From contig NZ_JAFBCE010000001.1 in assembly GCF_016907555.1 (NCBI RefSeq), positions 2,232,001-2,296,000 on the forward strand: a stretch of 64,000 nucleotides of DNA. The letters run 5' to 3'. A program made the position numbers and the translations under genes. The notes under the pieces were generated by a model that saw only the letters and a program-made list of their open reading frames with translations, had not been told where the DNA came from and made no database searches. This DNA is from Microbacterium laevaniformans. GTDB lineage: Bacteria > Actinomycetota > Actinomycetes > Actinomycetales > Microbacteriaceae. The stretch's first letter is position 1. Every line of letters begins with the position of its first letter. Shown piece by piece: positions 1 through 64,000 of the stretch.

Positions 1-168
1 CGGAATGTAGGCGACGACCTGGATCGCGAATGCCGCGACGACCGCGAGCGCGAACAGCGGGATGCCGCCCCACGATGCGCCGGCGCTTCCGCCGGCGACG
101 GCGAGCGCTGCGCCGATGCCGAGCGCGACGAGGATGGTGACGAGGATGGCGCCCGGGCGCTGTGACAT
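1..168 (-). CDS. Integral membrane protein, N-terminal fragment (DUF1295-like?)
   Basis: Only the first 56 codons are present; the gene runs off the left edge. It starts at ATG (complement of 166-168) behind a GGAGAA ribosome site, 35 nt after the stop of the upstream acyl-CoA ligase, so the two may be cotranscribed. The visible part begins MSQRPGAILVTILVALGIG and has two hydrophobic helices separated by a short Gly/Ser-rich loop. It resembles the start of the DUF1295 (steroid reductase-like) membrane proteins of Microbacteriaceae, but too little is visible to be sure of the family. Confidence 0.55.
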   Translation of the reverse strand, partial: MSQRPGAILVTILVALGIGAALAVAGGSAGASWGGIPLFALAVVAAFAIQVVAYIP

Positions 169-203
169 GGGAGTTCTCCGGTTGAGGGGCGTAGGAGGGC
201 GGG

Positions 204-1958
204 TCACAGGTAGAGGGCGTCGATGGTGCCCGACTCGCGATCGAGCAGCTGACGACGCCGGATCTTCAGCGTCGGCGTCACGACCTCGCGATCCTCGGCA
301 TCCGCGAAGACGAGCGCGAACCGTCGCACCTGCTCGCTGCGCGAGACCAGCGCGTTGGCTTCGTCGACGGCCCGCTGCACCTCTGCGCGGAGGTCGGGGT
401 CATCGAGCGCCACGGCGCTGCCGCGTGCGGCGGTGACCGCATCCTGGTCGAGCACGATGAGTGCGGTCAGATACGGCCGCCCCTCCCCCACGGTCACCGC
501 CGAGGAGATGACGGGGTGCTCTTCGATCGCCGCTTCCCACCGCGCGGGGGCGACGGTCTTGCCACCCGACGTCGTGACGACGTCCTTGGCGCGTCCCTCC
601 AGCACGAGACGGCCGCGCTCGTCGAGCCTGCCGAGATCACCGGTGCGGAAGAAGCCGTCGACGAAGGCGTCACGGTCATCGTCCGCGTTGCGATAGCCGG
701 CGAACACACCGACGCCCTTCGCGAGCACCTCGCCGTCGTCGGCGATGCGCACGGTCGAGCCGGGAAGCGGCACCCCGACGGTGCCCGAGCGGATGCGACC
801 GGGAAGGTTGCCGGTGAGAGGCGCGGTCGTCTCGGTCAGCCCGTACCCCTCGATCACCGGAACACCCATGCCGCGAAAAAGCAAAGACAGCCGCGACGGC
901 AACGTCGCGCCGCCCGAGAGCACGTAGCCGATGCGCCCGCCCATGAGGGCGCGAATGCGACGGTAGAAGAGGGCGTCGAACACGCGGCGACGCACCCGTA
1001 GGCTCCACGACGACGCCGGCGTCTGGCCGTCGTCGATCTGCTCCTCACGTCGTGCAAGCTCTGTGGCGGTGCGAACCGCGGCATCCCAGACCCGCCCGAG
1101 GTGCTTGTCGGCGGCCTTGGCCCCGGCCGCCGCGGCGATCTTCTCGAGAATGCGGGGCACGACCACGAGGAAGGTCGGGCGCAGCTCCGCGAGCGAGGCG
1201 ACGACTTCCGACGGTTCTGAGAGGTGAGCGATGCGCATGCCGCTGGCGAGACAGATCAGCTGCAGCCCCCGGGCCAGCACGTGCGCCAGGGGAAGGAAGA
1301 TCACCGTGCTGCCGTCCGCGCGCACGATGTCGGAGTACGCGGCGGCGATGTTGAGCACCTGCCCGAGGAAGTTCTCGTGGCTGAGGACGACGCCCTTGGG
1401 CGTGCCGCTCGTGCCCGAGGTGTAGACGATCGTCGCGGGCGAGGTGGGGCCGGCATCCGTGCGGGCACGCTCGAGCACGGCGTCGTCGACGAGGCCGCCG
1501 CGAGCGGCGAGGTCGGCCAGGCCACGCGTCAGGGACAGGACGGTCGGCACCCCGGCCGCCGTCAACGCGGACCGGGAGCGCTCGTCACCGAAGAAAGCGA
1601 CGCGCACGCCGGCGTCGGCGACGATCGCCGCGACCTGGCTCGGCGCGGAGGAATCGTACACGGGCACGACGACGCCTCCCGCGAACCAGACGGCCAGGTC
1701 GGCGACGGCCCACTCGTAGCGCGTCGGGGCCATGATCGCCACGGCGTCGCCGGGTTGCAGGCCGTCGGCCAGCAGCCCCTTGGCGACCGCGCGCACGTCG
1801 GCGGCAAAGGCCGCTGTGGTCACCGGCCGCCACCGTTCTCCTTCGCGCACGTCGAAGGCGACATGGTCGGGAGCCTCGTCGACCCGACGCCTCAGCAGGT
1901 CGGTGACATTGCGGTACGCCGAGAGGTCGGCAAGCGGCGCAGTCGAGACTTCTCTCAC
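204..1958 (-). CDS. fadD: Long-chain fatty acid--CoA ligase (AMP-binding, FadD15-like)
   Basis: A 584-residue member of the adenylate-forming superfamily that activates fatty acids to acyl-AMP and then acyl-CoA, in the cytoplasm. The ATP-binding P-loop TSGTSGTPKG is at residues 180-189, the YGLTETTAP motif near 370, the FFRTGDLG motif in the hinge region, and a C-terminal subdomain with a conserved lysine (TPTLKIRR). The length is normal for actinobacterial FadD15-type ligases. The GTG start at 1958 follows AAGGAG. The physiological substrate cannot be read from the sequence. It is divergent from the carboxypeptidase gene on the other side and is followed by a membrane protein gene. Confidence 0.9.
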   Translation of the reverse strand: MREVSTAPLADLSAYRNVTDLLRRRVDEAPDHVAFDVREGERWRPVTTAAFAADVRAVAKGLLADGLQPGDAVAIMAPTRYEWAVADLAVWFAGGVVVPVYDSSAPSQVAAIVADAGVRVAFFGDERSRSALTAAGVPTVLSLTRGLADLAARGGLVDDAVLERARTDAGPTSPATIVYTSGTSGTPKGVVLSHENFLGQVLNIAAAYSDIVRADGSTVIFLPLAHVLARGLQLICLASGMRIAHLSEPSEVVASLAELRPTFLVVVPRILEKIAAAAGAKAADKHLGRVWDAAVRTATELARREEQIDDGQTPASSWSLRVRRRVFDALFYRRIRALMGGRIGYVLSGGATLPSRLSLLFRGMGVPVIEGYGLTETTAPLTGNLPGRIRSGTVGVPLPGSTVRIADDGEVLAKGVGVFAGYRNADDDRDAFVDGFFRTGDLGRLDERGRLVLEGRAKDVVTTSGGKTVAPARWEAAIEEHPVISSAVTVGEGRPYLTALIVLDQDAVTAARGSAVALDDPDLRAEVQRAVDEANALVSRSEQVRRFALVFADAEDREVVTPTLKIRRRQLLDRESGTIDALYL

Positions 1959-2140
1959 GGACGGAGCTCTCCTTCGGGATGGGCGTAGCTGCCTCTTGTT
2001 CGGAGCCGTGGCCCGATCGGATCGGGTGTCCGCTCCAAAATCCTGCCACGCCCGCGCCCGACGCCCGCATGGGTTGCCGAAGCGCCCGCCGACACGGTAG
2101 GGAGGCTTCCGCCGCGCGCGCGACCGGATACGCTCGCAGA

Positions 2141-2206
2141 GTGAGCTCCTCCGCTGTCATGCCGCAGCTCCCGGCGCGCGCCGCCACCACACGGAGAGGC
2201 CGATGA
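2141..2206 (+). CDS. Putative leaderless 21-residue upstream ORF coupled to the carboxypeptidase
   Basis: The hexamer TACGCT (2129-2134) is followed after six bases by GTG (2141), the same spacing seen at some twenty leaderless genes in this window. The frame runs 21 codons (it begins V-S-S-S-A-V-M-P-Q-L), is rich in Arg near its end, and stops at TGA (2204-2206), which overlaps the ATG of the next gene (2203) as ATGA. The architecture suggests that translation of the small ORF feeds ribosomes into the carboxypeptidase gene. No function is known for the peptide. Confidence rests on the promoter spacing and the stop/start overlap only. Confidence 0.45.
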   Translation: MSSSAVMPQLPARAATTRRGR

Positions 2207-3618
2207 CCATGCCGCACGACGACGGGCTCGACGACTTCGCCGACCTGATGGCCTCGGCCCCCAGCGGTGCGTCGCACGTGTCGTTGTCCGCCGAGGATGC
2301 CGAGCGCCTGCGCCGGCGTCGGCGTCGCCGCCGCCGTGGCTGGCTGATCGCCGCAGGTGTCGTGCTCGCGATCGTCGCCGGCGCCGGCGGCTACACGGCG
2401 TGGGCCCTCTCGGCGCCGTTGCCCGCGCTCGAGACGACGACACGCGTTCCGACCGTGGCGCCGGGCGCCCCGGCAGCGCTGGCGATGCCCTCCGGACGGG
2501 CCGCCGCGATCTCGGTTGTCGGCGCCGCGGGCGATCTGGGGGCGGCGGGACTGCACGCGGTGAGCGGTGACGACCAGCCCCGACCGATCGCGAGCATCAG
2601 CAAGCTGATCACCGCGCTCGTCGTGCTCGACGCTCATCCGCTGCAGAGCGCCGACGACCCCGGTCCGACGATCACGTTCGACAAGGCCGACCACGACCTG
2701 TACGACCAGTACTACGTGCTCGGCGCGACCGTGGCCGCCATGCCGACCGGCAGCTCCATGTCGCTGCGCGACGCCCTGACCACCATGCTGCTGCCGTCGG
2801 CGAGCAACTACGCCGACGCGGTGGCGATGTGGGCCTTCGGCTCCCGTTCGGGCTACGTCTCCGCGACGCGCACGTGGCTCCAGGCTCACCAGCTGAACGG
2901 AACGACGATCGTCGAGCCCACCGGCATCGATGAGCGCAACACGAGCACGCCGAGTGATCTGCTCGCCATCGGACAGCTCGCCGCGGCCAATCCCGCGCTC
3001 GCCCGGATCACGTCGATGCCGTCAGCCACCGTCCCGACGGTCGGAGAGGTGGACAACACCAACGATCTGCTCGGCAGCGACGGTGTGACCGGGCTGAAGA
3101 CGGGCAACCTCGGCGCCGGGACGTTCGCACTGCTCTACACCGCGACGAGCAACCCCGGACTCGGCGAACCGCTGAAGATCGTCGGTGTCTCGCTCGATGG
3201 ACAGTCGCGGGAGCAGGTGGATGCCGATGTCACCACCGCGCTGCGCAGCGTCGCCGCCGGCGTGCACCTGGTGCCGGTCGCGAAAGCGGGAACACCGGTC
3301 GGCACGGTGACGAGCCCCTGGGGCGGGGAGGCGCAGTTGGTGCTGTCACGCGACGAGAGCCTGCTCACGTGGTCCGATACGCCGATCACCGCATCGATCA
3401 CGCTGACGATTGCGCCGACCGGCCAGGACGGCCAGCAAATCGGCATCGCGACGTGGACCTCCGGCGGCCGCAGTGCCAGCGTCGCGGTGGCCGTGCGCGG
3501 AACGATCGCCCCTCCCGACGACTGGTGGAAGCTGACCCATCCCTCGCTGCTCGGCGGCCCGTCGCCGTCGCCGTCGCCGAGCGTGAGCCCGTCCCCGACT
3601 TCCACGCCCGGCGGCTGA
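2203..3618 (+). CDS. D-alanyl-D-alanine carboxypeptidase (peptidase S11 family)
   Basis: A 471-residue penicillin-binding-type enzyme that trims the terminal D-Ala of peptidoglycan stem peptides outside the membrane. After an Arg-rich cytoplasmic stretch there is one transmembrane helix (residues ~47-69), then the catalytic domain with the three S11 motifs: SISK (131-134, nucleophilic Ser131), SASN (199-202) and KTG (299-301). The last ~20 residues are a Pro-Ser repeat, probably disordered or wall-spanning. ATG at 2203 follows GGAGAGG and overlaps the stop of a putative 21-codon leader ORF. Only 9 nt separate its stop from the convergent hydrolase gene. Confidence 0.9.
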   Translation: MTMPHDDGLDDFADLMASAPSGASHVSLSAEDAERLRRRRRRRRRGWLIAAGVVLAIVAGAGGYTAWALSAPLPALETTTRVPTVAPGAPAALAMPSGRAAAISVVGAAGDLGAAGLHAVSGDDQPRPIASISKLITALVVLDAHPLQSADDPGPTITFDKADHDLYDQYYVLGATVAAMPTGSSMSLRDALTTMLLPSASNYADAVAMWAFGSRSGYVSATRTWLQAHQLNGTTIVEPTGIDERNTSTPSDLLAIGQLAAANPALARITSMPSATVPTVGEVDNTNDLLGSDGVTGLKTGNLGAGTFALLYTATSNPGLGEPLKIVGVSLDGQSREQVDADVTTALRSVAAGVHLVPVAKAGTPVGTVTSPWGGEAQLVLSRDESLLTWSDTPITASITLTIAPTGQDGQQIGIATWTSGGRSASVAVAVRGTIAPPDDWWKLTHPSLLGGPSPSPSPSVSPSPTSTPGG

Positions 3619-3627
3619 GCGGACGGG

Positions 3628-4584
3628 TCAGCCGAGCGCGCCCGAGACGAGCCAGCGGCGCAGTGCGCCGTACGCGGCATCCCTCGGCTCCGGCGCCGAC
3701 AGGAACACGTCGTGGATCGCGCCGTCGATGTGCGCGATCGTCACGAGCGGCCCCAGTCGCGTCGCCGCGCGGGCGATGTCGGCGACCACCAGCACGCTGT
3801 CGGTGGAGGTCATCTCCGGCGTCCACTGCAGCGGCGTGGTCGATGCGGCGGAGAGCAGGGTGAGCACCGGGGCGTCGATCGTCAGGCCGCCGGCGACCGT
3901 GGCATGACCCCGCATCACGGCGGCGAGCCACCCCGGATGGGTGGGAAAGCCCCGTTCGGGACGCCAGCCTTCGGGACTGTCGGGCAGGGTCCCCAGTTCG
4001 CGCTGCGCGCGCGTGTAGAAGCCGAGATCGACGACCGGGTGCGCGCCGAGAGGGTCGAAGCGTGCCCGCATCGCGATGATCGGGGCGATGGCCTGACGCC
4101 CGATCGCACCCGTCTGCAGCTCCAGCCACGGACTGTTGAGCACGACCGCGGAGGCCGCGCCGCGATGCCGTGCCGCCCAGAGGCTCAGGGTGAGTCCTCC
4201 CGTCGAGTGCCCCAGCAGCACGAGCCGCCGGCCGTGATCGTGCGTGCCCATCGCGGCGAGGGCGGCGGCGATGTCGGGATCGTAGTCGTCGAGCGTCGTG
4301 ACGTATCCGGGGATCTGCCCCGGGCGCAGGCTCCGGCCGTATCCATGCAGGTCCAGGGCGTAGAACCGCGCACCGAGGCCCGTCCAGAACCGCGCCAGCT
4401 CCGTCTGGAAGAAGTAGTCCGACCACCCGTGCACGTACAGCACGTCCACACCGTTCAACGGTCGCAGCCACGGCATCCGCGGGAGGGAGCGCACGAGGGT
4501 GGCGGGAGCGGCGTCCGCGCCGAGCTCGAGCGTGAGCTGCTCGAAGCCCGGCCCGAGGATGTCTGCGACCCACTCGCCCACCAT
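3628..4584 (-). CDS. Alpha/beta hydrolase (serine hydrolase, lysophospholipase-like)
   Basis: A 318-residue alpha/beta-hydrolase-fold protein. The nucleophile elbow GHSTGG places Ser at residue 127. A late Asp (TSTDSVLVV) and His (DGAIHDVF) complete a plausible triad. An HGW motif after the third strand would form the oxyanion hole. No signal peptide is visible, so it is probably cytoplasmic. It resembles the Hydrolase_4/monoacylglycerol lipase group, but the substrate is unknown. The ATG at 4584 lies six bases after TAGGCT with no Shine-Dalgarno site, so the mRNA is probably leaderless and the gene has its own promoter, independent of the nuclease gene upstream. Confidence 0.85.
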   Translation of the reverse strand: MVGEWVADILGPGFEQLTLELGADAAPATLVRSLPRMPWLRPLNGVDVLYVHGWSDYFFQTELARFWTGLGARFYALDLHGYGRSLRPGQIPGYVTTLDDYDPDIAAALAAMGTHDHGRRLVLLGHSTGGLTLSLWAARHRGAASAVVLNSPWLELQTGAIGRQAIAPIIAMRARFDPLGAHPVVDLGFYTRAQRELGTLPDSPEGWRPERGFPTHPGWLAAVMRGHATVAGGLTIDAPVLTLLSAASTTPLQWTPEMTSTDSVLVVADIARAATRLGPLVTIAHIDGAIHDVFLSAPEPRDAAYGALRRWLVSGALG

Positions 4585-4630
4585 GTCGCCAGCCTATCCG
4601 CGGCCCCTCTGTGCGGGGCGACGGGGATAG

Positions 4631-4700
4631 CGGAGGAGATTTCCGTTCGGGAGGACGGATGCCGCGGCAGCGACCTCCCGACGCGGCATCTCCTCCCGGG
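4631..4700. repeat. Palindromic repeat element, copy A (GGAGGAGAT family)
   Basis: A ~70-bp element whose ends are inverted: GGAGGAGAT near the left and ATCTCCTCC near the right, with CGGGAGG/CCTCCCG as the inner arm pair. It is nearly identical (about five mismatches) to copy B at 5650-5718 and lies in the same orientation. It ends 4 nt from the stop codon of the DUF559 gene (4705), so it could fold at the 3' end of that transcript. The pair A/B brackets the DUF559 gene. Confidence 0.8.
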
Positions 4701-4704
4701 CGGT

Positions 4705-5541
4705 TCAGCGCGCGAGGTGGAGTCCCTGGGCGACCGCACGCACGAGCACGTCCTGCACCTGCTCCCACTGATGGATCACCTGTCGATAGCCGACGCGGAT
4801 CACGTGATACCCGAGCAGCATGAGGGCGGCATCGTGCGCGTTGTCGGCATCGCGCTGCGCTCCGACATGGTGGCCGCCGTCGATCTGAAGGACGAGCCGC
4901 TCGCCGATGAGCAGGTCGACGCGGTGGCCGGCGATCCAGATCTGGCGCCGCAGCGACAGACGCATCCACCGCAACCGGGGCACGACGATCGTCTCCAATC
5001 CCGAGTCGGACCAGACCTCCGCCGCCGCGAGCACACGGCGCGCACAGGCCGGAAGGCGAAGCCGTGCCAGCGCCGGGGCGCTGACCTCTTCCTTCCGCAG
5101 AGCCGACTCCCACACCGCCAACGCGACCTCGAACGGTTGGCACGCGGCGACCGCAGCGAGCACGTTCTCGGGAGTATCGACCAGTGCATCCGGATGCCGC
5201 GGCACCACCGGCCGCGCCCAGTGCACGACCGCGGTGGCCGTCGGCGCCCTCCCGGCGTGGGCGTGAGCGGCGACGTGAACGCGCGCGTCGTCGTCGTGCA
5301 CCCACCAGCCGCGCCGGCGCGCCTGCGTCACGCACGAGATCACCACGCCCGACCGTGCCGCCGCGATCAGGTGCGGGTCGGCATCCGGTACGGCCAGCCA
5401 GCCGCGAGCCACGCGCACCAGCTCCCGCCGCGCCACCGCGCGGTCGAGCGCACCGCGCCCGTATCCGGCTCGATCGATCCGATCGCTGCGGACCACGCCT
5501 CCGCATGCACGGGCCCACGTCGCGGCATCCATGTGCGACAT
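4705..5541 (-). CDS. AbiEi-like/DUF559 protein with Vsr-fold endonuclease domain
   Basis: A 278-residue protein of a type common in actinobacteria. The N-terminal ~95 residues resemble the winged-helix AbiEi antitoxin-like region. The C-terminal ~100 residues match DUF559, a very-short-patch-repair-like (PD-(D/E)XK) nuclease fold: GLET, a strand with VDLLIG, then LVLQIDGGHH and GYHVIRVGYRQV. Gln stands where many DUF559 proteins have the metal-binding Glu of the E-x-D pair, so catalytic activity is uncertain. Function in vivo is unknown; DNA repair, defence or element mobility are all possible. Two copies of a 70-bp palindromic element flank it. ATG at 5541 or the in-frame ATG 9 nt later could be the start. 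Confidence 0.75.
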   Translation of the reverse strand: MSHMDAATWARACGGVVRSDRIDRAGYGRGALDRAVARRELVRVARGWLAVPDADPHLIAAARSGVVISCVTQARRRGWWVHDDDARVHVAAHAHAGRAPTATAVVHWARPVVPRHPDALVDTPENVLAAVAACQPFEVALAVWESALRKEEVSAPALARLRLPACARRVLAAAEVWSDSGLETIVVPRLRWMRLSLRRQIWIAGHRVDLLIGERLVLQIDGGHHVGAQRDADNAHDAALMLLGYHVIRVGYRQVIHQWEQVQDVLVRAVAQGLHLAR

Positions 5542-5649
5542 CGTGACCCGAGCTACATCCGGCGACCCCGCGCGCCGCGGTATCCGTGCACAACCTGTCG
5601 CCTCGCCCCGTTGGGGAGGAGTCGAAGCAGGCCCACCCGTGCGCGCCAG

Positions 5650-5718
5650 CGGAGGAGATTTCCGTTCGGGAGGACGGATGCCGCGAAAACGACCTCCCGA
5701 CGCGACATCTCCTCCCGA
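5650..5718. repeat. Palindromic repeat element, copy B (GGAGGAGAT family)
   Basis: Second copy of the element at 4631-4700, in direct orientation, with the same arms (GGAGGAGAT ... ATCTCCTCC) and differences concentrated in the central loop (GGCAG replaced by AAAAC) plus one base in the right arm. It ends 9 nt beyond the TAA of fprA (5728-5730), again immediately downstream of a minus-strand stop codon, so it may also serve as a transcript-end hairpin. Confidence 0.8.
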
Positions 5719-5727
5719 ACCGACGGC

Positions 5728-7101
5728 TTACTCGCCGCGCGAGACCCGGACCATCTCGTCGCGGTCGACGACCTTGATGCGCGCACGCTCGTGCGAGGCG
5801 CCGAGGGCGACCTCGTGCTCGTCGAGGCGGTGCCACCCGTCGAGGTCGGTCCAGGCGACCCCGCGCTCGGCCAGCAGGGCGGGGATCGCCTCCGGCGACG
5901 GGTCGGTGGGCTGCCACCACGACGCCTGGTCGTTGATGAGGTGGCTGATCGTCTCCATCGCGTCCGACTTCGTGTGCCCGATGAGTCCGACCGGGCCGCG
6001 CTTGATCCAGCCGGTCGCGTAGACGCCGGGCACGCGCTCGTTGGAGTCCTTGTGCAGCACCTGACCCTCGTGATTGGGGATCACGCCGTGCTTCTTGTCG
6101 AACGGCACGCCCGGCAGCGGCGATCCGAAGTAGCCGACGGCGCGGTACAGCTGCTGGATCGGCACCTCGCGCAGCTCGCCGGTGCCGACCACGCCGCCCT
6201 CGGCGTCGGGTCGCGTGCGCTCGTACACGAGAGCGGCGACGCGGCCGCTGTCGTCGGTCTTCACCTCGACGGGCTTGGCCCAGAAGTGCAGGTGCAGCCG
6301 GCGCGACGCCGCGCCTCCGGCGTTGTTGACGCCCGGCCGCTGACGCCACGACTGCAGCACCCGGTCGATGACCATGACCTGCTTGTTGCTGGCGACCGCG
6401 GTGCGCGACGCCTCGTCGTAGTCGAAGTCCTCGTCGTAGACGACCATGTCGACGTCGCGCAGCTCGCCGAGCTCGCGCAGCTCCAGCGGCGTGAACTTCA
6501 CCTGGGCGGGGCCGCGTCGACCGAACACGTGCACGTCGGTCACCTGCGAAGCCTCCAGCCCGGCCTGCACATTCGCGGGGATCTCGGTGACGAGGAGGTC
6601 TTCGGCGTGCTTGGCGAGCACACGCGCGACGTCGAGCGCGACGTTGCCGTTTCCGATCACGGCGACGGATGCCGCATCCAGCGGCCACTCGCGCGGGAAG
6701 TCCGGGTGGCCGTCGTACCAGCTGACGAAGTCGGCCGCGCCGAACGAGCCGGCCGCATCGATGCCGGGGATGTCGAGGTCGGCATCCTTGATCGCACCGG
6801 TGGCGAAGATGACGGCGTTGTAGTGCTGCTTCAGGTCGTCGAGGGTGAGGTCCTGACCGAAGCGGACGTTGCCGAAGATGCGGATGTCACCGCGATCGAG
6901 CACGTCGCGAAGGGCGGTGATGATCCCCTTGATGCGGGGGTGGTCGGGGGCGACGCCGTAGCGCACGAGTCCGTAGGGAGCGGGAAGGTGGTCGAACAGA
7001 TCGATCGAGACGTCGAACTTGCGCTCGGCCTTCAACAGGATGTCCGCCGCGTAGATGCCGGCGGGGCCCGCGCCGACGATGGCCAGCCTCAGCTTGGTCA
7101 T
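5728..7101 (-). CDS. fprA: Ferredoxin/adrenodoxin-type NADP+ reductase (FprA family)
   Basis: A 457-residue FAD flavoprotein that passes electrons between NADPH and ferredoxins. The FAD-binding motif VGAGPAGIYAAD is at the N-terminus, the NADPH-binding motif VIGNGNVALDVARVL near residue 150, and the C-terminal YATGWIKRGPVGLIGHTK segment is typical of the adrenodoxin reductase/FprA group. Start chosen as ATG 7101, which has AAGGA seven bases upstream; an in-frame ATG at 7122 would add seven residues. It lies 64 nt behind the polyprenyl synthase gene in the same direction. Confidence 0.93.
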   Translation of the reverse strand: MTKLRLAIVGAGPAGIYAADILLKAERKFDVSIDLFDHLPAPYGLVRYGVAPDHPRIKGIITALRDVLDRGDIRIFGNVRFGQDLTLDDLKQHYNAVIFATGAIKDADLDIPGIDAAGSFGAADFVSWYDGHPDFPREWPLDAASVAVIGNGNVALDVARVLAKHAEDLLVTEIPANVQAGLEASQVTDVHVFGRRGPAQVKFTPLELRELGELRDVDMVVYDEDFDYDEASRTAVASNKQVMVIDRVLQSWRQRPGVNNAGGAASRRLHLHFWAKPVEVKTDDSGRVAALVYERTRPDAEGGVVGTGELREVPIQQLYRAVGYFGSPLPGVPFDKKHGVIPNHEGQVLHKDSNERVPGVYATGWIKRGPVGLIGHTKSDAMETISHLINDQASWWQPTDPSPEAIPALLAERGVAWTDLDGWHRLDEHEVALGASHERARIKVVDRDEMVRVSRGE

Positions 7102-7165
7102 GGGTGTGTCCTTCGTGTTCATCCGGTCGTGGGGCGAGGGCCGGCAGGCCCGGGTCGAGACGCGA

Positions 7166-8227
7166 TCAGCTGGAGCGGTCGACGATGACGTGGGCGAGTT
7201 TGACCAGCGCATCGCGCACGGGACCGGCCGGAAGCGGATCGATCGCCGCGATCGCGGCATCCGCCCACTCGTACGCCTTCGCACGGGTCTCGGCCGTCAC
7301 GGCGTGCGTACGCAGCTGCTGCATCGCCTCATCGAGGATCGCGGGGTCTGCCCCGTCGGCGATGCGCGCCACGCCGTCGTCGATCGTGGCCTTCAGCGCG
7401 CGCGAGGCCGGGTCGGCGGCCCGGGCGAGAAGCAGGTAGGGCATGGTCGGCACGCCGGCGCGCAGGTCGGTACCGGGGACCTTGCCGGTCTCGGTGGGAT
7501 CGTCGGAGAGGTCGATGACGTCGTCGAGCAACTGGAAGGCCACGCCGACCTTCTCGCCGTACTCCAGCGCGGGACGGCGGTACTCCGACGGCGCGTCCGA
7601 GAACAGGATGCCGGCCTGAGCGGATGCCGCGATCAGCGATCCGGTCTTGTCGGCCAGCACCTGGAGGTAGAACTCGACGGGGTCCTCACCGGCCTGAGCG
7701 CCGACCGTCTCGTGCATCTGTCCGAGGACGAGACGCTCGAACGTGTCGGCCTGCAGACGGATCGCGCGTTCGCCGATCTGCGCCATGAGCTGGCTGGCGC
7801 GCGAGAACATGAGGTCGCCGGTGAGGATGGCGACGTTGTTGCCCCAGACGGCGTGGGCGCTGGGCACCCCGCGACGCACGTCCGCGCCGTCCATGACGTC
7901 GTCGTGATAGAGCGAGCCCAGGTGGGTCATCTCCAGGGCCGTGGCACCCGTGATGACGTTCTCTGTGGTGCCTTCGCCCAGCTGCGCGGTGAGCAGGGTG
8001 AGCATGGGCCGCACCCGCTTGCCGCCTGCCTCGTAGAGATAGCGGGTCGTGGCATCGGCGAGGGCGTCGCTGACGCGCAGCTCACGGGCGAGGGTGTCCT
8101 CGACGCGGTCGAGGCCGTCCTCGACGACGGCGAGCAGTTTGCGCATCCGGGGACCGGCGAGCACACGCTCGGCCAGACCGAGGTTGGCCGTCAATCGCGC
8201 ACCGGCAGCGGAGGAGCTCGCAGTCAC
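7166..8227 (-). CDS. Polyprenyl diphosphate synthase (probable menaquinone side-chain synthase)
   Basis: A 353-residue trans-isoprenyl diphosphate synthase. Both Asp-rich Mg-binding motifs are present: DDVMDG (first, in LYHDDVMDGADVRRG) and DDVIDLSDD (second). It condenses isopentenyl diphosphate units onto an allylic primer. With menG upstream and menA, B, C, D, E and F in the same window, the likely role is making the prenyl tail of menaquinone. GTG at 8227 is six bases after TAGGCT, indicating a leaderless transcript. Chain length cannot be predicted safely by eye. Confidence 0.9.
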   Translation of the reverse strand: MTASSSAAGARLTANLGLAERVLAGPRMRKLLAVVEDGLDRVEDTLARELRVSDALADATTRYLYEAGGKRVRPMLTLLTAQLGEGTTENVITGATALEMTHLGSLYHDDVMDGADVRRGVPSAHAVWGNNVAILTGDLMFSRASQLMAQIGERAIRLQADTFERLVLGQMHETVGAQAGEDPVEFYLQVLADKTGSLIAASAQAGILFSDAPSEYRRPALEYGEKVGVAFQLLDDVIDLSDDPTETGKVPGTDLRAGVPTMPYLLLARAADPASRALKATIDDGVARIADGADPAILDEAMQQLRTHAVTAETRAKAYEWADAAIAAIDPLPAGPVRDALVKLAHVIVDRSS

Positions 8228-8274
8228 CCTCCCAGCCTACCCGCGGCCGTCGCACCCGCGGTCGCGGAGGCCGA

Positions 8275-8357
8275 TTCGACTCGGGTGCTGCGCGCCCTCG
8301 CTCAACGACCGGGAGTCGCTGTCTCGCCCGCTCGGTGAGCGAGGGCAGCGAGTCGAA
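8275..8357. repeat. Palindromic element between idsA-like gene and menG (TTCGACTCG arms)
   Basis: Two nested perfect inverted repeats: the outer pair TTCGACTCG (8275-8283) and CGAGTCGAA (8349-8357), and an inner pair GCCCTCGCTCA (8294-8304) and TGAGCGAGGGC (8336-8346). It sits between the stop of menG (8365) and the promoter of the polyprenyl synthase gene, both on the minus strand, so it could form the 3' hairpin of menG. The nested two-arm structure matches the other elements in the window. Confidence 0.75.
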
Positions 8358-8364
8358 ACGGGGC

Positions 8365-9078
8365 TCAGACGGGCGGCTTGACCGCGCGGTGCAGCGCGAC
8401 GATGCCGAAGGTGAGGTCGCGGTGGGCGACGCGCGTCCACCCGGCATCCCGGATCCACGACGAGAGCGTCACCTGGTCGGGCCAGTCCTTGATCGACTCG
8501 TTGAGGTAGTCGTACGCGTCGGCGTTCGAGCTCACGCTGCGCGCCACGGTCGGCAGGATCCGGTCGTTGTAGAAGCGGTAGAGGCTCGCGAACGCGGGGT
8601 TCTGCGGGTGCGAGAACTCGCACACCAGCAGCATGCCGCCGGGGGCGGTCACCCGCAGCATCTCGGCGAGCGCCTTCTTCGGGTCGTTCACGTTGCGCAG
8701 GCCGAACGAGATGGTGACGACGTCGAACTCGCCATCGGAGAACGGCAATGCCATCGCATCGGCTTCGACGAAGGTGACGTTGGGCACGTGCCCGTGCCGA
8801 CGGCGGCCCTCGGCGATCATGCCGGGCGAGAAGTCGCCGGCGACGACCTCGGCGCCGCTGCGGGCCAGGGCCACCGAGCTCGCGCCGGTTCCGGCGGCGA
8901 GATCGAGGATGCGCTGACCGGGCCGCGGAGCGATGGCACGCGTCGTGGCGATGCGCCACAGCCGGTCGTTGCCGAGGCTCAGCACGGTGTTGGTGCGGTC
9001 GTAGCCGGCCGCGACCTCGTCGAACATGCCGCTCACGCGGGACGGATCCTTGCCCAGGTCGGCGCGGTGCTCACTCAC
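8365..9078 (-). CDS. menG: Demethylmenaquinone C-methyltransferase (MenG/UbiE)
   Basis: A 237-residue class I SAM methyltransferase catalysing the last step of menaquinone synthesis. It has the UbiE-family N-terminus ([16 protein letters not shown]), SAM motif I ([11 protein letters not shown]) and the family signature [18 protein letters not shown] at 9078 is six bases after TAGGAT, so a leaderless transcript is likely. The prenyl synthase gene follows in the same direction. Confidence 0.93.
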
Positions 9079-9117
9079 CCTTCGATCCTAGGCGCGCTGC
9101 CGACACCGCGGCGGCGC

Positions 9118-9675
9118 TCAGCGCGGCGGCAGCGCCGCGAGAACGGCGAGCCAGCGCGCCGCCGTCGCCTCGTCGTACGGCGCCCGTTCGGCGCCAACTT
9201 CGACCTCGAGCTCGAGGGCGACGCGTTCGAGCCGCTCGACGATGTCCAGGGGATACCCGTACTGCACGCGGTGCTCCTCCCACTCGTCGCGGTCGTCGAT
9301 CCAGATTCCGCGCCCGTCGCGGGCACGCACGACGTCGAGATCCATGTCGATGCCCGTGGGGCTCGGGATGCCGTCGGGGTCCGCCGCGGCATCCCAGCGC
9401 AGATCCCACGCGACATCGATGTAGATCGCGATGCGCGGGTGGGTCGCGTTGAGGGTGGCAGCGTACTCGCCGCTCGGCGGGATCAGGGTGACGTTGTCGC
9501 CCTCGCTGACCGTGTCGAGGCCCGGTCGGGCGCTGCGCCAGCCGTCGCGCTGGCCCACCCAATCGCCGTGGACGTCGCTGCCGAGGTAGACGCAGTCGTG
9601 CTCCCAGTGCGGCGCACCGTCCCACTTGCGCCAGCGGAAGACGAGCGGGGTGCCGGGCGCGGGTCGATCGGTCAT
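9118..9675 (-). CDS. DUF402 domain protein (possible nucleoside di/triphosphate phosphatase)
   Basis: A 185-residue protein of the DUF402 family. The typical metal-binding carboxylate region is visible: DLDVVRARDGRGIWIDDRDEWEEH, then YGYPLDIVERLE. Some DUF402 proteins hydrolyse nucleotides or bind RNA; which applies here is unknown. ATG at 9675 is six bases after TAGGCT (leaderless). It is divergent from menF across 71 bp, with independent promoters in both directions. Confidence 0.8.
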   Translation of the reverse strand: MTDRPAPGTPLVFRWRKWDGAPHWEHDCVYLGSDVHGDWVGQRDGWRSARPGLDTVSEGDNVTLIPPSGEYAATLNATHPRIAIYIDVAWDLRWDAAADPDGIPSPTGIDMDLDVVRARDGRGIWIDDRDEWEEHRVQYGYPLDIVERLERVALELEVEVGAERAPYDEATAARWLAVLAALPPR

Positions 9676-9746
9676 AGCCGGAGCCTAACCCGCCATGACC
9701 TTCGTCGCCCGACTCCGGTGGTCGACCGGCGGATTAGGCTGATCGG

Positions 9747-11009
9747 GTGAGTTCCGCGCCGCTCTTCCCGCCCCGTCTGCGCATCGTGAGCCGGGAGATC
9801 GCGGAGCTCGACGACCTCCTCGAATACGCCGACCCGGCCGACCCCCTGGTGTGGGCGCGTCGCGGATCGTGGCTGGTGGGCGTCGGCTCGGCGCTGCGCA
9901 TCGAGGTACCGGCAGCGGATGCCGCGACGCTCGCCGACCGCTGGCGCCGCGTCGCCGCCGCGGCCACGGTGGACGACCACGTCGGCGTTCCCGGCAGCGG
10001 TCTGATCGCCTTCGGCGCGTTGCCGTTCGATGCGCAGTCGTCCGCGACCGCGGTGCTGACGGTGCCGCGGATGACGGTCGGCGCGCGCGACGGTCGCACG
10101 TGGGTGACCTGGGTGCTGCCCGACGACGGCGCTCCCGAGCCCGACGAGCCCCGGGCCATCGGCTACGGCCCGCACTGGTCGGCCGCGGTCGGACCGGGCG
10201 CCCTGACCCCGGAGGGCTATCAGGATGCGGTCCGTGCCGGGCTCGCCGCCATCGCCTCCGGCGAGGTCAGCAAAGTCGTGCTCGCGCGGGAGCTGGCCGG
10301 CACCGTTCCCGCCGGCGCCGACCTGCGCCGACTCGCACGCTCGCTCGCCTCCGCGTACCCCGACACGTGGGTCTACGCCGTGCACGGACTCATCGGCGCG
10401 AGCCCCGAAACACTCGTCACCGTCTCCGGCGGCCAGGTGACCGCGCGCGTGCTGGCCGGCACCGTCGCCCGGGGGTCGGGTCCGGATGCCGATCGTGAGG
10501 CGGCGCTGCGCCTGGCGACGAGTGCGAAGGACCTCGCCGAGCACCAGTACGCCGTGCGCAGTCTCGTCGATGCCCTCTCGCCGCACGCGACCGCGCTGGC
10601 GGCCGCCGAGCAGCCGTTCACTCTCGCACTGCCGAACGTGTGGCACCTCGCGACCGATGTGGAGGCCACGACAGCGCCCGAGACCTCCGCCCTCGACCTG
10701 CTCGGCGTCCTGCACCCGACCGCCGCCGTCGCGGGAACGCCGACGGCGGCCGCTTTGGCCGCGATCCGTCGCATCGAGCCGTTCGACCGCGGCCGCTACG
10801 CCGGACCCGTCGGGTGGGTCGACGCGAACGGCGATGGCGAATGGGCGATCGCGCTGCGCGGGGCCCAGTTCGATCTCGCGGCGGCGGATGCCGACGGCAT
10901 CCCATTCCGCGCACACGCCGGCGCCGGGATCGTCGCCGGCAGCGACCCCGAGGCGGAGATGCTCGAGACCCGGGTGAAGTTCCGCCCGATCGTCGACGCC
11001 CTGGCGTAG
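9747..11009 (+). CDS. menF: Isochorismate synthase MenF (chorismate-binding enzyme)
   Basis: A 420-residue enzyme converting chorismate to isochorismate, the first committed step towards menaquinone (or a catechol siderophore). Conserved chorismate-binding motifs are seen: EVSKVVLAREL near residue 175, SPETLVTVSGGQVTARVLAGTVARG near 220-245, the HPTAAVAGTP motif near 315 and RGRYAGPVGW near 350. The neighbouring men genes favour the menaquinone role. GTG at 9747 follows TAGGCT by six bases. It converges with ppk2 across about 11 bp. Confidence 0.92.
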   Translation: MSSAPLFPPRLRIVSREIAELDDLLEYADPADPLVWARRGSWLVGVGSALRIEVPAADAATLADRWRRVAAAATVDDHVGVPGSGLIAFGALPFDAQSSATAVLTVPRMTVGARDGRTWVTWVLPDDGAPEPDEPRAIGYGPHWSAAVGPGALTPEGYQDAVRAGLAAIASGEVSKVVLARELAGTVPAGADLRRLARSLASAYPDTWVYAVHGLIGASPETLVTVSGGQVTARVLAGTVARGSGPDADREAALRLATSAKDLAEHQYAVRSLVDALSPHATALAAAEQPFTLALPNVWHLATDVEATTAPETSALDLLGVLHPTAAVAGTPTAAALAAIRRIEPFDRGRYAGPVGWVDANGDGEWAIALRGAQFDLAAADADGIPFRAHAGAGIVAGSDPEAEMLETRVKFRPIVDALA

Positions 11010-11020
11010 GGCGTTTCGAG

Positions 11021-11884
11021 TCAGCTGTCGGCGAGGCGCTTCTTCTCGGCATCCACGTCGAAGTCGGCGACGGGCCAGTGCGGATCGATGTCCTCGAGCG
11101 CGTCCAGCAGCAGCGCCTGGACGGCGAGGCGTGCGTACCACTTGCGGTTCGCGGGCACGACGAACCACGGGGCTTCGGGCGTCGAGGTGCGCTCGAACAC
11201 CGTCTGATACGCCGCCATGTACTCGCCCCACCGGCGCCGCTCGTCGACGTCGCCGGGGTTGTACTTCCAGTGCTTGTCGGGCCGCTCCAGCCGCTCCCGC
11301 AGCCGATCCCTCTGCTCGTCGGCCGAGATGTGCAGCATCACCTTGACGATCCGGATACCGCGATCGACCAGCCCCTTCTCGAAGGCGACGATGGCGTCGT
11401 AGCGGCGCTCGATCTCCTCGGCAGGGGCGAGCGCGCGCACCCGCCCGATGAGCACATCCTCGTAGTGCGACCGGTCGAACACCCCGATGAAGCCGGGTTC
11501 GGGCACCCGCTTCTCGATTCGCCACAGGAAGTCGTGCGCGAGCTCCTCCGGCGTGGGCTTCTTGAACGCGGCGAGCGCGATGCCCTGCGGATCGACCGCT
11601 CCGACGACGTGGCGGACGATGCCGCCTTTGCCGGCGGAGTCCATCGCCTGCAGCACGAGCAGCACTGCCGGTGCCCCCTCCTCGATACGGCTCTGCGCGT
11701 AGAGGCGCTCCTGCAGCTCGTCGAGCTCGTCCGCGCCCGCCTCGAGGTCGCTCTGCCCGTGGTCCTTGTCGCCGTCATAGCCCGGGGTGGATGCCGGATC
11801 GAGGTCGGCGAGGCGGAACCCCGGGTCGGCGCGCAGGAGGTCGGCGGGATCGGCGTTCCAGTTCTTCTGGCTTCTCGCGGTCAT
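11021..11884 (-). CDS. ppk2: Polyphosphate kinase 2 family protein
   Basis: A 287-residue PPK2-family kinase that uses polyphosphate to phosphorylate AMP, ADP or other nucleotides. The Walker A-like loop MDSAGKGG and Walker B/lid motif DRSHYEDVL are intact, and the C-terminal WKYNPGD ... WEYM-type motif appears as HWKYNPGDVDERRRWGEYM. The size fits the single-domain PPK2 classes I/III. I chose ATG 11884, which lies six bases after a CATGAT hexamer; a GTG at 11890 would abut the hexamer directly. Whether it acts on AMP or ADP cannot be decided from the sequence alone. Confidence 0.9.
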   Translation of the reverse strand: MTARSQKNWNADPADLLRADPGFRLADLDPASTPGYDGDKDHGQSDLEAGADELDELQERLYAQSRIEEGAPAVLLVLQAMDSAGKGGIVRHVVGAVDPQGIALAAFKKPTPEELAHDFLWRIEKRVPEPGFIGVFDRSHYEDVLIGRVRALAPAEEIERRYDAIVAFEKGLVDRGIRIVKVMLHISADEQRDRLRERLERPDKHWKYNPGDVDERRRWGEYMAAYQTVFERTSTPEAPWFVVPANRKWYARLAVQALLLDALEDIDPHWPVADFDVDAEKKRLADS

Positions 11885-11925
11885 CCCCACATCATGGCGC
11901 GGGCAGGCGGAGAGGGCCAGGAGGT

Positions 11926-13731
11926 TCAGCGAGCGAGGGCGACTTCGATGATCTGTCGCCCGACGACGCGGGCGGTGAGGGCCTGGTCGAGCTCGGCGCG
12001 CGTGGCGACGCGCACGTACTCCCAGCCGTACGCGGCGGCCAGCGGGGCCAGATCCACGTCCTGCGGCGTGTAGAGCACGCGTTGCATGGCGTCGGGCCCG
12101 GCGATCTCGGCGACCTCGAGGCCGTCGAAGATCGTGCCCCCGCCGTCGTTGCCGACGACGACCTGCAGCCGCGGCGCTGTCTCACCGACCGGCAGCAAGA
12201 GCGCCCCCACGTCGTAGAGGAACGCGAGATCTCCGGTCAGCACGCGGGTCACGCCGACGTCGCCGCCGGTCTGGCTCGCGATCGCGATCCCCATGCCGGT
12301 TGCGATGGTGCCGTCTATGCCGGCGAGACCGCGGTTGGCGTGGACCGGCACCTTCTTTCCGCCGAGCACGCCGTCAGCCACACGCACGAGGCGCGACGAA
12401 GCGAAGAACAGGCGGTCGTGCGGCCAGGTCGCCCGCCACACGGCATCCACGAGGCCCACACGGTCGATCCGGGCGCGCGCGACGGCGAGCTCGGACGCGA
12501 TGGCGCCGAGGCGCTCGGCCGGCACCGCGGACGACAGCGCGGCGGCATCCGGAGCCGGCGGGGCGAGATCGACGGCCGCCCCGCGCGAGGCCCGCATCCA
12601 GGCGCCGAACCAGTCGCGGTCCATGTCGCCGACGGCGGCCACGACGGCGTCGACGGATGCCGAGACGCCGTTGAGATTCAGGGGCTCTCCCGGCCCGCGC
12701 ACGGCGAGCACCTCGACCTCGGCACGCGACAGCAGCGCCGTGACCTCGCGCGTGAGCGTCGGATGGCCGAAGACGACGGCGCGTTCGATGCGCCCGCCGA
12801 GCTCCGGGTCGCGCAGCAGCCCGCGGTAGCCGTGGACGAGGTTGCGGCCGAAGCGGGCGCCGCTGACGATCTCGGCGATCAGCGGCCATCCGCCCGCGTG
12901 GGCGAGTGCTTCGGCGGCGGGTCCGGCGTCGGCGCCGGCGACCACCACGGTGCGGGGACCACGCACCAGCACGTGCGGGTCGAGCTCGGGATCGGCGGGA
13001 TGGTTCGCCTCGCCGATGCCGCCGCCGCCCTGGTACAGCGCTCCCGACGGCTCGGTCGTGCTCATCTCGTCGCCGGCGACGTCGGGGCCGAGCGCCGGAG
13101 CGGGCAGGTCGAGCTCGGTGGCGCCCAGCCACGGCGGCAGCGCGCCGGCGAGCGGCTCGCGCAACGGAAGGTTCAGGTGCACCGGTCCGGCCTGGCGCGT
13201 ACCCGTGCCCAGAGCGGCGGCGACCGCGTCCTCCGCGACGCGCCGGAGCATCATCGACTGCTCGCCGGTGCCGTCCACATCGAGCGCGTCGGGGACGGGC
13301 AGGTCTTCTTCCAGGCGCATGTTCGGCGCGAACATGCCGGGTTGGCGCGTCGTCTGGTTGGCGCCCACACCGCGCAGCTCCGGCGGACGGTCGGCGGTGA
13401 GCAGGAGCAGCGGCACTCCGGCGTGATGCGCTTCGAGAGCCGCGGGCAGCAAGTTCGCGACCGCCGTGCCGGAGGTGCACACGACGGCGGCGGGCATGCC
13501 CGACTCGCGGCCGATGCCCAGCGCCGTGAACCCGGCGACGCGTTCGTCGATGCGGACGTGCACACGCACGTCGCCACGACTCTCCAACTCGGCGGCGACC
13601 AGCGCGAGCGCCTGCGAGCGCGACCCGGGGCTGACGACGATGTGCGCGACCCCGAGCTCGGCCAACCGGCCCAGAAGGGCGGCCGCGGCATCCGTCGCCG
13701 GTGCCCGACCGACCAGAGCGCTGTCGTCCAT
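11926..13731 (-). CDS. menD: SEPHCHC synthase MenD
   Basis: A 601-residue thiamine diphosphate enzyme that joins 2-oxoglutarate to isochorismate in menaquinone synthesis. Typical features are VVSPGSRSQAL at the N-terminus, the catalytic Glu region RVHVRIDERVAGFTALG, the SGTAVANLLPA loop, and the ThDP/Mg motif near the C-terminus (TGDLAFLYDVGALLL ... VVVGNDGGGTIFDGL). ATG 13731 is chosen because it follows the upstream gene's TGA by one base; an in-frame ATG at 13773 would overlap that gene by 41 nt. Probably cotranscribed with the PLDc_N-domain gene. Confidence 0.92.
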   Translation of the reverse strand: MDDSALVGRAPATDAAAALLGRLAELGVAHIVVSPGSRSQALALVAAELESRGDVRVHVRIDERVAGFTALGIGRESGMPAAVVCTSGTAVANLLPAALEAHHAGVPLLLLTADRPPELRGVGANQTTRQPGMFAPNMRLEEDLPVPDALDVDGTGEQSMMLRRVAEDAVAAALGTGTRQAGPVHLNLPLREPLAGALPPWLGATELDLPAPALGPDVAGDEMSTTEPSGALYQGGGGIGEANHPADPELDPHVLVRGPRTVVVAGADAGPAAEALAHAGGWPLIAEIVSGARFGRNLVHGYRGLLRDPELGGRIERAVVFGHPTLTREVTALLSRAEVEVLAVRGPGEPLNLNGVSASVDAVVAAVGDMDRDWFGAWMRASRGAAVDLAPPAPDAAALSSAVPAERLGAIASELAVARARIDRVGLVDAVWRATWPHDRLFFASSRLVRVADGVLGGKKVPVHANRGLAGIDGTIATGMGIAIASQTGGDVGVTRVLTGDLAFLYDVGALLLPVGETAPRLQVVVGNDGGGTIFDGLEVAEIAGPDAMQRVLYTPQDVDLAPLAAAYGWEYVRVATRAELDQALTARVVGRQIIEVALAR

Positions 13732-13732
13732 G

Positions 13733-14134
13733 TCAGGCGACGCTGCCGCGACGGTGCTCGTCCGGGTCGTCATCGCCGGTCACCGGCGGATGCGGGCCGC
13801 GGTCGGGGTCGGGGCCTTCCGCGTCGAGGGCGGCGAGTTCCTCCTCGAGGCGGCGGATGCGCTCGTCCTGATCGGCGATCGAGACGTTGCGCAGGCTCCC
13901 GAGGAAGTCGGGGTTGTCGTCCGGCGCCCGGAAGGCGCTCTGGCGCTGCGCGCGGCCGCGACCCACGACGAACCACATCAGGCCGCCGATGACGGGAAGC
14001 AGCACGACGATCACGATCCACAGCGGCTTGCTGACGCCGCGGTGACGCGTGGGCGGCTGCAGGGCGCAGTCGACGATGCTGTACACCCAGAAGGCGATCA
14101 GCAACAGCGCCAGAGGCAGCAGAATGCGCACCAC
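13733..14134 (-). CDS. PLDc_N-domain small membrane protein
   Basis: A 133-residue protein with two N-terminal transmembrane helices (about residues 4-24 and 38-60) joined by VDCALQ, the pattern of the PLDc_N domain found alone in many actinobacterial membrane proteins. The tail is soluble, acidic, and contains a short coiled-coil-like segment (DQDERIRRLEEELAAL). It has no catalytic phospholipase HKD motif. GTG at 14134 is six bases after TAGGAT. It precedes menD with one base between the stop and start. Function unknown. Confidence 0.8.
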   Translation of the reverse strand: MVRILLPLALLLIAFWVYSIVDCALQPPTRHRGVSKPLWIVIVVLLPVIGGLMWFVVGRGRAQRQSAFRAPDDNPDFLGSLRNVSIADQDERIRRLEEELAALDAEGPDPDRGPHPPVTGDDDPDEHRRGSVA

Positions 14135-14209
14135 CCTTCCATCCTAGGCGGCGCGAACACCGCGAGATCCGAGGTCGGCTCCGCGACGCCGCGCGCGTAG
14201 GCTGGACGC

Positions 14210-14488
14210 ATGCGTGTCCGTTCGGCCCTCGTCTACACCGTCCTTCGTCTTCTGGTGTTCGTCGTGCCGTTCGCGATCATGATGCTCTTCCAGATCATGC
14301 GCGAGTACTACTGGCTGTCGGCGATCTTCGCCGCGCTCATCGGGCTCAGCCTCTCGGTGCTCTTCCTGCGCCGCCCGCTCGACGATCTGACCGCCGGTCT
14401 CGCCGCGCGCCGGCGTGCCCGTCGCGACACCGACGAAGACGCCGAGGATGCCGCGGCCGACCAGGTCGCCTCGACGCCGTCGGAGTGA
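14210..14488 (+). CDS. DUF4229 small membrane protein
   Basis: A 92-residue protein with two transmembrane helices (about residues 9-30 and 35-53), the motif FLRRPLDDLTAGL after the second helix, and a basic then acidic cytoplasmic tail. This matches DUF4229, a small family often near menaquinone genes in Actinobacteria. Its function is unknown; the setting between menD and menA suggests a link to quinone metabolism, which is inference. ATG at 14210 is six bases after TAGGCT. A perfect 12-bp palindrome CTCCTCGAGGAG (14501-14512) lies between its stop and the convergent menA. Confidence 0.8.
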   Translation: MRVRSALVYTVLRLLVFVVPFAIMMLFQIMREYYWLSAIFAALIGLSLSVLFLRRPLDDLTAGLAARRRARRDTDEDAEDAAADQVASTPSE

Positions 14489-14518
14489 GCCCGTCGGCGG
14501 CTCCTCGAGGAGGCGCGC

Positions 14519-15502
14519 TCAGCCGGTGAAAGCCCAGTAGAGCAGCAGCGACAGGGCCAGCGAGGTCAGCGAGGTCAGCCCCAGCGCGACGACCAGCTCG
14601 CGCGGTGCGCGGTACGTCCAGACGATCAGCACGGCGCACGCCGCGGGGATCAGCGCGAGCATCGCCAGCCATGCCAGCGGGTAGAACACCCCGAGGATGG
14701 CGACGAGAGCGAAGGCGATGACGACGAGCGCCGTGAACAGCACCTGCGTGGCGCGCCGACCGATGCGCACGGTGAGGGTCCGCTTGCCGGCGAGGCGGTC
14801 CTGATCGATGTCGCGGAGGTTGTTCGCCAACAGCACGGCGCAGGCCAGCAGGCCGGCGATGACGCCGCCGAACCAGCTCTCCTGCGGCACGGTGCCGATC
14901 TGGACGAACGTGGTGCCCACCGTGGCGACGAGGCCGAAGAAGACGAAGACGAACAGCTCGCCCAGTCCCGCGTAGCCGTAGGGCCGCTTGCCGCCGGTGT
15001 AGAACCACGCCGCGACGAGGCAGGCGGCGCCGATGAGCGCCATCCACCAGTAGCCGGTGCGGACGATGATGGCCAGACCCGCCGCCGCGGCGATGGCGAA
15101 GAAGACGAGGGCGACCGTGAGGACGGTGCGCGGCTTCGCCCGGCGCGATGCGGTGAGGCGGGCGGGTCCGACGCGGTGGTCGTCGGTGCCGCGGATGCCG
15201 TCGCTGTAGTCGTTCGCGTAGTTGACGCCGATCTGTATCGCCACCGCCACGATCAGGCAGCACAGGGCGATCACCCAGCGCAGCGGCGTTTCATCGAGAC
15301 GAGCCGCGCCCGTACCGATGACCACGGGCGCGACGGCGAGCGGGAGCGTCCGCAGGCGCGCGGCACCGATCCAGTCGCGCGCGCCGGCCCGCGTCACATG
15401 CGCGGGATCACCCGACACACGCGCGCGCTGCGGGTTGCCGCGCGGCTTCTGCTTCGCGTGATGCGCCGCGCGCGACTTCTTCTTCCGGGTGCTGCCTGCC
15501 AC
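14519..15502 (-). CDS. menA: 1,4-dihydroxy-2-naphthoate polyprenyltransferase MenA
   Basis: A 327-residue UbiA-superfamily membrane prenyltransferase that attaches the polyprenyl tail to DHNA. Two Asp-rich substrate motifs are visible: NYANDYSDGIRGTD and NNLRDIDQDRLAGKRTL. About eight to nine transmembrane helices follow a basic cytoplasmic N-terminus of ~45 residues (KKKSRAAHHAKQK) that is longer than in E. coli MenA. GTG at 15502 is six bases after TAGGAT. It is the membrane step between the DHNA made by menB and the methylation by menG. Confidence 0.93.
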   Translation of the reverse strand: MAGSTRKKKSRAAHHAKQKPRGNPQRARVSGDPAHVTRAGARDWIGAARLRTLPLAVAPVVIGTGAARLDETPLRWVIALCCLIVAVAIQIGVNYANDYSDGIRGTDDHRVGPARLTASRRAKPRTVLTVALVFFAIAAAAGLAIIVRTGYWWMALIGAACLVAAWFYTGGKRPYGYAGLGELFVFVFFGLVATVGTTFVQIGTVPQESWFGGVIAGLLACAVLLANNLRDIDQDRLAGKRTLTVRIGRRATQVLFTALVVIAFALVAILGVFYPLAWLAMLALIPAACAVLIVWTYRAPRELVVALGLTSLTSLALSLLLYWAFTG

Positions 15503-15557
15503 GCCAGAATCCTATGCCCGGATGGGCATGGATCCGCTGTGATGACGACGGCCCGCG

Positions 15558-16718
15558 TCAGCGGCTGTCGCCGGCGCGCTCCGCCCACGTGCGCGCGAGC
15601 GCCGTGAGGGCGGCCCGGTCGGGCTTACCGCTGGAGAGCGTCGGCAGTCGCGGCACCCGAAGGATGGCACGCGGCCGCGCCGGGGCGCCGAGCTCATCGC
15701 CGACGAGGTCGCGGACGCCCTGCAGGTCGGCATCGACCGGCGCATCCGACGACGAGGCGCCGACCGCGACGACGATCGATGCCTCACCCCAGCGCTCGTC
15801 GGCGACCGGCACCACGACCGCATCGACGAATCCGGGCAGGGTGCGGACGATCCGCTCGACACGGTCGAGCGAGACGTTGACTCCACCCGACACGATGACG
15901 TTGTCGCGGCGGCCGGTGACCGTCAGCCGACCGTCGAAGCGACCGGCGTCGCCGGTGCGATACCAGCGCACACCCGCCTCGTCGCGCACGAACGCGGCGG
16001 CGGTGCGCGCCGGGTCGCCGAGGTAGCCGTCCGCGAGAGTCGGCCCCGACACCTGCACCTCTCCGTCGACGATCCGCACGTCCACGCCGTCGAGCGGGAT
16101 GCCGTCGTACACGCAACCGCCGGCCGTCTCGCTCGATCCGTACGTGCGCACGACACGGATGCCGGCCTCGTCCGCGCGGGCAGCGAGCGCCGGCGGCAGG
16201 GCCTGCCCACCCACGAGCACCGCCGCGAAGCCGGCGAGCGCGCGGCATCCGGCGGGGTCGTCGAGAAGCGTCTGCAGCTGTGCGGGGACGAGCGAGGTGA
16301 ACGTCGGCACCCGCTCGCCCCCGCGACTGGACGCCATCGAGGATGCCGCCGCCACGAACGACGCGGTACGAAACGGTCCCGCGACGACAGCGGGCTCGTT
16401 GCCTGCGACGAGCGCGCGCACCAGCACCTGCACACCGGCGATGTAGCCGGGAGCCAGCGCGAGCAGCCACGATCCGCTGCCGATGCGCGCGGCCGTCGCC
16501 ATCGCCGACGCCGTCAGTGCCGACCGGCTGAGCGCGACGGCCTTCGGGTAGCCGCTGGAACCGGACGTGGTGACCACCACCGCCGTCCCGGCCGGCACGT
16601 CCCGAGGCAGGTCGTCCTCTCCGCCGAGCGCGATCGCGGGCCCGGCGCCGAGCACCGCCGAGCGCAGACCGCGCAGCACCGCGCGGGCATCCGTCGCGTC
16701 GACCCTCTCCAGGCGCAC
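15558..16718 (-). CDS. menE: o-Succinylbenzoate--CoA ligase MenE
   Basis: A 386-residue adenylate-forming ligase, shorter than typical acyl-CoA ligases as is usual for actinobacterial MenE. P-loop TTSGSSGYPKAV near residue 50; RTYGSSETAGG near 195; WYRTGDAGRF near 255; C-terminal catalytic Lys in LSSGKPDR. It activates o-succinylbenzoate for ring closure by MenB, whose gene lies 17 nt upstream in the same direction; the pair is almost certainly an operon. Confidence 0.92.
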   Translation of the reverse strand: MRLERVDATDARAVLRGLRSAVLGAGPAIALGGEDDLPRDVPAGTAVVVTTSGSSGYPKAVALSRSALTASAMATAARIGSGSWLLALAPGYIAGVQVLVRALVAGNEPAVVAGPFRTASFVAAASSMASSRGGERVPTFTSLVPAQLQTLLDDPAGCRALAGFAAVLVGGQALPPALAARADEAGIRVVRTYGSSETAGGCVYDGIPLDGVDVRIVDGEVQVSGPTLADGYLGDPARTAAAFVRDEAGVRWYRTGDAGRFDGRLTVTGRRDNVIVSGGVNVSLDRVERIVRTLPGFVDAVVVPVADERWGEASIVVAVGASSSDAPVDADLQGVRDLVGDELGAPARPRAILRVPRLPTLSSGKPDRAALTALARTWAERAGDSR

Positions 16719-16735
16719 GTTCGTCTCCGGGGAGG

Positions 16736-17647
16736 TCAGTAGTGGTACGGGTACGGCGACCAGTCGGGATCGCGCTTCTGCAGGAAGGCGTCGCGTCCTT
16801 CGACGGCTTCGTCGGTGCCGTAGGCGAGTCGGGTCGCCTCCCCCGCGAACACCTGCTGGCCGACCATCCCGTCATCGATCGCGTTGAACGCGAACTTGAG
16901 CATGCGGATCGCCGTCGGCGACTTGCCGAGGATGGTCCGCGCCATCGCGACCGCTTCGCGCTCGAGCTCGGCATGCGGCACGACGCGGTTGACCGCACCC
17001 ATCTCGTAGGCACGCGCAGCCGAGTACTCCTCGGCGAGGAAGAACACCTCACGGGCGATCTTCTGGCCGACCTGGCGGGCCATGTATGCCGAGCCGTAAC
17101 CCGCGTCGAACGATCCGACATCGGCATCCGTCTGCTTGAAACGGCCGTGCTCGGCGCTCGCGATCGACAGGTCGCACACGATGTGCAGCGAGTGCCCCCC
17201 GCCTGCCGCCCACCCCGGGATCACCGCGATGACGACCTTGGGCATGAAACGGATGAGGCGCTGCACCTCGAGGATGTGGAGGCGGCCCGCGCGGGCAGGG
17301 TCGGGAGCGGTCGCGTCGTCGGCGGCGTACGTGTAGCCGTCGCGACCGCGGATGCGCTGGTCGCCGCCCGAGCAGAACGCCCACCCGCCGTCCTTCGGGC
17401 TCGGTCCGTTGCCCGTCAGCAGCACGACCCCGATGCGCGGGTCCTGGCGGGCGATGTCGAGGGCGCGGTAGAGCTCGTCGACGGTGTGCGGGCGGAAGGC
17501 GTTTCGCACCTCGGGACGGTCGAACGCGATGCGCGCGATGCGACCGTCGCGCGAGACGTGCGCCGTGATGTCGGTGTACGCGTCCGCACCCGCAGCGAGC
17601 ATCCACTCCGCGGGATCGAACAGCTCGGAGACGAAGGAGTCGGTCAC
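16736..17647 (-). CDS. menB: 1,4-dihydroxy-2-naphthoyl-CoA synthase MenB
   Basis: A 303-residue crotonase-fold enzyme closing the second ring of the naphthoquinone. Family motifs: RPEVRNAFRPHTVDEL, the oxyanion-hole segment FCSGGDQRIRG, AVIPGWAAGGGHSLHIVCDL and VGSFDAGYGSAYMARQVGQKIARE, with catalytic-site Asp and Tyr residues in the last two. GTG at 17647 is six bases after TAGGCT. Next gene downstream is menE at 17 nt. Confidence 0.94.
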   Translation of the reverse strand: MTDSFVSELFDPAEWMLAAGADAYTDITAHVSRDGRIARIAFDRPEVRNAFRPHTVDELYRALDIARQDPRIGVVLLTGNGPSPKDGGWAFCSGGDQRIRGRDGYTYAADDATAPDPARAGRLHILEVQRLIRFMPKVVIAVIPGWAAGGGHSLHIVCDLSIASAEHGRFKQTDADVGSFDAGYGSAYMARQVGQKIAREVFFLAEEYSAARAYEMGAVNRVVPHAELEREAVAMARTILGKSPTAIRMLKFAFNAIDDGMVGQQVFAGEATRLAYGTDEAVEGRDAFLQKRDPDWSPYPYHY

Positions 17648-17716
17648 CCGCCCAGCCTACGCGCGGGCGCCGTGATCCGGCCGGGACGCACCTCCCGCTT
17701 CCCCTACGCTGGAGCG

Positions 17717-18253
17717 GTGACGTCGACTCCCCGCATCCTGACCCTGCTCGCCGCCGGCGCCCTCGCGCTCGGCCTGTCCGCCTGCGCGTCGACCGGTGGT
17801 GCTGGCTCATCGCCCACGCCCACACCGACTCCGACCAGCACCGCCTGCACCGGATCGGAGGGTGTCACGCTGACGGTCGATTCGTCGGCACTCAAGGGCG
17901 GCTCGTCCGAGACCTGGTGCATCATCGGGACGGGTCCCGTGACGATCTCGAACGCGCTGACGTACGTCGGCACGACCATCGAGGGCACGAAGCAGTACGG
18001 CGACCAGGTCATCTGCCGCGTCAACGGGCTGCCCTCGGCATCCGAGCCGGTCGGCTCGACGAAGGACCCCGCGTACATCGAGAAGTGCGAATCGATGCCC
18101 GCGGCCTTCGCGTATTGGGCTCTGTGGACCAAGACCGACGGCGGCACCTGGGACTATGCGCAGGAGGGCCTGTCGACGCTGACGGCGCAACCGGGTGAGA
18201 GCGTCGAGCTGCTGTTCACCCTCGACGGTGTCCCCGCCTCACCGGCGGCGTGA
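17717..18253 (+). CDS. Lipoprotein with transcobalamin-like (DUF4430-type) domain
   Basis: A 178-residue secreted lipoprotein. A type II signal peptide ends LGLSAC, giving a lipid-anchored Cys at about residue 23, followed by a Thr/Pro linker. The rest has the WCIIGTG ... AFAYWALWTKTDGGTWDYAQEGL ... PGESVELLFTLDG pattern of the transcobalamin-like DUF4430 fold. GTG at 17717 is six bases after TACGCT. The next gene, 44 nt downstream, is a complete ECF vitamin transporter, so a capture role for cobalamin or a similar vitamin is plausible; the ligand is inferred from fold and position only. Confidence 0.75.
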   Translation: MTSTPRILTLLAAGALALGLSACASTGGAGSSPTPTPTPTSTACTGSEGVTLTVDSSALKGGSSETWCIIGTGPVTISNALTYVGTTIEGTKQYGDQVICRVNGLPSASEPVGSTKDPAYIEKCESMPAAFAYWALWTKTDGGTWDYAQEGLSTLTAQPGESVELLFTLDGVPASPAA

Positions 18254-18297
18254 ACGCGACCGCCGCTGATCGCTGCCGACGCGCGTAATCTCGGCGC

Positions 18298-21207
18298 GTG
18301 AGCTTCCGCCCCGGTCCCCTGCGCGCCGCCCTCGCGCTGGCGGTCGGCTTCGTGGCGGTCCGGCTCGTGTACCGGGTGCTCTTCCACGGTGTGGACGGCA
18401 GCGGCACGGTGCTGCTGCCGCTGCCGGTGTGGCGACTCGCTCCACCTCTCGCCCACGTCCAGATGTTCGGCCCGGTCACGGCCGACGGGCTGGCGTCGGC
18501 CGTCGTCGGCGCGCTGCCGATCGCGCTGACGATCATCGCCTTCGGGGTGCTCAGCGCACTGCTCGATCTGCCGCGACTGCTCGCGCGCGGGGCACGGCGC
18601 GGTCCCTTCCAGGGGCTCGCGCGGGCGCTGTCGATCGCGTGGGCCACGCTTCCGTCGCTCGCCGACGCGGCACGCACGGCCCGGCGCGCGCAACGCCTGC
18701 GCGGCGAGCGCGGGTTCGGCGCGGGCATCCGCGCGCTGGCGCCGCTGCTCGAGGCGACGATCGAGCGGGCCACCGCCGTCGGAGCGTCGCTGGAGTTGCG
18801 CGGCTACGCCGGTCGCGGGCTCGAGGGCGACTGCCGCTCTCCGATCGCGCACGGACCTCTCGCGCTCGGGTTCGGTGACGACACCGTCGTGACGATCGAC
18901 GGGTCGAGCGTCGGGGCGGATGCGGTGAGCGACGGCATCCGCGCCGGCTCGCTGACGGTGCTCACCGGCGCCACCGGCTCGGGCAAGACCACCCTGCTGC
19001 GCGCGCTCAGCGGGCTGCACACCCACCTGGACGGCGGGTGGATCGACGGCGTCCTGCAGATCGCGGGGCATGATCGCGTCCACACGCCGCCGCGCGACCT
19101 GTCGCGGCTCGTCGGCGTGGTGCTGCAGAACCCCCGCGCCGGCTTCGCGACGACGACCGTGCGCGATGAGATCGGGCTGGCGCTGGAGCTGCGCGGGCTC
19201 GCCCGCCTGCTCGTCGACGAGCGCGTCCGCGACGTCGCCGGGCGGGTGGGTGCCGCCGAACTGCTCGACCGGCCGCTGCGGGAGCTCTCGGCCGGCCAGG
19301 CGACGCTCGTCGCCATCGCCGCCGCCATCATCGAGCAGCCGCTGTTGCTGCTCGTGGATGAACCGCTCGCCGACCTCGACCGCACCGCGCGCTCCCGGAT
19401 CGTGACGCTGCTGGGCGCACTCGCGCACGAGGCCGGCATGTGCGTGATCGTCGCCGAGCACCGCGGCGCCGAGCTCACCGGCGTCGCGGACGTGTGGCTG
19501 CATCTCACCGCGGCATCCGCAGCGACGCCCGCGACCGTCACCACCCGACCCGCGCCGTTCACAACTCCGGAGTTTCCGCCTCCCCTCCCCGTCGAAGGGC
19601 CGTCGCGGGCCGCGACCGCTACGGATCTCCGGAGTTGTGAACCGGCGCTCTCGACGCGGGTGACCGTCCGCTACGGGCAGCGCCTGGCCGTCGACGATGT
19701 CGCCGTGACGCTGCACCCGGGCGAGGTGGTGGCGCTGGTCGGGCCCAACGGAGCCGGCAAGTCGAGCCTTCTGGTCGCCCTCGCCACGGGCGCGCACGCT
19801 CGCGACGTGCGGCTGGTGCCCGACGACGCCGACGCGCTGTTCGTGCGCGACACGGTCGCCGCGGAATGTCGCCGCGCCGACCGGCGGGCGCACCTGCCGG
19901 TCGGGACCACCATCGCCCGCGTGGCCGCGCTGCTCGGACGCGGCGAGCGGGCCCGGCTGCTGGGGCCTCGGCATCCGCGCGACCTGTCCGCAGGCCAGCG
20001 GCGGTGCCTGGCGCTCGCGATCCAGACGGCAGCGCGCCCCCGGGTGCTGCTGGTCGACGAACCGACACGCGGACTCGACCACGACGCACGGCGGATGGTC
20101 GATACCGCCGTTACGCGCATCGCGGCGGCCGGGACCGCCGTGCTCGTCGCGACCCACGACTCCGTGGTGATCTCCCGCGCCGACGTGGTGCTCGGCATGG
20201 ACGCCGGTCGTCTGTCCGCCACGGGCACCGCCTCCGCCCCCGCGACCGCGCCGGGCGAAGACCGCGGCGCCACGCATCGACCGCCTGCCGAACTCCTCCA
20301 CTCCGCGCGCGCGCATCCCTCGGAGGCGGCGAGAACCTCCGAACCGGACGAGATCGGAGGAGTTCGGAACACACGAGCGCGGACCACCGCCCGGGCACCG
20401 CGGCCACGCCCCGCGCTGACCGTCGCGCTGGTCGCCGCGAACGTCGTCGCCGCTGCCGCGTTTGTCTGGCCGCTCGCCGCGACCGCCCTCCCCGCACAGG
20501 CGCAGGCCGCCATCGGTCCGATCGCGCTGGCCCTCGCTCCCCTGGCAGCACTCGCCACCCTCGCGGCGCTCGACACGACAGTCCGCTCGGCGCAGACGCT
20601 GGCGCTGCTGGCGGTGCTCGCCGCCATCGGCGCAGCCGTCCGCATCGCGAGCACCGGCGTCGGCGGCGTGGAGGCGCTGTTCGTGCTCCTCATCCTCGCC
20701 GGCCGCGCCTACGGCGCTCGTTTCGGGCTGCTGCTGGGCGCGGCATCCGTGGGGCTGTCGGCGTTGCTGTGGGGAGGCGTCGGGCCGTGGCTGCCGTTCC
20801 AGATGTTCGCCTGCGCGTGGGTCGCGGCCGGCGCGGGGCTCCTGCCGCGACGGGTGCGCGGCGGGGCGGAGATCGCGATGCTCGTGGGATACGGCGTCGC
20901 CGCCGCGTACGCGTTCGGACTCATCATGAACATGTGGTTCTGGCCGTTCGCCGTGGGCGCCGGAACGTCGATCTCGTACGTTCCCGGAGCGCCACTGCCT
21001 CAGAACCTGGGCAACTTCCTCGTCTACTCGTTCGTGACATCGACCGTCAGCTGGGACACGGTGCGCGCGCTCACCACGACCGTCGGGATCTGTCTCGTCG
21101 GTCGCGCCGTGCTGCGCTGCCTGCGCCGGGCGAAGCCGGTGGCAGCCGCGCCACCACAGGGCCCCGGCGCACGCCCTCGGAGTGCTCTCGCTACAGTCGA
21201 ATCGTGA
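18298..21207 (+). CDS. Single-chain ECF-type vitamin transporter (T-A-A-S fusion)
   Basis: A 969-residue polypeptide carrying what are normally four ECF subunits. Residues ~1-190 resemble EcfT (membrane helices, then RLRGERG and ELRGYAGRG coupling motifs). ATPase 1: Walker A GATGSGKTT ~223, signature LSAGQ ~332, Walker B LLLLVDEPLADLD ~350. ATPase 2: GPNGAGKSS ~481, LSAGQ ~562, RVLLVDEPTRGLD ~582. Residues ~700-950 have about six helices and resemble an S component. Both interdomain linkers contain palindromic DNA elements (19557-19642 and 20288-20367). GTG at 18298 is six bases after TAATCT. The upstream transcobalamin-like lipoprotein suggests cobalamin as substrate; not proven. Confidence 0.8.
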   Translation: MSFRPGPLRAALALAVGFVAVRLVYRVLFHGVDGSGTVLLPLPVWRLAPPLAHVQMFGPVTADGLASAVVGALPIALTIIAFGVLSALLDLPRLLARGARRGPFQGLARALSIAWATLPSLADAARTARRAQRLRGERGFGAGIRALAPLLEATIERATAVGASLELRGYAGRGLEGDCRSPIAHGPLALGFGDDTVVTIDGSSVGADAVSDGIRAGSLTVLTGATGSGKTTLLRALSGLHTHLDGGWIDGVLQIAGHDRVHTPPRDLSRLVGVVLQNPRAGFATTTVRDEIGLALELRGLARLLVDERVRDVAGRVGAAELLDRPLRELSAGQATLVAIAAAIIEQPLLLLVDEPLADLDRTARSRIVTLLGALAHEAGMCVIVAEHRGAELTGVADVWLHLTAASAATPATVTTRPAPFTTPEFPPPLPVEGPSRAATATDLRSCEPALSTRVTVRYGQRLAVDDVAVTLHPGEVVALVGPNGAGKSSLLVALATGAHARDVRLVPDDADALFVRDTVAAECRRADRRAHLPVGTTIARVAALLGRGERARLLGPRHPRDLSAGQRRCLALAIQTAARPRVLLVDEPTRGLDHDARRMVDTAVTRIAAAGTAVLVATHDSVVISRADVVLGMDAGRLSATGTASAPATAPGEDRGATHRPPAELLHSARAHPSEAARTSEPDEIGGVRNTRARTTARAPRPRPALTVALVAANVVAAAAFVWPLAATALPAQAQAAIGPIALALAPLAALATLAALDTTVRSAQTLALLAVLAAIGAAVRIASTGVGGVEALFVLLILAGRAYGARFGLLLGAASVGLSALLWGGVGPWLPFQMFACAWVAAGAGLLPRRVRGGAEIAMLVGYGVAAAYAFGLIMNMWFWPFAVGAGTSISYVPGAPLPQNLGNFLVYSFVTSTVSWDTVRALTTTVGICLVGRAVLRCLRRAKPVAAAPPQGPGARPRSALATVES
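19557..19642. repeat. In-frame palindromic element in ATPase1-ATPase2 linker
   Basis: A perfect 16-bp inverted repeat: GTTCACAACTCCGGAG (19557-19572) and CTCCGGAGTTGTGAAC (19627-19642), separated by 54 bp. It codes for about 29 residues of low-complexity linker (FTTPEFPPPLPVEG ...) between the two ATPase domains of the ECF fusion gene and keeps the reading frame. Confidence 0.85.
20288..20367. repeat. In-frame palindromic element in ATPase2-S linker
   Basis: Outer arms CCGAACTCCTCC (20288-20299) and GGAGGAGTTCGG (20356-20367) are perfectly inverted, with an inner TCGGAGG/CCTCCGA pair between them. It codes for linker residues (ELLHSARAHPSEAARTSEP ...) between the second ATPase and the S-component-like region. 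The arm core AACTCC is shared with the element at 19557-19642. Confidence 0.8.
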
Positions 21208-22238
21208 CGGCAACGGTGCGGCGTTTGACGGCCGAGGAGATCGACACCGACGGATTCCTCGCCCTGCTCGGGGAGGCTGCGGGTCTCGACACCGACGCCC
21301 TCATCCGCATCCGCGACGTCGAGCTGCCCACCATGACCGTCGTCGGGACGGTCGACGGCAGCGTGCTCGGCTTCGCCGCGTTCGGCGCCGACACGCACGG
21401 CGAAGACCGCACCGATCTGCACTACATCGCCGTCGCACACGAGGCACGCGGAACGGGGCTCGGTTCCCGTCTCGTGGATGCCGCGCGCCGCGCCGACACG
21501 ACGCGACCCCTGTATGCGAGCACCGATGACGACGCCGTCGACTTCTACCGCCGCCTCGGCTTCGTCGTCGCAGACGCGCCACGCGACCCGCGCTGGCCGA
21601 CCCGACAGCGCTACGACTGCCTCCTGGACCCTCTGGGGGAGCCGGCCGAGCTCACGCTCGACGCGTACCGCGCGCACGCCCGGCGCTACGCGCAGCGCAC
21701 GCCCGCGACGCCATCGCCGCTCGTCGCCGAGCTCGCCGCACGGCTGCCCGTGGGTTCGTGCGTGCTGGAACTCGGCAGCGGCCCGGGTCGCGACGCCGAC
21801 GCGCTGGAAGCGGCCGGTTTTGCGGTCGATCGCACGGATGCCGCGGCATCCTTCGTGGCCATGCAGCACGACGCTGGTCATCGCGCACGGCTGCTCGACG
21901 TGCGCGATGCCGACTTCGGCGGACCGTACGACGGGGTCTTCGCCAGCGCCGTCCTGCTGCACGTGGCGCGACCACGACTGGGCGGCGTGCTGAGCCGCGC
22001 GCGTATGGCGACGAGACGGGGCGGCGTGATGATCGCGTCATTCAAGAAGGGCGATGGCGAGCACTGGTCGGACGCGAAACTCGAGGTGCCCCGGCACTTC
22101 GTCCTCTGGCGTGAGGATGCTCTCGCCGACGCGTTCGCCACCGCCGGCTGGACCGACGTCGAGGTGCGGGATTCGTCCTCACCGCACGCAGCAGAGGCGT
22201 GGATCACGGTCACGGCGCGCAACGGCAGCAGCGACTGA
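21204..22238 (+). CDS. GNAT acetyltransferase--SAM methyltransferase fusion
   Basis: A 344-residue two-domain protein. Residues ~1-145 are a GNAT N-acetyltransferase (HYIAVAHEARGTGLGSRLVDAA is the acetyl-CoA loop; AVDFYRRLGFVV the C-terminal strand). Residues ~155-344 are a class I methyltransferase with VLELGSGPGRDADALEAAG as SAM motif I. Substrates are unknown; GNAT-methyltransferase fusions can modify small molecules or proteins. The GTG start (21204) overlaps the ECF gene stop as GTGA, yet a TACAGT hexamer lies exactly six bases upstream inside the ECF gene, so it may be translated both by coupling and from its own leaderless promoter. Confidence 0.8.
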   Translation: MTATVRRLTAEEIDTDGFLALLGEAAGLDTDALIRIRDVELPTMTVVGTVDGSVLGFAAFGADTHGEDRTDLHYIAVAHEARGTGLGSRLVDAARRADTTRPLYASTDDDAVDFYRRLGFVVADAPRDPRWPTRQRYDCLLDPLGEPAELTLDAYRAHARRYAQRTPATPSPLVAELAARLPVGSCVLELGSGPGRDADALEAAGFAVDRTDAAASFVAMQHDAGHRARLLDVRDADFGGPYDGVFASAVLLHVARPRLGGVLSRARMATRRGGVMIASFKKGDGEHWSDAKLEVPRHFVLWREDALADAFATAGWTDVEVRDSSSPHAAEAWITVTARNGSSD

Positions 22239-22287
22239 TCCTCACCGTCGGGTCGGAGGTGATCCGCGTCGGCGACCTCTCCGCCGA

Positions 22288-22377
22288 GATCCTGAAGGCA
22301 ACCGCTTCTGCGTCGTCGCGGCCGGTGAGGCGGGGCACGCGCATTCACCGGGCGTGGAAGAATGGGGCACGGCGTGA
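22288..22377 (+). pseudogene. Remnant of a VOC (glyoxalase-like) gene 3' end
   Basis: In one plus-strand frame, 22288-22377 reads DPEGNRFCVVAAGEAGHAHS and about nine more residues before TGA. DPEGNxFCVV is the hallmark C-terminal strand of vicinal-oxygen-chelate (glyoxalase/bleomycin resistance) proteins. Nothing upstream in this frame continues the family, and the stretch lies in the otherwise empty 171-bp gap between the GNAT-methyltransferase gene and the Cys-rich gene. I read it as the eroded tail of a deleted gene. Confidence 0.5.
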
Positions 22378-22409
22378 TCCACCCGAGGATGCCGCCGGAA
22401 GGACGAATC

Positions 22410-22817
22410 GTGCAGATCAGGAACTCCTCGGACTGGCGCGATGCCCTCCCCTTCGAGCTGCCTGTCGCCGCAGCCGAGGCCGTGCCCGGCGATGCCACGC
22501 GATGCTCCGGCTGCGGTCCGACGAGCGAGCCGTGGCCGCGCGAGGCGCTGTGGGTGGTGAAGCACCGGCATCCGACGAACCCCGCCGGCTTCGTGCGGTT
22601 CTACTGCGCCGACCACAAGCCGGCCGCGAAGCTCGCACCCGTAGCCGCGGCAGCACCCGAACGCGCTCGCCGCACGCGCGCCGCCGCCGGCTCGGCGGCG
22701 CCGCGCAAGGCGCCCGCACCGATCATCCCCGAGCGCGAGGCCGTGCTCTGCCCCGACTGCTTCGTGCAGGTGCCCGCCACGGGCGTGTGTGGCATGTGCG
22801 GCGCCCACGTCGGCTGA
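22410..22817 (+). CDS. Cys-rich putative zinc-binding protein of unknown function
   Basis: A 135-residue protein with GTG start at 22410 behind GGAAGGA. The N-terminal half has RNSSDWRDALPFELPV, then CSGCGP and FYCADH; the C-terminus has CPDC and CGMCG, suggesting two small zinc-binding knuckles joined by an Ala/Arg-rich linker. Similar small proteins in Microbacteriaceae are, to my recollection, sometimes named glucose-6-phosphate dehydrogenase in databases. There is no Rossmann motif or G6PD active site here, so that name would be wrong. Function unknown. A hairpin (about 22850-22877) follows the gene. Confidence 0.7.
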   Translation: MQIRNSSDWRDALPFELPVAAAEAVPGDATRCSGCGPTSEPWPREALWVVKHRHPTNPAGFVRFYCADHKPAAKLAPVAAAAPERARRTRAAAGSAAPRKAPAPIIPEREAVLCPDCFVQVPATGVCGMCGAHVG

Positions 22818-22890
22818 CACCCGGCCGCCGAGCTTCGCCGTTCGCGCGGGGAGGATGCCGTCGTGGCGGCATCTCCGGCAAGATGACGGC

Positions 22891-23388
22891 ATGGATGCGC
22901 ATCAGCGGCGAAACCTCGCCCTCGCCGTCGCAGGAACAGTGCTCGTGGTGGCCTACGCCGCCTGGGCGGCGGTCCACGTCCTGATCGTGAACCCGCTCGC
23001 CGCGATGCCCGGGTACACGGTCGGTGAGATCCACGACGCGATGACAGCGGCAGGACAGTGGTCGGGCCCGCTCCGCGTCTACATCACCCTCGCGATCGGC
23101 CCCCTCCTCGCGATCGCCGCGCTCATCGTCACCGTCCGCCGCCGTGACCTCTCCATCACCTCGGTCGCGAGCGTCTACCTCGCACTCATCGTGCTCGGCG
23201 CCCCCGGCTACTTCTGGGCGGCGTTCGACATCGGCATGGGGATGGCCGACACGTTCCAGATCAACGGCGGCGATTACTCGCCGTGGGCCGGACCGCTGTA
23301 CGCCCTGAGTTTCGCGGCGCTCGTCGCGCTGATCGCCGTCGGAGCGTTGGTCCTGCTCCGCCGCCGGACCCCAGCCGCGGGCCGCTAG
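22891..23388 (+). CDS. Four-helix membrane protein, unknown function
   Basis: A 165-residue protein with four predicted transmembrane helices (roughly residues 9-30, 65-82, 95-115 and 136-156) and short loops; the second loop holds MPGYTVGEIHDAMTAAGQ. I do not recognise the family. ATG at 22891 is six bases after CAAGAT, a weak match to the leaderless pattern of this window. It follows the Cys-rich gene by 73 bp that contain a hairpin, and precedes a small hydrolase gene by 9 bp. Confidence 0.65.
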   Translation: MDAHQRRNLALAVAGTVLVVAYAAWAAVHVLIVNPLAAMPGYTVGEIHDAMTAAGQWSGPLRVYITLAIGPLLAIAALIVTVRRRDLSITSVASVYLALIVLGAPGYFWAAFDIGMGMADTFQINGGDYSPWAGPLYALSFAALVALIAVGALVLLRRRTPAAGR

Positions 23389-23397
23389 CATCGCGCA

Positions 23398-23961
23398 ATG
23401 GTGGTCCTGCACCGCCTCACCCCCGACGCGGATGCCGCCCGCACGGCGGTCCTGCTCCCTGGGCGCGGCTACACGGCGCAGGCGCCACTGCTTCACTGGA
23501 GCGGACTGATTCTCGCCGAGGCGGGCTGGAACGTGCACGCCGTCGCGTGGACGGATGCCGCAGCCGACGATCCGGCCGCGTTCGGCCGCCGAGCCTGGGC
23601 AGACGTGACAGCGCTACTCGAGGGCGTCCCCGACCTCGTCGTCGCCAAGTCGCTGGGCACCTTCGCCGCACCGCTCGCGATCGCCGCCGGCATCCCGGGT
23701 GTCTGGCTCACCCCGTTGGTGCATCACGACGTCGTCGCGCAGGCGCTGAACGCGGCATCCGAGGATCACCTCGTCGTGGCGGGAACAGCGGATGCCGCCT
23801 GGCGCCGCGACCGCATCGACGGCACTCGGGCGCACGTCGCCGAGGTCGCCGAGGCCGACCACAGCCTGCTGATCCCCGGCGATTGGCGCGCGTCGTACGC
23901 CGCCCAGCAGACGGTGTTCGCCCGCATCGCCGCCCACGTCGCCGCCCTGCCGCAAAGCTGA
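23398..23961 (+). CDS. Small alpha/beta hydrolase
   Basis: A 187-residue minimal alpha/beta-hydrolase-like protein: strand TAVLLPGRGYTAQAP at the N-terminus, nucleophile region LVVAKSLGTF (Ser in KSLG), and EVAEADHSLLIPGDW near the C-terminus supplying the likely catalytic His. It lacks a large lid domain. No secretion signal. ATG at 23398 is six bases after TAGCAT (leaderless). It converges on metH across 24 bp. Substrate unknown. Confidence 0.75.
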   Translation: MVVLHRLTPDADAARTAVLLPGRGYTAQAPLLHWSGLILAEAGWNVHAVAWTDAAADDPAAFGRRAWADVTALLEGVPDLVVAKSLGTFAAPLAIAAGIPGVWLTPLVHHDVVAQALNAASEDHLVVAGTADAAWRRDRIDGTRAHVAEVAEADHSLLIPGDWRASYAAQQTVFARIAAHVAALPQS

Positions 23962-23985
23962 ACGGCGACGGATGCCGCGCCCCGT

Positions 23986-26900
23986 TCAGACCGAGAAGTA
24001 GGTCGCCTCGGGGTGGTGGAACACGAACGCGTCGGTGGACTGCTCGGGGTGCAGCTGCAGCTCTTCGCTGAGCTCGACGCCCATCCGCTCCGGACGCAGC
24101 AGCTCGACGACCTTGCGGCGGTCCTCCATGTCGGGACAGGCCGGGTAGCCGAGCGAGAACCGCGCACCGCGGTAGTCGAGCGTGAACAGCCCGGCGGTGT
24201 CGGCCGGGTCTTCCGCGGCGAAACCGAGCTCGGCGCGGATGCGGGCGTGCCAGAACTCGGCGAGCGCCTCGGTCAGCTGCATGACCAGCCCGTTCAGCTC
24301 GTAGTAGTCGCGGTAGCGGTCCTCCGCGAACATCTTCGCGGTCACGGCGTCGATCGCCGCTCCGGCGGTCACGAGCTGCACCGGCAGGACGTCGATCTGT
24401 CCCGACGCGCGTGAGCGTACGAAGTCGGCGAGGTTCAGGTGCCGGTCGCGGCGCTGGCGCGGGAAGTGGAAGCGCAGCCGGTCGGCTCCGAGCGCGCCGC
24501 CCGACCCGCCGTCCGGCGCCAGCAGTCCCGCCCGCCCGAGCAGGCCGGTCGGGTCGTCGCCATGGTGGAGCACCACGATGTCATCACCCTCCGACACGAC
24601 GGGGAAATACCCGTAGGCGACCGAGGCGTCGAGCATGCGCTCGGCGAGGATCCGGTCGAGCCAGTACCGCAGCCGCGGGCGCCCCTCGGTCTCGACGAGC
24701 TGCTCGTACGACAGTGCGCCCTCGCCGCGTCCGGGCCTGAGCCCCCACTGCCCCATGAAGGTCGCCCGCTCGTCGAGGAACGCGGCGTAGTCGGCGAGCG
24801 CGATACCGCGGACGATGCGGGTTCCCCAAAACGGCGGTGCGGGCACCGGGTTGTCAGATGCCACGTCCGACCGCGCCGGCATCGCCTCGGGCTCGGTGAG
24901 GGTCAGGCGCGACCCCGCGGCGTGGATGCGCTTCTTCAGCGGCGGCAGGCCGACGGCATCCGGAGCCTCGCCGCGCGCGACGCGCACGAGCGGCTCCATG
25001 AGGGCGAGCCCCTCGAACGCGTCCTTCGCGTAGCGCACTTCGCCCTCGAACAGTTCGGCGAGGTCCTGCTCGACGTATGCGCGGGTGAGAGCCGCGCCGC
25101 CGAGGATCACCGGCCACCTCGAGCCGAGGCCTCGGGCCATGAGCTCCTCAAGGTTCTCCTTCATCACGACGGTGGACTTCACGAGCAGGCCGCTCATGCC
25201 GATGACGTCGGCATTGTGTTCCTCGGCGGCGGCGATGATGTCGGCGATCGGCTGCTTGATGCCGAGGTTGATGACGGTGTAGCCGTTGTTGGTGAGGATG
25301 ATGTCGACGAGGTTCTTGCCGATGTCGTGCACATCGCCGCGCACGGTCGCCAGCACGATCGTGCCCTTGCCGGCCTCGTCGGTCTTCTCCATGTGCGGCT
25401 CGAGCAAGGCCACCGCGGTCTTCATGACCTCGGCGGACTGCAGCACGAACGGCAGCTGCATCTGACCCGACCCGAACCGTTCGCCGACGACCTTCATGCC
25501 CTCCAGGAGGTGGTCGTTGATGATCTGCAGCGGCGTGAGCGGGGCCGCGTCCGGGCCGCCCGCGCGCGCCAGATCGAGATCGGCCTCGAGACCCTTCAGC
25601 TCGCCGTCGATGATCCGGCGTTCCAGTCGCTCGCCGACCGGCAGGGCCGCGAGCTCCGCGGCCCGCTGATCGCGCAGGGCCGCCGTGTCGACCCCGGCGA
25701 ACAGGTCGAGCATCGTCGCGAGCGGGTCGTAGGTGAGGGTGCCGTCGGCATCCCATTCGCGCCGGTCCCAGACGAGGTCGAGCGCGACCTTCCGCTGCTC
25801 GTCGGGGAGAGAGGCCAGCGGCACGATCTTCGCGGCGTCGATGATGCCGCTGGTCAGCCCCGCCTGCGTCGCCTCGTGCAGGAACACCGAGTTGAGCACC
25901 GAGCGGGCGGCGGGGTTGAGCCCGAACGAGACGTTCGAGACGCCGAGCGTCGTGTTGATGCCCGGGTATTTCGCGACCAGCCCGCGGATCGCCTCGATCG
26001 TCTCGATCGCGTCGCGACGGGTCTCCTCCTGGCCGGTCGCGATCGGGAAGGTGAGGCAGTCGACGATGATGTCCTCGACGCGCATCCCCCACGCGCCGAC
26101 CAGCTCGTCGACGAGGCGCGACGCGATGCGCAGCTTGTCTTCGGCCGTTCGCGCCTGCCCCTGTTCGTCGATCGTCAGGGCGATGACCGCGGTGCCGTGC
26201 TCCTTGACGAGCGGCATGATGCGCCCGAAGCGGGATGCCGCGCCGTCGCCGTCCTCGTAGTTCACGGAATTGACGACGGGCCGGCCGCCGATCAGCTCGA
26301 GGCCCGCCTGGATGACGGCCGGCTCGGTCGAGTCGATCACAAGAGGAAGAGTGGATGCCGAGGCGAACCGCGACACGACCTCGCGGATGTCCGCAACGCC
26401 GTCGCGGCCGACGTAGTCGACGCACACGTCGAGCAGGTGCGCACCGACGCGGATCTGCCGGCGTGCGATCTCGACGCAGTCGTCCCACCGAGCCTCGAGC
26501 ATCGCTTCGCGGAAAGCCTTCGACCCGTTCGCGTTGGTCCGCTCCCCGATCGCGAGGTAGCTGGCATCCTGCCGGAACGGCACGTGCTGATACAGCGACG
26601 CGACGCCGGGCTCCGTCTCGATCGCCGGTGTCAGCGAGACACCGTTCTCGCGCCGAGACACCGGTGCACTCTCGGTGTCTCGGTGCCCCGGCGGTGTCTC
26701 GCGGTCAGGGGTGCGGGTCGCCACGGGGATTTGGCCGACCCGCTCCACGACGGCGGCCAGGTGCTCGGGCGTGGTGCCGCAGCATCCGCCGATGAGGCCG
26801 ATGCCGAACTCGCGGACGAACTGCTCGTGCGCGGTCGCGAGCTCCGCCGGCGTCAAGGGATAGTGGGCGCCGTCGGCGGTCAGCACCGGGAGCCCGGCGT

Positions 26901-27720
26901 TGGGCATGCACGCGATCGTCACGGACGAGTGCTTCGAGAGGTGGCGCAGGTGCTCGCTCATCTCGGCCGGTCCCGTCGCACAGTTCAGGCCGATCGCGTC
27001 GACGCCCAGTGGCTCCAGCGCCGTGAGCGCCGCCCCGATCTCCGAGCCCATGAGCATGGTGCCCGTGGTCTCGACGGTCACCTCGACGAAGATCGGCAGC
27101 CGGATGCCGCGGGCCACGATCGCCTGCTTGCAGCCGTTGATCGCGGCTTTGGTCTGCAGCAGGTCCTGGCTCGTCTCGACCAGGAACGCGTCGGCGCCGC
27201 CGTCGATGAGGCCCTCGGCCTGCAGCGCGAACGTCTCCTTCAGATGGGCGTAGGTGGTGTGGCCGAGGCTCGGCAGCTTCGTCCCGGGCCCGATCGACCC
27301 GAGCACCCAGCGCATCCTCCCGTCGGCCGCTTCCGCCGCCTCCGCACGCTCGCGGGCGATCCGCGCGCCGGCGGCAGCGAGCTCCGCGATGCGGTCGTCG
27401 ATGCCGTAGTCGGACAGGTTCGACCAGTTCGCACCGAACGTGTTGGTCTCCACGGCATCCACGCCGACGGCGAAGTAGGCGTCGTGGATCGCACCGACCA
27501 CATCGGGACGTGTGACGTTGAGGATCTCATTGCAGCCCTCGAGGCCCTGAAAGTCCGTGTCGATCTGCAGATCGTGGCGCTGCAGCATGGTTCCCATCGC
27601 ACCGTCGGCGATGACGACCCGCTCCGACAGGGCGTCCAGCAGCGCCTGCGCGCGAGCGGTGCGGGGCACTCGGTCGATGTCGAGCGCGAAGCGGCCGGTG
27701 GGCGCGAGGGAGGCGGTCAC
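23986..27720 (-). CDS. metH: Cobalamin-dependent methionine synthase MetH
   Basis: A 1244-residue four-module enzyme transferring methyl from 5-methyl-THF to homocysteine via cobalamin. Order: homocysteine module (~1-335; zinc ligands in GLNCATG and GGCCGTT), folate module (~365-630; starts YLAIGERTNANGSKAFR), cobalamin module (~660-880; DVHDIG ~795, His being the lower Co ligand) and AdoMet reactivation module (~920-1244; RFSLGYPACPD). The linker at residues ~339-356 carries a palindromic DNA element. GTG at 27720 is six bases after TAGAAT, leaving no room for a cobalamin riboswitch between promoter and start. The coding strand faces a small gene and menC. Confidence 0.96.
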   Translation of the reverse strand: MTASLAPTGRFALDIDRVPRTARAQALLDALSERVVIADGAMGTMLQRHDLQIDTDFQGLEGCNEILNVTRPDVVGAIHDAYFAVGVDAVETNTFGANWSNLSDYGIDDRIAELAAAGARIARERAEAAEAADGRMRWVLGSIGPGTKLPSLGHTTYAHLKETFALQAEGLIDGGADAFLVETSQDLLQTKAAINGCKQAIVARGIRLPIFVEVTVETTGTMLMGSEIGAALTALEPLGVDAIGLNCATGPAEMSEHLRHLSKHSSVTIACMPNAGLPVLTADGAHYPLTPAELATAHEQFVREFGIGLIGGCCGTTPEHLAAVVERVGQIPVATRTPDRETPPGHRDTESAPVSRRENGVSLTPAIETEPGVASLYQHVPFRQDASYLAIGERTNANGSKAFREAMLEARWDDCVEIARRQIRVGAHLLDVCVDYVGRDGVADIREVVSRFASASTLPLVIDSTEPAVIQAGLELIGGRPVVNSVNYEDGDGAASRFGRIMPLVKEHGTAVIALTIDEQGQARTAEDKLRIASRLVDELVGAWGMRVEDIIVDCLTFPIATGQEETRRDAIETIEAIRGLVAKYPGINTTLGVSNVSFGLNPAARSVLNSVFLHEATQAGLTSGIIDAAKIVPLASLPDEQRKVALDLVWDRREWDADGTLTYDPLATMLDLFAGVDTAALRDQRAAELAALPVGERLERRIIDGELKGLEADLDLARAGGPDAAPLTPLQIINDHLLEGMKVVGERFGSGQMQLPFVLQSAEVMKTAVALLEPHMEKTDEAGKGTIVLATVRGDVHDIGKNLVDIILTNNGYTVINLGIKQPIADIIAAAEEHNADVIGMSGLLVKSTVVMKENLEELMARGLGSRWPVILGGAALTRAYVEQDLAELFEGEVRYAKDAFEGLALMEPLVRVARGEAPDAVGLPPLKKRIHAAGSRLTLTEPEAMPARSDVASDNPVPAPPFWGTRIVRGIALADYAAFLDERATFMGQWGLRPGRGEGALSYEQLVETEGRPRLRYWLDRILAERMLDASVAYGYFPVVSEGDDIVVLHHGDDPTGLLGRAGLLAPDGGSGGALGADRLRFHFPRQRRDRHLNLADFVRSRASGQIDVLPVQLVTAGAAIDAVTAKMFAEDRYRDYYELNGLVMQLTEALAEFWHARIRAELGFAAEDPADTAGLFTLDYRGARFSLGYPACPDMEDRRKVVELLRPERMGVELSEELQLHPEQSTDAFVFHHPEATYFSV
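26653..26703. repeat. In-frame palindromic element in MetH linker (GAGACACCG arms)
   Basis: CCGAGACACCG (26653-26663) is perfectly inverted as CGGTGTCTCGG (26673-26683), and a second right arm CGGTGTCTCGCG follows (26692-26703). It codes for the linker between the homocysteine and folate modules (PDRETPPGHRDTESAPVSRR in the protein), a place where an insertion would be tolerated. The arm core resembles GAGAAACC of the elements around 52.7-54.9 kb. Confidence 0.8.
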
Positions 27721-27789
27721 CGCCCGATTCTACGATCACCGCCTTCTGTGTGGCGGTGCCGTGTGACAAGGTGGATGAAAGGAGGCATC

Positions 27790-27951
27790 ATGTCGATCCG
27801 CACGATCTTCACCCGCATCCGCGACGCTGTGCTCGGGCCACCAGTCACCGAGGAGCAGCGCAATGCGCGAAAGCCCAGCCGCGACCAGGAGATGCTGCAC
27901 GCCCAGCACCACGCCGTCAGCCAAGCGCGTTACGTGAACTTCATTCCGTGA
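27790..27951 (+). CDS. Conserved small protein upstream of menC, unknown function
   Basis: A 53-residue, basic, His-rich protein (MSIRTIFTRIRDAVLGPP at the start, VSQARYVNFIP at the end). ATG at 27790 has a strong GGAGG five bases upstream, and its TGA overlaps the GTG of menC (GTGA), so the two are translationally coupled. I do not recognise it beyond being a short hypothetical of the kind found in related actinobacteria. Confidence 0.65.
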   Translation: MSIRTIFTRIRDAVLGPPVTEEQRNARKPSRDQEMLHAQHHAVSQARYVNFIP

Positions 27952-28925
27952 GTCTGCCCCGCGTCGCCGATCTCCTCGCCACGGCGCACGTGGTCTCGCT
28001 CCCCCTCGTCACCCGCTTCCGCGGCGTCGAGCACCGCGAGGCCGTGCTGTTCGAAGGCCCCGAAGGATGGACGGAGTTCTCACCGTTCCTCGAGTATGAC
28101 GACGCGGAAGCCGCCGTCTGGCTGGCGGCCGCGATCGACTACGGCTGGCGGCACCAGCCCGCGCCGGTGCGCGATCGCGTGCCGGTGAACGCGACCGTGC
28201 CTGCCGTGGCCGCCGATGACGTGCCGAGTGTTCTCGCCCGCTTCGACGGGTGCCGCACGGCGAAGGTCAAGGTCGCAGAGACCGGGCAGACGCTCGCAGA
28301 CGACGTCGCGCGAGTCCGCGCGGTGCGCGCGACCATGGGGCCCGAGGGCCGGGTGAGGGTCGACGCCAACGGGGGCTGGAACGTCGATGAAGCCGAACAC
28401 GCGGCCCATGCCCTGGCCGCGTTCGATCTGGAGTACCTCGAGCAGCCCTGCGCGTCGATCGACGAGCTCTCCGAGCTGCGCGAACGCCTCGCCGACTGGG
28501 ACCTGCCCATCGCCGCCGACGAATCCGTACGCAAGGCCGCCGATCCGCTGGCCGTCGCGCGCGCCGGGGCAGCCGACCTCCTCGTCGTCAAGGCGCAGCC
28601 GCTCGGCGGCGTCGCCCGCGCCCTGTCGATCGTCGACGAGGCGGGGCTTGCCGCCGTGGTCTCCAGCGCCCTCGATACGAGCGTCGGACTCGCGATGGGG
28701 GCAGCCCTCGCCGCCGCCCTGCCGGATCTCCCCTACGACTGCGGCCTCGGCACCGCGTCGCTGCTCGCCGCCGACGTCACGCGCGCACCTCTCCGGCCCG
28801 TCGACGGCAGCCTGCCGGTCGGCCGGGTGACACCGGATGCCGCGCTCCTGGCCCGCCACGCGGCATCCGCCGACCGTCGCGCCTGGTGGCTCGAGCGGCT
28901 CGAGCGCTGCGCCGCACAGCTCTAG
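27948..28925 (+). CDS. menC: o-Succinylbenzoate synthase MenC
   Basis: A 325-residue enolase-superfamily dehydratase making o-succinylbenzoate. Catalytic signature: AKVKV (KxK acid/base pair near residue 105), metal ligands Asp in VDANGGW, Glu in YLEQP and Asp in IAADES, and the second-half Lys in LVVKAQPLGG. GTG at 27948 overlaps the small upstream gene. Converges on the TetR gene. It supplies the substrate for menE, which lies 11 kb away. Confidence 0.92.
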   Translation: MSLPRVADLLATAHVVSLPLVTRFRGVEHREAVLFEGPEGWTEFSPFLEYDDAEAAVWLAAAIDYGWRHQPAPVRDRVPVNATVPAVAADDVPSVLARFDGCRTAKVKVAETGQTLADDVARVRAVRATMGPEGRVRVDANGGWNVDEAEHAAHALAAFDLEYLEQPCASIDELSELRERLADWDLPIAADESVRKAADPLAVARAGAADLLVVKAQPLGGVARALSIVDEAGLAAVVSSALDTSVGLAMGAALAAALPDLPYDCGLGTASLLAADVTRAPLRPVDGSLPVGRVTPDAALLARHAASADRRAWWLERLERCAAQL

Positions 28926-28940
28926 GAGGTCGAGGAGCCG

Positions 28941-29600
28941 CTAGGAGCGGAACGCGGCCGCGCCGCCGTCGGAGACGAGCGCCGGCACCAGGGCTTCGAT
29001 CCGGCGACGCAGGTCGTCCGTGATGCTGTCGGAGGACTTGCCCTCCAGCGTCGCCGTCGTGCAGGTCTCGTTCGAGACATCGAGGAGCACGCGCGCCGCG
29101 TCGCGCACCGGCATCCGCAGGGTGAGACCGTACGTCGCGACGATGTGCTGCAGAAAGCCCTCGATCCGTTCGAGCACGCGGCGCTGCAGGGTGAGGAAGG
29201 CCTCGGCCAGACGCTGGTCGCGCAGAGCCTGCGCGCGGATCTCGGTCAGCAGGTGCGGGTCCATCTCCTCGCCGAACGGGGCTCCGAGATGACCGACGAG
29301 ATCGGAGATGTCGATCTGGCCGTCGGGTGAGAGGCGCTGCACGCGACTCTCCACCGCGTCCAGCTTGGCGTCCGACAGTCGCGTGACGAGCGCCAGGAAC
29401 AGCTCGTCCTTCGTCTCGAAGTTGGAGTAGAACGCACCGCGCGTGAAGCCGGCCCGCTCGCAGATCGCCTCCACCGAAGCGGCATCCATGCCGACCTCCG
29501 AGAAGACCTCGTGAGCGGCATCCAGCAGTCGAGCGCGAGTCTGCTCCCGGCGCTGGCTGGGCGGGCGGCCGGCATCCGTGCGGTCGGCGATGTCGGTCAC
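28941..29600 (-). CDS. TetR-family transcriptional repressor of the MMPL/YhgE pair
   Basis: A 219-residue TetR-family regulator. The N-terminal HTH reads RLLDAAHEVFSEVG ... VEAICERAGFTRGAFYSNFETKDELF, the canonical family signature; the C-terminal ~150 residues form the ligand-binding/dimer domain. GTG start at 29600 follows GGGAGGAACC. It is divergent from the MMPL transporter gene, and the shared 176-bp intergenic region holds two tandem GATACA-N4-TGTATC palindromes, so it very probably represses the transporter and perhaps itself. The inducing ligand is unknown. Confidence 0.92.
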   Translation of the reverse strand: MTDIADRTDAGRPPSQRREQTRARLLDAAHEVFSEVGMDAASVEAICERAGFTRGAFYSNFETKDELFLALVTRLSDAKLDAVESRVQRLSPDGQIDISDLVGHLGAPFGEEMDPHLLTEIRAQALRDQRLAEAFLTLQRRVLERIEGFLQHIVATYGLTLRMPVRDAARVLLDVSNETCTTATLEGKSSDSITDDLRRRIEALVPALVSDGGAAAFRS

Positions 29601-29672
29601 GGTTCCTCCCTCCCTCGACGACGGCGCCGCCGCCGTCGTTGTCGCGTCTCAGTTCACATCGAGTGCTCAGGA

Positions 29673-29727
29673 TTGCACGAATCCCTGCTCTTAGGATACA
29701 TCTGTGTATCGGATACAGCGGTGTATC
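29673..29727 (+). promoter_or_regulatory. Tandem TetR operator and candidate MMPL promoter
   Basis: Two palindromes GATACA-N4-TGTATC occur at 29695-29710 (N4 = TCTG) and 29712-29727 (N4 = GCGG), centre to centre 17 bp, about one and a half helical turns. A plausible promoter TTGCAC (29673-29678), 17-bp spacer, ATACAT (29696-29701) overlaps the first site, so binding would block transcription of the MMPL-yhgE pair starting at 29777. Perfect arms in both copies make this a strong operator candidate for the divergent TetR. Confidence 0.8.
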
Positions 29728-29776
29728 GAACATTCCCCGTCCGTCACTGTCCCGAACGTCTGAACCGGAGCACCCC

Positions 29777-32668
29777 GTGTCCACACTTCTGTTTTCGCTC
29801 GGCCGCTGGTCGTACCGCCACTCCTGGCGCGTCCTCGTGTCGTGGCTGCTGCTGCTCGGCGTGATCGGCGGTGCCGTCGGGGTGGGTGTCGCCACGGGCG
29901 CCGTGAAGGGGTTCGACAACTCCTTCTCCATTCCGGGGACGGAGGGCCAGGAAGGCCTGGAGCTCCTCAACCGCACCTTCCCCCAGGCAGCCGGCACCAG
30001 CGCGCAGTACGTGATCGTGGCGGCGCCGGGTCAACACGTCGACGACGAGCCCTACAGCGGCCAGATCTCGACCGCCGTCACGGATCTCGGAAAGCTCGAC
30101 GGGGTGCTGGCGGTCACCGATCCGTTCAACAAGAACGTGACCGGCATGGTCAGCGACGACGGTCAGGCCGCGCTCATCCGCCTGCAGTTCGAGGGCACCG
30201 TCACCAACGTCCCCGCCGCCACGAAGACCGCCCTTCAAGACATGGCGACGAGTCTCGGCGCAGCCCTCCCCGCGGGGTCGACGGTCGTGGTCGGCGGTGA
30301 CCTGTTCTCGACCTCACTGCCCAGCCTGTCGGTGACGGAGGTCATCGGCGTGCTCGTGGCGCTGTTCGTCCTCATCGTCACGTTCCGATCCCTCGCCGTC
30401 GCCTGGTTCCCCCTCGTCAGCGCGATCATCGGCGTGATCCTCTCCGTCGTACTGATCTTCGCCTCGACGGCCTTTGCGACGGTCTCCTCCACCACTCCGA
30501 TGCTCGCGATCATGCTCGGATTGGCCGTCGGCATCGACTACGCATTGTTCATCGTCGCGCGACATCAGGACCAGGTGCGCGCCGGAATCGACCCGGAGGA
30601 GTCCGCCGCACGTGCGACCGGCACCGCCGGCTCCGCCGTCATGTTCGCCGGCGTCACGGTACTGATCGCGCTCGTCGGCCTGGGCTTCGCCGGCATCCCC
30701 TTCCTCACCACGATGGGCCTGGCGGCCGCGGGCGCCGTCGCCGTCGCGGTCGCGGTCGCCGTCACCCTCACGCCGGCCCTCCTCGGCTTCGCCAAGGGCC
30801 GTGTCGCCGGGTGGCCGCGGGGGCTCGGGCGCGGCATCCCGCTCGGGCGGCGTCGCCGCGCGGCGCGCACGCGCGAGGATGCCGAGGACAGCGCCGCACC
30901 GGCGACCTCGGCAGCTTCGAAGAAGACGAACCCGTGGGTGGCGCTCGTCACCCGGCATCCGGTGGTCAGCGCCCTGTCGGTGATCGTGGTGCTCGGCGTC
31001 ACGGCGATTCCCGCATCGAGCCTGCAGCTCGCGCTGCCGAACGCCGGCATGCAGCCGGCGTCGAGCGAGGCGCGACAGGCCTACGACCTGACCGCCGAGC
31101 ACTTCGGTCCGGGCGCCAACGGGCCGCTCATCCTCACCGGCACGATCGTCACCTCGACCGACCCGCTGACGCTCATGGCCGACCTGAAGGCCGACGTCGA
31201 GAAGATCCCGGGCGTGAAGACCGTCGCCCTCGCCACGCCGAACCAGACCGCCGACACGGGACTCGTCCAGATCGTGCCGACCACGGCACCGGATGCCCCG
31301 CAGACGGCCGACCTCGTGCGGGAGCTGCGCGCCCACCACGACGAATGGCTGCAGAAGTACGGCATCGACCTCAAGGTCACCGGCTTCACGGCGATCGCGA
31401 TCGACATCTCCGACCGGCTGGGCGCCGCCCTGGTGCCCTTCGGACTGTTCGTGGTCGGCTTGTCGTTCATCCTGCTGATGATCGTGTTCCGCTCGATCTG
31501 GGTGCCGCTGAAGGCGACCCTGGGCTACCTGCTGTCGATCCTCGCCGCGTTCGGCGCCGTCGCGGCGGTGTTCGAGTGGGGCTGGCTGGCCGACGCGCTG
31601 CACGTGACGCGCACCGGACCGGTGATCAGCTTCATGCCGATCATCCTCATGGGCGTGCTGTTCGGGCTCGCGATGGACTACGAGGTCTTCCTCGTCTCCC
31701 GCATGCGCGAGGACTACGTGCACACCCGGCGCGCTCGCGGCGGACGGGCCGATCGGCAGACGGCCGTCGGGGCGGTGCGCAGCGGCTTCACGGCGTCGGC
31801 GCGCGTGGTGACCGCCGCCGCGGTCATCATGTTCGCCGTCTTCGCGGCCTTCATCCCCGAAGGCGATACGTCGATCAAACCGATCGCGCTCGGACTCGCC
31901 GTCGGCATCGCCGTCGATGCGTTCCTCGTGCGAATGACGCTCGGACCGGCGATCATGGCACTGCTGGGCGAGAAGGCCTGGTGGATGCCGAGGTGGCTCG
32001 ACCGCGCACTGCCGCACTTCGATATCGAGGGCGAGGCCGTCGAACGCGAGCTCGCGCTGACCGCCTGGCCGGAGCCCGACTACACCGGCGCGCTGGCCGC
32101 AGACCACCTGTCGGTCCGCGTCGAGGGCGGCAAGGGGGTCGGCGACATCACGCTCTTCCGCTCCTCCTCCATCCGCCTCGAGCAGGGCGGCACGCTCCTG
32201 GCGACCGCGGCCGATCCGCGCGCCGGTCGCGCCTTCGTCCTCACCGTCGCGGGCCGGGTCGACCCGAGCGAGGGACGCCTGCGCGTCGCGGGTCACCTGC
32301 TGCCCGGACGCGGCGCCTGGGTGCGCGCGCACGTCGGTGTCGCCCTGCTCGAGGGCGCCGCCGCGCCCCTCACCGAGCTGCGCCGGGCGCTCGCCGGCGG
32401 AACCACGATGGTCGTCATCGACGGTCTCGACACCTTGACCGGCGCCGATCGCGATCAGGCTGCCGCGCTGCTGCGCGACGCGCAGGAGCGCGCCGCCGCC
32501 CGCACCACCCGCAGCGGTGCTCCCGCCCATCCGCTCACCATCGTCGCCTCCGCCCGTCGCGAGGGCCCCGCCCTCGACGTGCTCGCCGACGCCCACCGCC
32601 AGAGCGTGACCGCGCTGGCCCTCACCACCGGCACCGCCGACTCTCCCACGCAGGTGATCTCCGCATGA
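29777..32668 (+). CDS. MMPL/RND-family transporter with C-terminal degenerate ABC-like domain
   Basis: A 963-residue membrane transporter of the MMPL family, which exports lipids, drugs or heme-like molecules using the proton gradient. Two six-helix repeats with large extracellular loops are visible; FGLAMDYEVFLVSRMRE and LGLAVGIDYALFIVARHQDQ are the paired signature segments. Residues ~770-963 resemble an ABC ATPase N-terminal half (LSVRVEGG ... RVDPSEGRLRVAGH) but lack a Walker A lysine and an LSGGQ signature. GTG 29777 is chosen (CCGGAG upstream, protein starts MSTLLFSLGRW) rather than any earlier codon, which would run through the operator. It overlaps yhgE by ATGA. Confidence 0.88.
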   Translation: MSTLLFSLGRWSYRHSWRVLVSWLLLLGVIGGAVGVGVATGAVKGFDNSFSIPGTEGQEGLELLNRTFPQAAGTSAQYVIVAAPGQHVDDEPYSGQISTAVTDLGKLDGVLAVTDPFNKNVTGMVSDDGQAALIRLQFEGTVTNVPAATKTALQDMATSLGAALPAGSTVVVGGDLFSTSLPSLSVTEVIGVLVALFVLIVTFRSLAVAWFPLVSAIIGVILSVVLIFASTAFATVSSTTPMLAIMLGLAVGIDYALFIVARHQDQVRAGIDPEESAARATGTAGSAVMFAGVTVLIALVGLGFAGIPFLTTMGLAAAGAVAVAVAVAVTLTPALLGFAKGRVAGWPRGLGRGIPLGRRRRAARTREDAEDSAAPATSAASKKTNPWVALVTRHPVVSALSVIVVLGVTAIPASSLQLALPNAGMQPASSEARQAYDLTAEHFGPGANGPLILTGTIVTSTDPLTLMADLKADVEKIPGVKTVALATPNQTADTGLVQIVPTTAPDAPQTADLVRELRAHHDEWLQKYGIDLKVTGFTAIAIDISDRLGAALVPFGLFVVGLSFILLMIVFRSIWVPLKATLGYLLSILAAFGAVAAVFEWGWLADALHVTRTGPVISFMPIILMGVLFGLAMDYEVFLVSRMREDYVHTRRARGGRADRQTAVGAVRSGFTASARVVTAAAVIMFAVFAAFIPEGDTSIKPIALGLAVGIAVDAFLVRMTLGPAIMALLGEKAWWMPRWLDRALPHFDIEGEAVERELALTAWPEPDYTGALAADHLSVRVEGGKGVGDITLFRSSSIRLEQGGTLLATAADPRAGRAFVLTVAGRVDPSEGRLRVAGHLLPGRGAWVRAHVGVALLEGAAAPLTELRRALAGGTTMVVIDGLDTLTGADRDQAAALLRDAQERAAARTTRSGAPAHPLTIVASARREGPALDVLADAHRQSVTALALTTGTADSPTQVISA

Positions 32669-34626
32669 CTCTCTCCCTCGAACGCGCCCGCTCCCGTCGC
32701 CCCGTCACCTGGCTCACGCTGCTCGGCGTGCTCCTGCTGCCCGTGCTGATCGGCGGCATCCTGCTCGCGGCGCTCTACAACCCCACCGAGCGCCTCGACA
32801 ACGTGCGCGCCGCGATCGTCAACAACGACAAGCCGGTCACGATCAACGGGCAGACGGCTCCGCTGGGCCGCCAGCTCACCGCGGGTCTGGTGGAGGGCTC
32901 TCCCGATGTGCCCAGCAACCTCGACTGGGTGATCTCCAACACCGACGACGCGGCCGCGGGCCTCGCCAACGGCAGCTACGACGCGGTGATCACGATTCCG
33001 GAGAACTTCTCCGCCGCCGCGACCTCGACCGCACCGGGCAAGACGCCCGAGAAGGCCACGATCCAGGTCCAGACCGCTCCGGACGGCCGCGTCGTCGACG
33101 GCGCGATCACCGCGACGATCACGCAGACCGCGGCATCCGTGTTCGGCAGCGCCGTGTCACAGCAGTACCTCACCAACGTGCTCATGGGCTTCACGAACCT
33201 GCACGACCAGCTCGGTCAGGCCGCCGGCGGTGCCGACCAGCTCGCCAGCGGCGCGCAGCAGGCGGCCAACGGAGCCGCTCAGCTGCCCAGCGGCGCGACC
33301 GCTCTCGCCTCGGGCGCAGGTCAGCTCGGCACGGGGGCGAGCGACCTGTCGTCGGGTCTCGACAAGCTGGCGACCGGGGCCACCGGCTCCGCGGCGGGAG
33401 CAGGCCAGCTCGCCGACGGGCTGAACCAGCTGTCGGCGCAGTTCACCGCCACGACTCCGAACACTCTCGGCGGCACGGTGTCGACCACGGCGCAGTACGC
33501 GTCGGCGGCAGCGGCGGCGACGCAAGAGCTCGCGGCGAAGTACCAGAAGCAGCTCGTGGAGAACGCCTGCAACCCGGCGTCGCCGGTCCAGACGCCCACC
33601 TGCGCCGCGCTGCTGACGTTGGCGACGGACGTCCAGAGCTCCGCGACCAACGCCGGCTACGCGGCGGGGTACGCGAACGGCCTGAAGAACGAGGCCGTCC
33701 CCGAGGCGGTGAAGGGCGTGAACCAGCTCGCCGGAGGGGCGCAGTCGCTGCAGTCCGGCCTCGGCCAGCTCGCCGGCGGCATCGGCCAGGCCGCCACCGG
33801 CGCCACAGGACTGTCGACGGGCGCCTCGCAGCTCGCCGACGGAGCTTCGCAGCTCGCCGACGGCGCGACCCAGCTCAGCACCGGTGTGAATCAGCTCGCC
33901 ACCGGGTCCAGCTCGCTGGCGCAGGGCCTGGACTCGGCGGTCTCGCAGATCCCCACCTACTCGCAGCAGCAGGCCGACGCGACCGCCAAGGTCGTCGCGA
34001 ACCCGGTGAGCGCGGACGGCATCGGCACCAACCTCTTCGGCGCGTCGGCCATCCCGCTCCTGGCGATTCTCGCGCTGTGGTTCGGGGGTCTCGGCTCGTT
34101 CATCGCACTTCAGGCCGTGCCGCGGCACGCGCTGAGCTCGCGGCGTCCGTCGGTGCTCCTGGCCCTGCGCAGTCTCGCACCGGCCGCCGGCATCGGGGCC
34201 GCCCAGGGCCTGCTGGTCGCGGGGGTCGCCCAGATCGCGGCGAACTACGACGCCGGCACCTGGTTCGCCTTCGCCGGTCTCGCCGTCGTCGCGGGCATCT
34301 CCTTCGCGGCGGTCAACCAGGCGCTCGTCGCGATCTTCGGGGGCGCCGGCCGCTGGATCTCGACGCTCGTCGGGGTGCTCGCGGTGGCGACCGGCATCGT
34401 CTCGACGATCCCCGGCGTGCTCGCCTCGGTCGCCGCAGTCATGCCCACCGCCCCCGCCTACACCGCGCTGCTGGCGGCGATCACTCCCGCCGGCGGGCTC
34501 GGTGCGGGGCTCGCCGGCATGATCGCGTGGGCGGCACTGGCGTTCGTCGCGACGACGATCGCGGTGACCCGCCGCCGGACGGCGAACACGCGGGCATTGC
34601 TCGCCGCACCCCCCGCCCTGGCCTGA
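32665..34626 (+). CDS. YhgE/Pip-family membrane protein (ABC-2 permease-like)
   Basis: A 653-residue membrane protein. One N-terminal helix (LLGVLLLPVLIGGILL), a long extracellular region whose middle is made of A-x-x-L-x-x-G-A repeats (ADQLASGAQQAANGAAQL ...) forming a predicted coiled rod, then five C-terminal helices, as in the phage-infection protein/YhgE family and ABC-2 exporters. ATG 32665 overlaps the MMPL stop as ATGA, so the two proteins are made together and probably function as one export system under the divergent TetR. Substrate unknown. Confidence 0.88.
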   Translation: MTLSLERARSRRPVTWLTLLGVLLLPVLIGGILLAALYNPTERLDNVRAAIVNNDKPVTINGQTAPLGRQLTAGLVEGSPDVPSNLDWVISNTDDAAAGLANGSYDAVITIPENFSAAATSTAPGKTPEKATIQVQTAPDGRVVDGAITATITQTAASVFGSAVSQQYLTNVLMGFTNLHDQLGQAAGGADQLASGAQQAANGAAQLPSGATALASGAGQLGTGASDLSSGLDKLATGATGSAAGAGQLADGLNQLSAQFTATTPNTLGGTVSTTAQYASAAAAATQELAAKYQKQLVENACNPASPVQTPTCAALLTLATDVQSSATNAGYAAGYANGLKNEAVPEAVKGVNQLAGGAQSLQSGLGQLAGGIGQAATGATGLSTGASQLADGASQLADGATQLSTGVNQLATGSSSLAQGLDSAVSQIPTYSQQQADATAKVVANPVSADGIGTNLFGASAIPLLAILALWFGGLGSFIALQAVPRHALSSRRPSVLLALRSLAPAAGIGAAQGLLVAGVAQIAANYDAGTWFAFAGLAVVAGISFAAVNQALVAIFGGAGRWISTLVGVLAVATGIVSTIPGVLASVAAVMPTAPAYTALLAAITPAGGLGAGLAGMIAWAALAFVATTIAVTRRRTANTRALLAAPPALA

Positions 34627-34653
34627 CACCCCGCCCAGCGGACCCGCGAAGGG

Positions 34654-34712
34654 CTGAGTTGGCGCGGGCGCCGGAAAGAACTCCCCGGATGCCGGCGCGC
34701 GCGCCGACTGAA
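34654..34712. repeat. Palindromic element at the convergent yhgE/ccsB ends
   Basis: A 21-bp imperfect inverted repeat (CTGAGTTGGCGCGGGCGCCG start at 34654; right arm ending GCGCCGACTGAA at 34712; four mismatches) around a 17-bp loop. It lies in the 111-bp gap between two convergent genes and could terminate transcription in both directions. There is no T-run, so a classical intrinsic terminator is not assured. Confidence 0.6.
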
Positions 34713-34737
34713 CGCGCGCGCCGCCGGCGGCGCGGGC

Positions 34738-35820
34738 TCAGTTCAGGCCGCTGTAGACGTGCAGGCCTTTGAAGAAGAGGTTCACGATCGTGAAGTTGAA
34801 CATCACCGCGGCGAAGCCGACGATGGACAGCCACGCCGAACGCGTGCCTCGCCAGCCGCGCGTCGCCCGCGCGTGGATGTAACCGGCGTAGAGCACCCAG
34901 ATGACGAAGGTCCACACTTCCTTCGTGTCGAAGCCCCAGTAGCGGCCCCACGCGTCGTTGGCCCAGATCGAGCCGGCGATGAGGGTGAAGGTCCAGAAGA
35001 TGAAGCCGATGATCGTGAACCGGTAGGCGAGAGCCTCCAGGACATCGCCGGCCGGCAGCGTCCGCAGGAAGCGCAGGCCACGGCGGCGCGGCGTGGAGGT
35101 GGCCGCAGCGGCTCCGCCCTCCTCCGGCGCCGACAGGGCGGCGATCGCCAGCCGCTCGCGGCGGGTCTGCATCAGCTGCAGCACCGACAGCGCGAAGGCG
35201 AGGGCGAACAGCGCGGTGGCCAGCGACGCGACGAACACGTGGATCACCAGCCACACGCTCTTCAGCGGGTCGGACAGCGGGACGACGGCGGTGTAGAACC
35301 AGATCACCGTGCCGCCGAGCAGCACGACCACGAGACCGGTGATGAAGGTGCCCAGGAAGCGGAGGTCGTACTTGAACAGCACCACCAGGTAGACGGCGAC
35401 GATCAGCATCGTTCCCGTGAGGGCGAACTCGTACATGTTCGACCACGGCACACGCCCCGAGGCGACGCCGCGCAGCACGTCGCCGGCGACGTGGAAGAGG
35501 AAGCCGAGCGCCGTCAACGAGGTTCCGATGCGCGCCCACAGGTAGCGCGCGCGGCGGGCGAGCGGCGCTTCCAGCTCCGCCTTGGCCGCCTGCTGCTCGG
35601 CCCGCATCTCGTCGAGAGACCCGCCGAGAGCAGTGGATGCGGATGCCGAGACGCCCGCGCCGACGAGCTCGCGCTGCTTCGCGGCATCCTTCTGCTGGAT
35701 CGCGATGTCGGAGCGGCGCCCGAGGTCGATCGCGTAGGCGATGAACGCGAGCGCGTAGATTGCCACTGCGGTCCACACGAGGAGCCGGGAGATTTCGTCG
35801 AGAGGGAGGCCGTCGGGCAT
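34738..35820 (-). CDS. ccsB: Cytochrome c biogenesis protein CcsB/CcsA type (heme lyase subunit)
   Basis: A 360-residue polytopic membrane protein with about eight helices. The tryptophan-rich heme-handling motif WGRYWGFDTKEVW is near residue 310 with flanking His residues, the hallmark of the CcsA/CcsB/ResC family. With ResB it forms the system II synthase that ligates heme to apocytochrome c outside the membrane. ATG at 35820 lies seven bases after TAGACT, so it may also have its own leaderless promoter although it is 39 nt behind resB. Confidence 0.92.
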   Translation of the reverse strand: MPDGLPLDEISRLLVWTAVAIYALAFIAYAIDLGRRSDIAIQQKDAAKQRELVGAGVSASASTALGGSLDEMRAEQQAAKAELEAPLARRARYLWARIGTSLTALGFLFHVAGDVLRGVASGRVPWSNMYEFALTGTMLIVAVYLVVLFKYDLRFLGTFITGLVVVLLGGTVIWFYTAVVPLSDPLKSVWLVIHVFVASLATALFALAFALSVLQLMQTRRERLAIAALSAPEEGGAAAATSTPRRRGLRFLRTLPAGDVLEALAYRFTIIGFIFWTFTLIAGSIWANDAWGRYWGFDTKEVWTFVIWVLYAGYIHARATRGWRGTRSAWLSIVGFAAVMFNFTIVNLFFKGLHVYSGLN

Positions 35821-35859
35821 GACGATCAGTCTACATCGGCGTGCTGCACGCCGGACCGG

Positions 35860-37632
35860 TCACGACCGGCCGGCGCCGCCGTCCTGACCCGCGGATGCCG
35901 CGCCCTGCGCACGCGCCGACCCGGCGGTGCCCGCGGCATCCATCGCGGCACCGTGGTCGCGGACGAGGTCGGCGACGGCCACCGCGATCGCGGGGTCCTC
36001 ACCGCGCGCGAGACCCGCGTACTCGAGGTGCACGACGCCGTCACCCGGCGTGGCCTTGACCCACATGCGCCGGCGCGGGATGAACAGCGCCGCGAGGAGT
36101 CCCGTCAGGGCGACGATCGCGAAGCCGAGCACCCAGGGGGCGCCGACGTCGCGGTGGATCGACAGGGACACGTAGCGCTTGACCTGCTCGCGAGCCCCGC
36201 TGGCCTTCGCGTCGTCGAACGTGATCGTGCCGAGGCCGTTCGGCAGGTTCACGGTCTGGCCCGGGGCGAGCTCGAGCGAGGGGACGTTGATCTTGCGGCC
36301 GGTCAACTGCGTCATGCCGCTGACGTCGAGCGCGTAGACGTTGCGGGGCGTGCCGTCGTCGATGCCGAGATCGCCCGTGTACACGTCGAGGGTGAGAACG
36401 GGGTTCGCCAGCGCCGGGTAGGCCGATGTCAACGCGCCCGAGTGCAGTTTCGCCGCCGTGGGGTAGAAGAAGCCCACGAGACCGACCTGCTGCGACAGCC
36501 CGTCGGGAACCTTGATGACGCCGAGCGAGGTCATCGTCGCGCCCTGCGGCAGGAACTCGACGTCCTCGTGCAGCACGACATCCCCCGCGGGGTTTCGCAC
36601 CGTGATGGTCGGCGCGTAGCCGTTGCCCATGAGGTAGACGCGGTCGCCGGCCATGTCGACGGGGTGGTTGACGCGGACAGTCTGCTGCTGCGGGTCGTGT
36701 CCGGGCTCGCGGGTGGTGAGGTTCGCGGCGAAGTCGCCGGCCTGCCCCTGGCCCGCCTCCCCGACCGGCACGTAGTTCACGTCGAAGCTGTCGAGGGTCA
36801 GCGAATACGGCGGGAGGGCGTTCGTGTCGACGAAGCGGCCGGGGTTGAAGGAGGTGTAGCCGAGGCCGAGGGAGTTGACGAAGCTGTCGCCTTCGACGAT
36901 GACGGTCTGCCCGGTGTAGGTGAGCCCGCCGCCGACGCCGACCGAGATGAGCACGCCGACGAGCGCGGCGTGGAAGACGAGGTTGCCGGTCTCACGGGCG
37001 TAGCCGCGTTCGGCCGACACGGATGCCGTCGCGGGCCGCTTCGCCGTCGCGGCGGTGTCGTAGCGCTCGACGCGGTAGCCGGCCTTGCGCAGCTGGGCCT
37101 GGGCGAGCTCGACGGCGGCGACGGCGGCCGCCTCGGCATCCTGGCCCTGGGCGACGATGCGCTCCGCCTCGGCATATTCGTCCAGGCGCGACAGGCGGGC
37201 GGGCGTGCGCGGCGGCCGGGCCCGCAGGGCGTTGAAGTGGTGCTTCGTACGCGGGATCACGCAGCCGATCAGCGAGATGAACAGCAGGATGTAGATCGCC
37301 GAGAACCAGACCGACGAGTACACGTCGAACAGCTGCAGACCGTCGAGGATCGGGAACAGGCCCGGGTTGTCGGTCTTGTACTGCAGCACGCCGTTGGGGT
37401 CGGCGGTTCGCTGCGGCACGATCGACCCGGGGATCGCCGCGATGGCGAGCAGGAGCAGCAGCACGAGCGCCGTGCGCATGCTCGTCAGCTGCCGCCAGCC
37501 CCACCGCAGCCAGCCGATCACGCCCAGCTGCGGCTGGGCGATGGCGGCGGCGGCGGGCGTCGCGGCATCCGCGTGGTCGGCCGGACGCAGCGGATCGCTG
37601 GTGCCCGTGCCGTCAGAGCGGGAGTTCGACAC
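35860..37632 (-). CDS. resB: Cytochrome c biogenesis protein ResB
   Basis: A 590-residue ResB-family protein: three N-terminal helices (~residues 45-230 region, including TALVLLLLLAIAAIPGSIVPQ), a large extracytoplasmic domain with conserved VNHPVDMAGDRVYLMGNGYAP, and one C-terminal helix (VLGFAIVALTGLLAALFI). It is the partner of CcsB in the heme synthase complex. The start overlaps the end of ccdA by 20 bp, consistent with one operon running PGM-like, resA, ccdA, resB, ccsB. Confidence 0.93.
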   Translation of the reverse strand: MSNSRSDGTGTSDPLRPADHADAATPAAAAIAQPQLGVIGWLRWGWRQLTSMRTALVLLLLLAIAAIPGSIVPQRTADPNGVLQYKTDNPGLFPILDGLQLFDVYSSVWFSAIYILLFISLIGCVIPRTKHHFNALRARPPRTPARLSRLDEYAEAERIVAQGQDAEAAAVAAVELAQAQLRKAGYRVERYDTAATAKRPATASVSAERGYARETGNLVFHAALVGVLISVGVGGGLTYTGQTVIVEGDSFVNSLGLGYTSFNPGRFVDTNALPPYSLTLDSFDVNYVPVGEAGQGQAGDFAANLTTREPGHDPQQQTVRVNHPVDMAGDRVYLMGNGYAPTITVRNPAGDVVLHEDVEFLPQGATMTSLGVIKVPDGLSQQVGLVGFFYPTAAKLHSGALTSAYPALANPVLTLDVYTGDLGIDDGTPRNVYALDVSGMTQLTGRKINVPSLELAPGQTVNLPNGLGTITFDDAKASGAREQVKRYVSLSIHRDVGAPWVLGFAIVALTGLLAALFIPRRRMWVKATPGDGVVHLEYAGLARGEDPAIAVAVADLVRDHGAAMDAAGTAGSARAQGAASAGQDGGAGRS

Positions 37633-38365
37633 CGCCGATCACCCCCGTGAGCTGCGACATCGCCGCGGTCCAGAGCCCGGTGACCATGAGCAGCCCGAGC
37701 ACGATCAGAAACACGCCGCCGATGATGTTGACGGCGCGGATGTGGCGACGCAGGAACGCCACCGAGCGGGTCGCCCAGCCGAAGCCCACCGCGAGCAGCA
37801 GGAACGGGATGCCGAGTCCCAGCGAGTACGCGACGGCGAGCAGCACCGCGCGGGTCGGGTCGGCCTGGGTGAGGGAGATCGAGAGGATCGCCGCGTAGGT
37901 CGGGCCGATGCACGGCGCCCAGCCGATGCCCATCGCCACGCCCAGCAGCGGCGCGCCGACCAGTCCCAGACCGCTGCGCACCTGCGGCTTCATCGTGCGC
38001 TGCGCGAAGCCGAACAGCCCGAGGAAGACGAGGCCCATGATGATCACGACGACGCCCAGCACGCGGGTGAGCACCTCGCCGTACTGGAGGAAGAAGCGGC
38101 CGAGGGTTCCGGCGAGCACCCCCATCGCGACGAAGACGACCGTGAACCCGGCGATGAACAGCGCCACCCCCAGCAGCAACCGGCCGCGGCCGGTGCGCGT
38201 CGGACGACCGCTGCGGCTGCCGGCTCCCCCGGAGGCGCCGCCGAGGAAGCCGAGGTAGCCGGGCACGAGCGGCAGCACGCACGGCGACAGGAACGACACG
38301 AGACCCGCGAGCATCGCGATGGGGATCGCGAGCCAGAGCGCGCCGCTGAAGACGACGTCGCTCAC
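37613..38365 (-). CDS. ccdA: Thiol-disulfide membrane transporter CcdA
   Basis: A 250-residue, six-helix member of the DsbD/CcdA family that carries reducing equivalents across the membrane to keep apocytochrome c cysteines reduced. Conserved SFLSPCVLPLVPGYLGFLGG (first catalytic Cys) and WAPCIGPTYAAIL (second Cys) are present. Start set at GTG 38365 (MSDVVFSGALW), which overlaps the resA stop as GTGA; longer frames would have an Arg-rich, unlikely N-terminus. Confidence 0.93.
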   Translation of the reverse strand: MSDVVFSGALWLAIPIAMLAGLVSFLSPCVLPLVPGYLGFLGGASGGAGSRSGRPTRTGRGRLLLGVALFIAGFTVVFVAMGVLAGTLGRFFLQYGEVLTRVLGVVVIIMGLVFLGLFGFAQRTMKPQVRSGLGLVGAPLLGVAMGIGWAPCIGPTYAAILSISLTQADPTRAVLLAVAYSLGLGIPFLLLAVGFGWATRSVAFLRRHIRAVNIIGGVFLIVLGLLMVTGLWTAAMSQLTGVIGGVELPL

Positions 38366-38973
38366 GTGGTCTCCGCGACGACGTCGTTGATGATCGTCTT
38401 GAGGATCGACTCGCTCTCGACGCGGCCGATGAATCGCGCCGCGACGCGGCCCTGCCGATCGAGCACGAGGGTGATCGGCACCGACTGCAGCGGCGTCCAC
38501 GACGCGAACGCGAGCTTGAGGTCGCCGTCGTCCTTGGCGAGCAGCGACGGGTAGGTGATGCCGTACTTCTCGTCGAACGCCTTCGCGCCCTCGGGCCCGT
38601 CGTAGATGTTCACACCGAGGAACTCGGCACCGGCCGGCTGCACCGCCTGGTAGGTGCTCTCGAGCGTCGGCGCCTCCGCGCGGCAGGGGCCGCAGTTGGC
38701 GTACCAGAAGTTGAGGACCAGCACCTTGTCGGCGTAGTCGGCGTTCGTCACCGTGGCCCCGTCGACCGCGGTGCCGGTGAACGAGACCGCACCGCCGCGG
38801 TCGGCGGGCGCGATCTCCTGCACGCTGCCGTCGCCGGAGATGTAACCCTTGCCGTCGCCCTGCTTGTACTGGTTGGCGAGGTCGTCATTCGCGCTGCTGC
38901 ATCCCGCCAGGCCCGCGCCGAGCGCGAGGGCGAGAAGGGATGCCGCGACGCGAGCGATCGTCCGATGCTTCAT
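38362..38973 (-). CDS. resA: Thioredoxin-like lipoprotein ResA/TlpA
   Basis: A 203-residue exported thiol-disulfide protein. A lipoprotein signal peptide ends LAGC (Cys ~25). The thioredoxin fold follows with active site NFWYANCGPCRAEAPTL (CGPC) and cis-Pro in SVPITLVLD. It reduces the CXXCH cysteines of apocytochrome c, receiving electrons from CcdA, whose gene overlaps by GTGA. The start overlaps the upstream phosphatase stop as ATGA. Confidence 0.92.
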   Translation of the reverse strand: MKHRTIARVAASLLALALGAGLAGCSSANDDLANQYKQGDGKGYISGDGSVQEIAPADRGGAVSFTGTAVDGATVTNADYADKVLVLNFWYANCGPCRAEAPTLESTYQAVQPAGAEFLGVNIYDGPEGAKAFDEKYGITYPSLLAKDDGDLKLAFASWTPLQSVPITLVLDRQGRVAARFIGRVESESILKTIINDVVAETT

Positions 38974-39599
38974 ACCGCTCCCACATCCACCGCGTGAGCC
39001 GTCGAGGCCGGCTCGGCGTAGTCGACTTCGCGCCAGCCGCTGCCGGCGCGCTCGAAACTGGTGATGCTCGAGAGGGCACAGCGGCGCTTGCGCGGGTCGT
39101 GGCGCAGCGGCTGACCGGCCACCGACAGATGCGTGACCCAGATCGGCAGCTGGTGGGAGACGATGACGACGTCGCCCCCGTCGGCATCGTTCCAGGCTTC
39201 GTTCATCGCGGCATCCATGCGGGCGACGACCTCGGCGTACGGCTCGCCCCAGCTGGGGATCTCGGGGCGCGCGAGGTGTCGCCAGTTGAGGGGATTGAGC
39301 ACGGCCCGTGTCATGCGCTTGCCCTCGAAGACGTTGGTGGGTTCGATGACGCGCTCATCGATGATCGGGTCGAGCGCGAAGGCCTCGGCGAAGGGCTCCG
39401 CCGATTCCTGGGTGCGCTGCAGCGGCGAGGCGTAGAGGGCGCTGACGGGCCTGGCCGAGCCCTGCAGGTAGACGGCGGCGCTGCGAGCCATCTCGCGCCC
39501 CGCGGCACTCAACCGGAAGTTCGGAAGTCGCCCGTACAGCACCCGCCCCGGGTTGTGGACCTCGCCGTGGCGCACGAGGTGGAGGCGGTCAGCGGGCAC
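38970..39599 (-). CDS. Histidine phosphatase (phosphoglycerate mutase-like)
   Basis: A 209-residue branch of the histidine phosphatase superfamily: LVRHGEVHNPG carries the phospho-accepting His near residue 10, and VVIVSHQLPIW the second catalytic His near 155. It is commonly the first gene of the cytochrome c maturation operon in Actinobacteria and is coupled here to resA by ATGA. Physiological substrate not known. GTG at 39599 is six bases after TAGACT, marking the operon promoter. Confidence 0.88.
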   Translation of the reverse strand: MPADRLHLVRHGEVHNPGRVLYGRLPNFRLSAAGREMARSAAVYLQGSARPVSALYASPLQRTQESAEPFAEAFALDPIIDERVIEPTNVFEGKRMTRAVLNPLNWRHLARPEIPSWGEPYAEVVARMDAAMNEAWNDADGGDVVIVSHQLPIWVTHLSVAGQPLRHDPRKRRCALSSITSFERAGSGWREVDYAEPASTAHAVDVGAV

Positions 39600-39668
39600 C
39601 CCGTCAGTCTACGCGGGGCAGATCTGTGGCCGGGCTGAGAGCGGACGACGGTCCCGGGCGGCGGACGT

Positions 39669-40325
39669 TCAGGCCGGGTCACTGTCGGCCGACGCGCCGC
39701 GCAGCCGGCGCGCGCGGTTCACGGTGAACCAGACGAGGGCCGTCGCCGCGACCGCGATCACCGCGTACTGCAGCACACCCGCGTACTCCTCGACGATGTG
39801 CCACTGATCGCCCAGCAGATAGCCGGAAAGGACGAAGACGGCGTTCCAGATGAACGATCCCGCCGAGGTCAGCAGGCCGAAGCGCCAGAGCGGCATGCGG
39901 GTGACACCCGCGGGGATGGAGATGAGACTCCGGAAGATCGGGAGCATGCGCCCGAAGAACACGGCTTTGCCCCCGTGGCGCTGGAACCACGCGACGGTGC
40001 GGTCGACGTCATCGACCTTCAGCAGCGGCATCCGTCGCACGAGCGCGCGGAGGCGATCGATGCCGAGCCCCGCGCCCAGGGCGTAGAGCGCGAAGGCGCC
40101 GACGACCGAGCCGGCGGTGGTCCACGCCAGCGCCTCGAACAGCGTGAACGACCCGCGGGCGGCGGCCAGGCCCGCCATCGGGAGGATGACCTCGCTGGGA
40201 AGCGGTGGGAACAGGTTCTCGAGGGCGATCGCCAGCCCCGCGCCGGGAGCGCCGATGAGGTTCATGAGGCCGACGACGGCATCGACGAGGGTGGTGAGCC
40301 AGGAGCCGTCCGATGCCATCGCCAT
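39669..40325 (-). CDS. DedA-family membrane protein
   Basis: A 218-residue DedA/SNARE-associated family protein with LENLFPPLPSEVILPMAGLAA at the N-terminus and the family signature FFGRMLPIFRSLISIPAGVTRMPLWRF in the middle; four to five helices. DedA proteins are implicated in lipid (undecaprenyl phosphate) flipping and membrane potential homeostasis. ATG at 40325 is six bases after TACCGT. It is divergent from aspS. Confidence 0.9.
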   Translation of the reverse strand: MAMASDGSWLTTLVDAVVGLMNLIGAPGAGLAIALENLFPPLPSEVILPMAGLAAARGSFTLFEALAWTTAGSVVGAFALYALGAGLGIDRLRALVRRMPLLKVDDVDRTVAWFQRHGGKAVFFGRMLPIFRSLISIPAGVTRMPLWRFGLLTSAGSFIWNAVFVLSGYLLGDQWHIVEEYAGVLQYAVIAVAATALVWFTVNRARRLRGASADSDPA

Positions 40326-40402
40326 ACAGCGACGGTAGCGAGGGCGGGCGATGAGAACCTGGGCGGATGCCGGGACAGCCCACCCACGTAGACTGGTCCC
40401 TC

Positions 40403-41743
40403 GTGAGTGAACGCACCCTCGTCAGCCAGCTGCAGTCCCGCGAAGACGGCACCGTCTCGGTGTCCGGATGGGTGGAGACCGTCCGCGATCAGAAGAAGGT
40501 TCAGTTCGTCATCCTCCGCGACGAGACCGGCGCCGTCCAGCTCGTGAACCCCGCGACCCGTCCCGACCCGGACGGGGCGGAGCAGGATGCCGCGGCTCTC
40601 ACGCTCACCGCGCTGATCTCGGAACTGTCCACCGGCACCTTCCTGACGGTCACCGGCGAACTCAAGCACGACGAGCGCGTCAAGCTCGGTGGCGTCGAGA
40701 TCAAGATCGCGACCCTGGAGATCGCCGCCGCGGCGTTGCCCGAGACGCCGATCGCCGCCGACAGCGGCCTCGACAAGCGCATGGACTGGCGCTTCATCGA
40801 CCTGCGTCAGCGCCGCAACAACCTCGTCTTCCGCATCCAGACGACGCTCGAGCACGCGATGCGCACCTACTGGATCGAGCGCGACTACGTCGAGATCCAC
40901 TCCCCCAAGCTCATGTCGACCCCCGCCGAGGGCAACGCCGAGCTGTTCGCCCTGGAGTACTTCGGCGACCAGACGGCCTACCTCGCGCAGAGCCCGCAGC
41001 ACTTCAAGCAGATGGCCCAGGCCGCCGGCTTCGGCAAGGTGTTCGAGATCGGCGACGTCTTCCGCGCCGACCCGAGCTTCACGAGCCGCCACGCGACCGA
41101 GTTCACCTCGATCGACGCCGAGATCAGCTGGATCGACTCCTACGAAGACGTGGCCGCGATGCAGGAGGAGCTGCTCGCCGCCGCCTTCCAGGCCGTCAAG
41201 GACAAGCATGGCGACGAGATCGCGGAGCTGTTCGACATCGACGTCGTCGTGCCGACGCTCCCCTTCCCGCGGATTCCGCTCGCCGAGGCGCGCGAGATCG
41301 TCAAGGCCCGCGGCTACGACATCCCCCGCACCGACGGCGACCTCGACCCCGAGGGCGAGCGTCAGATCTCGGCCCACGTCCGTGAGACCTACGGGCACCA
41401 GTTCGTGTTCATCACCGACTACCACCCCGAGATCCGCCCGTTCTACCACATGCGCAACCCCGAGACCGGGCTCACGAACAGCTACGACCTGCTGTTCCAG
41501 GGCACCGAGATCACCACGGGCGCACAGCGTGAGCACCGCATCGAGGTGCTGGAGGCCCAGGCGCTCGAGAAGGGCCTGTCACTGGAGGGACTCGAGCACT
41601 ACCTCGACTTCTTCCGCTACGGCATCCCGCCCCACGGCGGCTTCGGCATGGGCCTCGCGCGCGTGCTGATGCTCATGCTCGGCCAGGACTCGATCCGCGA
41701 GGTGACGTTCCTCTTCCGCGGGCCGACGCGCCTCGCCCCCTGA
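40403..41743 (+). CDS. aspS: Aspartate--tRNA ligase, archaeal-type (possibly non-discriminating, Asp/Asn)
   Basis: A 446-residue class II aminoacyl-tRNA synthetase: OB-fold anticodon domain (VSVSGWVETVRDQKKVQFVI), then the catalytic core with motif 1 (EIHSPKLM), motif 2 (FEIGDVFRADPS ... EFTSIDAEI) and motif 3 (GGFGMGLARVLMLML). It lacks the ~140-residue GAD insertion of ordinary bacterial AspRS, so it belongs to the archaeal-like AspRS2 group, members of which may also charge tRNA-Asn. TAGACT lies eight bases before GTG 40403; the in-frame ATG at 40367 would precede this promoter hexamer, so I prefer the GTG. Confidence 0.9.
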   Translation: MSERTLVSQLQSREDGTVSVSGWVETVRDQKKVQFVILRDETGAVQLVNPATRPDPDGAEQDAAALTLTALISELSTGTFLTVTGELKHDERVKLGGVEIKIATLEIAAAALPETPIAADSGLDKRMDWRFIDLRQRRNNLVFRIQTTLEHAMRTYWIERDYVEIHSPKLMSTPAEGNAELFALEYFGDQTAYLAQSPQHFKQMAQAAGFGKVFEIGDVFRADPSFTSRHATEFTSIDAEISWIDSYEDVAAMQEELLAAAFQAVKDKHGDEIAELFDIDVVVPTLPFPRIPLAEAREIVKARGYDIPRTDGDLDPEGERQISAHVRETYGHQFVFITDYHPEIRPFYHMRNPETGLTNSYDLLFQGTEITTGAQREHRIEVLEAQALEKGLSLEGLEHYLDFFRYGIPPHGGFGMGLARVLMLMLGQDSIREVTFLFRGPTRLAP

Positions 41744-41782
41744 CCGACAGCCCGCGGTGATGTCTCCCCGCGACCCGCAAGA

Positions 41783-41826
41783 CGTCACCGCTCCGTCACC
41801 GGCGGTTCACCGCCGCTTCGAATGCT
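41783..41826 (+). promoter_or_regulatory. PHO-box-like 11-bp direct repeats upstream of the ABC importer
   Basis: Four consecutive 11-bp units: CGTCACCGCTC (41783-41793), CGTCACCGGCG (41794-41804), GTTCACCGCCG (41805-41815) and a degenerate CTTCGAATGCT (41816-41826). The core matches the GTTCACC direct-repeat unit bound by PhoP in Streptomyces, including the 11-bp period. A TACGTT hexamer (41843-41848) follows 16 bp downstream and could be the -10. The importer start is at 41912. Regulation by phosphate limitation is inferred. Confidence 0.6.
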
Positions 41827-41911
41827 CGACACGGCGCAGCCGTACGTTCCTCGCATCCCCCTCGCGCCGCACGCATCGTCGTGCCCGCGGGGATGACCCG
41901 AGAGGAATAGC

Positions 41912-43042
41912 ATGTCCCGAACCCTTGCGCGCCGCACGATCGCGGTCACGGCCGTCGCAGCCGTCGCAGCCCTCGCCCTCAGTGCGTGCGCCGGCACGTC
42001 GGAGGCCGCCACCAGCGGAGGCGCCTCGGCATCCGCCGCGACGAGCGTCGCCGATTTCGGCACCTTCGCCGACCTGGAGAAGGCCGCCAAGGCAGAGGGC
42101 CAGCTCAACGTGATCGCACTGCCGCACGACTGGGCAAACTACGGCGAGATCATCTCGCTGTTCTCGAAGCGCTATCCCGATATCACCGTCAACGAACAGT
42201 CGCCCGACGCCTCGAGCGCCGAAGAGATCCAGGCGGCCAAGACGAATGAGGGCCTCGACACCGCGCCGGACGTGTTCGATCTGGGCCTGTCGGTCACCCT
42301 CCAGAACACCGACCGCTTCGCTCCCTACAAGGTTCAGACGTGGGCCGACGTGCCCGACACCCTGAAGGATCCGTCCGGCCTGTTCGTCGGCGACTACGGC
42401 GGGTACATGTCGATCGGCTACGACTCCTCCAAGTTCCCGGCCCCGACCAAGCTCACCGATCTGCTCAGCCCGACCTACAAGGGCGCGGTCGCGCTCAACG
42501 GCGACCCCACCCAGGCCGGAGCGGCCTTCGCGGCGGTCGGAATGGCCACCGTGCAGTCCGGCGGAACGCTCGACGACTTCCAGCCCGGCATCGACTTCTT
42601 CAGCTCGCTGCAGAAGGCCGGCAACCTGCTGAAGGTCGACGTGACGACCTCCACGGTGGCCAGCGGCGAAACACCCGTAGTCTTCGACTGGGACTACCTC
42701 AACGCGGCACACCGCAAGGACAACCCGAACTGGAAGGTCGTCGTCTTCGACGGCACCGGCTACGCCGGCTACTACAACCAAGCCATCAACAAGACGGCTC
42801 CCCACCCCGCGGCAGCCCGCCTGTGGCAGGAGTTCCTCTACAGCGACGAGGTGCAGAACCTCTGGCTCAAGGGTGGCGCCCGCCCGGCCCGCATGGCCGC
42901 GATGACCACGGCCGGCACCATCGATGCGACCCTCGCCGCGGCGCTGCCGAAGGCTCCGGCCGACACGGTGGTTCCCACCGAGGCGCAGTCCAAGGCCGCC
43001 GGCACGCTGCTCGGTCAGAAGTGGGCGACGGCGGTCCAGTGA
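41912..43042 (+). CDS. ABC transporter substrate-binding lipoprotein (phosphonate/Fe3+/polyamine type)
   Basis: A 376-residue extracytoplasmic binding protein with a lipoprotein signal peptide (ALALSAC, lipid Cys26). The mature fold belongs to the periplasmic-binding-protein family 1/6 group (AfuA, PotD, PhnS): GQLNVIALPHDWANYGEII, APDVFDLG, YMSIGYDSS, VVFDWDYLNAAH. ATG 41912 follows GAGAGGAA. The stop overlaps the permease start as GTGA. The PHO-box-like repeats upstream favour a phosphorus compound, such as a phosphonate, over iron or polyamines. Confidence 0.85.
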   Translation: MSRTLARRTIAVTAVAAVAALALSACAGTSEAATSGGASASAATSVADFGTFADLEKAAKAEGQLNVIALPHDWANYGEIISLFSKRYPDITVNEQSPDASSAEEIQAAKTNEGLDTAPDVFDLGLSVTLQNTDRFAPYKVQTWADVPDTLKDPSGLFVGDYGGYMSIGYDSSKFPAPTKLTDLLSPTYKGAVALNGDPTQAGAAFAAVGMATVQSGGTLDDFQPGIDFFSSLQKAGNLLKVDVTTSTVASGETPVVFDWDYLNAAHRKDNPNWKVVVFDGTGYAGYYNQAINKTAPHPAAARLWQEFLYSDEVQNLWLKGGARPARMAAMTTAGTIDATLAAALPKAPADTVVPTEAQSKAAGTLLGQKWATAVQ

Positions 43043-43947
43043 CCGTCGTCACCACGGCGGGGGTGGATGCCGCGGCATCCGCATCCACCCCCGCCCGTCG
43101 CGGTTCGTGGTCGTGGCTGGGCCTGGTTCCGTTCGCCGCCTACGTGCTGCTGTTTCTCGCATTGCCCTCGGTACTCGCGGTCGCTTCGGGGTTCTTCGAT
43201 CGCCGCGGCGCGTTCACCTGGGACAACATCACGGCGCTCGGCGATCCATTGATCGTCGAGACCTTCGCCAACTCTGCGGGCCTGTCCCTGCTGACCGCGG
43301 TCATCGGCGCACTCGCGGGCGCACTGGTCTGCTACGCGATGCTCGGCCTTCATCCCGAAGGCCTCGTGCGCTCGGCAGTGGATGCCGCGGCCGGTGTGCT
43401 CGCGCAGTTCGGCGGCGTCATGCTGGCCTTCGCGTTCATCGCGACGATCGGCCTGCAAGGCGTCGTCAGGTTGTTTCTGCTCGACGCGTTCGGCGTCGAC
43501 ATCTTCGCCAACGGCACCTGGCTGTACGACCTGCCGGGATTGGTCCTGCCGTACATCTACTTCCAGATCCCGCTCATGGTCATCACGTTCATGCCGGCCC
43601 TCTCGGCGCTGCGTCCGCAGTGGGCCGAAGCGACGCTCACGCTCGGGGGCTCGCGCCGCGCGTTCTGGAGCTATGTCGGCATCCCCGTGCTGGCGCCCTC
43701 CTTCTTCGCGAGCCTGCTGCTGCTGTTCGCCAATGCGTTCTCGTCGTACGCCACCGCGGCCGCCCTTGCCAGCCAAGGAGCCGAGATCGTGCCGCTACGC
43801 ATCCGCAGCGCGCTGACGAGCGAGACGGTGCTCGGGCGCGAGAACCTCGCCGGCGCGCTGGCCCTCGGGATGATCGTCATGGTCGGCATCGTCATGTTCG
43901 TCTACTCCGCTGTCCAGCGGCGCGCAGCTCGCTGGTACCAGGCATGA
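43039..43947 (+). CDS. ABC transporter permease 1
   Basis: A 302-residue membrane permease with six helices and the EAA loop EATLTLGGSRRAFWSYVGIPVLAPS that docks on the ATPase. An N-terminal Ala/Ser-rich tail precedes the first helix. GTG 43039 overlaps the binding-protein stop (GTGA) and the gene's own stop overlaps the second permease (ATGA), so the four genes form one tightly coupled operon. Confidence 0.88.
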   Translation: MTVVTTAGVDAAASASTPARRGSWSWLGLVPFAAYVLLFLALPSVLAVASGFFDRRGAFTWDNITALGDPLIVETFANSAGLSLLTAVIGALAGALVCYAMLGLHPEGLVRSAVDAAAGVLAQFGGVMLAFAFIATIGLQGVVRLFLLDAFGVDIFANGTWLYDLPGLVLPYIYFQIPLMVITFMPALSALRPQWAEATLTLGGSRRAFWSYVGIPVLAPSFFASLLLLFANAFSSYATAAALASQGAEIVPLRIRSALTSETVLGRENLAGALALGMIVMVGIVMFVYSAVQRRAARWYQA

Positions 43948-44738
43948 ATCGGCTCACTCCTTCGCCCCTCACCCGCGCGATCGTCGGCATCGTCGTCGGA
44001 GCGTTCTTCGCGATCCCACTCGTCTCGACCCTGATCTACACGTTGCGGATGCCGGATGGCAGCCTCTCGTGGAGCCGATGGGCGGGCCTGTTCGATCCGC
44101 ACACCGTCGCCGCCCTCAAGCCGCTGTGGACGGGCCTGGGTAACTCCCTCGTGCTCTGCGTGGTGACGGTGGCCATCGTGCTGCTGCTGCTGGCGCCGAC
44201 GATGGTGCTGGTCGCGCTGCGCTTTGCCCGGTTGCGGCGGGCGTTCGAATTCGCCGTCCTGCTGCCCATCTCGATCCCGGCGATCGTGCTGGTCGTGGGT
44301 CTGGCGCCGATCTATCAGCAGATCGGCCGGCTGTTCGGTACCGGCGTGTGGACGCTGGCGTTCGCCTACGGCATCACCGTGCTTCCCTTCGCCTATCGCG
44401 CGATCCAGGCGTCGATCGACGCCGTCGATCTCCGCACGCTCGCCGAGGCGGCACGGTCGCTCGGCGCCGGCTGGACAGCCGTGATCGTGCGGGTGCTCGC
44501 GCCCAACCTGCGACAGGGGCTCCTGGCGGCGTCGCTCATCTCGATCGCCGTCGTGCTCGGCGAGTTCACCATCGCCTCCCTGCTCAACCGTCAGGTCTTC
44601 CAGACCGCCATGGTGGTCGTGCAGAAACAAGATCCCTATACCCCCGCGATCTTCACTCTGCTGGCGCTCGTGCTGGCCTTCACCCTCCTGCTCCTCATCG
44701 GCCGTGCCGCGCGCGGCACGCGAAAGGCCCGTCCATGA
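43944..44738 (+). CDS. ABC transporter permease 2
   Basis: A 264-residue permease with six helices and EAA loop LAEAARSLGAGWTAVIVRVLAPNLRQG. It pairs with permease 1 as the heterodimeric channel. ATG 43944 overlaps the previous stop and its TGA overlaps the ATPase start, both ATGA. The PotC/PhnV-like layout matches importers of polyamines, phosphonates or iron. Confidence 0.88.
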   Translation: MNRLTPSPLTRAIVGIVVGAFFAIPLVSTLIYTLRMPDGSLSWSRWAGLFDPHTVAALKPLWTGLGNSLVLCVVTVAIVLLLLAPTMVLVALRFARLRRAFEFAVLLPISIPAIVLVVGLAPIYQQIGRLFGTGVWTLAFAYGITVLPFAYRAIQASIDAVDLRTLAEAARSLGAGWTAVIVRVLAPNLRQGLLAASLISIAVVLGEFTIASLLNRQVFQTAMVVVQKQDPYTPAIFTLLALVLAFTLLLLIGRAARGTRKARP

Positions 44739-45838
44739 CCATCGACCGAGCCCTCCCCCGCACCGCCGACAACCTGCTGCTCACCGGGGCCGGCACCGGA
44801 ACGCGCGTGCAGCTGCAGGGCATCGTGAAGAGCTTCGGCGGGACACGCGTACTGCACGGGGTCGACCTCGACGTCGCTCCCGGAGAGTTCGTCTCGCTGC
44901 TCGGACCGTCGGGATGCGGTAAGACGACGGCCCTCCGTGTGCTCGCCGGTCTCGAAACCGCCGACAGCGGATCGGTGATGCTGGGCGGCCGCGACGTCTC
45001 GCGTGTGCCCACGAACAAGCGTGACATCGGCATGGTGTTCCAGTCGTACTCGCTGTTCCCGCACCTGCGGGTGCTCGAGAACACCGCTTTCGGGCTGCGC
45101 CGGCGAGGAGTCGCCCGCGCCGCTGCGGCGGCGCGGGCCGCCGCAGCGCTCGAGCTCGTCGGCCTCGCGAACCTGGCCGACCGCTTCCCGCATCAGCTGT
45201 CCGGCGGCCAGCAACAGCGTGTCGCGCTCGCCCGCGCTCTCGTCACCGAGCCGCGCGTGCTGCTGCTGGACGAGCCGCTGTCGGCGCTCGATGCCAAGGT
45301 GCGCGTCCAGCTGCGCGATGAGATCCGCCGTCTGCAGCTGCGCCTGGGCATCACGACGGTCTTCGTCACGCACGACCAGGAGGAGGCGCTGGCCGTATCC
45401 GACCGCATCGCCGTCATGGACAGCGGACGCATCGAGCAGATCGGAACGCCGGAAGATCTGTATCTGCGCCCGCAGACGCCCGCCGTCGCCGCCTTCGTGG
45501 GGCTCTCCAGCGCCCTTCCAGGGCTCGCCACCGGTAGCAGCGTCACGGTGTGGGGCACGCGCCTACCCATACAAGGCGACCCGGCCGAGGGTCCGGTCGA
45601 GGCGCTCGTACGCCCGGAGAACGTCCGCGTGGCACCCGACACGTCGTCCGCATCCGATGCCGGCGTCAGCGCACAGGTGGAGGAGAGCACTTTCCTGGGC
45701 AGCTTCCGGCGGACGGTGCTGCGTACCACCGACGGCATCATGGTGCACGCCCAGCATAGCGCCGAGGAGCGGCTGGAGTACGGCCAGCGCGTGCGGGTGA
45801 GACTGGTTCCCGCGCCCGTCACCGTGCGGCGGGTCTGA
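44735..45838 (+). CDS. ABC transporter ATP-binding protein (PotA/FbpC/PhnT-like)
   Basis: A 367-residue ATPase: Walker A GPSGCGKTT near residue 57, Q-loop VFQSYSLFPHL, signature LSGGQQQRVALARAL near 155, Walker B VLLLDEPLSALD near 175, H-loop VFVTHDQEEAL; residues ~245-367 form a TOBE-type regulatory domain (VEALVRPENVRV). It energises the importer encoded by the three upstream genes and is the last gene of the operon. Confidence 0.9.
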   Translation: MTIDRALPRTADNLLLTGAGTGTRVQLQGIVKSFGGTRVLHGVDLDVAPGEFVSLLGPSGCGKTTALRVLAGLETADSGSVMLGGRDVSRVPTNKRDIGMVFQSYSLFPHLRVLENTAFGLRRRGVARAAAAARAAAALELVGLANLADRFPHQLSGGQQQRVALARALVTEPRVLLLDEPLSALDAKVRVQLRDEIRRLQLRLGITTVFVTHDQEEALAVSDRIAVMDSGRIEQIGTPEDLYLRPQTPAVAAFVGLSSALPGLATGSSVTVWGTRLPIQGDPAEGPVEALVRPENVRVAPDTSSASDAGVSAQVEESTFLGSFRRTVLRTTDGIMVHAQHSAEERLEYGQRVRVRLVPAPVTVRRV

Positions 45839-45954
45839 GTGCCGGACGCCCGCGGACCTCGACATCCACCGACCGACTGACAGTCCGCACCGGATTTGCG
45901 TCGCACCCCGGCGCCGCGCCTAGCCTGGATGCTCCGCCGCCGAAGGAGACCTCC

Positions 45955-47148
45955 ATGTGGGACAACGGGCTCGAACTCGCCATCGCCGTGGCCATCGCGG
46001 TGGTTGCGGCGCTGCTGTTCACCGTCGCGATCACGCTGATCGTTCGCCTCATGGCACGGCGCGCCGACTGGCCGACGCGCCTCATCCGGCACGGCCGCCG
46101 GCCGTTCCGCGTGCTCATCCTGGTGTTCGCGCTGTGGATCGCGGTCGCGGTGGTCGCTCCCGGCGACGCCACGTGGATGCCGCTGGTCAGCCAGCTCTTC
46201 ACAATCGCCTCGATCCTCGCCAGCGCCTGGCTGCTCGCCGGTCTGGTCGCCTTCGCCGGCGACGTCGCGCTCGGCCGCTATCGCATCGACGTCCCGAACA
46301 ACCGGGTCGCCCGGCGGATCAGGACCCAGGTTCTCATCCTGCGCCGGCTGGCCATCGCGTTGATCGTCATCATCGCGATCGGTGCGATGCTCCTGACCTT
46401 CCCCGCCGTCCGCGCCGTCGGCGCGAGCGTGCTCGCCTCGGCCGGCATCGCCTCGGTCGTCGCGGGACTGGCCGCGCAGTCGGTGCTGGCCAACATCTTC
46501 GCCGGCGTGCAGCTCGTCTTCAGCGACGCGCTGCGCGTGGACGACGTCGTCGTGGTGGAGGGAGAGTGGGGCCGGATCGGGGAGATCACGCTCAGCTACG
46601 TCGTCGTCGACATCTGGGACGACCGCCGGCTCGTGCTTCCCTGCACGTACTTCACCACCAAGCCGTTCCAGAACTGGACGCGCACCGGCAGCGAGCTGCT
46701 GGGCTCCGTCGAGCTCGACCTGGACTGGCGCGTGTCGCCGGCGCGCATGCGCGAGGAGCTCGCGCGGGTTCTCGAGCAGACCCCGCTGTGGGACCGGCGG
46801 GCGTCTGTTCTGCAGGTCACCGATGCGACGAACGGATTCGTCCGCGTGCGGGTGCTGGTCACGGCGATCGATGCGCCGACGCTGTTCGACCTGCGCTGCT
46901 ACGTGCGCGAGCACCTGGTCGACTGGGTGCACCGTGAGACGCCCGGGGCTCTCCCTGTGCAGCGTGTGCTGATCGAGGATGCCGAGACCCCGCCGGCCGC
47001 ATCGGCACAGGGAGAGACCGCCCCCGACACCGGCTCGACCGGACTGTTCACCGGATCCCCCGAGGCGGAACAGCGCGCCCGCGCGTTCACGCAGGCGATC
47101 CCCATCGTCCCCGGCGCCGCCGACGACGGCGCCGAGCGCCCCGCCTGA
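45955..47148 (+). CDS. MscS-family mechanosensitive ion channel
   Basis: A 397-residue small-conductance channel protein. Three or four N-terminal helices are followed by the pore-lining helix region (VGASVLASAGIASVVAGLAAQSVLANIFAGVQLVFSDA split over residues ~160-200), then the beta domain with VVVVEGEWGRIGEITLSYVVV and LPCTYFTTKPFQNWTR. The last ~60 residues are a variable cytoplasmic tail. ATG 45955 is preceded by AAGGAG, and TAGCCT (45919-45924) is a likely -10, giving a short 5' UTR. Confidence 0.9.
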   Translation: MWDNGLELAIAVAIAVVAALLFTVAITLIVRLMARRADWPTRLIRHGRRPFRVLILVFALWIAVAVVAPGDATWMPLVSQLFTIASILASAWLLAGLVAFAGDVALGRYRIDVPNNRVARRIRTQVLILRRLAIALIVIIAIGAMLLTFPAVRAVGASVLASAGIASVVAGLAAQSVLANIFAGVQLVFSDALRVDDVVVVEGEWGRIGEITLSYVVVDIWDDRRLVLPCTYFTTKPFQNWTRTGSELLGSVELDLDWRVSPARMREELARVLEQTPLWDRRASVLQVTDATNGFVRVRVLVTAIDAPTLFDLRCYVREHLVDWVHRETPGALPVQRVLIEDAETPPAASAQGETAPDTGSTGLFTGSPEAEQRARAFTQAIPIVPGAADDGAERPA

Positions 47149-47217
47149 CGAGTTCCGACAGCGCGTCGCCGGCGTCGCATACCGCCGGACGGATCACTCA
47201 GGGCGTAGCCTGACCGA

Positions 47218-48954
47218 GTGCCTCACGCGGATGACATGACGACTTCCCCCATCCGACCCGCCACCGACGCCACCGAGAAGGTGCGCGCCGCACGCGATCA
47301 CCTGCTCGCGCACCGCGACGACTACGACGGCGCCGTGTCCGGCTTCGCCTGGCCGGAGCTGTCCGCCTTCAACTTCGCACTGGAGTGGTTCGACGTGGTC
47401 GCCGGCGAGCACCCCGACCGCGCCGCCGTCACGATCGTCGACGCCGACCTCACGGCGCGCTCGTGGAGCTACGGCGAGCTCTCCCGCCGCTCCGACGCCG
47501 TCGCCGTCTGGCTCGCACAGCAGGGACTCCAGCGCGGCGATCACGTCATCGTGATGCTCGGCAACACGATCGAACTGTGGGAGGTCATGCTCGGCCTCAC
47601 CAAGCTCGGCGCCGTCGCCATCCCCACCACGACTCTCCTCTCGTCCGACGATCTCGCCTACCGCATCGCGCACAGCGGCGCCCGCGCGGTCATCGCCCCG
47701 AGCGAAACGGCGAGCGCGGTGGATGCCGCGACCGCCGGCATCCTGCGCATCGCCGTCGGCGCCGGTGCGCCGGCGGACTGGGTCTCGTTCGACGGCTCGC
47801 ACACGGTCACGGCGGTGTTCGTCCCGTCGGGGCCCACGCCGGCCGACGACCTCAATCTGCTGTACTTCACCTCCGGCACCACCTCCGCCACCCCGAAGCT
47901 CGTGCGCCACACGCACGTCTCCTACCCGGTAGGCCACCTCTCGACACTCTGGTGGCTGGGGCTGCGCCCCGGCGACGTCCACATGAACATCTCCTCGCCC
48001 GGCTGGGGAAAGCACGCCTGGAGCAACTTCTTCGCGCCTTTCCTCGCCGAGGCGACGGTGTTCGTCTACACGTACGAACGCTTCGACGCCGCCACGCTCA
48101 TGCAGGTGATGGACACCCACCAGGTGACCACCTTCTGCGCCCCGCCGACGGTGTGGCGGATGCTGATCCAGGCCGACCTCGGCCTGCTCACGAAGCCGCC
48201 CCGCGAGCTGCTGGGGGCCGGGGAGCCGCTGAACCCCGAGGTGATCTCGCGGGTGCGCGCCGCCTGGGGCCTGACGATCCGCGACGGATACGGTCAGACC
48301 GAGATGACGTGCGCGATCGGAAACTCACCGGGCCAGGTGGTCAAGGACGGGTCGATGGGACGGCCTCTGCCCGGCTACCCCGTTGTGCTCGTCGATCCCG
48401 AGACCGGCCAACGCGGCGTGGACGAGGGCGAGATCTGCCTCGACGTGTCCACGCCCATCCTGGGGCTCATGGACGGGTATCACGATGCCCCGGAGCGCAC
48501 TGCTCGTGCCCTGCACGACGGGCTGTACCACACCGGCGACATCGCGTCCCGCGACCAGGACGGCTACCTCTCGTATGTCGGGCGCAGCGATGACGTGTTC
48601 AAGGCCTCCGACTACAAGATCTCGCCGTTCGAGCTCGAGTCGGTGCTGCTGGAGCACCCGGCCGTCGTCGAGGCCGCCGTCGTCCCGAGCCCCGATCCGC
48701 TTCGCCTCGCGGTGCCGAAGGCCTTCGTGCGCTTGAGCGCAGCGGCCACCGGCGACCCGCGCGCCGCTGCCGGCGAGATCTTCGCGCATGCGCGCGCCCG
48801 CCTGTCGGCCTACCAGCGCGTGCGTCGGCTGGAGTTCGTGGAGGAGCTCCCGAAGACGATCTCGGGCAAGATCCGCCGCGTCGAGTTGCGCGCGGCCGAA
48901 GCCGCATCGGTCGAACGGCCCGCCGGCGAGTTCAGCGACCGCGACTTCCGCTGA
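47218..48954 (+). CDS. AMP-binding acyl/aryl-CoA ligase
   Basis: A 578-residue adenylate-forming enzyme of the acetyl/benzoate-CoA ligase group: P-loop FTSGTTSATPKLV near residue 218, DGYGQTEMT near 358, YHTGDIASRDQDGY near 438 and C-terminal Lys in ETPKTISGKIRR-type motif (LPKTISGKIRRVEL). The N-terminus has the long aromatic-acid-ligase style AFNFALEWFDVVA. Substrate unknown. GTG 47218 is six bases after TAGCCT; an ATG 18 nt later is possible but less well placed. Confidence 0.88.
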   Translation: MPHADDMTTSPIRPATDATEKVRAARDHLLAHRDDYDGAVSGFAWPELSAFNFALEWFDVVAGEHPDRAAVTIVDADLTARSWSYGELSRRSDAVAVWLAQQGLQRGDHVIVMLGNTIELWEVMLGLTKLGAVAIPTTTLLSSDDLAYRIAHSGARAVIAPSETASAVDAATAGILRIAVGAGAPADWVSFDGSHTVTAVFVPSGPTPADDLNLLYFTSGTTSATPKLVRHTHVSYPVGHLSTLWWLGLRPGDVHMNISSPGWGKHAWSNFFAPFLAEATVFVYTYERFDAATLMQVMDTHQVTTFCAPPTVWRMLIQADLGLLTKPPRELLGAGEPLNPEVISRVRAAWGLTIRDGYGQTEMTCAIGNSPGQVVKDGSMGRPLPGYPVVLVDPETGQRGVDEGEICLDVSTPILGLMDGYHDAPERTARALHDGLYHTGDIASRDQDGYLSYVGRSDDVFKASDYKISPFELESVLLEHPAVVEAAVVPSPDPLRLAVPKAFVRLSAAATGDPRAAAGEIFAHARARLSAYQRVRRLEFVEELPKTISGKIRRVELRAAEAASVERPAGEFSDRDFR

Positions 48955-48963
48955 GGCGCCGGC

Positions 48964-49266
48964 TCAGATCTCCACGTCGACGGCGACCCGCTCGCCGCGG
49001 ATCGTGCCGATGAACGCCGCGACGTCCTCGTGGGCGGGGTGCACCTGATACGCGTCCAGACCCGCGACGTCGTCGAAGTCGGCGACGAGCACGAGGTCCC
49101 AGTTCTGGCCGGGGAAGAGGATGTTGGCGCCCGCGCTCATCGCCCGCAGCGTCGGCACCACGCCCGCGAGGGCGTTAAGCCTGCGGGCCGCTTCCGCGGC
49201 GTGCGCGGCACGGTCGGCCGCATCGGCGGCGGCCATGCGGAAGGCGACGACGTGGCGAAGGGTCAT
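48964..49266 (-). CDS. Dabb (stress-response dimeric alpha/beta barrel) protein
   Basis: A 100-residue single-domain protein starting MTLRHVVAFRM with NWDLVLVADFDDVAGLDAYQVHPAHEDVAAFI, the Stress-responsive A/B barrel (Dabb) family pattern. Homologues form small dimers; function is usually unassigned. ATG 49266 overlaps the stop of the glutaredoxin-like gene as ATGA, so they form a two-gene operon. Confidence 0.82.
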   Translation of the reverse strand: MTLRHVVAFRMAAADAADRAAHAAEAARRLNALAGVVPTLRAMSAGANILFPGQNWDLVLVADFDDVAGLDAYQVHPAHEDVAAFIGTIRGERVAVDVEI

Positions 49267-49541
49267 CGAGGGGTGTCCTCTCGGTCGGGGGCGGCGAGCG
49301 CGGCACGAAGGCGCTCGGGCGAGAGACGCCAATGGGCGTGCAGGCGATCGTCGATCAGGACGACGGGGATCTTCTCCCACCACTGCGCGTACAGCGCGGG
49401 GTCATCCGTGATCGACAGCTCCTGAACGTCGACGGCGTCTTCGGGCAGGTCAGCGACCACGCCCTCCACGATCTCCCGTGCGACATCGCACAGGTGACAG
49501 TCCGGTTTGGAGATGATCGTGAGGGTGGTCACGGCATCCAT
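49263..49541 (-). CDS. Glutaredoxin-like thiol protein (DUF836)
   Basis: A 92-residue thioredoxin-fold protein: TLTIISKPDCHLCDVAREIV carries a CxxC site (C-H-L-C), and KIPVVLIDDRLHAHWRLS holds the cis-Pro segment. Such short glutaredoxin-like proteins sit with redox genes in many actinobacteria. Start is uncertain: ATG 49541 is used here; GTG 49532 lies seven bases after CAGAAT and may be the real leaderless start. Coupled to the Dabb gene by ATGA. Confidence 0.78.
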   Translation of the reverse strand: MDAVTTLTIISKPDCHLCDVAREIVEGVVADLPEDAVDVQELSITDDPALYAQWWEKIPVVLIDDRLHAHWRLSPERLRAALAAPDREDTPR

Positions 49542-49626
49542 TCTGCCGGAGAACACGAAGCGCCCGTCCCGGATCGATGATCTCGGAGACAGGCGCTCGG
49601 TGTCGTTTGCAGCGTGCCGCGACGAA

Positions 49627-49725
49627 TTACTTCTTGTTGCGGCGCTGGTGGCGAGTCTTGCGAAGCAGCTTGCGGTGCTTCTTCTTCGCCATGCGCTTGC
49701 GGCGCTTCTTGATGACAGAACCCAC
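49627..49725 (-). CDS. Ribosomal protein bS22 (AURKAIP1/COX24 domain)
   Basis: A 32-residue, extremely basic protein: VGSVIKKRRKRMAKKKHRKL, then KTRHQRRNKK at the end. This matches the tiny actinobacterial 30S protein bS22 first seen in mycobacterial ribosomes (Rv0500B type). GTG 49725 has GAGG six bases upstream. It follows the small HTH gene (49808-49999), the same pair seen beside proC in mycobacteria (Rv0500A/B); proC itself is 4.4 kb away here. Confidence 0.92.
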   Translation of the reverse strand: MGSVIKKRRKRMAKKKHRKLLRKTRHQRRNKK

Positions 49726-49751
49726 GGAAAACCTCACTATGTCAGGGGTCT

Positions 49752-49797
49752 GGACGCGGGTGGCCGCGTCCGGGAACGGGCATCTCGAAAAATGCCC
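49752..49797 (-). other. Two hairpins between the HTH gene and bS22
   Basis: Read on the minus strand: GGGCAT ... ATGCCC (complement of 49778-49797, 8-nt loop with a T run) and GGACGCGG-4 nt-CCGCGTCC (complement of 49752-49771), both perfect stems. They lie between the HTH stop and the bS22 start and could terminate the HTH transcript or structure the bS22 leader. Confidence 0.55.
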
Positions 49798-49807
49798 TCG
49801 GATCAGT

Positions 49808-49999
49808 CTAGCCGACGTCGGCGATAGGACGTTGCACGGCCTCGGTGACGGCCGTCTCGGGCACGCGGTAACTGCGACCGAATCGCACGGCCGGGAGCTC
49901 GCCAGCGTGCACCAGGCGGTACACGGTCATCTTCGACACGCGCATGATCTCGGCCACTTCCGCGACCGTCAGAAAACGCACGTCAGAAAGGTCCGGCAT
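49808..49999 (-). CDS. Excisionase/MerR-type HTH DNA-binding protein (Rv0500A-like)
   Basis: A 63-residue protein consisting of one HTH domain: FLTVAEVAEIMRVSKMTVYRLVHAGELPAVRFGRSYRVPETAV, the HTH_17/excisionase pattern. ATG 49999 follows GGGGGA; the longer frame to 50038 would begin with an unlikely Arg-rich stretch. It is the usual upstream neighbour of bS22 in Actinobacteria. The regulatory target is unknown. Confidence 0.85.
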   Translation of the reverse strand: MPDLSDVRFLTVAEVAEIMRVSKMTVYRLVHAGELPAVRFGRSYRVPETAVTEAVQRPIADVG

Positions 50000-50107
50000 C
50001 CCATTCCCCCACCGATACCCGATGCGGTGCCTCCGCATTGCTGTGAACCAACATTAGGGTCTCTGTGCGCCGCGTGTAAACCCGTGTGATCGGTGTGACT
50101 CGTGTGT

Positions 50108-50515
50108 TCACCGACCGGGGAAGCGCTTGAAGGCACTGTCCCACGCATGCTTCGCGGATGCCGCCGCGCGCCCGACCAGGTCGGCCGCCGCGACCGCGGG
50201 CTCGGGAAGCGTCGAGGGGCCCGCAGGAGCGGGGAGGAGATCTTCGTCCAGGAAGGGGACGAGCCAGTCATCGACCGCGTCCAGCGGCGCCGGCGACAGG
50301 CTGTAATAGCGGTGCTGACCCTCTTCGCGCACCGTCACCAGCTCGGCCTCACGGAGCACCTTGAGGTGCTTGGAGACCGTCGGCTGGCTGACACCCAGGT
50401 CGGTGACGATGTGGGACACGCTCGTGCCGCGCTCGCCCGCCGACGCGCGCTCGCGCAGAAGCTGCAGAATGTCCCGACGGGTACCGTCGGCGATCACGTC
50501 GAAGATGTCCGCCAT
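50108..50515 (-). CDS. ArsR-family transcriptional regulator
   Basis: A 135-residue winged-helix regulator: FDVIADGTRRDILQLL, VSHIVTDLGVSQPTVSKHLKVLREAELVTVREEGQHRYYSL. No metal-binding CxC motif of ArsR/SmtB metal sensors is visible, so the signal is probably not arsenite. The tail is Ala/Pro-rich. ATG 50515 is six bases after TAACCT. It is divergent from the potassium transporter operon across 70 bp and might regulate it; that is only positional. Confidence 0.85.
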   Translation of the reverse strand: MADIFDVIADGTRRDILQLLRERASAGERGTSVSHIVTDLGVSQPTVSKHLKVLREAELVTVREEGQHRYYSLSPAPLDAVDDWLVPFLDEDLLPAPAGPSTLPEPAVAAADLVGRAAASAKHAWDSAFKRFPGR

Positions 50516-50585
50516 GACGATAGGTTAGCCCGCGTCGCGGCCCGGAGTACCATGTCAACGGTTCTTCGTCAGAGAGGGGCGGACC

Positions 50586-52028
50586 ATGACGGGCGACACC
50601 GCGGGTGCCCGTGCATGGCGCTCCCTGCGCACCTCACTCGCAGCCACCCGTGATCGACTGCGCGACGCGACGACGGCCTCGCCGTCGCGGTTCGCCGTCG
50701 GCATCTTCCTCGCGCTGATCCTGCTGTTCACCGCACTGTTCTCGCTGCCCGCGGCATCCGCCGACGGTCGGGTCACGCCGTTCGCCGATGCCCTGTTCAC
50801 CGCGGTGTCGACGATCTGCGTGACGGGGCTTTCGACCGTCAACATGGGGACGCACTGGAGCGCGTTCGGTCACCTGATCGTCTACATCGGCGTGAACGTG
50901 GGCGCGATGGGGGTGCTGACCCTGGCATCCATTCTGGGCCTGGTGATCTCCAAGCGCCTGGGCCTGCGCGCGAAGCTGATCGCCGCGGGCGACACGAACC
51001 CGCTGCGCGCCCACGGCGGACCGGTGAACGAAGGTCAGGCGGTGCGCCTGGGCGAGGTCGGCCAGCTTCTGGCCACCGTGGCGCTGTCGACGCTCGTGAT
51101 CGAGGCCGGGCTCGCCGTGCTGCTGTACCCGTCGCTGCTCGCGAGCGGTGTCGACCCGTGGAGCGCACTGTGGGAGGCGCCGTATTACGCGGCGATGTCG
51201 TTCACCAACACCGGGTTCGCCCCGAATGCCGAGGGCATCGCCCCGTTCGCGCACAACTACCTGTTCCTCACACTCCTGATGGCGGGAGTGTTCCTGGGCT
51301 CCATCGGCTTCCCCGTGATCTTCGCGCTGTGGCGCCACCACTTCCATGTCCGTCGCTGGTCGCTGCACGCCAAGCTCACCCTCATCACCACGGTCATCCT
51401 CTTCTTCGCCGGCGCCGCAGTCTTCCTGCTGCTCGAGTACGACAACCCGAAGACGCTCGGCGGGATGGATGCCTGGGACACGACCTTCCAGGCGTTCTTC
51501 CTGTCCGCGATGACGCGCTCGGGGGGCTTCTCGATCGTCGACATCGGGCAGCTGCACGGATCGTCTCTCGTCGTGGGCTCGATGCTCATGTTCATCGGCG
51601 GCGGCTCGGCATCCACCGCCGGCGGCATCAAGGTGACGACGCTGGCCGTCCTCGCCCTCGCCGTGTGGTCGGAGGCGAAGGGCCGGCCGAGCGTGCAGGC
51701 CTTCGGCCGCCGCATCCCCAGCGACGTGCAGCGCGTGGCGTTGTCGGTCGTCGCGTGGGGGTCGACGATCGTCGCGGTGTCGACCATCACGATCGCCCAG
51801 ATCACGCGATATCCGATCGAGTACGTGCTCTTCGACGTCGTCTCGGGCTTCGCGACCGTCGGACTGTCCACCGGGATCACGCAGGACCTGCCCGATCTCG
51901 CCGTCTACGTCATGGCGGCGACGATGTTCATGGGCCGTGTGGGTACCGTCACTCTCGCCGCGGCCGTCGCCGCGACGAGCCGATCGCAGCACTACTCGCT
52001 GCCCGTCGAAAGGCCGATCGTTGGTTGA
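50586..52028 (+). CDS. ktrB: Potassium/sodium uptake protein, TrkH/KtrB membrane subunit
   Basis: A 480-residue potassium channel-like transporter with four M1-P-M2 repeats; selectivity-filter segments TVSTICVTGLSTVN, AMSFTNTGFAPN, AMTRSGGFSI and SGFATVGLSTG carry the filter glycines. The pore loop Gly of KtrB is conserved in all four. ATG 50586 follows GAGAGGGG. The regulatory subunit gene overlaps its end by 8 bp. Confidence 0.92.
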   Translation: MTGDTAGARAWRSLRTSLAATRDRLRDATTASPSRFAVGIFLALILLFTALFSLPAASADGRVTPFADALFTAVSTICVTGLSTVNMGTHWSAFGHLIVYIGVNVGAMGVLTLASILGLVISKRLGLRAKLIAAGDTNPLRAHGGPVNEGQAVRLGEVGQLLATVALSTLVIEAGLAVLLYPSLLASGVDPWSALWEAPYYAAMSFTNTGFAPNAEGIAPFAHNYLFLTLLMAGVFLGSIGFPVIFALWRHHFHVRRWSLHAKLTLITTVILFFAGAAVFLLLEYDNPKTLGGMDAWDTTFQAFFLSAMTRSGGFSIVDIGQLHGSSLVVGSMLMFIGGGSASTAGGIKVTTLAVLALAVWSEAKGRPSVQAFGRRIPSDVQRVALSVVAWGSTIVAVSTITIAQITRYPIEYVLFDVVSGFATVGLSTGITQDLPDLAVYVMAATMFMGRVGTVTLAAAVAATSRSQHYSLPVERPIVG

Positions 52029-52692
52029 GCAGATCCGGAGCGATGCTCCCGTCCTGGTGATCGGCCTCGGCCGCTTCGGAGCCGCGTGCGCCGGCGAACT
52101 CGACCGCCTCGACCGCGAAGTCCTCGCGATCGACGACAACCTCGAGCTCGTGCAGAAGTGGTCCGAGCGCGTCACCCACACGGTGCAGGCCGATGCCAAG
52201 AACATCGAAGCGCTCAAGCAGATCGGCGCCCAGGACTTCCAGGTGGCCGTCGTCGCCGTCGGCTCGTCGATCGAGGCTTCGGTGCTCATCACGGCGAACC
52301 TGGTCGATCTGAAGGTGCCGCAGATCTGGGCGAAAGCCGTCTCGCAGAGCCACGGCAAGATCCTCGCCCGCGTCGGCGCGAATCACGTCATCTACCCCGA
52401 GCGCGAGGCCGGCGAGCGCGTCGCGCACCTGGTCAGCGGCCGGATGCTCGACTTCATCCGCTTCGACGACGACTTCGTGCTCGCCAAGATGTACCCGCCG
52501 AAGTTCATCCGCGGCATCGGTCTGAACGAGTCGGGGGTGCGCTCGAAGTACAACGTCACGGTCGTCGGCGTGAAGAGCCCGGGCAAGCCCTTCCGCTACG
52601 CCGAGGCCGACACCGTCGTCACGAACCACGACCTCATCATCGTGTCGGGGACCAACAGCGACATCGAGCGTTTCGCCTCGCTCGACCGCTGA
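52021..52692 (+). CDS. ktrA: Potassium uptake regulatory subunit KtrA/TrkA
   Basis: A 223-residue RCK-domain protein: Rossmann motif VIGLGRFGAACAGELDRL with acidic IDDN at the second strand (nucleotide binding), followed by a C-terminal TrkA_C domain. It gates KtrB according to ATP/ADP or NAD(H). TTG 52021 is chosen: it overlaps the ktrB stop by 8 bp and has GAAAGG eight bases upstream; no ATG or GTG fits between it and the Rossmann strand. Confidence 0.9.
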   Translation: MVEQIRSDAPVLVIGLGRFGAACAGELDRLDREVLAIDDNLELVQKWSERVTHTVQADAKNIEALKQIGAQDFQVAVVAVGSSIEASVLITANLVDLKVPQIWAKAVSQSHGKILARVGANHVIYPEREAGERVAHLVSGRMLDFIRFDDDFVLAKMYPPKFIRGIGLNESGVRSKYNVTVVGVKSPGKPFRYAEADTVVTNHDLIIVSGTNSDIERFASLDR

Positions 52693-52710
52693 CCGCGGCA
52701 TCCGCCCCCG

Positions 52711-52814
52711 CCGCGCCCTCCGCGCCCTCCGCGCCCTCCGCGCCCGCGAGAAACCATCTGCGGCGCGAGAAACCCTGCCGCGCGGGGTTTCTCGGCTCGC
52801 CGGTGGTTTCTCGC
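52711..52814. repeat. 9-bp tandem repeat followed by palindromic element C (GAGAAACC family)
   Basis: Three perfect CCGCGCCCT units and a fourth partial one (52711-52746) run into a nested palindrome: outer arms GCGAGAAACCA (52746-52756) and TGGTTTCTCGC (52804-52814), inner arms GCGAGAAACCC (52765-52775) and GGGTTTCTCG (52785-52794). It lies between ktrA and the second AbiEi/Vsr-type gene (start 52916). The 100 bp between the palindrome and that start hold nothing else I can name except a CATGAT promoter hexamer. Confidence 0.85.
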
Positions 52815-52915
52815 CGGCGCACGGCGGCTCCTCCCCAGGCGGCGCGGGAGGGGATGACCGCGGGAAGGGTGGGGATGAGACCGCGGCGGCGCGGGTGCCG
52901 GGGCATGATCTGCGG

Positions 52916-53911
52916 ATGCCGCACCTGCCGACGGACCGTGCCACCACCCGGTCACCGCTTCCGCTCGTCACCTCCGCCGAGGCCCGCGTGCTGCGGCTGG
53001 CGGTGGCCGGTCCCGGTTTCGTGCGGGTGCGCTGCGGCGTGTACGTGGATGCCGCCGCGGCGGCGCGGCTGGCGCCGTGGCAGCGGTATGCGCTGCGGGT
53101 GCACGCCTTCGCGCTCGTCCACCCGGATGCCGTGCTGTGCCTGGAGTCCGCCGCGGTGCTGCTCGGCCTGCCGCTGTTCGGCGAGGCGCGCGACATCCAC
53201 GTGTTCGATCCGGACCGCACGGCGTCGCGACGGTTCGGCGACGTGTGCGTGCACACCAGCACGGACGCGCGGGAGGTCGTGAGCGTCGACGGCATCCTGT
53301 GCACCTCGCCGACGGATGCCGTCATCGATCTCGCCCGCGTGCTCCCGCCCGCGCAGGCGCTCGCCGTCGTGGATGCCGCGATCTCGCCCCGACAGGGCGG
53401 CGCTCTCGTCGTCGACGACCTCCGGGAGCGCGCCGCGTCGCAGGCCTCCCGCCGGGGCGTCGCGCGGCTGGCGTGGGCCTGGGCGCACGCGGACGCGCGC
53501 GCCGAGTCGCCCGGCGAGAGCGTCAGCCGCGCCGTCATCCGCTGGTGCGGCTTCGAAGACCCGGTGCTGCAGGCCGAGTTCCGCTACGAGGGGGTCACGG
53601 ACCGCACGGACTTCCTGTTCCCGTCGAGCCGCACGGTGGGCGAGAGCGACGGCTGGGGCAAGTACGGCATCGACGACGGCGACGCGCCAGCGGCGGCCGC
53701 GCGGCGTTTCCGCGACGAGAAGCGCCGCGAGGACCGTCTGCGCCGCGCGGGGCATCCGGTCGCACGCTGGGAGATGGCGGACGCGGTGCGGGTCGAGCCG
53801 TTGGCGACCGCCCTGCAGCGCGCGGCCGTCCGGCTCGTCCGCCCGCGCGACCGCGCCGGACTGGCGAGCCTGCGCCAGACGCCCCGTACCCTCCCTCACC
53901 GACCGCAGTGA
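52916..53911 (+). CDS. AbiEi-like protein with Vsr/PD-(D/E)XK-type nuclease domain
   Basis: A 331-residue protein related in layout to the one at 4705-5541: N-terminal AbiEi-like winged-helix and linker (VLRLAVAGPGFVRVRCGVYVDA ... CLESAAVLLGLPLF), then a C-terminal nuclease-like domain with GESVSRAVIRW, TDFLFPSSRTVGESDGWGKYG and EKRREDRLRRAGHPVARWEM. Here the acidic pair (E-x-D) and following Lys look intact. Function unknown. ATG 52916 is six bases after CATGAT; a GTG at 52895 would lie upstream of that hexamer. GAGAAACC palindromes flank both sides, the downstream one overlapping the stop codon. Confidence 0.72.
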   Translation: MPHLPTDRATTRSPLPLVTSAEARVLRLAVAGPGFVRVRCGVYVDAAAAARLAPWQRYALRVHAFALVHPDAVLCLESAAVLLGLPLFGEARDIHVFDPDRTASRRFGDVCVHTSTDAREVVSVDGILCTSPTDAVIDLARVLPPAQALAVVDAAISPRQGGALVVDDLRERAASQASRRGVARLAWAWAHADARAESPGESVSRAVIRWCGFEDPVLQAEFRYEGVTDRTDFLFPSSRTVGESDGWGKYGIDDGDAPAAAARRFRDEKRREDRLRRAGHPVARWEMADAVRVEPLATALQRAAVRLVRPRDRAGLASLRQTPRTLPHRPQ

Positions 53912-53974
53912 GAAACCACAACGGCGACGACACACACCTGCAGTGGTGGTTTCTCGTATCGAAGGTGGTTTCTC
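53910..53974. repeat. Palindromic element D (GAGAAACC family)
   Basis: Left arm GAGAAACCAC (53910-53919) begins inside the TGA stop of the AbiEi/Vsr gene. Two right arms GTGGTTTCTC follow (53946-53955 and 53965-53974). Arms are identical to element C upstream of the gene, so the gene is bracketed by the same family. A weaker remnant (GAGAAACCAC at 54870-54879, imperfect GGTTTC at 54901) lies beyond proC. Confidence 0.82.
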
Positions 53975-54001
53975 GCGGGCGGGGGCGAGGGGGGCAGGGG
54001 G

Positions 54002-54835
54002 TCAGGCGCCGGCGGCCATCTCCTTGGCGCGGGCGAGGGCGGCGTCGGTCGCCTCGGCGAACACGCCGTCCAGGCGGGCGCCCTGCAGCACCGCGATCGC
54101 ACGCTCGGTCGTGCCCTTGGGACTGGTGACGCGCCGGCGCAGCTCGGCGGGGTCCTCCCCCGTGGCATCCAGCAGCGCCGCGGCGCCGATGAAGGTCTGC
54201 TCGGCCATCAGGCGCGCGTCGGCGTCGGAGAAACCCTTGCCGCGTGCGGCCTCGGTGAGCTCCTCGACCAGCAGGAAGAAGTAGGCCGGACCCGACCCCG
54301 AGATCGTCGACAGGGCGTCGATCTGCGACTCGGGCACCTCGATGACCGCCCCGCACGTCTCGAACAGCCGGCGCACCAGCGCCAGCTCGTCCGCGGATGC
54401 CGTGGGGCCCGCCGACAGGCCGGTCACCGCCTTGCCGACCACCGCGGGGGTGTTCGGCATGGAGCGGATCACCGAGACCTCTTCACCCACGATGGACGCG
54501 AATGTCGCGATCGTGACACCCGCGGCGAGGCTCACGATGATCGTCCCCGGACGCAGCACGGGCGCGATCTCGCGGAGCAGATCGGGCACCATCACCGGCT
54601 TCACACCGATGAGCACGATGTCGGCGGCTGCGGCGGCAGCCGTGTTCGCGTCGCCGTCGGCCTCGAGCGAAAGGCTCGTGACGCCGTCGAGTCCCACCAA
54701 GGCGTCAGCGCGCACGGCGGTGCGGTTGGTCACGGTGATCGCGGGGGCATCACCCGAGCGGACGAGGCCCTGCAAGATCGCGCCTCCCATCGAGCCGGCA
54801 CCGAGGATCGCGATCGAAGGGAGGGGGGAAGCCAT
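54002..54835 (-). CDS. proC: Pyrroline-5-carboxylate reductase
   Basis: A 277-residue NAD(P)H enzyme that makes proline from pyrroline-5-carboxylate. Rossmann motif IAILGAGSMGGAILQGLV at the N-terminus; C-terminal P5CR signature SGSGPAYFFLLVEELTEAARGKG and LRRRVTSPKGTTERAIAVL. ATG 54835 is followed directly by MASPLPSIAIL; GAGGAT lies six bases upstream, a poor match to TANNNT. A degenerate GAGAAACC element sits about 35 bp upstream. Confidence 0.93.
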   Translation of the reverse strand: MASPLPSIAILGAGSMGGAILQGLVRSGDAPAITVTNRTAVRADALVGLDGVTSLSLEADGDANTAAAAAADIVLIGVKPVMVPDLLREIAPVLRPGTIIVSLAAGVTIATFASIVGEEVSVIRSMPNTPAVVGKAVTGLSAGPTASADELALVRRLFETCGAVIEVPESQIDALSTISGSGPAYFFLLVEELTEAARGKGFSDADARLMAEQTFIGAAALLDATGEDPAELRRRVTSPKGTTERAIAVLQGARLDGVFAEATDAALARAKEMAAGA

Positions 54836-54988
54836 GCCCTCATCCTCGCAGAGGAACGAGCGGCCTGCAGAGAAACCACTCATCCGTGCTCGGCTGCGCC
54901 GGTTTCCCCGCTGGGGGTACCCGTGATCGACGGGGTCGCCGCCGCCGTGCGGTGGGCAGAGAGCCTGACGGCCCTCGGCAGACCCACC

Positions 54989-55007
54989 CGTACGGCAGGG
55001 CCGTACG
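54989..55007. promoter_or_regulatory. Perfect inverted repeat, possible operator
   Basis: CGTACGGC-AGG-GCCGTACG, a perfect 8-bp inverted repeat with a 3-bp centre, in the 279-bp gap between proC and the divergent hydrolase gene (start 55115). Size and symmetry suit a dimeric repressor. The rest of the gap holds only the degenerate GAGAAACC element and the TAGGAT promoter hexamer (55103-55108). Confidence 0.45.
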
Positions 55008-55114
55008 CACCTCGGGACCACGAGAACGCATGGTCGGGTCCGCCGCTCGGCGCACTCCGACTCTTCACCTGAGAGTCCGTTCATGACGACAGGTCGTCGG
55101 AGTAGGATGCGGTC

Positions 55115-56227
55115 ATGACGCTCCTCGACGGCATCACCTCCCGGATCATCGACACAGAGCGCCTGCGCGTCGGCATCCTCGAACGCGTCGGCGACAACCC
55201 GGCCGCGACCGCGGACCAGACCGTGATCCTGGTGCACGGCAACGTGTCGTCGAGCCTGTTCTGGCAGGAGCTCATGCAGGATCTGCCCAGCGATCTGCGG
55301 ATCATCGCCGTCGATCTGCGCGGGTTCGGCAACACCGAGAGCGCGCCCGTCGACGCCACCCGCGGCGTCCGCGACTTCAGCGACGACGTGTTCGCCACGC
55401 TGCAGGTGCTGGGCATCGACACGGCGCACCTCGTCGGGTGGTCCATGGGAGGAGGCGTGGTCATGCAGTACGCCATCGACCACCCCGTGCGCTCGCTCAC
55501 CTTGCAGGCGCCGGTCTCGCCCTACGGCTTCGGGGGCACCCGCCGCGACGGATCGCGGGTGACCGCCGACGACGCCGGCTGCGGCGCGGGCGGCGCCAAC
55601 CCCGACTTCGTGCAGCGACTCACCGACCGCGACATGACCGACGAGGCACCGACGTCGCCGCGCAGCGTCTTCCGCTCCGGCTATGTCGCACCGGGATACA
55701 CGAGCGCGCACGAGGACATCTGGGTGGAGTCGATGAACACCACCTCCACGGCCACCGGCAACTACCCCGGCGACAGCGTCGCCAGCGAGAACTGGCCCGG
55801 GTTCGCCGCCGGACGCCTGGGCGTGCTGAACACCATGGCGCCGCAGTACTTCAACACCTCGAGCATCGTGGACATCACCCCCAAGCCTCCCGTCCTCTGG
55901 GTGCGCGGCTCGGCCGACGCGATCGTCTCCGATGCCTCCTTCTTCGACATCAACCACCTCGGCGCCCTCGGGGTGATCCCGGGGTGGCCGGGCGCCGAGT
56001 CCGCACCCGCGCAGGAGATGGTGTCGCAAACCCGCGACGTGCTGGATGCCTACCAAGCGGCGGGAGGCGCCGTCACCGAACTGGTCTTCGAGGGCGTCGG
56101 CCACGCGCCGCACCTGGAGCGCCCCGCGGAGTTCCGTCGCGCCCTGCTGGAGAACATCGGCTACATCGGCCGTCGGGCCGACCCCGCCCCGCCCACCGAG
56201 GCGATCATCCTCAGCTCCTCGGACTGA
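55115..56227 (+). CDS. Alpha/beta hydrolase (epoxide hydrolase/lactonase-like)
   Basis: A 370-residue alpha/beta-hydrolase-fold enzyme: oxyanion region VILVHGNVSSSLFWQELM, VDLRGFGNTESAP, nucleophile elbow GWSMGGGVVMQYA (Ser), late acid in WVRGSADAIVSD and catalytic His in VFEGVGHAPHLERP. A ~110-residue cap domain lies between. No signal peptide. ATG 55115 is six bases after TAGGAT. It is not obviously MenH, although that step is otherwise missing from the window; substrate unknown. Confidence 0.85.
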   Translation: MTLLDGITSRIIDTERLRVGILERVGDNPAATADQTVILVHGNVSSSLFWQELMQDLPSDLRIIAVDLRGFGNTESAPVDATRGVRDFSDDVFATLQVLGIDTAHLVGWSMGGGVVMQYAIDHPVRSLTLQAPVSPYGFGGTRRDGSRVTADDAGCGAGGANPDFVQRLTDRDMTDEAPTSPRSVFRSGYVAPGYTSAHEDIWVESMNTTSTATGNYPGDSVASENWPGFAAGRLGVLNTMAPQYFNTSSIVDITPKPPVLWVRGSADAIVSDASFFDINHLGALGVIPGWPGAESAPAQEMVSQTRDVLDAYQAAGGAVTELVFEGVGHAPHLERPAEFRRALLENIGYIGRRADPAPPTEAIILSSSD

Positions 56228-56240
56228 GGCAGGGACCTCC

Positions 56241-56708
56241 TCAACGGCGGGCGTCGAAGAAGGTGCGCAGCAGGGCGCGCGCGTCGTCCTCCAGGATGCC
56301 GCCGACCACTTCGGCCCGCACCGGCAGCCGCCGGTCACGTAGCACGTCGTACACCGATCCCGCGGCGCCCGCCTTCTCGTCCCACGCGCCGAACACGACC
56401 CGGCCGACGCGAGCCTGCAGGATCGCGCCCGCGCACATCAGACACGGCTCGAGGGTCACGGTCAGCGTGCACCCCTCGAGGTTCCACGACCCGACGGATG
56501 CCGCGGCCTGCCGGAGGGCCACGACCTCCGCATGGGCGGTGGGGTCGGCGGTCGCCTCCCGCAGGTTGAGACCTTCACCGATCGCCGCGCCCCCCGCATC
56601 CACGACGACCGCGCCCACCGGGATCTCTCCCGCGTCCGCCGCGCGAGCGGCCAGTGCAAGGGCACGACGCATCACCGTCTCGTCGTCGGCACGCACGGGC
56701 AGGCTCAT
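56241..56708 (-). CDS. tadA: tRNA-specific adenosine deaminase TadA
   Basis: A 155-residue zinc deaminase that converts A34 to inosine in tRNA-Arg(ACG). Catalytic HAE (59-61) and PCLMC (88-92) give the zinc ligands His59, Cys89, Cys92 and the proton-shuttling Glu61. ATG 56708 is six bases after TACGCT on the minus strand; an earlier in-frame start at 56732 would run across the upp promoter. Divergent from upp with 22 bp between start codons. Confidence 0.93.
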   Translation of the reverse strand: MSLPVRADDETVMRRALALAARAADAGEIPVGAVVVDAGGAAIGEGLNLREATADPTAHAEVVALRQAAASVGSWNLEGCTLTVTLEPCLMCAGAILQARVGRVVFGAWDEKAGAAGSVYDVLRDRRLPVRAEVVGGILEDDARALLRTFFDARR

Positions 56709-56714
56709 GCCTTC

Positions 56715-56724
56715 AGCGTAGGCT
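56715..56724. promoter_or_regulatory. Overlapping divergent -10 elements of tadA and upp
   Basis: AGCGTAGGCT contains TACGCT on the minus strand (complement 56715-56720) and TAGGCT on the plus strand (56719-56724), sharing the central TA. Each hexamer is exactly six bases from its start codon (tadA ATG 56708; upp ATG 56731). This is a symmetric bidirectional promoter serving two leaderless genes. Confidence 0.7.
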
Positions 56725-56730
56725 GAGATC

Positions 56731-57363
56731 ATGCGCGTGCACGTTGCCGATCACCCCCTCATCACCCACAAGCTCACCGTGCTGCGCGACGAGCGCACAC
56801 CATCTCCGGTGTTCCGACAGCTCACCGAAGAGCTGTTGACCCTGCTCGCGTATGAGGCGACCCGCGGCGTGCGCGTCGAAGAGGTCGAGATCCAGACCCC
56901 GGTGACCACCACGACCGGCGTGCGCATCTCGGAGCCGCGACCGCTGGTGGTGCCGATCCTCCGCGCCGGCCTCGGCATGCTCGACGGCATGGTGAAGCTG
57001 CTGCCCACCGCCGAGATCGGCTTCCTGGGCATGGCGCGCAACGAGCAGACCCTGCAGCCCTACACGTACGCCGAGCGCCTTCCCGACGACCTCAGCGACC
57101 GCCAGTGCTTCGTTCTCGACCCGATGCTCGCGACCGGTGGATCGCTCGGCGCGGCGATCGACTTCCTCTTCGCCCGCGGCGCGCAGGACGTGACCGCGAT
57201 CTGCATCCTCGGCGCGCCCGAGGGCGTCGCGAAGATCGAGGAGCTCGTGGGCGAGCGCGACGTGACCCTCGTGCTCGGTGCGCTCGACGAGCGCCTGAAC
57301 GAGAAGGGCTACATCGTTCCCGGCCTCGGCGACGCCGGCGACCGCCTCTACGGCACGGTCTGA
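56731..57363 (+). CDS. upp: Uracil phosphoribosyltransferase
   Basis: A 210-residue salvage enzyme making UMP from uracil and PRPP. Conserved [18 protein letters not shown] at the N-terminus, [14 protein letters not shown], the PRPP loop [14 protein letters not shown] near residue 130, and [16 protein letters not shown] at the C-terminus for uracil binding. ATG 56731 is six bases after TAGGCT. Converges with corA across a 70-bp gap containing a 20-bp inverted repeat. Confidence 0.95.
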
Positions 57364-57368
57364 GCGGC

Positions 57369-57427
57369 TTCATCCGCCCCGTGTCGTCGCTATCGGATGC
57401 CGAGAGTGACGCAACGGGACGGACGAA
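57369..57427. terminator. Inverted repeat between convergent upp and corA (candidate bidirectional terminator)
   Basis: Arms at 57369-57388 (TTCATCCGCCCCGTGTCGTC) and 57408-57427 are inverted over 20 bp with four mismatches, around a 19-bp loop. It fills most of the gap between the two stops. No T-run follows on either strand, so it could be a terminator or another member of the palindromic-element set. Confidence 0.5.
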
Positions 57428-57433
57428 TGAGGC

Positions 57434-58435
57434 TCACAACCACCGACGCCGCTTGAAGATCAGGTAGAGCACGGTGGGGAAAGCCACCATCACGCCGAGA
57501 GCGACGGGGTAGCCGTACTCCCAGTGCAGCTCGGGCATCACGTCGAAGTTCATGCCGTAGACGGTGCCGATCAGCGTGGGCGCGAAGATGATCGCCGCCC
57601 ACGAGGAGATCTTCTTCACCTGTTCGTTCTGGGCCAGATTCACCTCGGTCTGGCGCCGCGAGACGAGCGCGGAATGCACGATGAGCGCCTTGTCGAGCAC
57701 GGCACGGAAGCCGTCGATGCGCTCGGTGACGCGGAGGGCATGGTCGCGGACATCGCGCAGCCGCCGCTGCAACTCGATGTCGACGTGGTACGCGTCGTGG
57801 CCGCGCTGCAGCCATTCGATGATCGGCACCAGCGGGTGGGTGGCTCGCGCGAAGCGGTTCAGCTCGCCCGACAGCTCGTAGATGCGGCGCGAGAGGGCAT
57901 CGTCGTCGGCGTCTCCGAACAGGTCGTCCTCGATCTCGTCGATGTCGTTCTCGATGCCGGCCACCAGAGGCTCGTACTCGTCGACGACACGGTCGAGTAC
58001 GGCGTACAGCACCGCTTCCGATCCCAGCGCCAGCAGTTCCGGCTGCTGTTCGAGGCGCCGCCGCACGGCCCCGAGATCGGGCGATTCGGCGTGACGGATG
58101 GTGATGACGAAGTCGGGGCCGACGAACAGATGCAGCTCGCCGATGTCGAGCTCTTCGCGCTCGTCGTCGTAGCGCGCGGGACGCAGCACGACGAACAGCG
58201 TGTCGCCGTACCGCTCGACCTTCGAACGCTGGTGACCCAGAGCCGCGTCCTCGATGGCGAGGGGATGCAGTTCGAACTCCGTCGCGACGGAGGCCAACTC
58301 TTCGTCCGACGGACGGTACAGGCCGATCCACGCGAAACCCGCGTGCGCTTCCTGGAGGGCATAGGCCTCGTCGAGCGAGGCGGGGGTGGCGACGCGCACG
58401 CCGTCCTTGTAGACGGCGTTGTCGATCAGGGTCAT
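57434..58435 (-). CDS. corA: CorA-family magnesium/cobalt transporter
   Basis: A 333-residue CorA-type channel: a long cytoplasmic alpha/beta and helical domain, then two C-terminal helices with the YGMNFDVMPE signature (GMN pore motif) after the first. ATG 58435 follows GAGGAGAGACCC. Upstream is a leader of about 190 nt with a promoter-like TATACT, a stem-loop and an 18-codon ORF, which may control the gene. Confidence 0.92.
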   Translation of the reverse strand: MTLIDNAVYKDGVRVATPASLDEAYALQEAHAGFAWIGLYRPSDEELASVATEFELHPLAIEDAALGHQRSKVERYGDTLFVVLRPARYDDEREELDIGELHLFVGPDFVITIRHAESPDLGAVRRRLEQQPELLALGSEAVLYAVLDRVVDEYEPLVAGIENDIDEIEDDLFGDADDDALSRRIYELSGELNRFARATHPLVPIIEWLQRGHDAYHVDIELQRRLRDVRDHALRVTERIDGFRAVLDKALIVHSALVSRRQTEVNLAQNEQVKKISSWAAIIFAPTLIGTVYGMNFDVMPELHWEYGYPVALGVMVAFPTVLYLIFKRRRWL

Positions 58436-58511
58436 GGGTCTCTCCTCGAGGACACGCGGTCGCCGGGCGCCGCGAACGGGCACGCACGAAAGCGCCGCGG
58501 GTGCGCCGGCC

Positions 58512-58568
58512 TCAGAACGAGAGGATGCCGGCGGCGAGCACCGCGGCGCGGCTACTATCGTCTGCCAT
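58512..58568 (-). CDS. Putative 18-residue leader peptide upstream of corA
   Basis: ATG at 58568 opens the frame MADDSSRAAVLAAGILSF and stops at TGA (58512-58514), 76 bp before corA. GGTGAG lies a few bases upstream as a ribosome site. It lies inside the presumed corA transcript, so it could be a regulatory leader peptide. No homologue is known to me. Confidence 0.4.
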   Translation of the reverse strand: MADDSSRAAVLAAGILSF

Positions 58569-58591
58569 GGTGTCTCACCGCCTCTGATCGC

Positions 58592-58644
58592 GGCTCGTCG
58601 TGATCGGATGCACGGGGACGAGCCTCGGGGAGTATATCCCCCGA
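58592..58644 (-). promoter_or_regulatory. corA leader: palindromic promoter and 5' stem-loop
   Basis: On the minus strand TCGGGGGATATACTCCCCGA (complement 58625-58644) is a perfect 6-bp-armed palindrome enclosing a TATACT -10-like hexamer, so a dimeric regulator could cover the promoter. Just downstream, GGCTCGTC (complement 58617-58624) and GACGAGCC (complement 58592-58599) form a perfect 8-bp stem with a 17-nt loop. The remaining gap to DUF3467 (58645-58695) shows nothing further. Confidence 0.5.
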
Positions 58645-58695
58645 AGATGACCGGCGCGCGGTCGAGACCGGTCGCGGCCCCGGGCGACGGTATCG

Positions 58696-58995
58696 TCACC
58701 CTTCGGCGCGTCGCCCGGTCTCCTGCTCCCAGAACTCCAGCTGCTGGGTGAGCGCTTTCGCCAGCTCGAACACCTGCTGCGGGGGGATGCGCACTCGCTG
58801 CACCACCCGAGCGGGCACGACCGTGACGGGCGCACCGTCGGCATCCGCCCCGGCCTGCGGAGGCCGCACGAGAGAGACGAAGTCCATCACGAACACGTCG
58901 GGCGTGTGCCACACGTTCGCGAAGTCGGCGAAGCTGCCGGCGATCACCTCCGGCGGCAGATCGATCTCAAACTGCCGGGGCATCTCATCGCTCAT
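58696..58995 (-). CDS. DUF3467 protein
   Basis: A 99-residue protein of the DUF3467 family: FEIDLPPEVIAGSFADFANVWHTPDVFVMDFVSL and a C-terminal VVQRVRIPPQQVFELAKALTQQLEFWE. The family is widespread, cytoplasmic and of unknown function. ATG 58995 follows AGGAG. It is 78 bp downstream of the helicase-nuclease gene stop region in opposite order (both minus strand), so it may be the next gene of that transcript. Confidence 0.85.
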   Translation of the reverse strand: MSDEMPRQFEIDLPPEVIAGSFADFANVWHTPDVFVMDFVSLVRPPQAGADADGAPVTVVPARVVQRVRIPPQQVFELAKALTQQLEFWEQETGRRAEG

Positions 58996-59073
58996 GTCGT
59001 GCTCCTGTTCGCCACGTCGCGGAGGCGTCGCCCCGCAGAACTCGACCGGTGCGCGTCGACCGATAGGCCGAGT

Positions 59074-62000
59074 CTAGGGCGCGTCCGCGCCGACGAGACG
59101 GGCGAAGGCACTGAGGCGGGCGACACCGTCCGGAGTGCGGGGCAGGTCGTCGAGCAGCCCCGTGCCGTAGACCACGAACGCGGTGTGCTCGGCCCGCGAG
59201 ATGGCCACGTTCAGACGGTTCTGCAGCAGGAGGAACTCGAGCCCTCGCGGTGCATCACGGCCGCTGGATGCCGCGAGCGACACGATCGCGACGGCAGCTT
59301 CCTGACCCTGGAACTTGTCGACCGTTCCGACCGGGATCTCCCCGAGCCCGGCCGCTGCCAGCACGGACTCGACGAGCACCTGCTGCGCGTTGTACGGGGT
59401 GACGACGATCAGATCCGCGGCCGTGAGCGATCGCGGGCGCGCCTGTTCGGATGGCGTCCACGCCCGCCCGAGGAGGTCGCGAGCGAGGGCGAGGACGGCG
59501 TCGGCCTCCTCCGGCGACTGTGTGGCGTTGCCCGCGTGGGTCAGCGGCATGGGGACGACGCCGGCCGCAACGCCGTCGAGGTGACGCCCCGAGGTGGACG
59601 GATGCGCCGCGAGTCGCCCGTCGTAGGACAGTTCGGAGACGGGGGCCGCGACCTCGGGGCGCATCCGGCGCGTCTGTGCGAGGAAGAAGCCGCGATCATC
59701 GGGGACGACCGCGACGCCGTCCATCACCCATCCGAGTGCGGAGGTGTCGACCGGCTCGGGATGGGTGCCCTGGCTCACCTGCGGCAGCTGCTGGGGATCG
59801 CCGAGCAGCAGCAGTCGCTGCGCCGCGACCGACACCGCGATGGTCGAGGCGAGCGAGAACTGTCCGGCTTCGTCGATGACGAGCAGGTCCAGACTCGCGC
59901 GGGGCACGCGTCCGGGGTGGCTCAGGTCCCATACCGTACCGCCGATGACGAACCCGTCCGGGTGTGCCTGGGCGAAGGCCGCATAGCCGTCCTTCGCGAT
60001 GGCGGTGAAACTCTCCGCACCGGATGCCGCGCCCTTCGTCGCCTTCGCGACGCGCTCACCCGGCACCCCCGCATCGACGATGCGCGCGAGCATGTTCTCC
60101 ACGACCGCGTGCGACTGCGCCACCACGCCGACGCGGTATCCCTTCTCGCGGACCAGGCGCGCGACCACGTGCGAACCGACGTAGGTCTTGCCGGTGCCCG
60201 GCGGGCCTTGCACGGCCAGATAGCTGCGGTCGAGATCGTCGACGGCGCGGGCGATCTCGTCGACCGCGTCACCGTCGCCGCGCGCGAGCGTACCCGAGCG
60301 CGTGCGCGGGATTCTGCGCAGCAGCAGGTCGGTCGCGGGGTCGAACGGGAAGTCCGCCGAGCGCAGCGGGGCCGCCTGGATGATCGTGTCGGCCCAGTGA
60401 TCGATCGCCGCCTGCTGCGACCCGGCCTGAGGCGGCGCGGGCGGGGTCGAGGCGATCGGCAGCTCCTGCCAGGTGAATCCGTGGACGGAGTTCTCCTCCA
60501 CGACCATTCCGTCATCGAGGACGTCGACGACGCGGACCGACCGCGCGGCGTGGATCCATCGCGGGCTGGTGTCGATCGGGAACGGTGTCGGCAGCTCGTA
60601 CAGCAGGAAGACCGATCCCCCCGCGGACAGCTTCGTTCCCGGCGCGAGGTCGCCGCGCAGCTCGAGCACCCGGCGCTGGACGCGACCGCCCTCCGGCACG
60701 TGCCAGTCGGTCAGGACCCGGCAGCGATCATGGTCGAAGACGACGACGTCGCGGGTGTCCTCCCAGATCGAGACGGGCTCCCGCAGCCGCAGGAAATGCG
60801 TCGCCCAGAACGTCTTCGCCTCGCGGGGGTAGTAGTCGATCGCCGCCGCGGCGAGCTTCAGCGCGGTGACCGCGGCCTCGTCGGGCGCGTCGTCGGTGTC
60901 GGCGACGCCGGCCATCCGCGTGAGCGCCTCGGCACGCGGCGAGGGCTCGTACGGACGCTCTGCGGCGTCGACATCGGCGGAGGGCATGAGCTTGGCCTCC
61001 CGGGCCCGCTCCACGAGCCAGTTGCGCAAGCGCCGCGTCGAGACGCAGTCGTAGCGGTTGTAGTCGGCGAGGTCATCGAGGATGGCCGCTCCCGCGGCAT
61101 CCTCCCCCGCCGCCATCAGCTCGCGCGCTTCGACGTACTTGACGATCGAATCGTCGCCGCGCTGCACGTCGCTGGTGCGCACCTCGGCGCCCATGTAGAG
61201 CGGCTCGAGCTTCTTGATCGAGTACGAGCGCGACCCCACACGCAGGGCGCGCCGGACGATCGGATAGAGGTCCACGAAGACGCCTTCACGCAGCAGCGTG
61301 TCGACTACGGCCTCGCGCACCCCGTACCGCGCGGCCATCGCCAGCAGGTGCGTCGGCTCGTACGGCGCGTAATGGTAGATGTGCATGCCGGGATGGGTGC
61401 GACGGCGCAGCGCCACCACATCCAGGAAATCCTCGAGCGCCCGCTTCTCCTCTGCGAACGAGTGCGCCCACAGTGCCGCGTACTGCTCGTCGTCGTCGAC
61501 CCACCCGAACAGGTAGTCGATGCCCCACGACGCTCCCCCCGCGTCGGCGGCTTCGGTGTAGAGCGGATCGCCCTCGAAGTCGAAGAACAGGTCGCCGCGG
61601 TCGGGCCGGGGCAGCGCGCCGATCGCCTTCGGAAAGACCACCTCGAAGGTCGGCACCGGCGGCGTGTCCGCGGTCGCCGTCTCGCCCACGCCGCCTGCGG
61701 GGCTGTCCAGCTGCAGACGCGCCTGCGTGCGCAGTCCGGCGAACGTGTCGCCCGACATCCGCTCGGGAACTTCCGTCGCGGCGGCCAGGTCATCGATGGT
61801 GCGGATACCGGCCGCACGCAGCCGATCGCGCTGCACGGGACGCATTCCCGCGACCAGCAACAGGTCGCGGTGCGCGACCACCTCCGCATCGCACGTCGCG
61901 CACCGCCCGCACGCGACGATCCTCAGTTCGCCGCGGTCATCTCCCCACCCGATCGGGGCAGCGTCGACGCCGGCCGCGATGTCACGGTCGGCGATGAGCG

Positions 62001-62631
62001 CGCGCAGTCGCTGCCGGCGCAGCCGGAAGACGGGCATGAGGTCGCTGACGGCGTGCGTCGAGGTCGTGCCGTCGCCGAGCAGCAGTTCCACCCGGCCGCT
62101 GCGCGGCGCGCCGAGACGGTCGAGCTGGTCGGCATATGCCGCCAACTGCATCAACGCGGTCACGCGTGCGTGGCGCGCGAGCTTGGTGTCCTGGACGACC
62201 CACGGGTTCTCGGAGCCGTCGACGATGCGAGCGGGATCTTCGCGCACGAGGAAGTCGGCGAACCCGACGAACTCCGCGGTCGCGAACACCGCCTGATAGA
62301 TGACCGCGACGGAGGGGTCGGCCAGCGCCGCCGACGTCGCCGCGACCGCGGCGGCGACCGCGACGGCATCCGACGATCGCGTCTCGGGCAGTTCGACGAC
62401 ACGTCCGGGGTACTGCGCGCGGTACAGATCGAGCTGGCGCAGCTCGTGCTGCCTGCCGAGCCGACCGGCGCGCTCGAGGGTGAGGTCTTCGGGCTCGAGC
62501 ACCGCCGGCACCCGTCCGAGCTTGGCGTCGATCGCGCGCAGCCACGCGAACTCACACTCGGCGGCTGCTTTCAGGTCGCTCGCACTCCAGACGATGCGCG
62601 CGCCGTCGCCGGTGTCCTCGATGTATCGCAT
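59074..62631 (-). CDS. TM0106-family RecB-like nuclease fused to a superfamily 1 helicase
   Basis: A 1185-residue protein. The N-terminal ~500 residues are a RecB-like nuclease of the TM0106 group (LVREDPARIVDGSENPWVVQDTKLARHA, DLFFDFEGDPLYTE) with Cys in AAAECEFAW and a CGRCATC cluster near residue 240 that could bind an iron-sulfur cluster, as in AddB/Dna2. The C-terminal part is a Dna2/UPF1-like helicase: Walker A GPPGTGKTYVG ~805, DEAGQFSL, GDPQQLPQVSQG, VDKFQGQEA, NVAISRAEH. Likely DNA repair or RNA/DNA processing; exact role unknown. ATG 62631 follows GGAAGGGTG. Confidence 0.88.
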   Translation of the reverse strand: MRYIEDTGDGARIVWSASDLKAAAECEFAWLRAIDAKLGRVPAVLEPEDLTLERAGRLGRQHELRQLDLYRAQYPGRVVELPETRSSDAVAVAAAVAATSAALADPSVAVIYQAVFATAEFVGFADFLVREDPARIVDGSENPWVVQDTKLARHARVTALMQLAAYADQLDRLGAPRSGRVELLLGDGTTSTHAVSDLMPVFRLRRQRLRALIADRDIAAGVDAAPIGWGDDRGELRIVACGRCATCDAEVVAHRDLLLVAGMRPVQRDRLRAAGIRTIDDLAAATEVPERMSGDTFAGLRTQARLQLDSPAGGVGETATADTPPVPTFEVVFPKAIGALPRPDRGDLFFDFEGDPLYTEAADAGGASWGIDYLFGWVDDDEQYAALWAHSFAEEKRALEDFLDVVALRRRTHPGMHIYHYAPYEPTHLLAMAARYGVREAVVDTLLREGVFVDLYPIVRRALRVGSRSYSIKKLEPLYMGAEVRTSDVQRGDDSIVKYVEARELMAAGEDAAGAAILDDLADYNRYDCVSTRRLRNWLVERAREAKLMPSADVDAAERPYEPSPRAEALTRMAGVADTDDAPDEAAVTALKLAAAAIDYYPREAKTFWATHFLRLREPVSIWEDTRDVVVFDHDRCRVLTDWHVPEGGRVQRRVLELRGDLAPGTKLSAGGSVFLLYELPTPFPIDTSPRWIHAARSVRVVDVLDDGMVVEENSVHGFTWQELPIASTPPAPPQAGSQQAAIDHWADTIIQAAPLRSADFPFDPATDLLLRRIPRTRSGTLARGDGDAVDEIARAVDDLDRSYLAVQGPPGTGKTYVGSHVVARLVREKGYRVGVVAQSHAVVENMLARIVDAGVPGERVAKATKGAASGAESFTAIAKDGYAAFAQAHPDGFVIGGTVWDLSHPGRVPRASLDLLVIDEAGQFSLASTIAVSVAAQRLLLLGDPQQLPQVSQGTHPEPVDTSALGWVMDGVAVVPDDRGFFLAQTRRMRPEVAAPVSELSYDGRLAAHPSTSGRHLDGVAAGVVPMPLTHAGNATQSPEEADAVLALARDLLGRAWTPSEQARPRSLTAADLIVVTPYNAQQVLVESVLAAAGLGEIPVGTVDKFQGQEAAVAIVSLAASSGRDAPRGLEFLLLQNRLNVAISRAEHTAFVVYGTGLLDDLPRTPDGVARLSAFARLVGADAP

Positions 62632-62706
62632 GTCACCCTTCCGCCTCCGACGCTAGTCGGCGCCGCCGACATCGCCCAGCGCCGGTGCACCTGCCAGACT
62701 GGAGGG

Positions 62707-64000
62707 GTGAGCGAGAACCTGCCGTTCGAGAGCGCCTACCGGCACGGGTTCGCCCGGGTCGCCGCGTGCACCATCACCGTCGCGATCGCCGACCCGGCGC
62801 GAAACGCCGAGGCGGTCATCGATGCGGCCCGCGCGCTCAGCGACGACGCCGTCGCCGTCGCCGTCTTCCCGGAGCTCTGCCTGAGCGGATACGCCATCGA
62901 CGACCTCGTCATGCAGGATGCCGTGCTCGACGCCGTCCACGCCGCGATCGGCACCCTGGTCTCGGCCTCGCACGATCTGCGGCCGCTGCTGGTCGTCGGC
63001 GCGCCGCTGCTGCTGGGCGCCCGCCTCTACAACTGCGCCGTCGTGATCCACCGCGGACGCGTGCTCGGCGTCGTCCCGAAGAGCTACCCGCTGACGTACC
63101 GCGAGTTCTACGAGGCCCGCTGGTATGCCGCGGGCGCCGGCGCGCCGGCGACCGCCGTCCTGGCCGGACAGCAGGTGCCCGTCGGCACCGATCTGCTGTT
63201 CGCCGCCGACGATGTGCCGGGCCTGGTCGTGCACGCAGAGGTGTGCGAAGACATGTGGGTGCCGGTCCCGCCGTCCTCCGCTGCGGCCCTCGCCGGCGCG
63301 ACGGTTCTCCTGAACCTCTCCGGCAGCCCCATCACCGTCGCACGGGCCGATGACCGTCACCTGCTCGCGAAGTCACAGTCGTTCCGCTGCAACGCCGTCT
63401 ACGCCTACGCGGCTGCGGGCCTGGGCGAGTCGACGAACGACGTGTCGTGGGACGGCCAGACGATGATCTACGAGTCCGGCGCCTTGTTGGCCGAGACCGA
63501 GCGCTTCCCGGACGGCCCGCGCAGCGCCATCGCCGACGTCGACCTCGACCGCATCCGCCAGGACCGGCTCCGGCAGGGGACGTTCGACGACAACCGACGC
63601 GCGGTCGCCCCGGCAGCGGCGCCGATGCGCATGGTGTCGTTCACGGTCGATCCCCCGGCATCCGACATCGGGCTGCGTCGCCCGCTCGACCGCTTCCCCT
63701 TCGTACCCGACGACCCGGCACGCCTCGACCAGGACTGCTACGAGGCGTTCAGCATCCAGGTGTCTGCGCTCGCGCAGCGGATGCGCGCCATCGGGTCACC
63801 CAAGCCCGTGATCGGCGTGTCCGGGGGGCTCGACTCGACCCACGCTCTTCTCGTGGTCGCCCGCGCGATGGACCGCATGGGTCGCCCGCGCAGCGACATC
63901 CTCGCCTACACGATGCCGGGCTTCGCGACGAGCGATCACACGAAGTCGAACGCCATCGCCCTCGCCGAGGCGATCGGCGCGTCGATCCAGACGATCGACA
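62707..64000 (+). CDS. nadE: Glutamine-dependent NAD+ synthetase, N-terminal part (cut by window edge)
   Basis: 431 codons are present and the frame is open at the right edge. Residues ~15-290 form the nitrilase-type glutaminase with catalytic Glu56 (FPELCLSGY), Lys125 (VPKSYP) and Cys180 (EVCEDMW). The synthetase domain follows with the ATP pyrophosphatase loop GVSGGLDSTHALL near 370. The enzyme amidates nicotinic acid adenine dinucleotide to NAD+. GTG 62707 is six bases after CAGACT; a GGAGG also lies next to it. Confidence 0.95.
   Translation, partial: MSENLPFESAYRHGFARVAACTITVAIADPARNAEAVIDAARALSDDAVAVAVFPELCLSGYAIDDLVMQDAVLDAVHAAIGTLVSASHDLRPLLVVGAPLLLGARLYNCAVVIHRGRVLGVVPKSYPLTYREFYEARWYAAGAGAPATAVLAGQQVPVGTDLLFAADDVPGLVVHAEVCEDMWVPVPPSSAAALAGATVLLNLSGSPITVARADDRHLLAKSQSFRCNAVYAYAAAGLGESTNDVSWDGQTMIYESGALLAETERFPDGPRSAIADVDLDRIRQDRLRQGTFDDNRRAVAPAAAPMRMVSFTVDPPASDIGLRRPLDRFPFVPDDPARLDQDCYEAFSIQVSALAQRMRAIGSPKPVIGVSGGLDSTHALLVVARAMDRMGRPRSDILAYTMPGFATSDHTKSNAIALAEAIGASIQTID

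Follow-up and report, generated by a model that had tools for sequence, protein, structure and literature searches.

Predicted nuclease genes flanked by gene-specific palindromic elements in Microbacterium

REP-like elements are common bacterial repeats, and in the papers considered here the enzyme class tied to them is the HuH transposase. In these systems, named REPtrons, a RAYT (TnpA-REP) gene is bordered by cognate palindromes, is stationary and usually present in single copy, and is accompanied by non-autonomous dispersed palindromes (REP and REPIN elements), with clusters next to the gene and co-evolution of enzyme and repeat (PMC3116915, PMC8266576). Three further systems bear on the genes described below. 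I-Bth0305I is an EDxHD/Vsr-like homing endonuclease that binds a target of nearly 60 bp as a dimer (PMC3943268), the AbiEi antitoxin of the AbiE type IV toxin-antitoxin system and Rv2827c bind multiple 23-bp inverted repeats upstream of their own genes (PMC7319586), and the MTES_1575 Vsr-type REase domain has been described in giant proteins with helicase and HEPN domains (PMC3710099).

Here we analysed a window of 64,000 nucleotides of Microbacterium laevaniformans (positions 2232001-2296000 of a 3.03-Mb single-contig genome, G000), in which a gene for an AbiEi-like protein with a predicted nuclease fold lies between two palindromic elements. In Microbacterium, many such genes sit between two copies of an element particular to that gene, and two of these elements were also found scattered elsewhere in the genome, which suggests an undescribed system that spreads small DNA repeats. 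Compared with REPtrons, the enzyme has AbiEi-like and Vsr-like predicted folds instead of a HuH Y1 transposase, and the elements are lattices of two or four half-sites that differ between gene lineages, found here in Microbacterium and some other actinobacteria of the same order. In contrast to the homing endonuclease, the protein carries an AbiEi-type DNA-binding module and its gene stands between two elements and not in an intron, while the elements are dispersed in many copies. Compared with AbiE, a nuclease-like domain is fused to the AbiEi-like part and the repeats lie on both sides of the gene and are dispersed, and compared with the helicase-type MTES_1575 proteins, these are proteins of about 280-360 aa. 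A survey of the open-access literature in PMC, to which most subscription papers and all preprints do not belong, found no description of this association, and we regard the pairing of this enzyme with such elements as new in kind, although the way of life itself has the REPtron as precedent.

The locus and its protein

The first-pass annotation had described nested palindromes on both sides of the gene, the downstream one overlapping the stop codon, with arms that match across the gene but not those of a second nuclease gene near 5 kb, and an adjoining 9-bp tandem repeat. This description is confirmed by our analysis (Table 1). All half-sites lie on one 19-bp lattice, of which the downstream element lacks the second forward site, and the stop codon TGA is at 53909-53911. 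The 9-bp repeat is present in 5.9 copies but is missing from the 97% identical orthologue L112, and we therefore take it as incidental. The arms do not match the GGAGGAGAT type of the 5-kb gene. The match between the two flanks is not due to chance, as they share a 37-bp segment at score 22 against a maximum of 17.5 in 156 mismatched flank pairs, and the pattern GAGAAACCN{0,30}GGTTTCTC occurs 6 times, at 5 places, in the genome while its reversed control occurs 0 times. One correction is needed, namely that the genome holds 13 genes of this type and not two.

Table 1. Features of the two loci in the window (positions are those of the window; > and < give half-site orientation)
Position	Strand	Feature	Details
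52693..52745		9-bp tandem repeat CCGCGCCCT	beside the upstream element
52746..52814		upstream cognate element	GAGAAACC at 52748(>) and 52767(>), GGTTTCTC at 52786(<) and 52805(<); 19-bp pitch
52916..53911	+	331-aa protein (P0001)	AbiEi-like DNA-binding module (about residues 14-193) and predicted Vsr/I-Bth0305I-like nuclease fold (about 197-307)
53910..53974		downstream cognate element	GAGAAACC at 53910(>), GGTTTCTC at 53948(<) and 53967(<); same lattice; overlaps the stop codon
4705..5541	-	second member of the gene family	DUF559 over its cut-off; weak MTES_1575 and AbiEi_4 matches
5648..5717		upstream element of the 5-kb gene	GGAGGAGAT..ATCTCCTCC
4629..4698		downstream element of the 5-kb gene	direct copy of its upstream element; shared-segment score 60

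P0001 matches PADLOC AbiEi models (best E 8.1e-8) but no Pfam family at E<=1, so that no Y1 transposase domain is present, and its sequence contains no H-hydrophobic-H motif, in line with an enzyme that differs from that of REPtrons. A confident AlphaFold2 model (pLDDT 89.4) aligns residues 14-193 with the AbiEi antitoxin 6y8q (Z 8.6) and residues 198-307 with the catalytic domain of I-Bth0305I (Z 7.8), the nearest solved nuclease fold in the list, while Vsr aligns at Z 6.5. Foldseek alone gave no match at E<=0.001, and the fold names thus rest on middling scores. E201, D232, E243, D245 and K249 are invariant in 20 relatives, which together with the fold match would fit a Vsr-like core with an acidic active site, but with no Pfam match and with activity not assayed these observations do not settle whether P0001 belongs to that fold. 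The gene is under purifying selection, as dN/dS against the three nearest orthologues is 0.26, 0.15 and 0.27. Pfam analysis of the five neighbouring genes gave TrkH, TrkA, ProC (P5CR), an alpha/beta hydrolase and a deaminase, and a toxin-antitoxin system was rejected because no AbiEii nucleotidyltransferase or other toxin family was found among them.

Flank sharing and anatomy of the elements

The 13 genes of the genome comprise P0001, L008, L009 and ten genes found with PF18741, of which only four pass the curated cut-off of that profile; P0001, L008 and L009 were not among its hits. Of 11 PF18741 hits, L015 (at 1891896), a large helicase-like protein ending in an MTES_1575-type nuclease domain, was set aside, and of 21 AbiEi_4 hits, those without a nuclease part or duplicating other loci were set aside by eye. 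L021 (at 146580) is an AbiEi_4 protein of about 205 aa without a nuclease part, whose flanks show no clear shared palindrome. When each upstream flank was compared with its own downstream flank and with those of the other genes, nine own scores exceeded all 156 mismatched pairs (mean 11.1, maximum 17.5), those of L010, L018 and L020 were each reached by one of the 156, and that of L017 (13.0), reached by 12%, was not significant.

The first-pass annotation had interpreted the arms as cognate to each nuclease gene and had proposed comparing arm sharing between the flanks of such genes in Microbacterium with that of random or size-matched genes. Carried out in much this form, the comparison supports the interpretation. 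In all 39 genus genomes sampled, PF18741 matches were present at E<=0.001, in 19 of 39 over the curated cut-off, helicase-type proteins included. For 82 genes (13 own, 29 returned loci and 40 fetched places, with the truncated ORF L062 retained and start codons chosen by length), we determined the longest k-mer found with its reverse complement within 130 bp in both flanks. A k of 9 or more was found in 24 of 82, against 0 of 2000 random window pairs, 5 of 2000 mismatched flanks and 0 of 100 size-matched control genes, the latter drawn from G000 and the relatives G080, G081 and G189 and not from all genomes of the 82. At k of 8 or more, the counts were 30 of 82, 12 of 2000, 25 of 2000 and 1 of 100. 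The other 58 of 82 genes do not pass the strict criterion. Of 80 loci from named relatives, 73 were tested and 15 reached 9, against 34 of 3000 mismatched pairs, with high values also in Humibacter, Naasia, Cryobacterium and Cellulomonas; several of these are the same loci as in the genus survey, and the two sets are thus not independent. Of 29 further loci, 3 had too little flank, and of the 26 tested, 16 are larger, truncated or helicase-like frames. The remaining 10 (L318, L323, L325, L326, L329, L331, L332, L333, L335 and L336) are of nuclease-gene size, none is from the same order, and all gave k of 5 or 6 without shared arms. Although this sample is small, L326 is short and the AbiEi part of the ten was not checked, it suggests that the flanking elements are a feature of this group and not of the whole protein family.

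Element sharing follows protein relatedness. Among 104 genes of 250-370 aa, cross-gene sharing of an arm of 9 bp or more was seen in 7 of 9452 ordered pairs under 45% protein identity, 10 of 666 at 45-55%, 110 of 578 at 55-70%, a bin that is mostly the P0001 clade, and 6 of 16 above. In the 82-gene set alone, the counts were 7 of 5772 below 45%, 9 of 644 at 45-55% and 5 of 64 above (14 of 708 above 45% in all), the sharing pairs including L010/L075, L019/L110, L013/L056 and L057/L094. Some orthologues have changed half-sites, for example L135 and L137.

Five families of this genome with unrelated half-sites (GAGAAACC, CGAGACAC, GAAATCGGC, CACGAACTCCGCA and CAGATGCGGA) show repeated half-sites at 19-bp pitch and one (GTGTCCCAC) at 21, whereas the others, including L010, L012, L018, L019 and L020, show mainly one opposed pair and not four sites; the half-sites were picked by eye. 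Across the 82 genes, 19-bp spacing of a shared 7-mer occurs in 21, against 1.7 expected from random windows and 8.3 from mismatched flanks, and 18 bp is also raised (17 against 9.2 and 9.6). In 64 distinct 65-bp GAGAAACC elements, the positions between the outer half-sites are 63% complementary, compared with 24-37% when slid and 55% (maximum 58% in 500) when arms are swapped between elements. The upstream element (z -6.95) and the solo elements L001, L005 and L006 (z -4.4 to -8.1) fold as strong DNA hairpins, while the downstream element is weaker (z -2.44). The element could serve as a double-stranded site array or as a hairpin, and the folding result neither distinguishes the two nor tells whether a hairpin forms in the cell. 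Such hairpins could also belong to ordinary bidirectional transcription terminators or host repeats with no tie to the nuclease. However, no intrinsic-terminator-like site was found at the window locus, element sharing follows the nuclease gene and its relatives, copy number of one family follows the gene, and the equal flank sharing in other genes that would have revived this reading was not seen in the 100 controls. We thus regard it as very unlikely. A known structured RNA was likewise rejected, as the only match was to a miRNA family at 22 bits (gathering 93, E 0.95).

Dispersal and variation of the elements

GAGAAACC palindromes occur at three further places in the genome (L001, L005 and L006), outside called genes, of which L005 (at 2316524) is extended to six half-sites, apparently by tandem duplication of a 19-bp unit. 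A second family (GTGTCCCACT; the GTGTCCCAC family of gene L016) has four places away from its gene, with 0 control matches, although two of these, L225 (1136821) and L226 (2432529), overlap the end of a crudely called open frame and may lie inside coding sequence. Dispersal was checked for these two families only. In 295 genus genomes, the longer GAGAAACC pattern was found in 56, with up to 38 matches per genome, overlapping matches within one element being counted, and the reversed pattern was found in none.

Abundance of the GAGAAACC element tracks a close homologue of the gene. Three or more matches occur in 29 of 44 genomes with a homologue at E<=1e-100, against 14 of 251 others (Fisher p = 7e-19). 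This test was run for one family on values transcribed from the two surveys and does not correct for shared ancestry, and only seven candidates per genome were scored, so that homologues may have been missed. Fifteen of the 44 genomes have no match to the pattern. In addition, the genomes G033, G112 and G258 carry 31, 13 and 14 matches but only distant homologues, none of whose fetched loci carries GAGAAACC, and possibly represent orphan populations after gene loss; in G112, a distant homologue is split over two frames.

Three intergenic sites differ in element presence between close relatives. Between pgi and an HTH-cupin regulator (2316.5 kb in G000), G000, G081 (M. hominis NBRC 15708) and G189 carry the element, G000 having two more 19-bp units than G189, whereas in G080 (Microbacterium sp. 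oral taxon 186 F0373) a different palindrome family in tandem copies (L183) occupies the site. A site near 2318.8 kb has an element in G081 and none in G000, with which G189 is collinear there. The L001 site has 130 bp with the element in G000, the element in G081, and 31 bp without it in G189. No target-site duplication was recognised at the empty sites.

At trkA-proC, where G000 has element-gene-element, 30 genomes selected by us were compared, with palindromes other than GAGAAACC judged by eye. G080 has element-gene-element, G037 a solo GAGAAACC element and G005 a solo that resembles the family of its gene L060. Five others have other palindromes, 11 a bare gap of 11-74 bp and six another gene or an unclear gap, and in 5 proC was not found within reach. 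The G037 site is in line with the two-part system proposed below, but could also be read as an empty target or a remnant of a selfish, free-standing homing gene whose target is the element, with element-gene-element as the occupied site and gene loss by recombination between the flanking repeats. The fold match to I-Bth0305I and the near-identical direct flanks of L013 (score 92.5) are supportive of this reading. However, each flank carries a nearly whole element and not half of a split one, and orthologues stay at few loci, with five (74-98% identity) next to trkA and 18 of 24 of the ~60% set in one group by single linkage of shared flanking DNA. Elements also outnumber genes of the family in many genomes, and carriage on mobile replicons was rejected, since searches gave no phage match and 2 weak plasmid matches. 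Invasion of a target by break repair was not assayed, and we consider homing unlikely but not excluded.

A proposed two-part system

We favour, with some confidence, a model of a REPtron-like system with an unrelated nuclease. One part would be a stationary gene, as a rule one per lineage, for an AbiEi-like wHTH protein with a Vsr-type nuclease, and the other a family of palindromic elements made of two or four copies of an 8-13 bp half-site in opposed orientation, which in the GAGAAACC family amounts to four sites over about 66 bp. The sequence analysis itself demonstrates the cognate elements shared by both flanks, the different half-sites of different gene lineages, the solo elements of two families, the association of copy number with the gene for one family, an element sharing that follows protein relatedness and the presence/absence differences at three orthologous sites. 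Beyond this we infer that the AbiEi-like part reads the half-sites, as AbiEi and Rv2827c bind inverted repeats (PMC7319586), that several protomers assemble on the lattice, that the nuclease nicks or cuts at or near the element or its extruded hairpin, and that repair copies the element to new sites in trans, much as TnpA-REP is thought to spread REPs, while the gene itself would rarely move. Binding, movement and cleavage, including that of the single-stranded repeat, were not observed or measured here. The palindromes next to the gene and dispersed in the genome, and the correlation of repeat abundance with the gene, agree with REPtrons, and it is in the enzyme that membership fails.

A further-reaching version, which we consider about as likely as not, is a second, independently evolved class of bacterial REP-spreading system, in which a domesticated AbiEi-Vsr nuclease has diversified into about a dozen orthogonal lineages per genome, each reading its own half-site on a preferred 19-bp lattice and seeding its own population of miniature palindromic elements, which compete for the same intergenic sites. 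A non-homologous nuclease with its own palindrome families would show that this way of life arose more than once. It would also provide a naturally orthogonal set of DNA-binding nucleases with readable cognate sites, and it puts a testable function on a large group of genes that profile libraries file under AbiEi antitoxin or DUF559.

Alternatively, the AbiEi-like domain might be an autoregulator and the elements its operators, with solo copies as other sites of its regulon and a nuclease that serves defence or another purpose. The inverted-repeat binding of AbiEi and Rv2827c and the position of the upstream element, about 100-230 bp before the start in the families of this genome, are consistent with this reading, which is not excluded but seems improbable to us. 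A downstream copy overlapping or following the stop is not needed for an operator, L001 and L005 lie between convergent genes, where an operator is not expected, and elements come and go between close relatives. In addition, repeated element copies lie downstream of the gene at L058, L063, L083 and L086, and at these loci as well as at L069 and L108 several copies of the half-site pair stand in a row, like REP clusters.
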